Origin: Actinomycetota bacterium
GTDB lineage: Bacteria > Actinomycetota > Acidimicrobiia > Acidimicrobiales > Ilumatobacteraceae
Assembly: GCA_005788815.1 (NCBI GenBank)
Contig: SYAZ01000069.1
Coordinates: 1 to 44,039 of the forward strand
Length of the DNA stretch: 44,039 nt
Direction: 5' to 3'
Shown here: piece by piece, positions 1 to 44,039 of the stretch
How the letters are laid out: each line of letters starts with the position of its first letter
How positions within the stretch are numbered: the first letter of the stretch is position 1
Program-made: the position numbers and the translations under genes
The notes under the pieces: model-generated
What the model was told of the DNA's origin: nothing
Database searches by the model: none
Seen by the model: only the letters and a program-made list of their open reading frames with translations

Positions 1-30
1 CGCACCGGCCACTCTCCACTTCGCGCAACT

Positions 31-1710
31 GTGAAGATCTCATTTTCTGAACCAGCAAAAGATTTGATCTGCGAAACAGTTTCATCAGCACAAATCACCC
101 CTACTCACGTTTCGATCAATGACTTTGGCCTGACCGGCGACATTATTTTGCACTGGACTATCCCTGCTGCAATTGCTCAGGCCAAGTGGGTTGCCGATGC
201 CGACGATCCGACAATGGGCACCTTGGAAGTGAACATTCGTGTGGAAAAAGACAAGACGTCTGTTCGTCGTCGCAAAGCTGTGCAAATCATGTTTGACCGT
301 TCGGGAAGCATGAGCCGCCACTACATCAAGTGGGCACAACGCATTACTGAAGATCTCATTGCTTCACTCACCGACGAAGACCTCATTCATATCTTGACCT
401 TTGATAGTTCGATCGATGTGCTTGAAGCGACGAGCCATGGATTTGTTCCAGTCACTCGCACAGTGAAACAACAACTGCAAAAAGAACTTGCGATGATCAC
501 AGCACGTGGCGGTACAGATCTCACTGGTGCGATCACAACAAGCGGCGCTGCTCTTGCAACTCTCGCCGATCGAGACGATGACGCAGACATTGACCGTATT
601 GCTGTTCTCATCACCGATGGTGCATACGGTGACGAAGCAACCGCCGTGCATCATCGCGAAAAACATCTTGCTGGAGCACGCGTGATTGCCGTTGCAATCG
701 GGGAAAACGCCAACGGATTCTTGGAGACTTTGGCGGCCAATGGTGTGTGCACATACGTGTCATCTCCGGAGGGTCTCGCCGAGGCTTCTGCAAAAGTCAT
801 GAGCCGCGTTGCAACAGCTGCACACTCCAAAGCTCGCTTGGAAGCACAAGGATTAGCGAACCAAGCTCCAGCCCATGCTCCCGATATCTACCCAGAAACA
901 ATGGTGACGCTCAGCGGCCGTATGCCACGCCCACAATCAGGTGACGAAGTAGTTGTGAACGCTGATGGCGGACATGTCGTCACACTTCCCATCGCCATCA
1001 GCACCGACGGATCAGTCACAACCCGCTGGGCAAGCCAGCACATCAAATCTCTTGACTACCAGATGATGTCGGCGAATTTTTCCGGAGACGTTGTAACCGC
1101 TCGAGAAAAACTTGAAGCACTCATCGTGGAAATGTCTGTGAAATACAAAGTGTTGTCGAAGTACACCGCATGGCTTGCGATCGACCGCTCACGCACAACC
1201 GACCAAGTGATCGTGCGCAAGTTGGTTCAACCTGTCTACGACGTTTACGATTCACTTGCTAGCACGACCCTGTTCCACTCTGCGCTGCTTGTGGACCGCT
1301 CGTTCTCTGGCCGCCCAATGGTCGTGAACTCCATTGCACCAGAAAGTATGGACTCATTCTCCCACTCAAGCGGCTTCATTTCGTTCGAACGAAAACTGGG
1401 CCTCGACATGCTGAACACGTTGATTCCATACCTTCAGGCGATGCTGGAAACGTTGGCTAATGGCGGATCAATAGACCCCGACCAATGGACCGAACTGAAC
1501 GACGCAATCAACTACTGGTTAGGTGAAGTTGAACCAACGATGCTCGGGCTTCGAACATTCAACAAGATCAACAACCGAATTATGAAAGTTCAAGAGTCCG
1601 AACGGTCAACTGTGAAGGCTCAAGCGAAAGCTATGAGAGACCTCATTGCTGTCATCACTGAATCACAGAACGCAGCCGGTTCACGCAACCCATGGACCGA
1701 GGATTTCTAA
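31..1710 (+). CDS. VWA-domain protein with intact MIDAS (559 aa, possibly 5'-truncated)
   Basis: The protein carries a von Willebrand factor A domain from about residue 83 to 250. The metal-ion-dependent adhesion site is complete: D89-R-S91-G-S93, a GGTDLTGA segment near 158, and ITDGAYGD near 195. After the VWA domain there is a beta-rich stretch and then a segment like VKYKVLSKYTAWLAID. That segment resembles the post-VWA region of inter-alpha-trypsin-inhibitor-like (VIT/VWA) bacterial proteins, though no VIT domain is obvious at the N-terminus. No signal peptide or membrane helix is visible, so it is probably cytoplasmic; its ligand is unknown. The frame is open back to base 1 and the start used is a GTG at 31, so the true start may lie upstream of the window. 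It ends 11 bases from the convergent sdhB stop. Confidence 0.8.
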   Translation: MKISFSEPAKDLICETVSSAQITPTHVSINDFGLTGDIILHWTIPAAIAQAKWVADADDPTMGTLEVNIRVEKDKTSVRRRKAVQIMFDRSGSMSRHYIKWAQRITEDLIASLTDEDLIHILTFDSSIDVLEATSHGFVPVTRTVKQQLQKELAMITARGGTDLTGAITTSGAALATLADRDDDADIDRIAVLITDGAYGDEATAVHHREKHLAGARVIAVAIGENANGFLETLAANGVCTYVSSPEGLAEASAKVMSRVATAAHSKARLEAQGLANQAPAHAPDIYPETMVTLSGRMPRPQSGDEVVVNADGGHVVTLPIAISTDGSVTTRWASQHIKSLDYQMMSANFSGDVVTAREKLEALIVEMSVKYKVLSKYTAWLAIDRSRTTDQVIVRKLVQPVYDVYDSLASTTLFHSALLVDRSFSGRPMVVNSIAPESMDSFSHSSGFISFERKLGLDMLNTLIPYLQAMLETLANGGSIDPDQWTELNDAINYWLGEVEPTMLGLRTFNKINNRIMKVQESERSTVKAQAKAMRDLIAVITESQNAAGSRNPWTEDF

Positions 1711-1721
1711 AACGCCGGGAA

Positions 1722-2498
1722 TTAGCCGCGAGCCAAGTCCTTACGGTTTGAGAACTTGGCTTTGCGGTAGTCCTTGTGCATTAGCGCAATGACATCGATG
1801 CTGATCTCTTTCGGACATGCTGCTTCGCACTCACCGTGGTTGGTGCATGAACCAAAATGCTCATCCATCGTTTCCACCATGGCTTCAACGCGTGAGTAAC
1901 GCTCTGCTTGGCCTTGAGGCAAACGGTTGAGGTGAGCAATTTTGGCGCCAGTGAACAAGTTGGCCGCACCGTTTGGACAGGCAGCAACACACGCACCGCA
2001 ACCAATGCACTCTGCTGAGTCCATTGCAGCATCAGCAATCACTTTTGGAATTGGAATGAGGTTTGCGTCTGGCGCACCACCGGTATCTGCGGTGATGAAA
2101 CCACCAGATTCAATGATGCGGTCAAATGCAGAACGATCAACCATGAGGTCTTTAATCAACGGGAATGCGGACGCACGCCATGGCTCAACAGTGATGGTGT
2201 CATTGCTCTTGAACTGACGCATGTGCAACTGGCAAGCAGTGGTTCCACGTTGTGGACCGTGTGCCTGACCATCAATCATGAGTGAGCACGTGCCACAGAT
2301 GCCTTCACGGCAGTCGTGGTCAAACACAACAGCCTCTTTACCTTCGTGGACAAGTTTGTCGTTCAAGATGTCGAGCATCTCTAAGAACGAGGCTTCATCG
2401 GTGATCTCGTCGATGACGTGATTCTCAAAATTACCTTTGACATTTGGTCCGGCCTGACGCCAGATACGCAAAGTGATGTTCTTCAGATGATTACTCAC
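1722..2498 (-). CDS. sdhB: Succinate dehydrogenase iron-sulfur subunit
   Basis: This 258-aa protein transfers electrons from the flavoprotein to the membrane quinone site in succinate dehydrogenase. The N-terminal plant-type ferredoxin domain binds [2Fe-2S] through C63, C68 and C71 (CREGICGTC) and C89. The C-terminal domain has C164/C167/C170 with C174 ([12 protein letters not shown]) and C218/C224/C228 ([12 protein letters not shown]), as expected for the [4Fe-4S] and [3Fe-4S] clusters. The start codon overlaps the sdhA stop by 4 bases (ATGA), implying translational coupling. It is the last gene of the sdhC-sdhA-sdhB operon. The length matches the actinobacterial family that uses a single cytochrome b subunit. 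Confidence 0.95.
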
Positions 2499-4447
2499 TT
2501 GTAGCTCCTTGTGGCGAGGTGAACTTCTTCAAATTCAAGTTTTTCAACGTTGAGGTTTGGCTTCATCGGGTCGCCGCCCCACTCCCATGCAGAAACATGG
2601 CAGTAGTTGTCGTCGTCGCGAAGTGCTTCACCATCATCGGTCTGGTATTCAGCGCGGAAGTGACCGCCACAGCTTTCCTTACGGTCAAGAGCGTCGTGAC
2701 ACATCAACATTCCCAACTGGAAGAAGTCGTCGACTCGACCAGCCTTTTCAAGCGTTTGGTTCATGCTTTCGCCAGTACCCGTGACGCGCAGGTCCTTCTT
2801 GAACTCTTCGTACAACGCTGGAATTTCAGACAATGCCTTTTCAAGACCTTGTTCTGTGCGCTCCATACCGCAGTAATCCCAAATGATTTTTCCAAGTTCA
2901 CGATGGAAGAAGTCTGGAGACTTTGTTCCACCTGCAGCGAGGTAGCCATTGAAACGCAAACGCGCTGCTTCTTCTGCCGCTTTGAACTCTGGGTGATCGG
3001 TACCAGGGATTGCCTTGTTCAACATTGGAGCCAAGTAGTTACCAATTGTGTACGGCAACACGAAGTAGCCATCAGACAAACCTTGCATGAGTGCGGATGC
3101 GCCCAAACGGTTCGCACCGTGGTCAGAGAAGTTGGCTTCGCCGGCTGCATACAAACCTGGAATGTTTGTCATGAGTTCGTAGTCAACCCACAGGCCACCC
3201 ATTGTGTAATGGCTCGCTGGATAGATACGCATTGGCTGCTCATAAGGATTCTCGCCGGCGATGCGCTCATACATCTGGAACAAGTTTCCGTAACGCTCTT
3301 CAACAACTTCGCGACCAAGGCGCTGAATGGCTTCAGCAAAATCGAGGTACACGCCGTTTTTCTTTGGACCAACGCCAAGACCTTTATCCACTAAACGCTT
3401 TGCTGCACGCGATGAAATGTCGCGTGGAGCCAAGTTGCCAAACGATGGATACAAACGCTCAAGGTAGTAATCACGCTCGTTCTCAGGCACTTCATGTGCA
3501 GGGCGTGTCTCGTCTGGATTTGTTGGAACCCATACGCGACCATCGTTACGCAACGACTCTGACATCAAAGTCAACTTTGACTGGCTGTCATCGCTTTGCG
3601 GAATACATGTTGGGTGAATCTGTGTGTAGCAAGGGTTCGCAAACAACGCACCCTTACGATGCGCACGCCATGCTGCAGTGACGTTGCACGCCATTGCATT
3701 GGTTGACAAGAAGAAAGCGTTTCCGTATCCACCAGTTGCCAACACAACTGCATGAGCAGCATGTGATTGGAGTTCACCGGTCACAAGATCACGAACAACA
3801 ATGCCTGATGCATGTCCATCGATAACGACGATGTCAATCAATTCGGTGCGGTTGAACAAACGAATGCCACCAAGACCTACTTGACGCGAGAACTGCTGAT
3901 ATGCGCCCAACAAAAGCTGTTGCCCAGTTTGACCGCGTGCATAGAACGTGCGACTTACTTGAGCACCACCGAATGAACGGTTGTCTAACAAACCGCCGTA
4001 TTCACGGGCAAAAGGAACACCTTGGGCCACCATTTGGTCAATGATGTCGATGCTGTTTTCAGCAAGACGATGCACGTTTGCTTCACGTGCGCGAAAGTCG
4101 CCACCTTTGACTGTGTCGTAGAACAACCGATGAATGCTGTCGCCGTCACCCTTGTAGTTCTTTGCACCGTTGATACCGCCCTGGGCAGCAATGGAGTGCG
4201 CACGACGTGCTGAGTCATGAAATGTAAATGCGTCGACTTGGTATCCGAGTTCGGCAAGTGTTGCTGCAGCTGAAGCACCGGCAAGACCGGTACCCACCAC
4301 AATGACTTTGAACTTGCGCTTGTTGTTGGGGTTCACCAACTTCATGTTGTCTTTGTAGCTATTCCATTTGTCGGCCATCGGGCCAGCAGGAATTTTGCTA
4401 TCGAGTTGAACTGTGTTTTTTGCTAGGAGATTATCTGTGAGGCTCAT
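2495..4447 (-). CDS. sdhA: Succinate dehydrogenase flavoprotein subunit
   Basis: This 650-aa FAD enzyme oxidises succinate to fumarate in the TCA cycle. The dinucleotide-binding glycine motif is at residues 52-57 (GTGLAG), and the flavinylation histidine is H84 in [11 protein letters not shown]. The substrate-binding PASHYTMGG segment and the late [14 protein letters not shown] segment are present. The C-terminal tail, rich in acidic and aromatic residues (WEWGGDP), is typical of the SdhA type that pairs with a one-subunit diheme cytochrome b. It lies between sdhC (28-base gap) and sdhB (4-base overlap). Reverse activity as fumarate reductase cannot be excluded from sequence. Confidence 0.95.
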
Positions 4448-4475
4448 GGGGTTCTTCTTTCTTCAGAGCGATGGG

Positions 4476-5255
4476 TCAGCCGACAACGCCGGCCATGACG
4501 GCGATAGGGAATGAAACGTTTCCGACAACAACGATTGCGGCAAAGCCTGTGGCAAATGCGCGACGCCATGTGTTGAAGCGAGGGTTATTCCAACCAAACG
4601 ATTGGAAAATGCTCCACGCGCCATGGAACAAGTGAATGCCCAACAACACGTTTGCAAACACATAGAACAACGCAACAGGTGTGCGCTGAAATGAGTACAC
4701 AATGCTGGCGTACACCGCTTTTACAGGTTCGTCATCACCGGGATGAGCAATCATTTTTCCGACCTCAGAGTTCACGACTCCAAATGTCAAGTCTGCAAGG
4801 TGCCATACAAGAAAAGCCAGGATCACTAATCCAGACATGCGCATTGTGCGACTCGCAAAGTTCGCAATCTGATAGTCACGCTTGCTCTGGTATTTCACTG
4901 GTCGTGCATGACGGTTCATGACGGTGAGTGAATAGGCAGCATGAAGGTGCAAGAACAACATCGTGATGAGCCCACCACGAAGAATCCACAAGACCCATCC
5001 CTTTGGTGCCAGTGGGTACAAAAGTGTTTGTAAAAAGTGCGCGTAGTGATCGAGGTCTGCAGCACCTGCGTACATCTTCAGGTTTCCGATCATATGGAAA
5101 AGAACAAAGCCCATCATCGCGATGCCGGTGGCACCCATGACGTACTTCTTGCCCACTGCAGTGGAATACAAGTCAAGAAGGAACGGGCGACGTTTCTTCT
5201 TGGCAGTAGCGGTCCCTGTGACGGGGCCTCTCTGGCTCGTAACTATCTGTGCCAT
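4476..5255 (-). CDS. sdhC: Succinate dehydrogenase cytochrome b subunit (single membrane anchor)
   Basis: This 259-aa membrane protein anchors SdhAB and carries quinone chemistry through two b hemes. Five hydrophobic helices are visible at roughly 38-58, 87-112, 140-160, 190-213 and 235-257. Candidate heme-ligand histidines lie inside or at the edge of helices (H54, H103/H105, H152, H208). This matches the Bacillus/actinobacterial type with one fused anchor rather than separate SdhC and SdhD. I chose the ATG at 5255 because AAGGAG lies 7 bases upstream; the longer frame to 5345 has an unlikely N-terminus. It is the promoter-proximal gene of sdhCAB. Confidence 0.92.
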   Translation of the reverse strand: MAQIVTSQRGPVTGTATAKKKRRPFLLDLYSTAVGKKYVMGATGIAMMGFVLFHMIGNLKMYAGAADLDHYAHFLQTLLYPLAPKGWVLWILRGGLITMLFLHLHAAYSLTVMNRHARPVKYQSKRDYQIANFASRTMRMSGLVILAFLVWHLADLTFGVVNSEVGKMIAHPGDDEPVKAVYASIVYSFQRTPVALFYVFANVLLGIHLFHGAWSIFQSFGWNNPRFNTWRRAFATGFAAIVVVGNVSFPIAVMAGVVG

Positions 5256-5551
5256 ATTTGGACTCCTTGCCGACTGGGCCACGCAGTGGTGCAATCGCAC
5301 TTGAAACGGTACCCCCCAAGCCCCCCAAGACACCAACTTGACCATTTCGCAGCTCCGTGCCTTTTTTCACTTCCCGCAATGTTCCATCCAGGGCAGGGAT
5401 GTTTGTCGCCAGAAGTCAGTGGTTCTGCCATCCGTCGAATACGCCTGCGTCTGCCACAGAGTCGGGCGTCATGGCCAGCCGTTTGTGTATCCCCCACTCG
5501 CGTTCGAAAAGTTCTCGCGCAGTTCTCGGAAACTTTCGGCAGACTAGAAAC
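5256..5551. promoter_or_regulatory. Divergent intergenic region between sdhC and the SCP2-like gene
   Basis: These 296 bases separate two divergent genes and must hold both promoters. A perfect tandem 9-base repeat, CCCCCCAAG, lies at 5312-5320 and 5321-5329, and a small GTGC/GCAC dyad lies nearer sdhC. Toward the plus-strand gene there is a near-duplicated AGTTCTCG about 5508-5530. Frames crossing this stretch have no recognisable protein character, so I call no gene. I cannot place the promoters with confidence. Confidence 0.45.
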
Positions 5552-5941
5552 ATGCGATATCTCAGTCTTGAATGGATAGAGGCCATGCAGTCGCTTGTAG
5601 GCGCAAGCGAATCGATGCAGGCCGCAGCACAGACTCACGAAATCGGAATCACTCAAGTTGTCAACGATGGGCCAGAAGGCACTGTCATGTATCACTTGCA
5701 GGTAGGTAATGGTGTTGCCACTTTTGGCGCTGGACCCGCATCAGTTGAACATGTGCGCATGGAACAATCATGGGAAACTGCAGTTGCAGTTGCAACTGAA
5801 CAAGTCGCAGCACAAGAAGTTTTTATTAAGGGTCAGGTTCGCATCGGCGGCGACTCACAGCGCATCATGGATTCGCTCCCCGTCTTTGCTGCACTGGATG
5901 CGGCGTTCGCTTCGGTGCGATCCGAAACTGTGTACGAATAG
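5552..5941 (+). CDS. SCP2 sterol-carrier-like domain protein
   Basis: This 129-aa soluble protein starts MRYLSLEWIEAM. It fits the SCP2 fold: a short N-terminal helix, a sheet carrying VVNDGPEGTVMYHLQVGNG, then amphipathic helices with a repeated VATEQVAAQEVFIKGQVRIGGD segment. Proteins of this family bind lipids or fatty acyl groups, and in actinobacteria single-domain copies are common beside lipid-degradation genes. I chose the ATG at 5552 because upstream frame sequence is not protein-like; no strong Shine-Dalgarno is present. The ligand is unknown. It is transcribed alone, divergent from sdhC. Confidence 0.65.
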   Translation: MRYLSLEWIEAMQSLVGASESMQAAAQTHEIGITQVVNDGPEGTVMYHLQVGNGVATFGAGPASVEHVRMEQSWETAVAVATEQVAAQEVFIKGQVRIGGDSQRIMDSLPVFAALDAAFASVRSETVYE

Positions 5942-5944
5942 TTC

Positions 5945-6139
5945 TTACAGAGAACGTGCGGTGCTTGGGGCAGAACCGCGAGCCGCATCTTCGTTCGAGC
6001 CAAATTGTGCTGACACGATTCCCAAAGTGACCGCTGCCAACAACACAATCACTAGACCAACCAGAGCACGACCTGCACTCAGGCGTGGCACGGCTGAATG
6101 ACTCTGCCGATCGTTGCTGGTGTGGGTAATGGTGGTCAT
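5945..6139 (-). CDS. Small single-span membrane protein behind an Rrf2-type operator
   Basis: This 64-aa protein has a polar N-terminus (MTTITHTSNDRQSH), one membrane helix (ALVGLVIVLLAAVTLGIVSA) and a short polar tail. I do not recognise a family. The ATG at 6139 has AGGA about 10 bases upstream; a longer frame to 6199 would run through the promoter and is not preferred. Its own sigma-70-like promoter and an IscR-like operator lie just upstream, which suggests control by iron-sulfur status or redox. It stops 3 bases beyond the convergent SCP2-like gene. Confidence 0.6.
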   Translation of the reverse strand: MTTITHTSNDRQSHSAVPRLSAGRALVGLVIVLLAAVTLGIVSAQFGSNEDAARGSAPSTARSL

Positions 6140-6154
6140 TTCTGGATTCCTGAT

Positions 6155-6179
6155 AATTCCGAGTGATTTAGTCAGGTAT
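6155..6179 (-). promoter_or_regulatory. Rrf2/IscR-type operator overlapping a sigma-70-like promoter
   Basis: Read on the minus strand, the site begins ATACCTGACTAAATC and ends ACTCGGAATT, a 25-base imperfect dyad. The left half matches the IscR type-1 pattern ATA-x-x-YGACT closely. The right half ACTCGG-AATT resembles the right half of known iscR sites. A promoter fits just upstream: -35 TTGCTA at 6201-6206, an 18-base spacer and -10 TAGATA at 6177-6182. The operator therefore covers the -10 edge and the start site, a repressor position. The regulator gene is not in the window. Confidence 0.6.
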
Positions 6180-6215
6180 CTAATCAGAACCAGTGCCAAT
6201 TAGCAACTTCGGGGT

Positions 6216-6722
6216 CTACCCCTGGCGGAAATAGGGATTTTCGGGCTGCAGCATGGCTGCAATGGCAGCGTCCATGTCAGGGGCACTGGAGCGCGCCATA
6301 GCGAGCGCAGAGAGCGTCGCATCCCGATTATTGGCAAAGACTGCTTCCTCGTCGTTTGCGGCCGGATTGACCCATACAGCAGCAATGAGGACATACGACT
6401 CTGAGACCGGCGGGATATGCCCATCGATGTGCGCTTGGCCCACCCCGGCTGCCACTCCTGCCTGCGCAGCCCCCCACGTGAGAGACCCGTGAGTGTCATT
6501 TTCAATGGCGGCCTTATTCACCAACAGCGTGAACGGAAGTATCGGGACTCCTGGTTTGGCAACAGCCACAAACGGCACATGGCCCGCACGTGGTGTGGCA
6601 AGTGCAGTTGCCCACGCAGTGCCGACTGGGCCATTACGGACACCCATCACTGTGTTGATGTGAGCTGCGTTGACGCCTTCGCCAACAAAACCCTCACCAA
6701 TAAAAATGCGTTGATCACTCAT
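6216..6722 (-). CDS. Formaldehyde-activating enzyme (Fae)-like protein
   Basis: This 168-aa protein matches Fae across its length: IGEGFVGEGVNAAHINTVMG, GPVGTAWATALA, GHVPFVAVAKPGVPILPFTLLVNKA, and a C-terminal VWVNPAANDEEAVFANNRDATLSALAMA. H21 in NAAHI aligns with the catalytic histidine of Fae, which condenses formaldehyde with tetrahydromethanopterin in methylotrophs. That cofactor is not expected in most actinobacteria, so the carrier or substrate may differ. The start overlaps the stop of the upstream 2OG-oxygenase gene by 4 bases, implying co-translation. Family membership is clear; the reaction is inferred. Confidence 0.8.
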   Translation of the reverse strand: MSDQRIFIGEGFVGEGVNAAHINTVMGVRNGPVGTAWATALATPRAGHVPFVAVAKPGVPILPFTLLVNKAAIENDTHGSLTWGAAQAGVAAGVGQAHIDGHIPPVSESYVLIAAVWVNPAANDEEAVFANNRDATLSALAMARSSAPDMDAAIAAMLQPENPYFRQG

Positions 6723-7432
6723 GCGGGCAACCTTCCATAGCGACCAAGTTTCAATTCAGTGTTTGAATCTGTGCCGGGTTTCGTGTCGTATGCCAACAAA
6801 GCAACATGACGTGCGACATCACCATGCACTTTCGACACGCGGTGATAACTCCATCGACCATTAAATACCATCAAAGTTCCTGGCGTCATTGGTTCAATTC
6901 GTACAAGGTCGTCGCGCTCACCACTACGAATGGCGGCAACTGTTTCTGCGTTGTCATTACCCATGGACCGAATGCGTGGCACGTTTTCAAAATGACCACC
7001 TTCAAGCGATGGTTGCAATGCAATGGAGACAACAAAATCAGTTTGGTCAAAGTGCCAACCCAGTTCATGACCATCTCGCATCACCGCCAAGTTCAATGCA
7101 CCAAACGGATCGGCATATCGATACAACTGTTTTTCTCCGAGAACGCGAGCCACAAACTCCATTAACGGTTCCCATTCGTACAGTGCACGAATGACACTGT
7201 CTTTGGGGAATTGGTCGTATGCGACTACGTCAAGATTGGCATTCACCGTGGTGTGATACGCCACCTGCGCCAACTCATCGCACTCGGCAACTAAACCAGG
7301 TAATGCAGATTCTTTAATGAATCCCGGCAACACAACAATGTTTTCATCAACAAAAGCTTGGTTCAATTGCGATGTTAAGGCGTTGTCGTTCATTGGCCAC
7401 CGGTCAGTGTCGACCAGTGACGCAACGTTCAT
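6719..7432 (-). CDS. Fe(II)/2-oxoglutarate-dependent dioxygenase
   Basis: This 237-aa protein has a double-stranded beta-helix oxygenase core. The metal triad is visible as H127-F-D129 in LGWHFDQTDF and H197 in WSYHRVSKV. R208, 11 residues after the distal histidine, is placed to bind the 2-oxoglutarate carboxylate. The overall pattern (GALNLAVMRDGHELGWHFDQ, GGHFENVPRIRSM) resembles the HalD/ArpA-like group, which hydroxylates or halogenates small amino compounds. Whether it halogenates is doubtful because the Asp ligand is retained. The start overlaps the mdh stop by one base (TAATG) and the stop overlaps the Fae-like start by four. The substrate is unknown; oxidative demethylation is attractive because of the Fae-like neighbour. 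Confidence 0.78.
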   Translation of the reverse strand: MNVASLVDTDRWPMNDNALTSQLNQAFVDENIVVLPGFIKESALPGLVAECDELAQVAYHTTVNANLDVVAYDQFPKDSVIRALYEWEPLMEFVARVLGEKQLYRYADPFGALNLAVMRDGHELGWHFDQTDFVVSIALQPSLEGGHFENVPRIRSMGNDNAETVAAIRSGERDDLVRIEPMTPGTLMVFNGRWSYHRVSKVHGDVARHVALLAYDTKPGTDSNTELKLGRYGRLPA

Positions 7433-8418
7433 TAGATAAGACCCAGTTTCTTTACTTCGTCACGTTCTTCAACAAGTTCAGCAACTGAAGCGTCGATGCG
7501 GGCGCGACTGAACTCGTCAATCTCGAGACCTTGCACAATGCTGTACTTGCCGTCTTTACATACACATGGGAACGACGAGATGATTCCTTCAGGAACTCCG
7601 TAACTACCGTCAGATGGAATCGCCATGGATACCCAGTCGCCTTCGGCTGTTCCGAGTGCCCATGAGTGCATGTGGTCGATAGCAGCGTTTGCGGCTGATG
7701 CAGCGGACGATAATCCACGAGCCTTGATGATGGCAGCGCCACGCTTTGCAACGGTTGGAATGAAATCATTCTCTAACCACGCCTGATCGTTGATGAGCGC
7801 TGCTGCGCTTTTTCCGTTTACTTCACAATGAAAGAGATCGGGGTACTGGGTGCTTGAGTGATTACCCCAGATGGTCATCTTCTTAATTGCAGTAACAGGC
7901 TCTCCGACTTTGGCAGCCAATTGACTAACGGCACGGTTGTGGTCGAGACGAGTCATTGCTGTGAATCGGCCCGGGTCGATGCCCTTGGCATTGTTCATTG
8001 CGATCAACGCGTTTGTGTTTGCTGGGTTGCCAACAACAAGAACTTTGATGTCTTTCTTTGCAGCCGCTGCAATGGCCTGACCTTGTGGTTTGAAGATCCC
8101 ACCGTTTGCGCTCAACAAGTCGCCGCGCTCCATGCCGTCTTTACGTGGCATTGCACCAACAAGGAATGCTGCGTCTGCATCACCGAATGCAACTTCGGCA
8201 TTGTCTGTGCATTCGACACCTGCAAGCAATGGAAACGCGCAGTCATCGAGTTCCATGCGCACGCCTTCAAGCGCACCGAGCGCTGGAGTGATTTCGAGCA
8301 ATTGCAAAATCACTGGAGTGTCAGGACCAAAGACGGCACCAGAGGCAATTCGGAAAAGGAGGCTGTAACCGATTTGGCCAGCAGCTCCGGTAACAGCGAT
8401 ACGAACGGGAGTTTTCAT
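7432..8418 (-). CDS. mdh: Malate dehydrogenase
   Basis: This NAD-dependent enzyme of 328 aa interconverts malate and oxaloacetate in the TCA cycle. It begins [20 protein letters not shown], with the dinucleotide-binding GAAGQIG loop. TRLDHNRA and [12 protein letters not shown] supply the catalytic Asp-His pair of the cytosolic-type (YjaM/MDH2-like) family found in actinobacteria. A GTG at 8436 gives six extra residues, but the family N-terminus favours the ATG at 8418. It heads an overlapping three-gene cluster with a 2OG oxygenase and an Fae-like protein. Confidence 0.93.
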
Positions 8419-8481
8419 GCCTCTAAGCGTAGGCACTCACGACCGTGGAATCCCAATGCTGGGAGACCGAAAAGCGGCTTT

Positions 8482-10419
8482 TCAGCGACCAATGCCCCGC
8501 AAAATGAACGCAACGTAATTGTCCTGGCCGACAGCATTGAGATGCACCTTGTCTTTGGCAAACCATTCGGGGTGCGCAGTTGCATGCCCGTACCAATCAA
8601 GCACCGTGACGTTGCTCCACCGCTCGGGCAGAGCATTGATTATCTTGTTGTTGATCTTTTGATACTCACGAGAGGGAACGTGGATGTTCAACACGAACAC
8701 CCTCGGTATGTCCTTTAGCGGCGCAAGAATCGCATCGAATGTTGAGGCCTTCGTTGTGCCGTTCGTACCAAGGTGAATCACCACGTTGTCGCCTAATTCA
8801 TCCATGGACAAGTAATACCGAAAGATCTGTTTGGCGTACAGCACTTGGCGGTTTTTCTCTGCGTCAACTGTGAGGCCAAACGAACTCAATTTCTTTGCTG
8901 CACCCAACATCACAGAGTCACCGACAGCCAAGACATCAATCTTTCCTTTCGGTACCGGCGCAACTGTTGTTGTCGTCACTCCTGGAATCGTGCTTTGAGA
9001 ACTCGGAACTGTCGTTGTGATGCGAGTGACAGCTTCCTCATTTTCATCAAGACCTGCAGTGATGTCGTCTGGAATCACACGAGCACCCACCATGCTCACC
9101 ACTGAGAACACAGGAACGACTGCAAGTGTTCCAAGCAACACTGCAACAGGTGCGCGCACCGTGCCACCGCTGCGACGCCAGTCTGTCCAGATTGCTTTTG
9201 TTCGTCCCGTACGGACAGGAGTTTCAATAAAGCGATAACTAGCTTCTGTTATCACCAATGTGATCGCCATCAGTGCACAGAACTCTTGAATGTTCAGCGC
9301 ATTCTCAGCAATTTTTCGATATGCCTGGAACACCACCCAGTGATACAAGTACAAACCGTAGGAACGCTTCCCTATCCACACCAGAATCGGTGTGCCAATG
9401 ACGTACTTTCCTAATCGTGAACGTGGGTGCGTCACGGTGGCAATTGCAACCAGTGTGGCCACGCCTACTGCAATCAGCCCACCTTGATACAACAAGTCAT
9501 AGCCCTGCGTGCCGCCGTCCACCACGTTGACAACTTCACGAAACTTCCAACACATGAATCCCAATGCAACAAGTGACAACACACCTGCAACATCAAGCGC
9601 ATTGGCATTTGAACCAGCACGACCTCTACGAATAGCCCACGGACGCCACATGGTGGCAAGTGCAGCCCCTAACAACAATCCGCTTGCTCGAGTTGCAGTG
9701 CCTAGATAAATGAAATCAATGCGAGAAACTTGTCGCCCAAAAAAATTCATGTATTGCTCGGGTGTGACAGCAAAGGTGTCAATCGGACCAGATCGGTACA
9801 GCATGGCCGACCACACACCAAGACCAATTGCAATCGCTGTGAATACCAAACCCAAAATTGGCAACGTTCGTGGACGAATACGGCGAAGAAGCACGAACAT
9901 CACAAGTGGCCAGATGATGTAGAACTGTTCTTCCACTGCCAACGACCACAAGTGACGTAATGGAGCAAAGGCAAAACCAGAGGTGTACGAAGAACCAGTC
10001 CAAATTTGGAACCAGTTTGAAATGTAGGTGACTCCACCGAGAACATCTCCACGCAACATTCCGAGACGATCACGATCAAAGAGTGCGCAATACACAATTG
10101 TTCCAAGAAGAAGTGTGAAGAGCGCAGGAAGCAATCGACGCGCACGGCGCATCCAGAAATTACCGAGCGATACCGTGCCTGAACGTTCTCGCTCGGCTAT
10201 CAACAACAACGTGATGAGATAACCAGAGATGACGAAAAAGACTTCAACTCCAAGGAAACCACCGCCAAGCCAGTCGTGATTCGCGTGGTACACAACAACG
10301 GCCAAAACAGCTATTGCACGAAGGCCATCGAGGCCGGGAACATAAGGCACCACAGGTCCACGGCGTGTTCCCCAGGCCGGCGTACCACCGGCGAGTTGCT
10401 GATTGTCAGAACTGTTCAT
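8482..10419 (-). CDS. Acyltransferase 3 family protein with C-terminal SGNH domain
   Basis: This 645-aa protein has about ten hydrophobic helices in its first 430 residues. It opens with the family signature YVPGLDGLRAIAVLAVVVYH and GGGFLGVEVFFVISGYLIT. A Thr/Pro-rich linker near 480 joins an extracytoplasmic SGNH hydrolase-like domain, with block I in AVGDSVMLG, block III in IHLGTNG and the late D-x-x-H in KDKVHLNAVG. OafA/OatA-type proteins move acyl groups across the membrane onto cell-wall or surface polysaccharides. I chose the ATG at 10419 over a TTG at 10425. metF ends 10 bases upstream, so the two genes are probably one transcript. Confidence 0.9.
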   Translation of the reverse strand: MNSSDNQQLAGGTPAWGTRRGPVVPYVPGLDGLRAIAVLAVVVYHANHDWLGGGFLGVEVFFVISGYLITLLLIAERERSGTVSLGNFWMRRARRLLPALFTLLLGTIVYCALFDRDRLGMLRGDVLGGVTYISNWFQIWTGSSYTSGFAFAPLRHLWSLAVEEQFYIIWPLVMFVLLRRIRPRTLPILGLVFTAIAIGLGVWSAMLYRSGPIDTFAVTPEQYMNFFGRQVSRIDFIYLGTATRASGLLLGAALATMWRPWAIRRGRAGSNANALDVAGVLSLVALGFMCWKFREVVNVVDGGTQGYDLLYQGGLIAVGVATLVAIATVTHPRSRLGKYVIGTPILVWIGKRSYGLYLYHWVVFQAYRKIAENALNIQEFCALMAITLVITEASYRFIETPVRTGRTKAIWTDWRRSGGTVRAPVAVLLGTLAVVPVFSVVSMVGARVIPDDITAGLDENEEAVTRITTTVPSSQSTIPGVTTTTVAPVPKGKIDVLAVGDSVMLGAAKKLSSFGLTVDAEKNRQVLYAKQIFRYYLSMDELGDNVVIHLGTNGTTKASTFDAILAPLKDIPRVFVLNIHVPSREYQKINNKIINALPERWSNVTVLDWYGHATAHPEWFAKDKVHLNAVGQDNYVAFILRGIGR

Positions 10420-10429
10420 AGTCAACGAA

Positions 10430-11290
10430 CTAGGCGACGGGAAGGCCTAGTTGCGTGTATATGTCGCGAGTGGCGGTTGATTTATTCATTGTGTAGAAGT
10501 GCAGACCTGGCGCACCGGCTTCAAGCAAGGCAGCACACAGTTCAGTTGCTGCTTCAACACCAATACGACGGACATCTTCCGGTGTTTTGCCAGATTCCAA
10601 TCGCTCGCGCAACCACGATGGGAATGCAGCACCAGACAGTTCGGCCATACGTTCTACTTGACCAATATTTGTGACGGGCATAATTCCCGGCACCACTGGT
10701 TTCGTCACACCAAGATCGGCCAAATCGTTCACAAGCGAGATGTAGTGCTCTATGTCGAAAAAAAACTGTGTCGTTGCAAAATCTGACACGCGAAGTTTTT
10801 CGGCTAGAAAGCGACGGTCCGTAGCCAGGTCTGGTGAACGGGGATGCCCCTCCGGATGTGCCGCAACGCCGATGGACAGATCTGAGATTTCGCGCAGGTG
10901 TTCAATGAGGTCTGTGGCGTAGGTGTAATCGCTCGGGCGTGCATCGGCTGGGTCTTTTGGCGCATCACCAGCGAGAGCCAAAACATTCACGATGCCGGCC
11001 TCGACATACGTAGCAATGATGTCTTCAATCTCAGCGCGCGTATGACCAACACACGTGAGGTGCGCCATTGGCGGAACATTGGTTTCGCGTTGTACCCACA
11101 ACACTGTGTCGCGGGTGTGCTCGCGTGTGGAACCGCCCGCGCCGTACGTAACCGACACAAAGGATGGGCCAAGCGGTTCTAATTCGGCAATGGTGCGACC
11201 AAGCGACATAGAGGCTGCTGCAGATTTTGGTGGTGAGAACTCAAACGAAAAAGTTCTGCCTGCAGCAAGAAGGTCTGCGATACGCGCCAT
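10430..11290 (-). CDS. metF: 5,10-methylenetetrahydrofolate reductase
   Basis: This 286-aa TIM-barrel flavoenzyme reduces methylene-THF to methyl-THF for methionine synthesis. Signature stretches are FSFEFSPPKS at the N-terminus, FVSVTYGAGGSTRE, MAHLTCVGHTR and NVLALAGDAP, ending with PGLHFYTMNKS. The length fits bacterial MetF. The ATG lies directly behind a TAGACTGTACAA stretch with no ribosome-binding site, so the mRNA may be nearly leaderless. Two tandem TTTCGCACCAT repeats lie about 32-54 bases upstream. Confidence 0.93.
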   Translation of the reverse strand: MARIADLLAAGRTFSFEFSPPKSAAASMSLGRTIAELEPLGPSFVSVTYGAGGSTREHTRDTVLWVQRETNVPPMAHLTCVGHTRAEIEDIIATYVEAGIVNVLALAGDAPKDPADARPSDYTYATDLIEHLREISDLSIGVAAHPEGHPRSPDLATDRRFLAEKLRVSDFATTQFFFDIEHYISLVNDLADLGVTKPVVPGIMPVTNIGQVERMAELSGAAFPSWLRERLESGKTPEDVRRIGVEAATELCAALLEAGAPGLHFYTMNKSTATRDIYTQLGLPVA

Positions 11291-11441
11291 TTGTACAGTC
11301 TACGACTTGACTAGTGATGGGATGGTGCGAAACATGGTGCGAAATTCGCCGACACATTATGCGCCATCTATATATGAGGTACTGGAGTGCACTCAGGGTG
11401 GAAAGAACAAATCTGTATCTGAAGTGAGATCTTTCGAAGGG
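11291..11441 (-). promoter_or_regulatory. metF upstream region with tandem 11-base repeats
   Basis: This gap between the Rieske gene and metF holds two exact copies of ATGGTGCGAAA (plus-strand reading) at 11322-11332 and 11334-11344, a 12-base period. They lie about 32-54 bases upstream of the metF ATG, where an activator or repressor could act. A possible -10 (TAGACT) abuts the ATG. No gene is supported here. Confidence 0.4.
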
Positions 11442-12641
11442 CTACATCCCGTTGGTGACGGCTACTTCGTCTAACAGCGGCAACTGCTCCAGGCCCAACA
11501 AAGCGAGATAGGTGTTGTGGTAGTGGTGCAGGGCGGGCTCGTTGCGGCCGAACACCACATGCCTCATCGCTCCCGAATTCGCTGCAGTCTGCTGCGAGGA
11601 GGCCATTGCGTAATCCTCGTCACGAATCACGTGCGAAAACTTCTGAGCGATATCAGCAGCAAATACCGTCATCTCATCGCCCAACGCGGCAATCGTTGGT
11701 TTCAGGTAGAAGCTCACACGGCTCACATGCCGACCCGGGTCGTTGCGATCGGGGTAAGCGCGCACAAGAAAGCACCCAGCGTCGAACGGCAACAGAATCA
11801 CGTTCGGAAAAATCCAGTACACGGGCAGACCGGCAACGGTGATATCCCACTGCTCCTCGGGTAACAAGCGCATGGCATCGATGTCGCGCTTGCACAGGAT
11901 CATTCGGTGCAGATGACCGGCCTCGTCGTAACACTGCACGTTGCCGTGGAAGGCGTTGAACAGCGTGTCCTTGTGCAACACAGAGAAGTGATACGTCTCA
12001 CCAAAGGTATCCATCGCCAGCTTCCAGTTGCATTCCGTGTCGAACACCTGCCGCGTTAGTGGAACAAGATCAGCAAAGTTCCATGTCGGGAACTCGTCGT
12101 TGAACCATTCGCCTAACAGCTGGTCGAGATCAATCGTGGCTTCCGGGTCGGGATGCACGAACAGCAAGCCGTGCCGTTCCTCGGCCGCAAGCGGTCGCAG
12201 GCCAAGACAGCTCTTGTCGACATCGCCAAAGTGTTCGGACTTCGGCACACCAACCAGCGCGCCACCGGTGTCGTAGGACCACGCATGAAATGGGCAGGTG
12301 AAGCGTCGTGTCGTGCCGCGCTCCTCAGTTTCAACGATGACTCCCCGATGACGACACGAGTTCACGAATGCCTTGAAGGACCCGTCGTGGTCGCGCGTTG
12401 CCAAGATGGGAATTCCAAGGTCGTTGTTCGTCAGGAACGAGCCTGGTTCTGGAAGGTCGCCCGACAGCCCAATGCACTGCGGCGTCGCCATGAAGAACTC
12501 ATTCCACTCGCGCTCAGACCGCGCCGAATCGGTATAGGTGTCCGTCGGCAAGCGCCGGAAACCACCGGCGTCTTCGGTGGTGCCCGCGTCCAGGTGGGCA
12601 CAGAGTTGTTTGATCAGACGTACTTGCTCATCGTGTCGCAT
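11442..12641 (-). CDS. Rieske-type aromatic ring-hydroxylating oxygenase, alpha subunit
   Basis: This 399-aa protein has an N-terminal Rieske [2Fe-2S] domain with C96-R-H98 and C116-P-F-H119. A catalytic mononuclear iron domain follows, with H218 and H223 (GETYHFSVLH) and a downstream acidic ligand in the DEDYAM segment. Family members hydroxylate aromatic or alicyclic compounds and need an electron-transfer partner, which is not adjacent. The N-terminus MRHDEQVRLIKQL fits the family, supporting the ATG at 12641 even though it lies inside a perfect palindrome. It is divergently paired with a TetR gene, the likely repressor. Confidence 0.9.
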   Translation of the reverse strand: MRHDEQVRLIKQLCAHLDAGTTEDAGGFRRLPTDTYTDSARSEREWNEFFMATPQCIGLSGDLPEPGSFLTNNDLGIPILATRDHDGSFKAFVNSCRHRGVIVETEERGTTRRFTCPFHAWSYDTGGALVGVPKSEHFGDVDKSCLGLRPLAAEERHGLLFVHPDPEATIDLDQLLGEWFNDEFPTWNFADLVPLTRQVFDTECNWKLAMDTFGETYHFSVLHKDTLFNAFHGNVQCYDEAGHLHRMILCKRDIDAMRLLPEEQWDITVAGLPVYWIFPNVILLPFDAGCFLVRAYPDRNDPGRHVSRVSFYLKPTIAALGDEMTVFAADIAQKFSHVIRDEDYAMASSQQTAANSGAMRHVVFGRNEPALHHYHNTYLALLGLEQLPLLDEVAVTNGM

Positions 12642-12664
12642 ATTTAGAGTGAACTCTAAATATG
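12639..12664. promoter_or_regulatory. Perfect palindromic operator between Rieske and TetR genes
   Basis: CATATTTAGAGT and ACTCTAAATATG form 12-base perfect arms around a 2-base centre. The terminal CAT and ATG are the start codons of the two divergent genes. On the minus strand a promoter fits, with -35 TTGTCT at 12680-12685, a 17-base spacer and -10 TATTTA at 12657-12662, so a bound TetR dimer would cover the -10. Transcripts from it would be almost leaderless. Confidence 0.75.
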
Positions 12665-13435
12665 TCGAAAAGTCAAGTCAGACAACTCGTCTGGGCCACC
12701 ACCACACTGCACACCTACATCGAAGGGAACCCAGCCAAGGCGTGCCATACTCGTGCCGTGGAAGGACCGCGGGATCTCAATAAGACGAAGCGGCGTGACG
12801 CAATCCTGGATGCTGCAGTCACCCTGCTTGGCACACGCGACTCCAATGACATCTCCACCGAAGAGATCGCTGCGCTCGCCGGCGTGTCAGCGGCCACCGT
12901 GTACAACCTTGTCGGCACGCGCAATGAGTTGATGTACCAACTCGTCAGCCGAATCCTGACCGACCTTGCCGAATCGCTGAAGGCGATCGACCCCGGCGAC
13001 CCGATCGCCGAAGCACAGTTGATTATCGAACACACCGTGCGCGCATTCGTCAGTAACCCCAACGCGTACCGACAAGTTGTGGCTGTTACTCAACGCGCCG
13101 CAGCCGCACATCCCACTCCGGTCGAGCCAGCCAGCTTTCAAGTCGTTGCCATGCGCCAGGCACAGTCAATGGGCATCGTCCGTAAAGACATCGACGCATC
13201 GGGATTGGCCCGCCAGATCTTCCTTTCTTACACGGGAGCCGCCATGTTGTGGAGCGCAGGCCGAATTGACGATGCGGGCTTTCTAACTGCCGCCCGGCAT
13301 GGGCTCTTCACCGCTCTTGCCGCAGCGGCAACAGATGATCATCGCGAACAGTTCATCGATCGCATGCGGCCTCTTAGTAAGACCCTTGAGAAGAAGGCGT
13401 GGAGATTCAAGGGGTCGCCCAACGCCACCTCGTGA
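12662..13435 (+). CDS. TetR-family transcriptional regulator
   Basis: The 257-aa frame has a TetR DNA-binding head: KRRDAILDAAVTLLG, then a helix-turn-helix in ISTEEIAALAGVSAATVYNLVGTRNELMYQLV. A divergent helical ligand domain follows. The first 32 residues precede the usual TetR start, so a GTG at 12758 (VEGPRDLNKTKRR) is a strong alternative start giving 225 aa. That start would leave about 115 bases for promoters around the palindrome. It most likely represses the divergent Rieske oxygenase gene and itself; the effector is probably the oxygenase substrate or a related compound. Confidence 0.85.
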   Translation: MSKSQVRQLVWATTTLHTYIEGNPAKACHTRAVEGPRDLNKTKRRDAILDAAVTLLGTRDSNDISTEEIAALAGVSAATVYNLVGTRNELMYQLVSRILTDLAESLKAIDPGDPIAEAQLIIEHTVRAFVSNPNAYRQVVAVTQRAAAAHPTPVEPASFQVVAMRQAQSMGIVRKDIDASGLARQIFLSYTGAAMLWSAGRIDDAGFLTAARHGLFTALAAAATDDHREQFIDRMRPLSKTLEKKAWRFKGSPNATS

Positions 13436-13590
13436 CCAGTTGGAATGCCAACAACACGTCACCATGCCAGTGGGCTGCCTAGATAGAAAGATTGTGCGTT
13501 CCAAAAACGCCGTTTCGCTTTCCAAACGTTTACTGAAACCCCAACCACTACCCCATCAACACAGGCTTTGGGAATTACGCACCAGCCTCG

Positions 13591-15099
13591 CTAGTGGCGG
13601 AAATGGCGAGTGCCAGTAAAGACCATGGCAATTCCATGGGTGTTGGCCACCGCGATGGATTCTTCGTCTCGGACACTGCCACCGGGTTGGGAAATAGCAG
13701 TGACACCAGCGGCGGCCAACGCTGAAACGGTATCGCCAAATGGAAAGAAGGCGTCGCTTGCAGCAACTGAACCATTCGCTCGTTCACCAGCACGGCTAAT
13801 TGCTAGACGTGCTGCATCAACACGGTTTGGTTGACCCCCACCAATTCCCACAACAGTGTTGCCATTCGCCAAAACGATTGCATTGCTCCATGTGGCAGCA
13901 ACTGTTTGCCATGCGAGCAACAAGCTTGACCATTCAGTATCAGACGGTGCACGTTCTGTAACAACAGTGAAATCATCGAGTGGTTCATCAACTTCATCGA
14001 CAGATTGCACTAACAAGCCGCCATCAATAGAACGAACATCAATAGCCATTGAATGAAATGGTGCTGCCCCTTCGATGAGACGAAGGTTGTCTTTCTTGCA
14101 CAAGATTTCTAATGCGTCGGCTGAGAACGACGGAGCAACAACTACTTCAGTGAATATTTCAGAAATTGCTCGTGCGGTGTCAGCGTTGACTTCTCCATTC
14201 ACAGCCACAATGCCGCCAAAGGCACTTACTGGGTCGGCTCCATGTGCTTGCGTGTATGCCTCAAAGATTGTCGCAGCAATTGCAACGCCACACGGATTTG
14301 CGTGTTTCACAATGACAGCAGCAGGTTGATCGAATCGGCTTACTAATTGCCATGCAGCTTCAGTGTCGAGAACATTGAGATACGACATCTCCTTGCCGTT
14401 CAACTGAACCGCAGCATCCCACCAACTCTCCACACCTGGTAGTCGATATCTCGCGCCAGTTTGATGCGGATTTTCTCCGTAACGCAATACTTCTGCACGT
14501 TCTGCAACAAGCGTAAGAATTGGTGGCACGGTTGCATCTTCCCTGTCGCTCGTTTCTTCGGCCATCCACGAAGCAATTGCAGCGTCGTATGAACTTGTAA
14601 TCCGAAATGCTTTTTGTGCCAAGCGACGACGTGCATCGATTGTGAAGAATCCACCTTCAACCATTTCAATGACATCTTCATAATCTGCGGTGTCAACCAC
14701 AACGCCAACATGTGCGTAGTTCTTTGCTGCGGCGCGCACCATGGCAGGTCCACCAATATCAATCAGTTCAATGCTCGGATTTGAAGAAAACGGATACAGA
14801 TTGACAACAACAAGGTCGAGGCCCTCAATGCCATGAAGTTTCATCTCCGCTACATGATCTGCATTGTCCCTGTCGGCAAGAATGCCGCCGTGCACTTTGG
14901 GGTGCAACGTGACAACGCGATGATCAAGGATGGGAGCAAGGCCCGTGATATCTGCAACGTCTGTAACTGGAAGACCAGTTGCTGCTATTGCTGTTGCGGT
15001 TCCACCGCTTGACACCAAAGTCCAGCCACAGTTATGCAACGACGTGGCAAATTCAATGATGCCAGTCTTGTCGTAAACCGAAAGGAGTGCGCGTGGCAC
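13591..15099 (-). CDS. purH: Bifunctional AICAR formyltransferase / IMP cyclohydrolase
   Basis: This 502-aa enzyme catalyses the last two steps of de novo IMP synthesis. The N-terminal methylglyoxal-synthase-like IMP cyclohydrolase domain has [16 protein letters not shown] and [15 protein letters not shown]. The C-terminal transformylase domain has [12 protein letters not shown] with the catalytic Lys-His pair, YGENPHQ, SAFGG, and a closing [15 protein letters not shown]. The GTG start is flush with the sucD stop (TAAGTG), so it is read as the last gene of a B12-subunit/sucC/sucD/purH operon. Usually purH follows purN; here it does not. It is convergent with the TetR gene across a 155-base gap. 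Confidence 0.94.
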
Positions 15100-15999
15100 T
15101 TAGCGAAGTCCTGCCACGATCTCAGCCATCAACGAACCAGCTTCGGTCGGGTTATTTCCCACCTCCACACCAGCATCGCGAAGAGCATCCATTTTGCCCT
15201 GAGCAGTTCCTTTGCCACCAGAAACAATTGCGCCAGCGTGGCCCATCTTCTTTCCTGCCGGCGCAGTAACGCCTGCAATGTATGCAGACATCGGCTTGGT
15301 GACATTGGCCTTAATGAACTCAGCTGCCTCTTCTTCTGCGGAACCACCAATTTCACCAATCATGATGATTGCGTGAGTTTCAGGATCTGCTTGGAATTCA
15401 CGAAGGCAATCAATGAACGATGTTCCAGGAACAGGATCGCCACCAATACCTACACATGTCGATACGCCAATGCCGCGTTGCTTCAATTCGTAGAGAGCCT
15501 GATACGTGAGAGTTCCTGAACGCGAAACAATTCCAACGTTTGGACCTTTTGCGCTTGGAAGTTCTGCAATTTCACCAGCTGTAATACCAATGTTGCATTT
15601 TCCCGGACTAATGATTCCTGGGCAGTTTGGCCCAAGCAAACGAACCTTCGGATAATCGCGTACCAACGTGTTGTACGTGCGTGCTTCGTCTTGGGCCGGA
15701 ATGCCTTCGGTGATGCACACGATGAAAGTGATTCCTGCAGCCGCAGCTTCCAAGATTGCAGCAGATGCAGCCTTTGGTGGAACCGTTACGAATGATGCAG
15801 TTGCACCAGTTGCAGACACTGCTTCAGCAACGCTGTTGTATACGGGGATACCTTCAACGTCTGAGCCACCTTTGCCCGGAGTTACTCCAGCAACAACTTG
15901 TGTTCCGTATGCCTTGTTGCGCAAGCCGTGGTACTTACCTTGACCACCAGTAAGTCCTTGCACAATGACTTTTGTATTTTGATCGACGAAAATTGCCAT
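15100..15999 (-). CDS. sucD: Succinyl-CoA ligase alpha subunit
   Basis: This 299-aa subunit binds CoA and carries the phosphohistidine of the TCA-cycle enzyme that makes ATP/GTP from succinyl-CoA. The N-terminal CoA-binding domain reads TKVIVQGLTGGQGKYHG. The active-site loop GHAGAIVSGGKGTAQGK is intact. I chose the ATG at 15999 because it has AAGGA about 8 bases upstream and matches the family N-terminus; the longer frame does not. It begins 10 bases after sucC. Confidence 0.95.
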   Translation of the reverse strand: MAIFVDQNTKVIVQGLTGGQGKYHGLRNKAYGTQVVAGVTPGKGGSDVEGIPVYNSVAEAVSATGATASFVTVPPKAASAAILEAAAAGITFIVCITEGIPAQDEARTYNTLVRDYPKVRLLGPNCPGIISPGKCNIGITAGEIAELPSAKGPNVGIVSRSGTLTYQALYELKQRGIGVSTCVGIGGDPVPGTSFIDCLREFQADPETHAIIMIGEIGGSAEEEAAEFIKANVTKPMSAYIAGVTAPAGKKMGHAGAIVSGGKGTAQGKMDALRDAGVEVGNNPTEAGSLMAEIVAGLR

Positions 16000-16009
16000 G
16001 GCGTAGTCC

Positions 16010-17155
16010 TTACTTTGCCAATGCCACTGCTGCTTCAGCAGCTTCAAGCATGGTGGGTTTGCTGGTGAGTTTTGATTCTGGAATGCCAGCGTTCTTCAAG
16101 ATCTCACGACCTTCTTCAGCGTTTGTTCCGTCGAGACGAATAACAATTGGAGCACGCAAATCAACACGACCCATTGCTTCGACAATTCCCTTGGCAACTT
16201 CTTCACCACGGGTAATGCCACCAAAGATGTTGATGAAAATACTCTTGACGTTCTTGTCTGAGTTGATGACATCGAGCGCGCTTGCCATGAGGTCGGCATT
16301 TGCGCCGCCACCGATATCGAGGAAGTTGGCCGCAGAGCCGCCAACCTGATTTACAACGTCGAGTGTGCTCATTGCGAGTCCAGCACCATTGGCGATGATG
16401 CCAACTGTTCCGTCAAGACCGATGTATTGAAGTCCCTTTTCGCGGGCGAGTTGTTCACGCGAATCAAGTTCTTCGGTTGCTTTGAACTCTTCCCATTCTG
16501 GATGACGGAAATCTGCGTTTGAGTCAAGGCTTACTTTTGCATCTAACGCGTGCACTTCGCCTGTTGGCTTCAGAATCAACGGGTTGATTTCTGCCAAGTC
16601 ACAATCGCCTTCAACGAAGCAGCGATACAACTTCACAAGAATGTCGGCAACGCCTTGTTGAGCCTTCTCTGGGATCTTGGCATCAATTGCTGCCTTCTTT
16701 GCGCCAGCAGTGTTGAGACCGTCAACTGGGTCAATGTGCAGCATGAGAATTGCATCAGGGTTCTTTGCGGCTACTTCTTCAATCTCCACGCCACCTTCAG
16801 CACTCAACATAAGCAAGTGCTTCTTTGCTGCGCGATCAAGTGTGAATGAGGCGTAGTACTCCTCAGCAATGTCGGATGCATTTTCTACCCATACACGCTT
16901 CACAACATGGCCCTTAATGTCCATACCCAAAATGTTTCCGGCGTGTGTGCGTACTTCGTCGGCATTGTTTGCCAATTTGATGCCACCAGCTTTTCCACGT
17001 CCGCCAACTTGCACTTGTGCTTTCACTACTACTGGATATCCAGCAGCATCTGCAGCAGCAACTGCTTGGTCAACGGTGACTGCAACGTCACCCTTTGAAA
17101 CTGGAATGTCGTAGCGCGCAAAATATTGCTTGCCCTGGTACTCAAAAAGGTCCAT
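16010..17155 (-). CDS. sucC: Succinyl-CoA ligase beta subunit
   Basis: This 381-aa protein has an ATP-grasp domain (MDLFEYQGKQYFARYDIPV, VVKAQVQVGGRGKAGGIKLA) and a C-terminal ligase-CoA domain (GLDGTVGIIANGAGLAMSTLD, NIFGGITRGEEVAKGI, VIRLDGTNAEEG). It supplies nucleotide binding and contacts succinate. It lies between a cobalamin-binding subunit gene (3-base gap) and sucD. The order fits a route in which methylmalonyl-CoA is isomerised to succinyl-CoA and then converted to succinate. Confidence 0.95.
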   Translation of the reverse strand: MDLFEYQGKQYFARYDIPVSKGDVAVTVDQAVAAADAAGYPVVVKAQVQVGGRGKAGGIKLANNADEVRTHAGNILGMDIKGHVVKRVWVENASDIAEEYYASFTLDRAAKKHLLMLSAEGGVEIEEVAAKNPDAILMLHIDPVDGLNTAGAKKAAIDAKIPEKAQQGVADILVKLYRCFVEGDCDLAEINPLILKPTGEVHALDAKVSLDSNADFRHPEWEEFKATEELDSREQLAREKGLQYIGLDGTVGIIANGAGLAMSTLDVVNQVGGSAANFLDIGGGANADLMASALDVINSDKNVKSIFINIFGGITRGEEVAKGIVEAMGRVDLRAPIVIRLDGTNAEEGREILKNAGIPESKLTSKPTMLEAAEAAVALAK

Positions 17156-17158
17156 GAG

Positions 17159-17560
17159 TTACTCCCTATTGTCGAGTTCTTCTTCAAGCCATTGGCAGAT
17201 TGCTTTTAGCGATGAGCCTGGTCCAAAGATGTTGCCCACGCCCTGCTCGCGAAGTGCGCGTGCATCTGCATCAGGAATCACTCCACCACCGAAGATCAAA
17301 ATGTCGGCCATGTCGCGATTGCGAAGTTCTTCCATCGTGCGGGGGAAAAGTGTGAGGTGTGCACCAGAAAGAAGCGACAGCCCAACAGCGTCTGCATCTT
17401 CTTGTAATGCGGTCTCGGCGATTTGTTCTGGCGTTTGATGGAGGCCTGTATAGATGACTTCAAAGCCGTGGTCCCTCAGGGCACGGGTGATGGTCTTGGC
17501 TCCTCGGTCATGACCATCTAGGCCTGGCTTGGCAACGACTACTCGATACGGGCGCTTCAC
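17159..17560 (-). CDS. Stand-alone cobalamin-binding subunit of an acyl-CoA mutase
   Basis: This 133-aa protein is a complete B12-binding fold. It has D15-G-H17-D-R-G20 (the DxHxxG motif, H17 the cobalt lower ligand), a SLLSG strand-loop and FGGGVIPDAD near the end. It matches the C-terminal domain of methylmalonyl-CoA mutase and the small subunits of split mutases (McmB, IcmB/HcmB types). No large catalytic subunit is present in the window, so its partner is encoded elsewhere. Its operon with sucCD fits methylmalonyl-CoA entry into the TCA cycle, but isobutyryl-, 2-hydroxyisobutyryl- or ethylmalonyl-CoA mutase cannot be excluded. Confidence 0.88.
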   Translation of the reverse strand: MKRPYRVVVAKPGLDGHDRGAKTITRALRDHGFEVIYTGLHQTPEQIAETALQEDADAVGLSLLSGAHLTLFPRTMEELRNRDMADILIFGGGVIPDADARALREQGVGNIFGPGSSLKAICQWLEEELDNRE

Positions 17561-17609
17561 AGAAGGGAAACCCTACGCTGAACAGGGGTTTAGTTACCAA
17601 CCCGCCACA

Positions 17610-18122
17610 ATGGGGGGTATGGAATCTCCCAAACTTCGCTCCCCATTAGCCCGAGCCGTCGTGCCCGTTCTCGGCGGAATTGCCTTCTTTACCCTGTTTT
17701 TCTTGGGTTTGTGGGTTGTTGCCACCGTCATCAATGACCGAGCCGAACCCACCTCGGCCATCGGCAACAAAGTCTTTGAAGTGGGCAAGGTGGAGGTCAT
17801 GGCCAAGTCAATTGCCACAGACGGCCCCCTTCTTCTCCCCGATTTAAAGAGCCCCGACGGGGTGCGCTCCATAGTTCTCGACCACACAGGTGACGACCCA
17901 GCCACCGGCTGGCAGGCCTATTACGGATACCCAGCCGACAGAGATGCAACGTGTCTTGTCACTCATGTTCGCGGAAGTCGAACGTTTACAGATTGCGACG
18001 GACGCACAATTGCGGTGTCGGAACTCACTGCGCCCAACGAAGTGCGACCAATTGTTGAAAATAGAAAGACGCTCTACATCGATCTTCGTGGATTGACTGC
18101 CAGCAACTCAACATTGCCGTAA
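17610..18122 (+). CDS. Membrane-anchored protein of unknown function
   Basis: The protein of about 170 aa starts MGGMESPKLRSPLARAVV. It has one membrane helix (VLGGIAFFTLFFLGLWVVATVI), then an extracytoplasmic domain with LLLPDLKSPDGVRSIVLDH and two cysteines in CLVTHVRGSRTFTDCDGR. That region resembles remnants of a Rieske-like fold but lacks a C-x-H...C-x2-H set, so no cluster is expected. The start may be the ATG at 17610 or 17619; upstream sequence has no clear ribosome-binding site, only a run of G. It is divergent from the B12-subunit gene. I do not recognise a named family. Confidence 0.7.
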   Translation: MGGMESPKLRSPLARAVVPVLGGIAFFTLFFLGLWVVATVINDRAEPTSAIGNKVFEVGKVEVMAKSIATDGPLLLPDLKSPDGVRSIVLDHTGDDPATGWQAYYGYPADRDATCLVTHVRGSRTFTDCDGRTIAVSELTAPNEVRPIVENRKTLYIDLRGLTASNSTLP

Positions 18123-18130
18123 TTGAAAAC

Positions 18131-18559
18131 TTACGAAGCAGCAGTTGCGTCAACTAAGCGAATCGCAAACTCTTCTGCATGCTCTGCGAGATGACCGCGC
18201 TGCAAAGCGAGGCCGCCAACAACGTCGGCGCCAAGTGTCAACAACGTGTTTGTCATGACATTCAGAGACTTGCCCGGATTCAACGCATACGTGCAAAACG
18301 AGACGGCTTTCTTTCCCGACATTGAAGGAAGTTGACGCAATCGATCAATGGCCCATGGCGCCTGACCCACTACAAACAGACCATGCACCCATGTTCCAAC
18401 AATGACTGTGTCTGCATCTTGAATAGATGCGTGGTGTGGCTGCTTCACAGATGAAATGCCAGTGATTGACCAGCCTTCTTGTTGCAAGTTGGCCGCGATC
18501 AGTTCGCCTGCCTTCCATGTGTTGCCAGTAAGACTTTCGATAAGGAGTGCTGCCTTCAT
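18131..18559 (-). CDS. Flavodoxin-like protein
   Basis: This 142-aa protein has a flavodoxin fold. The phosphate-binding loop is ESLTGNTWKAGELIA near the N-terminus, followed by DADTVIVGTWVHG and KKAVSFCTYALNPG, which would contact the FMN ring. It is probably a low-potential electron carrier or small FMN reductase; the partner is unknown. Its stop is 9 bases from the convergent membrane-protein stop, and the helicase gene ends 40 bases behind its start. Confidence 0.8.
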   Translation of the reverse strand: MKAALLIESLTGNTWKAGELIAANLQQEGWSITGISSVKQPHHASIQDADTVIVGTWVHGLFVVGQAPWAIDRLRQLPSMSGKKAVSFCTYALNPGKSLNVMTNTLLTLGADVVGGLALQRGHLAEHAEEFAIRLVDATAAS

Positions 18560-18601
18560 GACTTCATTTCTACTACTGCTGCCAACCGGATTCCGATTTT
18601 T

Positions 18602-20866
18602 CTACATCTTTTTCAGTGGGGCCCACGCTAAAGCCAAGTGTTTGGTGCCCTTGTCACGGAACCGCACTGTGACTTCGGCCTTCTCGCCTGTTCCCTTGAT
18701 TTCAATAACGACACCTTCACCAAAGACTGAGTGTTCGACATCGTCACCCACCTTCAAACCGGTGAGGTGCTCAACATTGCGTGGTTCAGACGGGGCTCGC
18801 ATTGCGCGTTCAGCACGTTTGGCTCCAAAAGTGCGCCCCATTGACTCGTCATCTTCATTGCGTCGCTTGTACGGAGGAATGTCGCCATCGTTCCAGTCGC
18901 CAGTGCTTCGTCCATACGTGCGCCCATGGTCTGCACCGGAATCGACATTGCCTTGACGATCGAATAACTCGGCCGGTACTTCAGCAAGAAAACGCGAGGG
19001 TGGGTTGTACTGAGATTGCCCGTACAACATGCGTTGCCACGCATGCGAGACAAACAAGCGCTCGCGTGCACGTGTTAGCCCCACATACGCAAGGCGACGT
19101 TCTTCTTCTAATTCGTCTGGGTCTAACAATGCACGACTATGCGGAAAGATGCCTTCTTCGCAACCAACGAGGAATACAACGGGATATTCCAAACCTTTTG
19201 CTGAGTGAAGCGTCATCAACACAATGTGATTCTCGGCGTCGAGGTCATCGGTGTCGGCAACTAACGCAACCTGTTCGAGAAACTCCTCCACTTGTGTGAA
19301 TTCCGCAGCAGATCCAATGAGTTCGGCGATGTTTTCCAGGCGACCCGCTGCTTCAACAGAATCTTCTTGCTCTAATTCAGTGATGTAGCCACTGTTATTC
19401 ATTGCCACTTCCAGCAGTGCAGATGGCCCATCGGCAAGAGCCACATTCATTTCATCAATCAGAGTGACAAAAGAAGCGATTCCCTTAATAGCTGCGCCAG
19501 ATACTCCAGCTTCGGACGCGCGTCGCATGGCCTCAACAAATGAGATGGAATGCACCGCTGCAAACGCATCAATTTTTCCGATGCTTGTGTCGCCGATACC
19601 GCGCTTTGGAACATTGAGCACTCGCTTGATGCTGATCTCGTCGAGTGGGTTAGCGCCAGCCTTCAAATATGCAATGGCATCTTTCACTTCGCGACGCTCA
19701 TAGAACTTGGTACCGCCAACAACTTTGTACGGGATGCCCGCACGCATCATTGATTCTTCAATTGCACGGCTCTGCGCGTTGGTGCGATACATCACTGCAA
19801 TATCGCCCCACGCCCGTTTTTCTTTCTTCTGTAGATCCTGGGCGGTGCTTGCCACCCACGACGATTCGTCATATTCGTCTTCAGCGAAATAACGAACGAT
19901 ACGTTCCCCGTCTCCGGCTGATGTCCACAGATCTTTTGGTCGGCGACCGATGTTTTGGGAGATGACAGCATTTGCTGCCGTAAGAATGGTTTGAGTACTG
20001 CGGTAATTCTGGGCCAACACCACCACTGTTGTTTCACCGAATGCATTTTCAAATTGATCAATATTGCGCATGTCGGCACCACGAAACTTGTAGATGCTTT
20101 GGTCGCTATCGCCCACTACACACACATTCTTGTGTTGTTGCCCAAGCAGAAGAACAATACGGTTCTGCGCTTGGTTGGTGTCTTGATATTCGTCAATCAA
20201 GATGTGTTTGAAGCGTTGTTGGAACTGCTGCAACACGGCCGGATGCAATTCAAACAAGCGAACAACGTTGACCAATAGATCGTCGAAATCCATGGCGCCT
20301 GCACGCACAAGACGAGCTTGATATTCACGATAGATCTCTGCGTGACGACGGGCCGCTACATGTTCAGCCGTGTCGAATGCTTTGGCAGGGAAAACTAATT
20401 CGTTCTTCCACAGACTGATACGCGATTGAGATGCTCCTGCCGGAAACTTCTTTGGGTCGAGACCCATATCGCGAATGACATAACCAATGAGACGTTTTGA
20501 GTCTTGCGAGTCGTAAATGGTGAACTGTTTTGGATAATCGATGAGCTCGGCATGTTGACGAAGCATGCGCACACACGATTTGTGAAAGGTAGTAACCCAC
20601 ATATTGCGTGCAACAGGGCCAACCAAATCAGCCACGCGATGACGCATCTCTTCTGCAGCCTTGTTCGTAAATGTGATGGCCAGAATTTCCATGGGGTGAA
20701 TGCCCTGGGAAATGAGCCAGGCGATTCGCTGCGTGAGCACGCGTGTTTTACCCGAGCCAGCACCAGCAACTACCAATAACGGCCCACCGGGGTGATAGAC
20801 GGCCTCTTCTTGGTCGGGGTTGAGTGGAATGTTCACCCCAATAGACGCTTTATGAGACTCAGACAT
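18602..20866 (-). CDS. pcrA: ATP-dependent DNA helicase, UvrD/PcrA family
   Basis: This 754-aa superfamily-1A 3'-5' helicase has motif I GAGSGKT at residues 35-41, motif Ia ITFTNKAAEEM, motif II DEYQDTN at 225-231, motif III GDSDQSIYKFRGA, motif V LMTLHSAKGLEYPVVFL and motif VI AYVGLTRARERLF. The C-terminal region (LKVGDDVEHSVFGEGVVIEIKG) is the Tudor-like domain seen in PcrA and actinobacterial UvrD1, which binds RNA polymerase. It should work in nucleotide-excision repair and in clearing stalled polymerase. The length is typical. Confidence 0.95.
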   Translation of the reverse strand: MSESHKASIGVNIPLNPDQEEAVYHPGGPLLVVAGAGSGKTRVLTQRIAWLISQGIHPMEILAITFTNKAAEEMRHRVADLVGPVARNMWVTTFHKSCVRMLRQHAELIDYPKQFTIYDSQDSKRLIGYVIRDMGLDPKKFPAGASQSRISLWKNELVFPAKAFDTAEHVAARRHAEIYREYQARLVRAGAMDFDDLLVNVVRLFELHPAVLQQFQQRFKHILIDEYQDTNQAQNRIVLLLGQQHKNVCVVGDSDQSIYKFRGADMRNIDQFENAFGETTVVVLAQNYRSTQTILTAANAVISQNIGRRPKDLWTSAGDGERIVRYFAEDEYDESSWVASTAQDLQKKEKRAWGDIAVMYRTNAQSRAIEESMMRAGIPYKVVGGTKFYERREVKDAIAYLKAGANPLDEISIKRVLNVPKRGIGDTSIGKIDAFAAVHSISFVEAMRRASEAGVSGAAIKGIASFVTLIDEMNVALADGPSALLEVAMNNSGYITELEQEDSVEAAGRLENIAELIGSAAEFTQVEEFLEQVALVADTDDLDAENHIVLMTLHSAKGLEYPVVFLVGCEEGIFPHSRALLDPDELEEERRLAYVGLTRARERLFVSHAWQRMLYGQSQYNPPSRFLAEVPAELFDRQGNVDSGADHGRTYGRSTGDWNDGDIPPYKRRNEDDESMGRTFGAKRAERAMRAPSEPRNVEHLTGLKVGDDVEHSVFGEGVVIEIKGTGEKAEVTVRFRDKGTKHLALAWAPLKKM

Positions 20867-20913
20867 GGTCTCGCCATCCTACGAGGCGAGTGTGTCTGGG
20901 CTGTGAATCAGAA

Positions 20914-22146
20914 TTAGGCGCGTGCGTTGACCACGAAAGGCAAGGAACGAGGTCCTCGTACTTGCCCTGTGCTCCACGTAACCATTTCGTTTGGATCGAC
21001 TGAGAAGTCTGGGAAACGCTTCAAGAACACTTCAATAGCAACATTCATTTCAAGGCGAGCCAAGTTTGAACCGAGGCAACGGTGAATACCAAGGCCGAAG
21101 GCGGCATGACGATTCTCTTCACGATCGATTACTACTTCATGAGCATTTGCAAATTGCTTGTCGTCACGGTTTGCCGCGGGGAATGGCAGAAGAACCCAAT
21201 CTTCTTGCTTCATCTGAACGCCGTGAAATTCCATGTCTTCTTTCACAATGCGCGCCATTGTGACCGGGGCATACGCACGAAGGAATTCTTCGATTGCAGC
21301 TGGAATCATGTCTGGGTTTTCTACCAAACGGCGACGGTCAACCGAGTTGCTTGCAAGATGCCACAGTGAAGAACCAATGCCGCTCCATGTGGTGTCGATG
21401 CCAGCAATGAGGAGCAAGATAACTGTTCCAACGGTGTGCTCGAGCGACAACTTCTGACCCATGATTTCTGCGTTAAGCAAGAAGCTGATGAGGTCTTCAC
21501 GTGGGTTCTCCATGTGATCGTTTACGTGATACGCAAGATACTGGTTGAACTCTTCGAACTTGGCCATGCGCTCTTCCGTGCGCTCTTCGCCAATTCCGCT
21601 GAGAACCAAGTTGACCCAACCACGGAATCTGTCACCGTCTTCAACGGGAAGTCCGAGCATGCGTGCAATCACCATTACTGGAATGTGTTGCGAGTACTGC
21701 AGTGCAGCATCGATGTGATTCGCATCGCCCATGTCGTCAATCAATTTGTTACAAATCTCGATGACTTCATCGCGCCAAGGATCAATCTTCTTTGGCGAGA
21801 AGGCTGGGAGCAACAAGCGACGTGCTTCAGCATGGAACGGTGGGTCTGAAGAGATAGGTGGAACTGGTCCGATTGGCGCACCAATACGATCAGGCACTTC
21901 GCTTGGCTTCAATTGACCAACAACTGGACCTTCACTTGAGAAATGATCTGTGTCGTACGCAATCTCGTGCACCATCTCGTGAGTGAGTGGGAGCCATACG
22001 CCGCCGTAACGATTGGTATGTGCAATAGGACAACCAGATGTTTTGAGGTCGTCCCAAATCTTGTGCATGTCAGCTGCGTATGCAGGTGAACCATGATCGA
22101 AGTCGGTCGCCCAGTCTGTGACTGGTCCAAAAACTGTTTCAGCCAT
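20914..22146 (-). CDS. Cytochrome P450
   Basis: This 410-aa heme monooxygenase has the I-helix oxygen-activation motif AGIDTT (248-253), the K-helix E287-x-x-R290, and the heme-binding loop FGLGIHRCLG with C357 as thiolate ligand. It is a soluble class I bacterial P450. I chose the ATG at 22146 because GAGGA lies 6 bases upstream, inside the end of the ferredoxin gene. The ferredoxin ends 2 bases before, so the pair is co-translated. The substrate is unknown; sterol, terpene or fatty-acid hydroxylation is common in this lineage. Confidence 0.93.
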   Translation of the reverse strand: MAETVFGPVTDWATDFDHGSPAYAADMHKIWDDLKTSGCPIAHTNRYGGVWLPLTHEMVHEIAYDTDHFSSEGPVVGQLKPSEVPDRIGAPIGPVPPISSDPPFHAEARRLLLPAFSPKKIDPWRDEVIEICNKLIDDMGDANHIDAALQYSQHIPVMVIARMLGLPVEDGDRFRGWVNLVLSGIGEERTEERMAKFEEFNQYLAYHVNDHMENPREDLISFLLNAEIMGQKLSLEHTVGTVILLLIAGIDTTWSGIGSSLWHLASNSVDRRRLVENPDMIPAAIEEFLRAYAPVTMARIVKEDMEFHGVQMKQEDWVLLPFPAANRDDKQFANAHEVVIDREENRHAAFGLGIHRCLGSNLARLEMNVAIEVFLKRFPDFSVDPNEMVTWSTGQVRGPRSLPFVVNARA

Positions 22147-22148
22147 GA

Positions 22149-22370
22149 CTATTCCTCGATGCTGATTGCAAACTCGGGGCAATTAGCAAGAGCCAATCGC
22201 GCTTTGTCTTCGAGACCGACAGGAACTACCCCATCGTTCAGTTCGAAAGCATTGCCGAGGTCATCGACATCGAATAATTCAGGCGCAAGGGCATAACAAC
22301 GGTTATGGCCTTGGCATTTTGAGGGGTCTACGCGTACTCGCATGTCCATAGCGTAGGCGTTGAGTGCCAT
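22149..22370 (-). CDS. Ferredoxin with a C-x2-H-x2-C cluster motif
   Basis: This 73-aa small ferredoxin has C19-QG-H22-NR-C25 and C64-P, the three-cysteine pattern in which His replaces the second cysteine. Such ferredoxins normally hold a [3Fe-4S] (or His-ligated [4Fe-4S]) cluster and feed electrons to actinobacterial P450s. It is placed directly in front of the P450, its expected partner. The start at 22370 has AAGGG 4 bases upstream; a start at 22343 would give the shorter, more usual 64-aa form. Confidence 0.88.
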   Translation of the reverse strand: MALNAYAMDMRVRVDPSKCQGHNRCYALAPELFDVDDLGNAFELNDGVVPVGLEDKARLALANCPEFAISIEE

Positions 22371-22468
22371 AAAACCCTTGCTGGATGAACTCCGAAATCA
22401 CAAGCACACGAATGCTGACAATCGCTAGCCCCCCCGAGCGTCTGACAACGGCGTGCGAGAATGTGGCC

Positions 22469-23197
22469 GTGGGTGCCCAGCAATTTGTCGTTCTTCTTCC
22501 TCCAACAGAGGGAAAAGCTGTGGGCGGGCAAGCAGATTCGCCTTGGAAACCAAATTCCGGTTCGTTCGGTACCAGCCTCGGGGGTCACCGGAGTGAACTG
22601 ACGGCGCACTTAAAGAAATCAAAAGGCGGAGACCAAAAACTCCTAGGCGTTAGTGGGGCGCACCTAACTCGGGCACAACACGCAAACATGCACCTCGTAA
22701 ATGCACCCTCGTTACCCGCGTGGCAGCGATACACGGGCGTTGTCTGGGATCACCTCGACCTTCCGTCGCTCACTGCTGCGCAACGAGCTTCATTCACAAA
22801 AAGAATTTACGTACCGTCTGGGCTCGCAGGATTAGTACGTGCAGATGACCCGCTACCCGACTACCGCTTGAAGATGGGAGCGCGACTTGCACCATTTGGA
22901 ACACTCTCAAAATGGTGGCGTGATGACATCACTGCTGCACTTGTGAAGGCTCTGAAAGGTCGCGTCGTTCTCGACCTTTTGCCGAATGAACATCGAAGCG
23001 CAATCAATTGGGATCTTGTACCCACTGCATTACGAGTGGACCTAGTAGCGCACTCGGGTGGAATCGTTGGCGGCCACAACGCCAAAGCAGCCAAAGGACT
23101 ACTAGCCCGACATTTGTTCTTGTCTACCGGCACAGATATTCGGCGTACTGTTTCATCATTCAAACATCCTGAGTATTCAGCAAAGGCGACATCGTGA
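22469..23197 (+). CDS. yaaA: YaaA / UPF0246 family peroxide-stress protein
   Basis: The protein of about 242 aa begins near VGAQQFVVLLPPTEGK, matching the YaaA family N-terminus (LLPPSEGK), and keeps the RLKMG core and the VLDLLPNEH and VDLVAHSGGI segments. In E. coli YaaA lowers free iron and protects DNA from peroxide. The start is uncertain: the frame is open to 22385, and GTGs at 22463 and 22469 best fit the family. The stop overlaps the SDR start by 4 bases (GTGA). Confidence 0.8.
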   Translation: MGAQQFVVLLPPTEGKAVGGQADSPWKPNSGSFGTSLGGHRSELTAHLKKSKGGDQKLLGVSGAHLTRAQHANMHLVNAPSLPAWQRYTGVVWDHLDLPSLTAAQRASFTKRIYVPSGLAGLVRADDPLPDYRLKMGARLAPFGTLSKWWRDDITAALVKALKGRVVLDLLPNEHRSAINWDLVPTALRVDLVAHSGGIVGGHNAKAAKGLLARHLFLSTGTDIRRTVSSFKHPEYSAKATS

Positions 23198-23970
23198 CAT
23201 CAACTCAACTTTTTTCTCTCGAAGGAAAAGTCGCAATCATTACTGGCGGAAGCCGCGGGTTGGGCCGTGAGATGGCGCTTGCATTCGCAGATCACGGTGC
23301 AGATGTAGTGATCGCGAGTCGCAAAGTAGAAAACTGCGAAGTTGTTGCAAATGAGATCCGCGCCAAAGGACGCAAGGCATTAGCAATTGGTTACCACGCA
23401 GCATCGTGGGCTGATGCCGACTCGCTCGCTGAACAGGCAATCGCACATTTTGGTCATGTTGATGTTCTGGTGAACAATGCAGGAATGTCACCGCTCTATT
23501 CGTCATTGGTGGACGTGAGTGAAGAGTTGTACGACAAAGTTCTTGGCGTCAACCTCAAAGGACCATTCAGGCTTTCCACCTTGATTGCAACGCACATGTG
23601 TTCTGAACAAGCAGACGGCACAGTTCGCGGTGGCTCCATTATCAATGTTTCTTCTATCGCCAGCCAACGACCATCGCCGAATGAAGTTGTGTATGGCGCA
23701 GCAAAGGCTGCCATCAACAATCTCACTGTTGGTTTAGCGCATACGTTTGGTCCGCATGTTCGAGTGAACTGCATCGTTCCCGGACCGTTTCTGACAGATA
23801 TCTCAAAGGCATGGGACATGGACCGGTTTCGACAAGCAGCAAAAGCCGCATATTCAATGCAGCGTGGAGGCGAACCGCACGAAATTGTCGGGGCTGCGTT
23901 GTACTTGGCCAGTGGTGCAAGCAGTTACACCACTGGAACACTCATCAATGTTGATGGTGGACCAAAGTAA
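23194..23970 (+). CDS. Short-chain dehydrogenase/reductase
   Basis: This 258-aa classical SDR has the nucleotide-binding TGGSRGLG (17-24), NNAG (94-97), catalytic Ser in INVSS (about 153) and Y167-x3-K171. The end of the fold is GTLINVDGGPK. It oxidises or reduces a hydroxy/keto group with NAD(P); the basic and Arg-rich patch after strand 2 (ASRKVE) hints at NADP. The GTG start is coupled to yaaA. The substrate is unknown. Confidence 0.9.
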   Translation: MTSTQLFSLEGKVAIITGGSRGLGREMALAFADHGADVVIASRKVENCEVVANEIRAKGRKALAIGYHAASWADADSLAEQAIAHFGHVDVLVNNAGMSPLYSSLVDVSEELYDKVLGVNLKGPFRLSTLIATHMCSEQADGTVRGGSIINVSSIASQRPSPNEVVYGAAKAAINNLTVGLAHTFGPHVRVNCIVPGPFLTDISKAWDMDRFRQAAKAAYSMQRGGEPHEIVGAALYLASGASSYTTGTLINVDGGPK

Positions 23971-24717
23971 CTACTTCAGTTTTTCTGAGAAAAACTCCAA
24001 CACCCGCTGAACGCTTGGATCGTCTCGTTGCTCAGTCAACACACTGTGATCCTTTGGTGATTGTGATGACAATTCAATTGCGATGAATGCATCACCTAAC
24101 AATGTTCGAAGCGATGAAAACCTGTCGCCCACCAATTTGTCTTTATCAAAACGAAGACCGAGCACTTGGCAGCCATCTGCTGCGCGTTGAGCGATGACCG
24201 CAGCATCATCGGGAGACAAGTTAAGACTTGCAGCACGATCCTTACCGACAGGGAAAGGCAGCGATGGCTGTGACAACACAGGGGCAATCATGATGTCGTC
24301 GACCATCATGCCGAGCGCAAAGCCACCAGAGAAACACATGCCCACAGCACCAACACCTTTGCCGCCAACTTCAGTGTGAAGCGAACGTGCGAGCGCGCGC
24401 AACCAAGAGATGATGGGTGACGTCTTGTTGAGCGCCATCGTGGTGAACTCTTTTGCAACACACACCTTCAGCATCGACTGAGCGAGGTATCCATTGCTCA
24501 CTTCACGACCAGGGGTACCTACGAGATTTGGCATGACAACTGTGAAACCCGCGTTGACTACTTCGTTGGCGAATCGTTCAACTGCCGGCGTAATGCCTGG
24601 AATTTCGTGAACAACAATGACAACCGGACCTTTGCCTTTGCGGTACGTCTCACGAGTGAGAGAGGCGGCAGTAAAAGAACCTCTTGTCCAGCCCTGTAAT
24701 GACGAAACAACTTCCAT
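23971..24717 (-). CDS. Dienelactone-hydrolase-family protein
   Basis: This 248-aa alpha/beta-hydrolase has the cysteine nucleophile in G126-M-C128-F-S-G-G, an oxyanion region at VVHEIPGI, and a late histidine in PKDHSVLTEQR. These are the marks of the dienelactone hydrolase family, which opens lactones or cleaves similar esters. The start has AAAGGG 8 bases upstream, placed over the stop of the preceding APH-like gene, so the two are co-transcribed. Substrate unknown. Confidence 0.85.
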   Translation of the reverse strand: MEVVSSLQGWTRGSFTAASLTRETYRKGKGPVVIVVHEIPGITPAVERFANEVVNAGFTVVMPNLVGTPGREVSNGYLAQSMLKVCVAKEFTTMALNKTSPIISWLRALARSLHTEVGGKGVGAVGMCFSGGFALGMMVDDIMIAPVLSQPSLPFPVGKDRAASLNLSPDDAAVIAQRAADGCQVLGLRFDKDKLVGDRFSSLRTLLGDAFIAIELSSQSPKDHSVLTEQRDDPSVQRVLEFFSEKLK

Positions 24718-24719
24718 GT

Positions 24720-25742
24720 CTATTTCCCTTTCAATGAAGCAAGCGCAGCTTCAGCCAAAGTTTCTGTACCAATCTTTAGTGGCATGAGGTCGACATCATG
24801 ATCACCCATTGCCCCGTGCAAGTAACGCGCATACACGCCTTCTGAAATAACTGCCAAACGAAAACTTGAAAATGCTTTGTAATACCCAATGTTTGAAACA
24901 TCGCGACCTGTGCGAGTCGCATATCTGTTGACAATCTCGTCGTACGTGCGAAAACCCGCGAGACCAGTCGGATCATTTGTGCGTGTCATCTGCATACCTG
25001 GGTCTGTCCAATACACACCGATGTACCCGAGATCTGCAAGAGGATCACCAAGTGTGCAGAGTTCCCAGTCGAGCACGCCTGCAATGTGTCCCGTCTCTAG
25101 ATTCGTCAGACAATTTCCAAAGCGATAATCGCCGTGTGCAATAGACACTCCGTGCTGAACAGGAATATTCTCAGCAAGCAATCGTGCGGCTTCTTCAATC
25201 GCTGGTAACTCACGAGTCTTTGAGTTTGCCCACTGTGTAGACCAACGCTTCACTTGGCGCTCTACATACCCTTCGCGTTTCGCAAGATCTCCAAGACCAA
25301 CAGCATCGATATCTACTGCGTGAAGGTCAGCCAACACATCGACCAAGTGATCTGATGCGGTTGCGCGAAGATGTTCAGGCAGCAATTGACCTTTTTCAGG
25401 ACTGTCTAACACCATGCCTGCGACATACGACATCACATAAAAGGCGGCTCCGTTCACTGACTCATCTGTGCACACACCAAGAGTTTTTGGGACAGGAACT
25501 CCTGTTTTACCAACTGCCGAGATGATGCGATGTTCGCGAGCCATGTCGTGTGCTGTTGCGAGTACATGACCAAGTGGTGGCCGGCGCAACACCATTTGAG
25601 TGCCGTGCGCATCCGCAACGAGAAATGTGAGGTTGCTGCGGCCGCCAGCGATTAACGAATACGAATACGGCCCTTCCACTCCATCAATGTGAGTGTTTAA
25701 CCACGCTTCAACTTTTTCTTCGTCAATGCCTTGCATAGACAC
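24720..25742 (-). CDS. Aminoglycoside-phosphotransferase-fold protein (ACAD10/11-type)
   Basis: This 340-aa protein has the APH kinase fold: a nucleotide loop in YSLIAGGRSNLTFLVAD, the catalytic HGDYRFGNCL with Asp and Asn, and the metal-binding VLDWELCTLGDPLADLGY. This subgroup, often called acyl-CoA-dehydrogenase-associated phosphotransferases, acts on hydroxyacyl-CoA or sugar-like alcohols rather than antibiotics. The start is the GTG at 25742 or the ATG at 25736. It sits upstream of the dienelactone-hydrolase-like gene with a 2-base gap. Confidence 0.87.
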   Translation of the reverse strand: MSMQGIDEEKVEAWLNTHIDGVEGPYSYSLIAGGRSNLTFLVADAHGTQMVLRRPPLGHVLATAHDMAREHRIISAVGKTGVPVPKTLGVCTDESVNGAAFYVMSYVAGMVLDSPEKGQLLPEHLRATASDHLVDVLADLHAVDIDAVGLGDLAKREGYVERQVKRWSTQWANSKTRELPAIEEAARLLAENIPVQHGVSIAHGDYRFGNCLTNLETGHIAGVLDWELCTLGDPLADLGYIGVYWTDPGMQMTRTNDPTGLAGFRTYDEIVNRYATRTGRDVSNIGYYKAFSSFRLAVISEGVYARYLHGAMGDHDVDLMPLKIGTETLAEAALASLKGK

Positions 25743-25757
25743 TGACCGTAGTGCCTG

Positions 25758-26858
25758 TCACCCTGGTCGGGCGACGCCAACTACTTTGTACCAACGAATC
25801 GGGCCAATCTTTACGACGTCGCCACGCTGCGGAGCGTGCACCATAGTGCCGTTACCAAGATAGATACCCACGTGGTGAATCGGAGATCCTGTGAAGATGA
25901 GGTCTCCTGCTTGAGCTAATTGCTTCGGGATGCGCGGCAACGAATTGAACTGCGCACGCGAATTTCTCTTCAGGCCTACTCCGGCCTTACCCCAGGCGTA
26001 TGTTGTGAGTCCCGAACAATCGAATGCTTTTCCTGGAGAACTCATGCCGTACTGATAGGGAACGCCGAGTTGAGACAAAGCAGCACGAATTGCAGACTGA
26101 CTTCGCGCCGACACCTTCGGAAGATTGGCATATCGTTTCTGAATTGATGCGTACTTGCTGTTGTACGAGTTTGCTTCGTTCTTTGCATCAATCAACGCTT
26201 GGGCATCGCGACGGCTTCGCTCTTCACGTAAAAGATCAACCAGGTCGCCCTGAACAGTGGACTGCAATTGTTCATACCGCGATGCAAGCGCTTCTGCAGC
26301 TCCTTGTCGCTTCAATACATTGGAAGCAACATTTTGTGCTTGCACTTTCTTCTTTTCGAGAACTTGCTTTTTCTTTGTGAGTTCAGTCGCTGTTGCATCA
26401 AGCGAATCAGTTGTGAGAGAACCTTGGTTCATTGCGATGGAAGTCAACTGGCCACGCTGCAACGCGTCCTGGATTCCGCCTGATGAAGCGAACAGGTTTG
26501 TCAGTGTGGAGTTGCGTCCGCCATGCATGAACTGCGTAACAGCCGACATGTACAAAGTTCCTCGCATCTGGGCCAGTTGTGATTCTGCAGCAGCAACATC
26601 TGCTTGCGCTCGTTCAATCTCAACAGAGAGGTCGGCCTGTGTCTGGAGGGCTTCGGAGTAGTCCTCACCGAGTGCATTCATTTGGTCAACCAGGTTCTCC
26701 AGTTGGTCAGCAATAGCGGCGGCTTGACGACGTTTGTCATCGATGGAATCGGCAGACGCTCCCGATGGGCCCACCACAATCCCCAGCAACACCCCGACGA
26801 GCAGAATGATGGCGAGAACGGACCTCGAGGATCCCCGGTGGTGGCGGGTTGCGTTCAT
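25758..26858 (-). CDS. Secreted NlpC/P60 peptidoglycan endopeptidase (RipA-like)
   Basis: The 366-aa protein has a signal peptide (SVLAIILLVGVLLGIVVGPSGASA), then about 200 residues of coiled coil like FtsX-binding regions of RipA/PcsB. The C-terminal NlpC/P60 domain has C281 (KAFDCSGLTTYAWG), H329 (HHVGIYLG) and H341 (MVHAPQ), a complete catalytic set. Such enzymes cut peptide stems of peptidoglycan during cell separation. I chose the ATG at 26858; a GTG at 26882 adds eight residues. Confidence 0.9.
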   Translation of the reverse strand: MNATRHHRGSSRSVLAIILLVGVLLGIVVGPSGASADSIDDKRRQAAAIADQLENLVDQMNALGEDYSEALQTQADLSVEIERAQADVAAAESQLAQMRGTLYMSAVTQFMHGGRNSTLTNLFASSGGIQDALQRGQLTSIAMNQGSLTTDSLDATATELTKKKQVLEKKKVQAQNVASNVLKRQGAAEALASRYEQLQSTVQGDLVDLLREERSRRDAQALIDAKNEANSYNSKYASIQKRYANLPKVSARSQSAIRAALSQLGVPYQYGMSSPGKAFDCSGLTTYAWGKAGVGLKRNSRAQFNSLPRIPKQLAQAGDLIFTGSPIHHVGIYLGNGTMVHAPQRGDVVKIGPIRWYKVVGVARPG

Positions 26859-26942
26859 GACCCTTCTAGGGTACTTGGGCACTTCTCATGCCCCCCGTCG
26901 CCCTCTGAGGGCCTTACAGGGCTTGGGAAACAGCCTGTGGGT

Positions 26943-28505
26943 CTATTCCCACTCGATGGTGCCAGGCGGCTTTGATGTCACGTCATACACCACGCGATTG
27001 ATGCCAGGGACCTCATTGATAATGCGGTTCGACATCTTCTCCAAGAGGTCGTATGGCAGGCGCGCCCAGTCAGCTGTCATCGCATCGTCACTGGTAACGG
27101 CACGAATAATGATGGGGCGCCCGTAGGTGCGTTCATCGCCCATGACGCCAACACTGCGAATGTCGGCGAGCACGGCAAAGGCCTGCCAAATCTCTCGCTC
27201 GAGGCCCGCTGCCTTTACTTCGTGGCGCACGATTTCATCGGCGTGTTGCAAGGTAGCCACTTTGTCTGGGGTGACTTCGCCAATGATGCGCACACCAAGA
27301 CCTGGACCTGGAAATGGTTGACGCCACACGATGTCGTCACTCAGTCCTACTTGTACGCCCACTTTACGAACTTCATCTTTGAATAATGCACGGAGTGGCT
27401 CGCATAGTTTGAGTGTCATGTCTTCGGGAAGCCCACCAACATTGTGGTGACTCTTGATGACTGCTGCAGTGCCATCATGGCCACCACTTTCGACAATGTC
27501 GGGATACAAAGTTCCCTGCACTAAGAATTTTGCATCAGTAATTCCACCAGTGTGCTCCTCGAAGATTCGAACAAACAATTCGCCAATGGCTTTGCGCTTT
27601 GCTTCAGGTTCTGTAATCCCCGCCAGTGCTGCAAAGAATCGCTCGCCCGCATCAACATGAATGAGTTCAATACCCATGCTGCGCCTAAATGTTTCAACTA
27701 CTTGTTCGCTTTCACCGCGACGCATGAGGCCGGTGTCTACGTACACACACGTGAGTTGAGCCCCGATTGCCTGATGCACAATTGCTGCAGCAACTGAAGA
27801 ATCAACGCCGCCAGATAATCCACAAATCGCTCGTTCGTGTCCAACTTGTGCACGTATCGCGACAATTTGATCCTCGACAATATTTGCCATTGTCCAGTCT
27901 TGCGAACACCCCGCAACGTCAACCAAGAACCGCACCAATAAATCTTGACCACTTGACGTGTGTACAACTTCTGGGTGGTATTGAACGCCATAAATCTTGC
28001 GTACATCGTTTTCTATCAATGCATGTGGAGCATCGAGAGTAGAAGCAGTAGTCACAAAACCAGCTGGAGCCTCGCTAACAAAATCAAAATGGCTCATCCA
28101 CACGTCGTGAACATCGGGGGTGTTGCTGCCGAGCAAAGTGCTTGGTGTCTCTGTTCGTGACAATGTTGCGCGGCCGTACTCTCCACGGCCCCCGCGTGAA
28201 ACGGTGCCGCCTAACTGTTGAGCCACTAATTGGCACCCGTAACAGATGCCCAGTATCGGAATACCTAATTCATAGATGGCTGGGTCGAGAGTTGGTGCGC
28301 CTTCCACATGAACACTCTTTGGACCGCCGGACAAGATGATGGCCTTTGGTTTCTTGGCGGCTACTTCAGAAGCCGTAATGCGATGAGGAACTATTTCTGA
28401 GTAAACCTGGGCCTCGCGTACCCGCCGAGCGATGAGTTGTGCGTACTGAGCACCAAAGTCGACTACGAGAACTACGTCGTGCTGGGAGGGATTTGTCGGT
28501 GCCAT
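26943..28505 (-). CDS. guaA: GMP synthase (glutamine-hydrolysing)
   Basis: This 520-aa enzyme converts XMP to GMP. The N-terminal class I glutaminase has [17 protein letters not shown] with the nucleophilic Cys and a late HPE in [11 protein letters not shown]. The ATP-pyrophosphatase domain has the PP-loop [14 protein letters not shown]. The C-terminal dimerisation domain ends [17 protein letters not shown]. The ATG at 28505 matches the family start; the frame extends to a GTG at 28514. It is divergent from a small membrane protein gene. Confidence 0.96.
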
Positions 28506-28543
28506 GACCTTCACGACACTAGTGGGCGTGGAACGATAGACCC

Positions 28544-28894
28544 ATGCCCCGTTACACCCGATACGCCTGTGCCGTTCTTCTCACTATCGCCCCCTTCGCA
28601 ACGTCCCAAGTTCGTGCCGCCGATTCACCCACCGATTCCACAGTTGAGCAAGTCAACATCACCGAACCTTCATACGTGTGGGACTTAGAGAATGATCCGT
28701 CTCAATGCATCAGTTCAAACCCACGACCCAACTGCGGAAAAAAGCCAGAACTCTCCGGCGATCGCGGTGGATGGATGCAGTACACCGTCTTTCTGGTGAT
28801 GTTTGCCGGTGTTGGAGTAATTGGCACCGTACTAATTCGAAATGTCATTCGTCGAGATCGTGCCATTGCAGAACAGATGGAATCATCTGACTAA
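28544..28894 (+). CDS. Small secreted/membrane protein with C-terminal anchor
   Basis: This 116-aa protein has a signal peptide ([20 protein letters not shown]), a short exported loop with two cysteines ([10 protein letters not shown]) and one membrane helix ([19 protein letters not shown]), then a charged tail ([18 protein letters not shown]). The two cysteines may form a disulfide. It is type I in topology. I recognise no family or function. It is divergent from guaA by 38 bases and its stop abuts the convergent hydrolase stop. Confidence 0.7.
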
Positions 28895-29785
28895 TTAGCG
28901 CAGAAAATCTGTCGTTCGCATCACTAGTTCTTGCGGCGCTTCCCATGGCACAAAGTGTCCACAGTTCTCTATGCGGTACGGACCCGCGTGGTTTTCAAAA
29001 ACCGTAGCTGCCATGAGATCAAAATCTGGATAGATGACGTGATCACTCGTGCCAAACAAGATCAATGTGGGGGTATGAGTGTTTCGGCCGTACAAAGGCC
29101 GTTCAGTTCTCTTTGATTCATTGAATGCTGATTCATAGTTGATAAATGAAGCACGAAGTTTTGCCGCATCTTTAAAAGGTTCAACATGCCACTCAATTTC
29201 TTCTGCATTAAATGCGCCCGGATGCGCCCACAAGCGAGTGGAATAAAACGTTGCAATGTAGTTAGCACGTTTTTGGGGCGTATCTAATTCATTTGCCAAC
29301 GCATCTGCATCGGTCCCCTGTCGAATGAAGTAATCCATCACCTCGACTGGCGGGCGGGTGCGCATTCCTGCCATGCGTTCTTTGTCCATTGGTAACGGCG
29401 AATTGAACAACACCATTTTTTCTATTCGTTCTGGTGATTGCAGTGCCATTTCTTGAATGACTGGACCACCAAGGTCTCCACCAATCAAGACAACTGACGA
29501 CAATGACAAGTGTGAGAAAAGCAGGGCCTCCATGTCGTGCGCATGAGTCACCACGTCGTAGAAACCATCAGCACCAAGTGACGAATCGCCAAAACCACGT
29601 AAGTCTGGCACAACAACGTTGAAGCCTGCATCAACTAAAGGTTGAACTACTCGCGCAAAGATGCGTTTTGATTCAGGCCATCCGTGGACACACACCAATG
29701 TCTTGGCGTTCGACACCAAAGTGCGTTCGTACCAATATGCAATCGAGACCCCATTCAGATGGGCCAGATGTGTTTCGAAATCCAC
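28895..29785 (-). CDS. Alpha/beta-hydrolase, epoxide-hydrolase-like
   Basis: This 296-aa protein has the oxyanion HGWP (34-37), the Asp nucleophile D104 in LIGGDLGGPVI, and the catalytic His near 279 in NCGHFVPWEAPQEL. The pattern fits epoxide hydrolases and related haloalkane-dehalogenase-like enzymes, which form a covalent ester through Asp. The GTG at 29785 is the start. It lies 32 bases downstream of the MotA-like gene and may share its transcript, but functional linkage is uncertain. Confidence 0.85.
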   Translation of the reverse strand: MDFETHLAHLNGVSIAYWYERTLVSNAKTLVCVHGWPESKRIFARVVQPLVDAGFNVVVPDLRGFGDSSLGADGFYDVVTHAHDMEALLFSHLSLSSVVLIGGDLGGPVIQEMALQSPERIEKMVLFNSPLPMDKERMAGMRTRPPVEVMDYFIRQGTDADALANELDTPQKRANYIATFYSTRLWAHPGAFNAEEIEWHVEPFKDAAKLRASFINYESAFNESKRTERPLYGRNTHTPTLILFGTSDHVIYPDFDLMAATVFENHAGPYRIENCGHFVPWEAPQELVMRTTDFLR

Positions 29786-29817
29786 AGTTGGAACGATAGG
29801 CCATAGGCCTAGGTCAA

Positions 29818-30345
29818 TTAGCGCACGGACATTAGGTAAAACTCGAGAGCCGACAACATCTCTGAGTATGCAGTTTCGCTACGTTCTGCGCGTGAGGTTT
29901 CCCACCATGTAATACGCATCGCCAAAACAGTGAGGAACGCGAGAATTGCTGCGTCGGTCAGAGCGATGTGGCCCAGTCCCCAAACGCTTGCAAATGACTT
30001 CCCGGGATTTGTTTGCCAGAACCACAAGAAGTTTGCGCTTGCTTGCTGATTCTGCAAGTACAACGCGAATGGTTCGATTACTTGCGACAACGCAAGCCAT
30101 GTAAGAAGAATCGGCAAGAACATTGCGCCAGCACGCACGACCATCAGTAGTCGTGGAGTTTCTGCGCGATACGGGAGAATCTGTTCAACGTTGACGTTGG
30201 CCCACGTTTCAATGTTTTCACCACGACGTAAATCTTCAACAAAGCGCTTTGCACTTTCGTTCAATGACGTCGTCTGTTTTGAGACGGTGAGCCACTTATC
30301 TATGGCATTCACTGCATCTTTATGTGCTGCTTCTGATAACGACAT
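29818..30345 (-). CDS. Two-helix membrane protein, candidate MotA/ExbB-like subunit
   Basis: The 175-aa protein starts MSLSEAAHKDAVNAIDKW, has a soluble helical N-terminus, and two hydrophobic spans: RAGAMFLPILLTWLALSQVIEPFALYL and ALTDAAILAFLTVLAMRITWW, then a charged helical tail. The paired helices with a polar Thr/Trp in the first and an AxxxA-rich second are like reduced MotA/TolQ channels. No family is certain. The frame runs back to 30435, through the end of the previous gene, so I use the ATG at 30345. It is 13 bases downstream of a MotB-like gene. Confidence 0.6.
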   Translation of the reverse strand: MSLSEAAHKDAVNAIDKWLTVSKQTTSLNESAKRFVEDLRRGENIETWANVNVEQILPYRAETPRLLMVVRAGAMFLPILLTWLALSQVIEPFALYLQNQQASANFLWFWQTNPGKSFASVWGLGHIALTDAAILAFLTVLAMRITWWETSRAERSETAYSEMLSALEFYLMSVR

Positions 30346-30358
30346 ATATTTAATCTTT

Positions 30359-30895
30359 CTAACGAGTGCAATCTTCGGATAATTGCGGACCACTAAACAA
30401 CAAGTAAACGACCATGAGGTGAGAGCCTGCACCACCTACTGAGGTTTCTCTGCCGTTAACGCGAACGGAACGTGCGCCAGCCGTACGCATTTCAATTTGA
30501 CTCAAGAGTGGCGAGCTTTTGCGCAATTGACCAAGAATTGCCTTTGCTCGGCCATCACCTGCGCCAGGACCTTCAGAGCCAGAGAACCCGCCCATCACAA
30601 TTGCAAAACCTGGTTTAGACGATTCAGGCGCCCAACCGCGATTTGCAATTTCTGCGCCTATCGCCGCTTCAATTTTTTTGCCGCCACTTGCCGGACTTAA
30701 ATTCGCCGGGACAGGAACACTGAATTCGGCGCAACTGAGTTGGAATACTTTCGGAGCTTCCGCACTCGATGATGGTGAAGACGTGGTGATCACTGCAGAA
30801 CCAAGACCAACAATCGTTAGTGCCAAGAAAAGGTCGGCATAGATCCAACCAATTCCTTCTTCAGCAGAACTAGCTCTGCGACGAAACCTAGCCAT
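30359..30895 (-). CDS. Single-span protein with MotB-like helix and OmpA-like domain
   Basis: This 178-aa protein has an N-terminal basic segment, one helix GWIYADLFLALTIVGLGSAVI with an aspartate at its start, as in the proton-carrying Asp of MotB/ZorB (SYADxxxxLxxFF). The exported part has a divergent OmpA-like core: FAIVMGGFSGSEG, DGRAKAILGQLRK and a late GAGSHLMVVYLLF. GAGG/GCTGTC spacing supports the ATG at 30895. It lies 63 bases behind a large surface-protein gene and 13 bases in front of the two-helix protein. The MotB analogy is inference from pattern, not a database match. Confidence 0.6.
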   Translation of the reverse strand: MARFRRRASSAEEGIGWIYADLFLALTIVGLGSAVITTSSPSSSAEAPKVFQLSCAEFSVPVPANLSPASGGKKIEAAIGAEIANRGWAPESSKPGFAIVMGGFSGSEGPGAGDGRAKAILGQLRKSSPLLSQIEMRTAGARSVRVNGRETSVGGAGSHLMVVYLLFSGPQLSEDCTR

Positions 30896-30958
30896 GACAG
30901 CCTCGGAGATTACTGTTTGACATTACTCAACCTTACTCGCACGATAAAACACCCACAA

Positions 30959-32812
30959 CTATTGTGAGATTATCTTTCGACGACGACGCAACTGATTTGG
31001 AAGAATCACACCGAATGCAACAGCTAAAGCAATTGGAATTGCGATGAGCACTCGCGTCAGTGTCGAACTTCTAGCAACTTCTCCTAGAACAACACCCACT
31101 GTAAAACTTGTTGGCTTTCCATCTTTTGACTTCGACACAATGACAATACGGTGTGAACCCTCTGGTGAATTTGGTGGAATTCTGAAATTTCCTGTTACTG
31201 AACCATCAGGCCTCACAACTGCCGAGCCCATCAAGACAGGTGTGGAAAAGAGCCATGCCTCGACGGTGCCACCAGGAGTGAAGCCAGACAGTTTTACGCG
31301 AACTACATCGCCCGCCTTCAGACGAACGTTTCCATCTGAGTCAAGAGGTAGAGCAGTTCCATTTTCATCTAAGCCACCAATAGTTGCTTTCAATGCTCCG
31401 GCGGATACCACCAACTGGTTGTTCTCGCGTGTCACCTTCGATTTTGTTGCAACTCCATCAACTTGCACAGCTGTCTCACCCGTAGCAACGGCGCTGACTT
31501 TCGGAGGCCCAAGTGTTGTTGTGGTCGCAGGTGCAACCGTTGTGGTTGTCACCACTGCAGAAGTTGAAAGACGTACCTCAGTTGTGGTTGTTATTGACTG
31601 TGCTCGGCGAGCAGCGACGGTTGTCGTGGGTGCAATCGTTGCCAGAGATGCCTGCCCCTGGGCCACTGTCGTGACAGGAGCTTGAATCTCAATCGACAGT
31701 GCAGGTGGAGCAGTTGTGGTCGTAGACGTAGTTGTGGTGGGAGCGGCCGTGACCGTAATGGTGACTGCACCAGATGAAGCTGCTGCGTACGTGGCATCAG
31801 CAGCCTTCGAAGCAGTCACAGTGCACGTACCAGCAGACGTCACCGACAACACCGCACCACTAAGTGAACAACCTGCAGAACCAGATGACGACACCACATA
31901 CGAGACAAGACCACTACCCGAACCACCCGAAGTGGAAAGAGTCAACGTAGAACCAGCAATTAGAGCGGTGTCAACAAGAGACAACGCACTCTGTGTGCGC
32001 TTTGATGCAGTAATAGTGACTGCACCAGATGAAGCTGCTGCGTACGTGGCATCAGCAGCCTTCGAAGCAGTCACAGTGCACGTACCAGCAGACGTCACCG
32101 ACAACACCGCACCACTTAACGAACAACCCGCAGAACCAACAGACGACACCACAAACGACACAAGACCACTACCCGAACCACCCGAAGTGGAAAGAGTCAA
32201 CGTAGAACCGAGCGTCAATGTTGTGTCGACAAGAGACAACGCAGCTTGTGGCAGCGCCGGCCCACCAGAGTTGTCACAAATAGCAATGTAAGCACCCGAA
32301 GATTCGCGATTCAAACATGTATTGGTTCCAGAACCACCGTAAAAAATGGACCTTTCGCGATTGTTATTAATGGTGTCATTACCCGAGCCGCCCCAATACC
32401 GCGAATCCCACATGTAATTCACCACATCATCGCCTGCACCCGCGAAGAAGAAATCGTGGGATCCAGTTGGATGCGAATCCAACATGTCAATCGTGTTATT
32501 CCCAGAGTCACCACAATAAATGTCAGGCGAATTCGCTCGAAGCGTGGGGTTCCAACTAGGACCAGTAGAAATCTGAATTGTCCAGGCGCCAGATGAAACT
32601 GCGGAAAGCAAGGCAGCCTCATTAGCAAATTCAGTTTCGGAAAGAATGAATTCTTTCGTGAAGCCAGGCTCATTAATTGATGACACACATTGGTCGAGCA
32701 GCGAAGGTGCCGCAGATACATTTTGCGTCGACACCTGAAAAGCAGACGCAAGCGTAAACATCGCGATTGCAATGACGAATTGCTTAAAGGACGGCATGCC
32801 TAACTTTACCAT
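30959..32812 (-). CDS. Secreted Ig/RTX-like surface protein with C-terminal anchor (A)
   Basis: The 617-aa protein has a signal peptide ending near VSAA. Residues about 100-185 carry RTX-like motifs (CGDSGNNTID, GAGDDVV, GGSGNDTI, GGSGTNTC), which in other proteins bind calcium. Two nearly identical 85-residue beta-sandwich repeats follow, then a Thr-rich linker. The shared C-terminal module of about 180 aa comes next (GNVRLKAGD, VEAWLFSTPVL, GSHRIVIV), then a helix and RRRRK. The start may be 32812, which abuts the palindrome, or the ATG at 32797. It is probably an outward-facing adhesive or scaffold protein. Confidence 0.82.
   Translation of the reverse strand: MVKLGMPSFKQFVIAIAMFTLASAFQVSTQNVSAAPSLLDQCVSSINEPGFTKEFILSETEFANEAALLSAVSSGAWTIQISTGPSWNPTLRANSPDIYCGDSGNNTIDMLDSHPTGSHDFFFAGAGDDVVNYMWDSRYWGGSGNDTINNNRERSIFYGGSGTNTCLNRESSGAYIAICDNSGGPALPQAALSLVDTTLTLGSTLTLSTSGGSGSGLVSFVVSSVGSAGCSLSGAVLSVTSAGTCTVTASKAADATYAAASSGAVTITASKRTQSALSLVDTALIAGSTLTLSTSGGSGSGLVSYVVSSSGSAGCSLSGAVLSVTSAGTCTVTASKAADATYAAASSGAVTITVTAAPTTTTSTTTTAPPALSIEIQAPVTTVAQGQASLATIAPTTTVAARRAQSITTTTEVRLSTSAVVTTTTVAPATTTTLGPPKVSAVATGETAVQVDGVATKSKVTRENNQLVVSAGALKATIGGLDENGTALPLDSDGNVRLKAGDVVRVKLSGFTPGGTVEAWLFSTPVLMGSAVVRPDGSVTGNFRIPPNSPEGSHRIVIVSKSKDGKPTSFTVGVVLGEVARSSTLTRVLIAIPIALAVAFGVILPNQLRRRRKIISQ
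31755..32245 (-). repeat. Tandem 255-base coding repeat within surface protein A
   Basis: Copy 1 at 31755-31990 and copy 2 at 32010-32245 are nearly identical over about 235 bases with a 255-base period. Each encodes one Ig-like unit with a Cys pair (GCSLSG and GTCTVTAS), a likely intradomain disulfide. The low divergence indicates recent tandem duplication or gene conversion. Confidence 0.9.
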
Positions 32813-32813
32813 G

Positions 32814-32830
32814 AACAGTCGAAAACTGTT
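32814..32830. promoter_or_regulatory. AACAGTC-N3-AACTGTT palindrome, site 1
   Basis: AACAGT and ACTGTT form perfect 6-base arms around CGAAA. The site ends 2 bases from the most upstream ATG of surface gene A. It is the same element as sites 2 and 3 next to the other two surface genes. Confidence 0.75.
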
Positions 32831-32873
32831 GCACTAGATTGGAATATCTCTAAGCACAACTGAACCGAAACCT

Positions 32874-34931
32874 CTAAGCAACAACGGCTTTACGACGACG
32901 GCGTAATTGGTTTGGAAGAATCACTCCGAAAAGAGCGGCAAAGGCGATCGGAATTGAGATGAGAACCCTCCTAATAGTTGACGTTCTTGTCATTTCTCCC
33001 ACTTCAACACCGACCGTCAACGTTGTTGCTTTTCCATATGTTGACTTTGCCACTACGACAATCCGATGCGAGCCCTTGGGCGAATTCTTTGGGATTATGA
33101 GATCAACCAACACCGAACCATCTGCACTCACGACGGCGGAACCCAACAAAACAGGAGTAGAAAATAGCCACGCTTCAACAGAGCTATTTGGTCTAAACCC
33201 GGCCAATTTGATGCGCACAACATCACCAGCACGCAGTCGCACATTGCCGTCTTTATCCAATGACCTTGCAGCCCCGCTTTTATCCAGTCCACCAATTGTT
33301 GCTTTCAATGCCCCGGCAGATACAACAAGTTGATTGTTCTCACGCGACACTTGCGATTTTGTTGCAACTCCATCAACTTGAACTGCTGTCTCACCCGTGG
33401 CAACAGCGCCGACCTTAGGTGGAGCGATAGTGGACGTGGTAACCGCCACTGTTGTTGTAGAGGCAATGGAATTTGAGGGGCGTACTGAATTTGGTGTTGT
33501 TGTCGTCGTCATTGTCAGTGCAATGCGGCCAACAACAGTTGTTGTCGGTGCGATTGTTGCCAGAGATGCCTGACCTTGTGCCACGGTCGTCACCGGAGCT
33601 TGAATCTCAATCACCACAACAGGCGCAACAGTTGTAGTGGTTGTAGTCGTCACGGCAGGCGACGCAGACGCTGACACTGTTTTGGATGCTGGCTTATAGT
33701 TGGCGCGTGTCACGGAAATGGTGACCGTTGCTGACTCACCAGAAGAAAGTCCAGTCACCAACACATCGTCGTCAGATCGCGACACCGAACCCTTAGACGT
33801 TGATAAAGCATACGTGTAACTATCTAGATAATTCGAAATGATAAACGTAAAGCCAGTTGCCGAAGCAACAGGAATAGTGGCTGTTGGCACCACAGAAACA
33901 TCCAGATCAACAACAACCGAAGTCGCTGCAGACAACACAGCACTCGAAGCACCCAAACTGTTTCTTGCTACTACCGAAAGTTTGATGTACTTACCAATGT
34001 CATCATCAGTGAGAAGATACGAGCTCAATGTTGCTGAATCGATATCAGCATATAGGCCGTCGACCCCAGCACGTTTCCACCGATACTCATACGACGACGG
34101 TGAACCATTCCACGAACCAGGAGGGTCAGAAGCAGTCAATCTCGAACCTGTTCGAGCGGTTCCAGACACTGTCGGGGCTGTCGAGTTTGATGGTACAGAA
34201 GTGTTAGCGAGTGCAGCCACTTCAGCGCCTGTCAGTGCCCTCTTGTAAATCGCAACATCATCAATGAGGCCATTAAAGAATTCACTGCTTGCCGTGCTAC
34301 CAATGTGGAAGTTTGCAGCAGTCGTGTTGAGCGCACCGGGTGTGTCAGATACCTTCAGCACTCCGTTGAAGTAGATCGATCGAGTCGTGCCGTCGTACGT
34401 AGTAACTACATGGGACCACGTGCTTGTTGAAAACGGACACGCACTGGACGAGCAAGAGGTGTCTTTGCCAAACCAGTAGTGTTTGATGCCGCCGTAGATG
34501 CCTTCCATGCGAAGAGCATTAAATCTTTTTAGGTCGCGGAGTCCCCAGGATATGAACCCACCCGAGTTGACCACCGCTGGCTTAAACCACAATGACTGCG
34601 AGTACGGGGAGTTGCCGATGGGGAGATACGCCGGACTCGACAGGTCGTACACCGACTGACTTTGGCCATTCACCGAAAGAGCACCACCGAACTTTCCGTT
34701 GACTGAATACGAGGCGCCATTGCCTTTCGTCAGTGTTGAGCCACCGACATCTGGAACATTGAAGTTTGTCGATGAATCGAATGACCAATACGCGGCAACA
34801 TCCGCAAGAGTGGAGCCTGCGGGAGGGGTAGCCGATACTTCCGAAACCACAGACACAAGCGACCCAAACGACAACGCAACTGCCACAGCAGTCAAATGCC
34901 TCAAGCAATTCGTAAACGGAATTTTCTCCAT
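32874..34931 (-). CDS. Secreted LamG-domain surface protein with C-terminal anchor (B)
   Basis: The 685-aa protein has a signal peptide (LTAVAVALSFGSLVSVVSEVSA). A concanavalin/LamG-like jellyroll spans about 45-235 (VAAYWSFDSST, YSQSLWFKPAV, TWSHVVTTYDGTTRSIYFNGVL, GLIDDVAIYKRALTGAEVAAL). Two fibronectin/Ig-like domains and a Thr-rich linker follow. The shared C-terminal module, helix and RRRRK tail close it. LamG domains usually bind glycans. I chose the ATG at 34931, which has GGGAG 7 bases upstream; a frame to 35048 has no signal peptide. It lies behind site 2. Confidence 0.85.
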   Translation of the reverse strand: MEKIPFTNCLRHLTAVAVALSFGSLVSVVSEVSATPPAGSTLADVAAYWSFDSSTNFNVPDVGGSTLTKGNGASYSVNGKFGGALSVNGQSQSVYDLSSPAYLPIGNSPYSQSLWFKPAVVNSGGFISWGLRDLKRFNALRMEGIYGGIKHYWFGKDTSCSSSACPFSTSTWSHVVTTYDGTTRSIYFNGVLKVSDTPGALNTTAANFHIGSTASSEFFNGLIDDVAIYKRALTGAEVAALANTSVPSNSTAPTVSGTARTGSRLTASDPPGSWNGSPSSYEYRWKRAGVDGLYADIDSATLSSYLLTDDDIGKYIKLSVVARNSLGASSAVLSAATSVVVDLDVSVVPTATIPVASATGFTFIISNYLDSYTYALSTSKGSVSRSDDDVLVTGLSSGESATVTISVTRANYKPASKTVSASASPAVTTTTTTTVAPVVVIEIQAPVTTVAQGQASLATIAPTTTVVGRIALTMTTTTTPNSVRPSNSIASTTTVAVTTSTIAPPKVGAVATGETAVQVDGVATKSQVSRENNQLVVSAGALKATIGGLDKSGAARSLDKDGNVRLRAGDVVRIKLAGFRPNSSVEAWLFSTPVLLGSAVVSADGSVLVDLIIPKNSPKGSHRIVVVAKSTYGKATTLTVGVEVGEMTRTSTIRRVLISIPIAFAALFGVILPNQLRRRRKAVVA

Positions 34932-35166
34932 GGGTTTCTCCCATCGAAAATTCCAATAGTCGCAGGATACTACGAGATATCGCGTAGCGATCCGTTCCTT
35001 CCTTCCGTTAGTACACGCGCAATCAGTAGTGGAAAAGCCCTCTGCCAAGAGGAGATCCCATATCCTCTCGTTCCTAACATCAACAGTCGGAAACTGTTAC
35101 CATCAGAATTGCAGATTCTCAATGAACTGCCGATGAACAGTCGTTCTATAGGAATAAGGTTTACGC
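34932..35166. promoter_or_regulatory. Divergent region between surface gene B and the TetR gene
   Basis: The 235 bases hold palindrome site 2 (35082-35098), a half-site GAACAGTC at 35135-35142, and two dyads that could form mRNA hairpins: 34965-34993 (GGAT..CTACG / CGTAG..ATCC) and AGAGGA/TCCTCT at 35048-35068. A possible TATAGG -10 lies at 35147-35152 before the TetR start. No gene is supported. Confidence 0.6.
35082..35098. promoter_or_regulatory. AACAGTC-N3-AACTGTT palindrome, site 2
   Basis: AACAGT and ACTGTT arms surround CGGAA. The site lies 69 bases before the TetR GTG and 151 bases before surface gene B, so it could control both. Confidence 0.75.
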
Positions 35167-35760
35167 GTGCCAGCGAAGAAGCCAGCAGCAAAAAAGCCCG
35201 CGGCCAAGCGGAGATCCCCCATTTCCCGGGCCGAGGGTGAGCAACGCCTGATTCAGGCCGCCAAGCAACTCATTCAGGAAAAGCCGTTCTCCGAAGTGGG
35301 AGTCCGCGATATCGCAGCCCTTGCGGATGTGAACCACGGTTTTGTCCACACATGGTTTGGTGGGAAAAACGAACTGCTACTTGCTGTTGTGAAGCAACAA
35401 TTCCTCACATTGGCAAAAGGGGTTCAAGATGCCGTGCCAGGAACGCCAGCCATCAATTTCTTTGACCCAGACGTGATATCAATTGTGCGCCTCGTCCTTT
35501 GGCTCGACCTTGAGGGAGTTGAAACCGGCTCACTGTTTGACAACATGCCAATTCTGGACGCCCTCACCACTCGCTATATAGAAGTGGAACACATCGATCC
35601 ATCTATTGCCCGCGAAGCCGCCATCCAAGCCATTTCTATTGGCCTCGGCGCTGGCACCTTTGCCCCCATCTTGGGAATGAACGACATGAAAGACATTGCC
35701 CCTGTGATGCAGTTGTGGCGTCGTGTCGTCGGGTTGTTGGCCAAGTATCCCGAGGCGTAG
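35167..35760 (+). CDS. TetR-family regulator with Lys/Ala-rich N-terminal tail
   Basis: The 197-aa protein begins with a basic tail of alternating Lys, Ala and Pro (PAKKPAAKKPAAKRR). A TetR head follows: GEQRLIQAAKQLIQE and the helix-turn-helix SEVGVRDIAALADVNHGFVHTWFGGKNELLLAVV. A helical ligand domain closes it. The GTG at 35167 has AAGG 7 bases upstream. It lies among three surface-protein genes that carry a common palindrome and is a natural candidate to bind it. The tail resembles those of histone-H1-like bacterial proteins and may add non-specific DNA affinity. Confidence 0.85.
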   Translation: MPAKKPAAKKPAAKRRSPISRAEGEQRLIQAAKQLIQEKPFSEVGVRDIAALADVNHGFVHTWFGGKNELLLAVVKQQFLTLAKGVQDAVPGTPAINFFDPDVISIVRLVLWLDLEGVETGSLFDNMPILDALTTRYIEVEHIDPSIAREAAIQAISIGLGAGTFAPILGMNDMKDIAPVMQLWRRVVGLLAKYPEA

Positions 35761-35776
35761 CCAATAGGCATTCGAA

Positions 35777-38383
35777 CTACTGGATTGTTTGGCGCCTCCT
35801 GCGGCGCGTCGCTGCAGGAATGAAGATTCCTGCGAAGCCAGCGAGAGCGAGGGGTATGGCAATAAGTAAGCGAGACAGTAGTGACGTTGTATCGATTGCC
35901 CCCACTGCAATTCCGAGACCAATAATGACAGCCTGACCTTGATCATTTTGACCGTCGAGAACAATTCGATGGTCACCAGATTCAAGTGCTCTCGGAAGAT
36001 CAAATGCCCCCGAGATTGCACCCGATGCAGACGCTTCAACAGTTCCGAGTCGCATAGGAGTGGAATACATCCACACCTCAACATCTTCACCAGCGTTGTA
36101 TCCCTTTGCTTCAATAACAATCTTGTCGTCTGGGTTTAGCCGAAGGTTTCCGTCTTCATCAAGCGACACCACTTCTCCATCTGGTGTGAGACCTGAGAAG
36201 ATGGCAGACACACCAGCGGCGACGGCGGTCACTCTGTTGCTACTGCGACTCAACGAAACGGAAACAATCTCGCCGTCAACGAGTGCACCTGCTTCACCAG
36301 TTGTCACTTTTGGTACAGAAGGTGCTGGAAATGTGGTGCTTGTCGTGGATGTCGTGGAGACGGATGGTTGCATCGGCTGAACAGTCGTGGCCGTGCCACT
36401 CTTATTTTGAGAATCATCAGAGTTTCCACCGGTTGAACCACTTTCGTTTGATGTGACCATCGTGGTGCTTGACGACAATGGAGCAGTTGTGGCTGAGTTG
36501 GAGGGAATTGTCGAAGTTGACCCACCAGCCGCAATCACAAAAACAACGTCTGCGGTTCCCTGCAAGTAAGTGCTGGTTGCTGCTGCTGTTGCACGAACGG
36601 TGCAACTACCTGCAGTCGAAAATGTGAGGACACCCGTTGTTGATGCAACTGAACACCCCGTTGAACCAGCGCTCACCACCGAGTAAGACAACGTGCCGTT
36701 ACCGTTCGTGCTCGCCAACGAACTTGGAGTTCGTGGAGAGTCGCTCACCAACAACGAAGTCGTGGGCGACCATGTCACTGTTTGGGGAGACTGAACAATC
36801 GGAGACGAGTACTTCACTAGGAAAGGGAAACTCGACGCACCACTCGCGACTTTGTCACCACTTGAGTTAGCACCACCAATACCGTTGCCGGCGAAGTCGA
36901 TTGAACCTGCAAAAAGGTCACCAATATGAATCGTTGAACCGTCAGGTGAAACATCTATTCCACCGAGGAATCCTCCGTCAGCACTTGTTCCGCCTCCGCG
37001 CAGTGCCCATTCGAACGATCCAGACGTCGCGTACTTCGCCGTGAACACATCGGTTCCGCCTGCGGAAACGAGGTCACCATCACCGCCTGCACCATCACCA
37101 GCAAAATCGACTGTGCCGTTGAACGCCCCCGTGATGTAATAGTTGCCAGCAGAATCAACATCTCCATCAACTGGGTTCTCATCGCCCGTTGAGCCATAAC
37201 GTTTTGACCACACAAGAGCCCCGGAACTTGAGTATTTCGCCACCATCGCGTCGTTTCCTCCCGCAGAGACCAGGTCATCTGCTGCGTTGGCACCACCAAT
37301 TCCATCTCCAGCACTATCCATCGTCAGTTTGAAATATGCCGTCACCATCACGCTGTTGCTCGAGCCAATACTGATGTCAGCGCCCCAGTCATAGCCCGTT
37401 GAACCGACCGACTTCGTCCACGTGAGTGCACCTGAAGGGGTGTACTTAGCAATGTACGCGTCGTAGCTACCCCTGCCGGCAACGTCACCAGCTCCACCGA
37501 TTCCATCTCCACCAAAGTCGGTCACGCCGGAAGCTGAGTTACCAATCACAAGAACATTGTTCGATGAATCTGTCGTGATTTCTTGTGGCCATTCGGTGCT
37601 GGTTCCCCCAATTCGATTTGCCCACTGATAGACGCCCGCAGAGTTGTACTTCACAACTGCGGCATCTGCTGTGCCGCCCATACTCACAAGATCGCCCACT
37701 CCACCAATTCCGTCTTGTCCAAAGTCGGCAGTACCTGTAAACGGCACATGAAGATAGACGTTCTGTAAAGAGTCAGTGGACACTGCGCCTTGCCATCCAG
37801 AATCATTTCCCGTTCCACCTGCTCTCACCGCCCACACAAAGTTGCCAGCAGCTGAGTATTTGGCCGTAAACAAATCATTGGCGCCAAGACTCACGAGGTC
37901 GCCTGAACCTCCAATTCCGTCACCGGCGAAATCCACAGTTCCAGAAAATGACCCAGCAACAACAACGTTGTCGTTTGCGTCAACGGTGACTCCCGTCGTC
38001 AATTCAGAACCTGAGCTACTGAAGTGCTTCACCCACTGCAGAACGCCGTTCGAGTTGTACTGGGCAAGGTACGCGTCTTGAGAAGTGGTGACCACATCAC
38101 CGAAAGAGTTTGCACCACCAATTCCGTTACCAGCGAAATCCAAAGTTCCGCCAAGCCATCCCGTGATGTACGAGTTGCCATTGGAGTCAACAGCAACAGC
38201 GTTCACAGGGGCATTCGAAGAACCTGTACCGTCTCCACCAGCAATCCACGAAAAGGTTGGAGCGGTTGATGCTGCGCTCACGGGTGAATGGGTGGCTGTC
38301 ATAGCGATGAAGGGGGCGGTCACAACCGCCACTGTCAGGATTTTTGACCAGAAATTGGCCCGAATTGTCGTCACATTTTTCAT
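35777..38383 (-). CDS. Secreted SBBP-like repeat surface protein with C-terminal anchor (C)
   Basis: The 868-aa protein has a signal peptide (ILTVAVVTAPFIAMTATHSPVSA). Seven beta-propeller-like repeats follow over about 45-525, each with a DFAGDGIGG-type turn and an AKYSSSGALVW-type strand; these match SBBP beta-propeller repeats. One Ig-like domain, a Ser/Thr-rich linker and the shared C-terminal module, helix and RRRRR tail complete it. The C-terminal module is more divergent than in A and B but keeps VEVWMYSTP, GNLRLNPDD and GDHRIVLDG. Palindrome site 3 lies 44 bases upstream. Confidence 0.87.
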   Translation of the reverse strand: MKNVTTIRANFWSKILTVAVVTAPFIAMTATHSPVSAASTAPTFSWIAGGDGTGSSNAPVNAVAVDSNGNSYITGWLGGTLDFAGNGIGGANSFGDVVTTSQDAYLAQYNSNGVLQWVKHFSSSGSELTTGVTVDANDNVVVAGSFSGTVDFAGDGIGGSGDLVSLGANDLFTAKYSAAGNFVWAVRAGGTGNDSGWQGAVSTDSLQNVYLHVPFTGTADFGQDGIGGVGDLVSMGGTADAAVVKYNSAGVYQWANRIGGTSTEWPQEITTDSSNNVLVIGNSASGVTDFGGDGIGGAGDVAGRGSYDAYIAKYTPSGALTWTKSVGSTGYDWGADISIGSSNSVMVTAYFKLTMDSAGDGIGGANAADDLVSAGGNDAMVAKYSSSGALVWSKRYGSTGDENPVDGDVDSAGNYYITGAFNGTVDFAGDGAGGDGDLVSAGGTDVFTAKYATSGSFEWALRGGGTSADGGFLGGIDVSPDGSTIHIGDLFAGSIDFAGNGIGGANSSGDKVASGASSFPFLVKYSSPIVQSPQTVTWSPTTSLLVSDSPRTPSSLASTNGNGTLSYSVVSAGSTGCSVASTTGVLTFSTAGSCTVRATAAATSTYLQGTADVVFVIAAGGSTSTIPSNSATTAPLSSSTTMVTSNESGSTGGNSDDSQNKSGTATTVQPMQPSVSTTSTTSTTFPAPSVPKVTTGEAGALVDGEIVSVSLSRSSNRVTAVAAGVSAIFSGLTPDGEVVSLDEDGNLRLNPDDKIVIEAKGYNAGEDVEVWMYSTPMRLGTVEASASGAISGAFDLPRALESGDHRIVLDGQNDQGQAVIIGLGIAVGAIDTTSLLSRLLIAIPLALAGFAGIFIPAATRRRRRQTIQ

Positions 38384-38405
38384 GTTGCGCGTAACTTTCG
38401 TGAAA

Positions 38406-38443
38406 GGAATAGAGCTACCTTAACCCAACAGTCAATAACTGTC
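38406..38443 (-). promoter_or_regulatory. Promoter of surface gene C with palindrome site 3 in the -35
   Basis: AACAGT, CAATA, ACTGTC (38427-38443) is the third copy of the palindrome, with one mismatch in an arm. Read on the minus strand, -35 TTGACT (38430-38435) lies inside it, followed by an 18-base spacer and -10 TATTCC (38406-38411). Binding here should block transcription or, if it recruits polymerase, drive it. Confidence 0.6.
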
Positions 38444-38548
38444 CGAATCTTGGTACAGCACGAGGTAGCACCAAGGTTGTTGAGCAAGTACACGCCCGCA
38501 TAGCCTGACTAGTGCTGGGCTCCCCGTTCAGCGCATACACAAAACACC

Positions 38549-38670
38549 CCTTGCAGGGTTTGGGTGAAAGTCCCGACCGGCGGTATAGCCCGCGAACCCT
38601 CGTACTTCGGTGCGAGGGCCGACTCAGTGAGATTCTGAGGCCGACGGTAACAGTCCGGATGGGAGCAAGG
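38549..38670 (+). ncRNA. FMN riboswitch (RFN element)
   Basis: The conserved RFN core is complete: GGGTGAAAGTCCCGACCGGCGGT, AGCCCGCGA, a hairpin with ACCCTCG/CGAGGG, GTGAGATTC and GCCGACGGTAACAGTCCGG-ATGGGAG. P1 pairs CCTTGC (38549-38554) with GCAAGG (38665-38670). That 3' strand contains AAGG of the ribD ribosome-binding site, 7 bases before the ATG, so FMN binding should mask it directly. Translational control of the riboflavin operon is therefore likely. Confidence 0.95.
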
Positions 38671-38677
38671 ACACAAC

Positions 38678-39685
38678 ATGACTAACCACGAGGCGCTCAT
38701 GCGCCGTGCCATGCATATGGCTGAGACCGCGCGCATACATGCGCGACCTAATCCATGGGTGGGTGCTGTCGTTGTGTGTGTTGATGGAACTGTGTACGAA
38801 GGTGCCACGCAACCACCAGGTGGCCCGCACGCTGAAATTGTTGCGTTGAATTCTGCTCGTGAAGCTGGCGCTGATGTTCGTGGTGCCACCTTGTATTCCA
38901 CACTTGAACCGTGTTCGCATACTGGTCGCACTGGCCCGTGCACTGAAGCAATTATCTCCGCAGGAATTACATGTGTTGTTTCTGCAATTTCTGATCCTGA
39001 TGAACACGTTGCCGGCAGTGGATTTGATGCATTACGCGCAGCAGGCGTTGAAGTCATCACAGATGTGTTGGCCGACGACGTTTCTGAACAACTTGCGCCG
39101 TACTTACATCATCGTCGCACGGGTCGTGCGTTTGTGATGCTGAAGATGGCAACCACTCTTGATGCGCGCACTGCAATACCGAACGGACCGCGTTGGATTA
39201 CAGGCGAAGAGGCACGAGTGCGCGTGCATCAGTTGCGCGCAGAGAGCGACGCCATCGTTGTTGGCTCTGGAACTATTCCAGCAGATGACCCAGAACTCAC
39301 CGTTCGCCATGTTGAAGGAAAGTCTCCTCGCCGCATTGTGTTGTCGCGCAGTGGCTCAGTACATGCAACAGCAAAAGTGCAACCGTGTGAAGTGTGGAGT
39401 GGTTCACTCGACGCCCTTCTTGATTCGCTTGGCAGCGAAGGCGTGATCCAGTTAATGGTGGAAGGTGGGGCAACAATTGCGACTGCATTCCACGAACAAC
39501 ACCTCATCAATCGTTATGTCTTCCACATTGCTCCAATAGTGAGTGGAAGCGACAACGCACCCGGAGTATTTGCCGGAGACGAACCACTGCCCCTCACCGA
39601 TTGCCATCTGGTATCGGCCACTGCGCTTGGCGCAGATCTAGAGATCGTTATGAAACCCATACGAAAGAAAGTAGAAGCATCATGA
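38678..39685 (+). CDS. ribD: Bifunctional riboflavin deaminase/reductase
   Basis: This 335-aa enzyme carries out the second and third steps of riboflavin synthesis. The N-terminal deaminase has H51-A-E53 and C79/C88 (PCSHTGRTGPC) for zinc. The C-terminal reductase has MLKMATTLDARTA, GSGTIPADDPELTVR, VEGGATIATAF and a closing region typical of RibD. It starts directly behind the riboswitch. Its stop overlaps ribBA by 4 bases. Confidence 0.95.
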   Translation: MTNHEALMRRAMHMAETARIHARPNPWVGAVVVCVDGTVYEGATQPPGGPHAEIVALNSAREAGADVRGATLYSTLEPCSHTGRTGPCTEAIISAGITCVVSAISDPDEHVAGSGFDALRAAGVEVITDVLADDVSEQLAPYLHHRRTGRAFVMLKMATTLDARTAIPNGPRWITGEEARVRVHQLRAESDAIVVGSGTIPADDPELTVRHVEGKSPRRIVLSRSGSVHATAKVQPCEVWSGSLDALLDSLGSEGVIQLMVEGGATIATAFHEQHLINRYVFHIAPIVSGSDNAPGVFAGDEPLPLTDCHLVSATALGADLEIVMKPIRKKVEAS

Positions 39686-40917
39686 GTGACTCCCCACTTG
39701 CACCTATTGAAGATGTCATCGCAGCAATGGCTCGCGGTGAAATTGTCGTCATGGTGGACGACGAAGACCGTGAGAACGAAGGCGACTTCATCATGGCAGC
39801 CGAGTTTGCCACCGCTGAAAAACTTGCATTCATTGTGCGCTACTCCACTGGCGTTGTGTGTGCACCACTGACCGATGAACGTTGTGATGAATTGCGTCTG
39901 CCTCTCATGGTGGAACAAAACACCGAGAGCCAGCGCACTGCGTTCACCGACACGGTCGACCTTATTGAGGGAACAAGCACTGGAATTAGTGCAGCAGACC
40001 GCGCAGCAACATTGCGCGCACTCGCAGACCCCAGTTTGTCATTCCAATCATTTGCACGCCCTGGTCATATATTCCCCTTGCGTGCACGTAATGGTGGAGT
40101 ACTGAAGCGCGCGGGCCACACCGAAGCTGGTGTTGACCTTGCACGTTTGGCAGGTTGTGAACCAGCAGCCATCATTTGTGAAATTCAAAACGATGACGGC
40201 ACCATGATGCGCCTTCCTGGTCTGCGCAAGTTCTGTGCTGAACACAACTTGTTGTTGTCATCCATTGCACAACTCATTGAATATCGACGCCACAATGAGC
40301 GTCTCGTTGAACGCATGGGCGAAGCAACAGTTCCTACTGAATTTGGTGCTTTCACATGCGTTGCGTACAAGAGCACTATCGACAACATCGAACACCTCGC
40401 ATTTGTGAAGGGTGACGTCACAGGTGACGCGCCAATCCTCGTGCGTGTACACAGCGAGTGCCTCACTGGAGACGTTTTCGGATCACGTCGATGTGATTGT
40501 GGACCACAGTTGGCAACAGCCATGCAAATGGTGGACGAAGCCGGCGCAGGCGTCATTGTGTACCTCCGCGGGCATGAAGGTCGCGGTATTGGCATCGGAC
40601 ACAAGATTCGTGCGTACTCGTTGCAAGATGAAGGCTTCGACACGGTTGACGCAAATACTGAACTTGGCCTGCCCGTCGATAGTCGCGAATACGGAATTGG
40701 CGCACAGATTCTTGCCGACCTCGGCGTGCGTCAGTTACGCCTCATGACTAACAACCCAGCGAAATACGGCGGCCTTGGTGGCTACGGCTTATCTGTTGTG
40801 GAACGCGTTGCGCTCAACACTGTGCCCACACCAGAGAACGAAGTGTATTTGCGCACGAAGCGTGAACGCATGGGGCACCATATTGATATGCACGATGGCA
40901 AAGGAGAAGGAAAATGA
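39682..40917 (+). CDS. ribBA: Bifunctional DHBP synthase / GTP cyclohydrolase II
   Basis: This 411-aa enzyme makes both precursors of lumazine. The DHBP synthase half has VMVDDEDRENEGDFIMAAEF, RPGHIFPLRA and HTEAGVDLARLAG. The GTP cyclohydrolase II half has the zinc motif SECLTGDVFGSRRCDCGPQL and GHEGRGIGIGHKIRAY. I chose the ATG at 39682, which is coupled to the ribD stop; a frame to 39601 adds unrelated residues. It overlaps ribH by 4 bases. Confidence 0.95.
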   Translation: MSDSPLAPIEDVIAAMARGEIVVMVDDEDRENEGDFIMAAEFATAEKLAFIVRYSTGVVCAPLTDERCDELRLPLMVEQNTESQRTAFTDTVDLIEGTSTGISAADRAATLRALADPSLSFQSFARPGHIFPLRARNGGVLKRAGHTEAGVDLARLAGCEPAAIICEIQNDDGTMMRLPGLRKFCAEHNLLLSSIAQLIEYRRHNERLVERMGEATVPTEFGAFTCVAYKSTIDNIEHLAFVKGDVTGDAPILVRVHSECLTGDVFGSRRCDCGPQLATAMQMVDEAGAGVIVYLRGHEGRGIGIGHKIRAYSLQDEGFDTVDANTELGLPVDSREYGIGAQILADLGVRQLRLMTNNPAKYGGLGGYGLSVVERVALNTVPTPENEVYLRTKRERMGHHIDMHDGKGEGK

Positions 40918-41396
40918 CACGAGCCGGATCTAGCGGGGCAGTTCCTGAACTACATGGTGAAGGATTACGTATTGGAATTGTCTCAGCGCGTTTCAACGAC
41001 CACATTGTCACCAACTTGCGTGATGGTGCACTACGCGGGTTAGAGCGTTGCGGAGTACGCGACAACGACATCGTCGAGCACTGGGTACCAGGCGCATTCG
41101 AAGTGCCTCTTGCTGCCAAAGTTCTGGCACAAAGCGGAACAGTCGATGCAATCATTTGTCTGGGCACCGTTATTCGAGGCGACACGCCTCATTTTGAGTA
41201 TGTCTGCGAAGCCTCTACACACGGAATCCTTGATGCCCAAATGACCACTGGCGTGCCCGTCATGTTTGGAGTGTTGACGTTGAACACCGAACAACAAGCA
41301 ATCGATCGCAGTGGCCCAGGAATTGATAACAAAGGTGACGAAGCTGCAATGGGCGCCGTAGAGATGGCACTTCTTATCAAGAAACTTCGCAACTAA
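40914..41396 (+). CDS. ribH: 6,7-dimethyl-8-ribityllumazine synthase
   Basis: This 160-aa enzyme condenses the two precursors into lumazine. Signature parts are IVSARFNDHIV, WVPGAFEVPLAAKVLA, ICLGTVIRGDTPHFEYVC with the catalytic His, and PVMFGVLTLNTEQQAIDR. It is the last gene of the operon. A riboflavin synthase (ribE) is not encoded here, though it usually lies between ribD and ribBA in actinobacteria. Confidence 0.96.
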   Translation: MTRAGSSGAVPELHGEGLRIGIVSARFNDHIVTNLRDGALRGLERCGVRDNDIVEHWVPGAFEVPLAAKVLAQSGTVDAIICLGTVIRGDTPHFEYVCEASTHGILDAQMTTGVPVMFGVLTLNTEQQAIDRSGPGIDNKGDEAAMGAVEMALLIKKLRN

Positions 41397-41415
41397 ATAG
41401 TTCCCACTGACGTAG

Positions 41416-41448
41416 TCCTTCGCACACAAGTATGCGAAGGAGGTTCGC
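41416..41448 (+). promoter_or_regulatory. Mutually exclusive hairpins over the phospholipase RBS
   Basis: TCCTTCGCA (41416-41424) can pair with TGCGAAGGA (41433-41441), a 9-base stem that buries the GAAGG of the ribosome-binding site. Alternatively GCGAA (41434-41438) pairs with TTCGC (41444-41448), leaving GGAGG as an exposed loop just before the ATG at 41449. The middle segment can take only one partner, so this is a plausible on/off RNA switch or thermosensor. Confidence 0.5.
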
Positions 41449-41883
41449 ATGGCTTTCATGTGTTCACTCGTTGCCACTGCGGGATTATCGGTGGCCCTCT
41501 TCTCCCCGCCATCGCCACGGGCCCAAATCGATACATACGTCTTTCGTACACCGCTTGCAACTTTCATCAGCATTGCCGATTCGCCCGCACATGACACACG
41601 TCTCGACTGGAGTTCAGATGGTTGTTCAGCACCCATCATTCAAAGCACCGGAAGAACTTTTGATTTTCACAATGCGTGTCGCAGGCATGATTTTGCCTAC
41701 AGAAACTATTCACGTCTCGACAATGGAGCGAGATGGGCTCCTTCGTTGCGAGCACGAGTTGACGCAGTATTTCTGAAAGACATGCGGGCAGACTGTGCTC
41801 GTCGACCGCGAGTAGTGCGAGCGTCATGCACATTGTGGGCTACAACGTTCCATCGGTTCGTGCGAACCTATGCGGGCCCTTAA
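41449..41883 (+). CDS. Secreted prokaryotic-type phospholipase A2
   Basis: This 144-aa protein has a signal peptide (CSLVATAGLSVALFSPPSPRAQ) and the prokaryotic PLA2 signature: WSSDGCSAP, then FDFHNACRRHDFAYRNY with catalytic H80-D81. Four cysteines (C59/C77, C116/C127) fit two disulfides. It should hydrolyse sn-2 acyl chains of phospholipids outside the cell. The start has GAAGGAGG, within a hairpin. The stop overlaps the convergent Nudix stop. Confidence 0.85.
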   Translation: MAFMCSLVATAGLSVALFSPPSPRAQIDTYVFRTPLATFISIADSPAHDTRLDWSSDGCSAPIIQSTGRTFDFHNACRRHDFAYRNYSRLDNGARWAPSLRARVDAVFLKDMRADCARRPRVVRASCTLWATTFHRFVRTYAGP

Positions 41884-42569
41884 TGCTGTGCGGTCACCAC
41901 GCTGAGCAACTGATACAACAGGCGACCAGTAGCACCCCAGATTGTTTCATCGTCTAACTCAAAGAAGTGAAGATTGATATCACCCCGGGGAGTTGACCAC
42001 CATTCACTTCTATATGTATCTGGTCGAGTCAATTCAATAAGTGGAACTGTGAACACTCGTGCCACCTCACCAACATCGCCTTCAAGAAATGGCTCGCCAT
42101 CAATGCGCGCTAACACGGGCGTGATGTGGCTGTTACTGACGAATGTTGTGATTGGTTGCATGGTGCCCAACACATTGACCATCTGTATCGGAAGAGCAAC
42201 CTCTTCGTATGCCTCACGAATTGCGGTGTGGTGAGGAAGCTCGCCTTCTTCCATACGCCCACCAGGGAAAGACACTTCTCCAGCATGGCTACGCAAATGA
42301 TCTGCCCGACGAGTGAGCAAGACAGAAGGAACTTTGTTCACCAACATCAACGGAACAAGAACAGCAGCTGCACGCGCTTCGGCAACCCACTCTTGATTGA
42401 GTTCTTCATTGGGCTGCACGGTTCCGTTCGCATGCACGACAAGACGACGTTCTATTTCGTCAATATCGTGAAGGACTGAAAGGTCGAGCGATTGCCAGTG
42501 TGGCGCATCGCCGAAACGCCAATCATCTGGACGCGGAATGTGCTGAGCACCACCGCGGCGATGGGTCAC
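41880..42569 (-). CDS. Nudix hydrolase, CoA-pyrophosphatase-like
   Basis: This 229-aa protein has a full Nudix box at about 104-126 (GGRMEEGELPHHTAIREAYEEVAL). The preceding HAGEVSFPGG matches the CoA diphosphatase NudL subgroup, which cleaves CoA to 4'-phosphopantetheine and ADP derivatives. The start is a GTG that overlaps the stop of a 56-aa gene by 4 bases, so the two are co-translated. Confidence 0.88.
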   Translation of the reverse strand: MTHRRGGAQHIPRPDDWRFGDAPHWQSLDLSVLHDIDEIERRLVVHANGTVQPNEELNQEWVAEARAAAVLVPLMLVNKVPSVLLTRRADHLRSHAGEVSFPGGRMEEGELPHHTAIREAYEEVALPIQMVNVLGTMQPITTFVSNSHITPVLARIDGEPFLEGDVGEVARVFTVPLIELTRPDTYRSEWWSTPRGDINLHFFELDDETIWGATGRLLYQLLSVVTAQH

Positions 42570-42736
42570 GATTCAGTTGGCGTCCACCCAGACGCCTTCA
42601 ACTGTGCAAGCACTTCTGCCATGCCAGCGGTTTTGAGATTGGCAAGAATGCGTCCAGGCATCTCTTCACCTTTTTCCCATAATTCCCAAGCTGCAATCAA
42701 CTTATTTAGATCTGCTACGGGTCGTTCGAATGCCAT
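42566..42736 (-). CDS. Small conserved-looking protein upstream of nudix gene (56 aa)
   Basis: Reading MAFERPVADLNKLIAAWELW then EKGEEMPGRILANLKTAGMA and ending SGWTPTES, this frame is amphipathic and helical, with a WELWEKGEE pair and a PGRILANLK turn. I recall short proteins of this kind beside Nudix/CoA pyrophosphatase genes in actinobacteria, but no function is known to me. It overlaps the upstream membrane-protein gene by 35 bases and the Nudix start by 4. Good codon structure and coupling support it. Confidence 0.7.
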   Translation of the reverse strand: MAFERPVADLNKLIAAWELWEKGEEMPGRILANLKTAGMAEVLAQLKASGWTPTES

Positions 42737-43058
42737 ACCCAAAGCGTACCGAGATGAACACCTCTGCCACCCCAGTCAAGATAAGTGTTGCGCGATTCGT
42801 CATGTCCAGACTTCCAAGAAATGCAACGACGATGGTACCCAGACCAAGGAAAATGCCTAGGGCGCGATGCGTTCCCGTATTGAAAACACGAAACGCAGAT
42901 AGTGGCCCATCGAACAGAGCCGCATTGAGTAGCACTGCGCCAGCAACTAGGGCCGGCGCAATCGGGTCTACAGCGCGAGATGCATACGAGGCCAGCATCA
43001 GAGCGACTGCGTATTCAAGTAATTGAAAGACCCACACTCCGGTCCAACGTTTCTGCAT
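42702..43058 (-). CDS. Four-helix membrane protein
   Basis: This 118-aa protein has four hydrophobic stretches: WVFQLLEYAVALMLASY, AIAPALVAGAVLLNAALF-like, HRALGIFLGLGTIVVAFLG, and RATLILTGVAEVFISV, with a basic tail. No family is recognised. It follows the groEL terminator and overlaps the 56-aa gene, with which it probably forms an operon ending in the Nudix gene. Confidence 0.7.
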   Translation of the reverse strand: MQKRWTGVWVFQLLEYAVALMLASYASRAVDPIAPALVAGAVLLNAALFDGPLSAFRVFNTGTHRALGIFLGLGTIVVAFLGSLDMTNRATLILTGVAEVFISVRFGYGIRTTRSRSK

Positions 43059-43082
43059 GCCTACACCGTAGGCGTAGAAAGA

Positions 43083-43116
43083 TTGATGGCCCGGACCATT
43101 CGGTCCGGGCCATCAA
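43083..43116 (-). terminator. Rho-independent terminator of groEL
   Basis: TTGATGGCCCGGACC and GGTCCGGGCCATCAA form a perfect 15-base stem with an ATTC loop. On the minus strand it is followed by TCTTTCT, a short U-rich tract. The plus strand has no U tract, so it ends groEL transcription. Confidence 0.88.
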
Positions 43117-43169
43117 CGGGAGGCTCTGGGTACAACCGACCCAAGGATGTGTTTATTCCGAATTCGGAA

Positions 43170-44039
43170 TTACATCATCCCCATGCCGCCAGGCATTCCG
43201 CCGCCGCCCATGGCAGCTGCGTTCTTGTCTGGCTTATCGGCGACGAGACATTCTGTGGTCATGACGAGCGCAGCGATGGATGCGGCATTTTGCAATGCAG
43301 CACGTGTCACTTTTGCTGGGTCGATGATGCCCGCAGCTACAAGGTCGACGTATTCGCCCGTTGCAGCGTTGAGGCCCATAGAACCTTTTTCTGATTCGAC
43401 TCGCTGAACAACAACTGAACCTTCCATGCCGGCATTGTCTGCGATGGCTTTGGCCGGAGCGACCAATGCTTCATACACAGTGCGAGCACCAGTTGCTTCA
43501 TCGCCAGTGAGGCCTTCAACAACTTTGAGTACTGCAGGACGGCTACGAAGGAGTGCGGTACCACCACCGGCAACAACACCTTCTTCGATAGCGGCACGTG
43601 TTGCAGACACTGCGTCTTCAATACGGTGCTTCTTTTCCTTCAGTTCAACTTCAGTAGCAGCACCCACCTTGATAACAGCAACGCCGCCAGCAAGCTTGGC
43701 GAGACGCTCTTGGAGCTTCTCGCGATCCCAATCGGAATCAGTGTTGTCGATCTCTGTCTTAATCTGGTTGATGCGTCCGACAACTTCTGCCTTCTCGCCC
43801 GCTCCATCGACAATGGTTGTTGCGTCTTTGGTGATGATGACACGCTTTGCACGACCCAAAAGATCGAGTGTTACGTTCTCCAACTTCAGACCAATTTCTT
43901 CGCTGATGACTTGACCACCAGTAAGAACAGCCATGTCTTGCAACATTGCCTTACGACGATCACCAAATCCAGGAGCTTTTACAGCCGTGGAGTTGAATGT
44001 TCCGCGAATCTTGTTGACAACAAGAGTTGCCAATGCTTC
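43170..44039 (-). CDS. groEL: Chaperonin GroEL, C-terminal part (5' end beyond window)
   Basis: These 289 codons hold the apical end and equatorial domain of Hsp60: [69 protein letters not shown], and [28 protein letters not shown]. The tail is Gly/Met-rich ([12 protein letters not shown]), the usual GroEL1/2 end type that favours general folding. The frame is open at 44039 and its apparent start at 44033 is an internal Leu (TTG), so the gene continues outside. Confidence 0.95.

Follow-up and report, generated by a model that had tools for sequence, protein, structure and literature searches.

A palindrome shared by modular surface-protein genes and a divergent TetR-family gene suggests a surface-protein regulon in uncultured Ilumatobacteraceae

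Three genes for modular surface proteins in a member of the Ilumatobacteraceae (assembly GCA_005788815.1) are each preceded by the same short palindrome, one copy of which also lies in front of a gene for a TetR-family regulator. Which protein recognises the palindrome, and which genes does it govern? The stretch of DNA analysed (contig SYAZ01000069.1, positions 1 to 44,039; hereafter the window) comes from a genome of 1.53 Mb that is 68% complete (the home genome). G-labels denote genomes (32 of the genus, G000 being the home genome), L-labels loci and C-numbers contigs. The features of the window are collected in Table 1.

Table 1. Features of the window, in order of position; promoter elements, gene functions and the operator role of the palindromes are predictions
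Feature	Coordinates	Strand	Remarks
Larger membrane protein, probable TM segments	29818-30435	-	Probably starts near 30345; paired with the 30359-30895 product
Smaller membrane protein, one N-terminal TM, possible OmpA/MotB-like domain	30359-30895	-	Neighbourhood conserved in relatives
Surface gene 1	30959-32812	-	Signal peptide (by eye), repeats, Thr-rich linker, module, TM, RRRR tail
Probable -10 box of surface gene 1, TAAAGT	32803-32808	-	5 bases after operator 1; predicted
Operator 1 (proposed), AACAGTCGAAAACTGTT	32814-32830	.	Upstream of surface gene 1; 21.1 bits with the tetR-derived matrix
Surface gene 2	32874-34931	-	Signal peptide (by eye), LamG (Pfam Laminin_G_3, 1.3e-21), module, TM, RRRR tail
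-10-like box of surface gene 2, TAGGAA	35071-35076	-	5 bases after operator 2; predicted
Operator 2 (proposed), AACAGTCGGAAACTGTT	35082-35098	.	Divergent intergenic region of tetR and surface gene 2
Half-site AACAGTC	35136-35142	+	Upstream of the tetR -10-like box; read from the sequence
Probable -10 box of tetR, TAAGGT	35155-35160	+	6 bases before GTG, leaderless; predicted from sequence
TetR-family regulator, 197 aa, proposed operator binder	35167-35760	+	Pfam TetR_N; orthologs; structure model
Surface gene 3	35777-38383	-	Signal peptide (by eye), SBBP beta-propeller repeats, module, TM, RRRR tail
Probable -10 box of surface gene 3, TAAGGT	38417-38422	-	4 bases after operator 3; predicted
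Operator 3 (proposed), AACAGTCAATAACTGTC	38427-38443	.	Upstream of surface gene 3

An earlier note on this DNA had described three copies of the palindrome and a half-site, and all four were confirmed, together with their distances from the neighbouring genes: a single base separates site 1 from the ORF start at 32812, 44 bases lie between site 3 and the start at 38383, and site 2 stands 151 bases from the ATG at 34931 and 69 from the tetR GTG at 35167. The distance from site 2 to surface gene 2 is 33 bases if the upstream TTG at 35048 is the start. The window was also said to hold no further copy, which proved correct: the exact pattern, AACAGTCNNNAACTGTY, is present three times in the home genome, always in the window, and outside it there are zero copies at 0 or 1 mismatch (chance alone would give ∼6e-4 exact copies in the window and ∼0.02 in the genome). 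Copies with two mismatches are not enriched, either in the window (7 against a shuffle mean of 4.7) or in the genome (7+4 against 8+9 in the control). The element is indeed a palindrome, but the 6-5-6 layout first given to its arms and spacing gives way to the 7-3-7 layout seen in relatives, AACAGTC-N3-GACTGTT; in the window copies the right arm opens with A in place of G. Their 60-bp flanks share 15–27% identity, and the sites are therefore not remnants of a recent promoter duplication. In G014 operator 2 is identical in both sequence and position; the half-site is likewise found (by eye) upstream of tetR in G014, G009, G006 and G017.

The description of the three surface proteins as paralogous holds for a C-terminal module of ∼190 amino acids, in which the other two proteins are 72% and 35% identical to the product of gene 1, but not for the ectodomains, which differ. 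No Pfam or NCBIfam model exceeded its cut-off for the module, nor did any Pfam model for the ectodomain of gene 1.

TetR_N (PF00440) is recognised in the product of the gene at 35167 (E=5.4e-10; score 39.3 bits, cut-off 24). Its predicted structure is all-helical, with nine helices and a mean pLDDT of 85.8, and the best 50 Foldseek matches listed all look TetR-type with a probability of 1.00, at whole-chain TM-scores of only up to ∼0.6. Among the NCBIfam models listed, none of the subfamilies with an assigned ligand (BetI, FasR, KstR, AcrR and others) scored above its cut-off: each of the 20 models fell below its own and matched just the N-terminal part of the protein, the best subfamily score being 34 bits, for BetI, whose cut-off is 118. 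Within the genus, 22 of the 32 genomes yielded an ortholog, in two cases a fragment; the count combines 21 matches at E<1e-38 (that in G004 being a fragment) with a contig-end fragment in G006 of 78% identity. Many of the tetR orthologs adjoin ribD, and many are divergent to a gene with the C-terminal module (module gene) or to the membrane-protein pair described below. The relatives from a named collection are metagenome-assembled genomes, assigned where a family is given to the Ilumatobacteraceae or Acidimicrobiaceae; the isolate names LacPavin, Baikal and Erken suggest that relatives come from lakes.

Of the 22 tetR orthologs in the genus, counting that of the window, 18 are preceded by a 17-bp palindrome of the form AACAGTC-N3-GACTGTT that scores at least 14 bits. 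Fifteen of these 18 loci supplied the 19 sites on which the scoring matrix was trained, G014 and G012 nearly duplicate two of these training loci, and G006 alone is independent of the training. A strong site directly upstream is lacking in G020 (best score 6.3), the G004 fragment (10.2), G016 (0.5) and G017 (8.2); in G017 tetR comes after an operator-bearing module gene. The named collection provides five further orthologs outside the training set, four with upstream DNA (the fifth, L168, has none), and the palindrome is present in three of these four (L161, L162 and L165). At six loci paired copies stand 21 bp apart. The palindrome is retained at TetR orthologs down to ∼40% identity.

A paralogous clade of TetR proteins differs in this respect. 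In L175 (upstream of 6001), the fourth of the collection orthologs with upstream DNA, and at the paralog on G027:C61 (L060, upstream of 10185) the 7-3-7 near-palindrome AACACAC-N3-GTGTGTC is found instead, at a similar position, and the recognition helix of the G027:C61 protein is altered from VNHGFVHTWFG to VNQGFIHSWFG. That palindrome and recognition helix have both changed is consistent with TetR being the binder, and the clade possibly represents a natural shift in specificity.

Sites also stand far from tetR, at module genes on other contigs. With a matrix built from the 19 tetR-upstream sites, a threshold of 14 bits and a search window of -300 to +120 around the first start, 14 of 46 remote module genes carry a site, where 200 matrices with permuted arms gave a mean of 0.24 and a maximum of 8. 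Of 304 other ORFs, taken from the window and from loci L044-L068, 8 carry a site (Fisher test against module genes, p=1e-8); two of the eight use a site next to ribD that also belongs to a module gene, and four are divergent to tetR, the latter being, or overlapping, the gene for the smaller membrane protein. The 46 genes remain from 47 specified, G020:C327 having been dropped for want of a frame. Nine regions with a contig end at or near the start, or with an unclear frame, were left unscored (L095, L100, L113, L134, L135, L138, L139, L144 and L146). Module matches cut by a contig start, the 6930-aa frame of G027:C1 and matches weaker than ∼1e-15 were left out, as were those at loci already counted (the home genome, the tetR loci and G011:C99).

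As scored, the other 32 of the 46 remote module genes have no site of at least 14 bits, and it is only a part of the module family that carries the element. Two of the misses, G011:C246 and G001:C9, arise through start assignment alone: in both, as in the related G008:C86, a site lies 3–11 bp upstream of an ATG at the start of a signal peptide and LamG-like region (by eye). Sites are present at 14 of 41 remote module genes in genomes where TetR was found and at none of five where it was not, a difference that is not significant (p=0.30). G003 repeats the layout of the window: a second module gene stands between tetR and ribD, and the counterpart of operator 3 lies 39 bp upstream of it.

When, as the earlier note had proposed, the home genome was scanned and the sites compared with module genes, the best sites proved to lie upstream of module genes, and the totals were those of background. 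Six module genes were found (not counting a seventh, partial match at 6e-4), and all belong to five units behind sites with at most two mismatches. Such sites number eight in the genome, five of them at module genes, and three of the five are the original window sites. Of the others, that of the C70 gene stands 26 bp upstream (12.2 bits) and that of the first C105 gene 18 bp upstream (17.3 bits); the second C105 gene begins 5 bases after the first. At up to three mismatches the home genome holds 45 sites against 79 for the reversed control; distinct one-mismatch sites in the 32 genomes number 19, as do those of the reversed control; and the exact window pattern has four matches in 60 relatives against three for the control. 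With total numbers at the level of controls the enrichment is positional, and it is on position that the case for a regulon rests. Thirteen of the 19 one-mismatch sites belong to tetR or to module or LamG-like surface genes, three to an SRPBCC-like gene and one to whiB; the remaining two lie elsewhere, one with no clear target (G019:C390) and one 24 bp upstream of a long lipoprotein-like ORF (G011:C191).

Many of the sites hold a regular position relative to predicted promoters. Among 37 sites hand-picked from site-bearing loci, which include the close relatives G015/G012 and G001/G008, a TANNNT sequence starts 4–6 bases past the operator on the gene side in 16 and on the mirror side in three (Fisher test, p=0.001; promoters predicted). 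The operator would thus fill the space between the -35 and -10 boxes, where repressors that block transcription commonly sit, and a -10-like box at a fixed distance on the gene side suggests repression. For site 3 the -35 box had been placed within the palindrome; since operator 3 ends 4 bases before TAAGGT, it would go beyond containing that box and occupy the whole -35/-10 spacer. The box assigned to surface gene 2, TAGGAA, does not fit TANNNT, and its counterpart in G014 is TAGTGT. For gene 1 the more likely start is the ATG at 32797 (MPSFKQ...) rather than 32812; it sits 5 bases past TAAAGT (32808-32803), and to judge from this spacing the start at 32797 would be leaderless. Start codons 5–7 bases after TANNNT are found at window gene 1 (32797), C105, G020:C265 and in G007.

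Operator 3 also lies just upstream of an FMN riboswitch (RF00050, 97.9 bits; 38545-38674) that precedes ribD at 38678; the nearest -10-like box faces surface gene 3.

Just 63 bp downstream of surface gene 1 begins the gene for the smaller of two strongly conserved membrane proteins. In many tetR loci relatives of the pair lie either downstream of a module gene or divergent to tetR. The larger protein was found in 23 of the 32 genus members; a sample of 198 genomes drawn from the class yielded it in the home genome only. It was found in 20 of 22 genomes with TetR and in 3 of 10 without (Fisher test, p=0.001), and strong module genes (E<1e-30, a limit chosen afterwards) occur in 20 of 23 genomes with it and 3 of 9 without (p=0.006), both p-values being generous because the genomes are incomplete and related. 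The three genomes in which the pair was found and TetR was not (G030, G019 and G026) have contigs that end before the place where tetR would be expected. No known family was recognised for the pair, for which PADLOC returned one weak TPR match, and the smaller protein has no sequence match in Pfam or the PDB. A fold model of the latter, of low confidence (pLDDT 69), has OmpA domains among its best matches (Z 5–6.2), tied with unrelated folds; it is possible from this model that the protein carries an OmpA/MotB-like domain. The pair probably belongs to the regulon, by way of co-transcription with gene 1.

Two further kinds of gene carry the site. In the home genome a 17.0-bit site lies 130 bp upstream of whiB (G000:C15:4658; L223:4658-4674), and sites of at least 14 bits are present at 7 of 29 whiB loci, one of which has just 99 bp of upstream DNA: those of G000, G014, G004, G013 and G026, and, at another distance, G007 and G030. 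Some of the other whiB loci keep mostly the right half, GACTGTT, and whiB is a possible member of the regulon. An SRPBCC-like gene (named by eye) has a near-perfect palindrome 37 bp upstream in G030, G010 and G007 (L181, L182 and L183) and no site in the six other genomes that carry it; the home genome has no match to this gene at E<=1e-15. Sites of these two kinds occur also in G013 and G030, where a TetR ortholog was not found.

A further operator copy is seen in L091 (G008:C86), where positions 583-599 lie between the gene for the LamG-like surface protein and a TetR-like gene (687-1346, by eye) distinct from tetR.

Together these analyses implicate the TetR protein of 35167-35760 as the regulator, and the earlier proposal of a single regulator for a surface regulon, most likely this TetR, gains support from the comparison across relatives. 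We think it very likely, judging from sequence and its conservation, that TetR binds the palindrome and represses its own gene, the modular surface-protein regulon and the membrane pair until released by a ligand. A TetR dimer would bind the 17-bp AACAGTC-N3-GACTGTT just upstream of the -10 boxes of its targets and so block transcription until a ligand frees it. Through site 2 and the half-site it would repress its own gene; it would likewise repress the exported surface proteins that share the anchor-like C-terminal module, and, through co-transcription with one surface gene, the genus-specific membrane pair.

That TetR is the best candidate follows from the recurrence of the palindrome upstream of its orthologs, both in the genus (18/22) and outside the training set (3/4). 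A different regulator of wider action, either another TetR or a global one, might nevertheless bind the palindrome, with the TetR of the window as a mere target. The sites at whiB (7/29 loci) and the SRPBCC-like gene (3/9), including those in G013 and G030, would fit such a regulator, as would the G008:C86 site with its different TetR-like neighbour. We consider this unlikely: the most regular occurrences adjoin orthologs of the window TetR, the paralogous clade combines an altered palindrome with an altered recognition helix, and, as to the genomes seemingly devoid of TetR, G030 is 63% complete and the membrane-pair contigs of G030, G019 and G026 stop short of the tetR position.

The direction of control deserves separate consideration. 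TetR could be an activator of the surface genes, or an activator and repressor both, given that the sites are found upstream of the -10-like box and that TetR-type activators exist, FasR being termed one in PMC7382501. However, the operator ends 4–6 bases before the -10-like box and would thus lie in the spacer, where a bound dimer should obstruct RNA polymerase, and activation accordingly strikes us as improbable. Least credible, and already disfavoured, is the view that the sites are promoter sequence inherited by duplicated genes, or chance occurrences, with no regulatory role. The genes do share a module and total motif counts do match controls, but the dissimilar flanks and ectodomains speak against this view, as does the palindrome's persistence at TetR orthologs to ∼40% identity and its recurrence at unlinked genes.

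The regulatory mechanism is an ordinary one. A locally acting, autoregulated TetR repressor with a divergent target and an autoregulatory palindrome is a well-known arrangement, and the window TetR has in common with the classic examples a TetR_N domain, an all-helical model and a palindrome in the divergent intergenic region and at other promoters. It differs in its proposed targets, modular surface proteins in place of the efflux pump or catabolic enzymes controlled elsewhere, and it matches described subfamilies in the DNA-binding part only. By fold, the mycobacterial KstR, EthR2, Rv0078 and FasR and the Dietzia AlkX are among the nearest solved structures, at ∼16–24% identity and TM-scores of ∼0.3–0.6; profile matches to them fall mostly in the helix-turn-helix part, and their target genes are other ones. 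A lipid or sterol ligand is not indicated for the window TetR.

Rob and IcaR, repressors of the staphylococcal ica locus, are reportedly TetR-type, and that locus would resemble the present one in having a TetR-type repressor of a surface adhesin. Repression of the adhesin at ica is described in PMC5285506. The ica target is a polysaccharide adhesin operon, whereas the window TetR would target a protein family with module tails whose genes are spread over several contigs.

C-terminal sorting tails, of the LPXTG and CTERM types, consist of a domain, a TM helix and a basic cluster. Like proteins with such tails, the three window proteins have a signal peptide (by eye), a variable ectodomain, a Thr-rich linker, the C-terminal module, a TM segment and RRRR; they differ from LPXTG proteins in that no LPXTG was seen by eye in the three tails. 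The smaller membrane protein is predicted, in the pLDDT 69 model, to combine a single N-terminal helix with a domain of mixed beta/alpha structure, and may in this resemble OmpA/MotB peptidoglycan-binding proteins; Z is at most 6.2, unrelated folds are tied, and no sequence match was found.

The novelty seems to lie in the membership, a regulon of surface proteins joined by a genus-specific membrane pair. Among the open-access papers listed, no title points to a description of the operator or regulon. The analysis gives an uncultured lake lineage a concrete regulon for which an operator, a regulator and a list of targets are proposed, and the tie between a modular surface-protein family and an unannotated genus-specific membrane pair offers a lead on how the outer surface is built and switched. 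More tentatively, and we regard it as rather doubtful, TetR might run a genus-specific surface-display system in which a changing set of module-tailed proteins is exported, anchored or energised by the dedicated membrane pair. The ectodomains of the module-tailed repertoire are of LamG, propeller, Gly-rich and repeat types.
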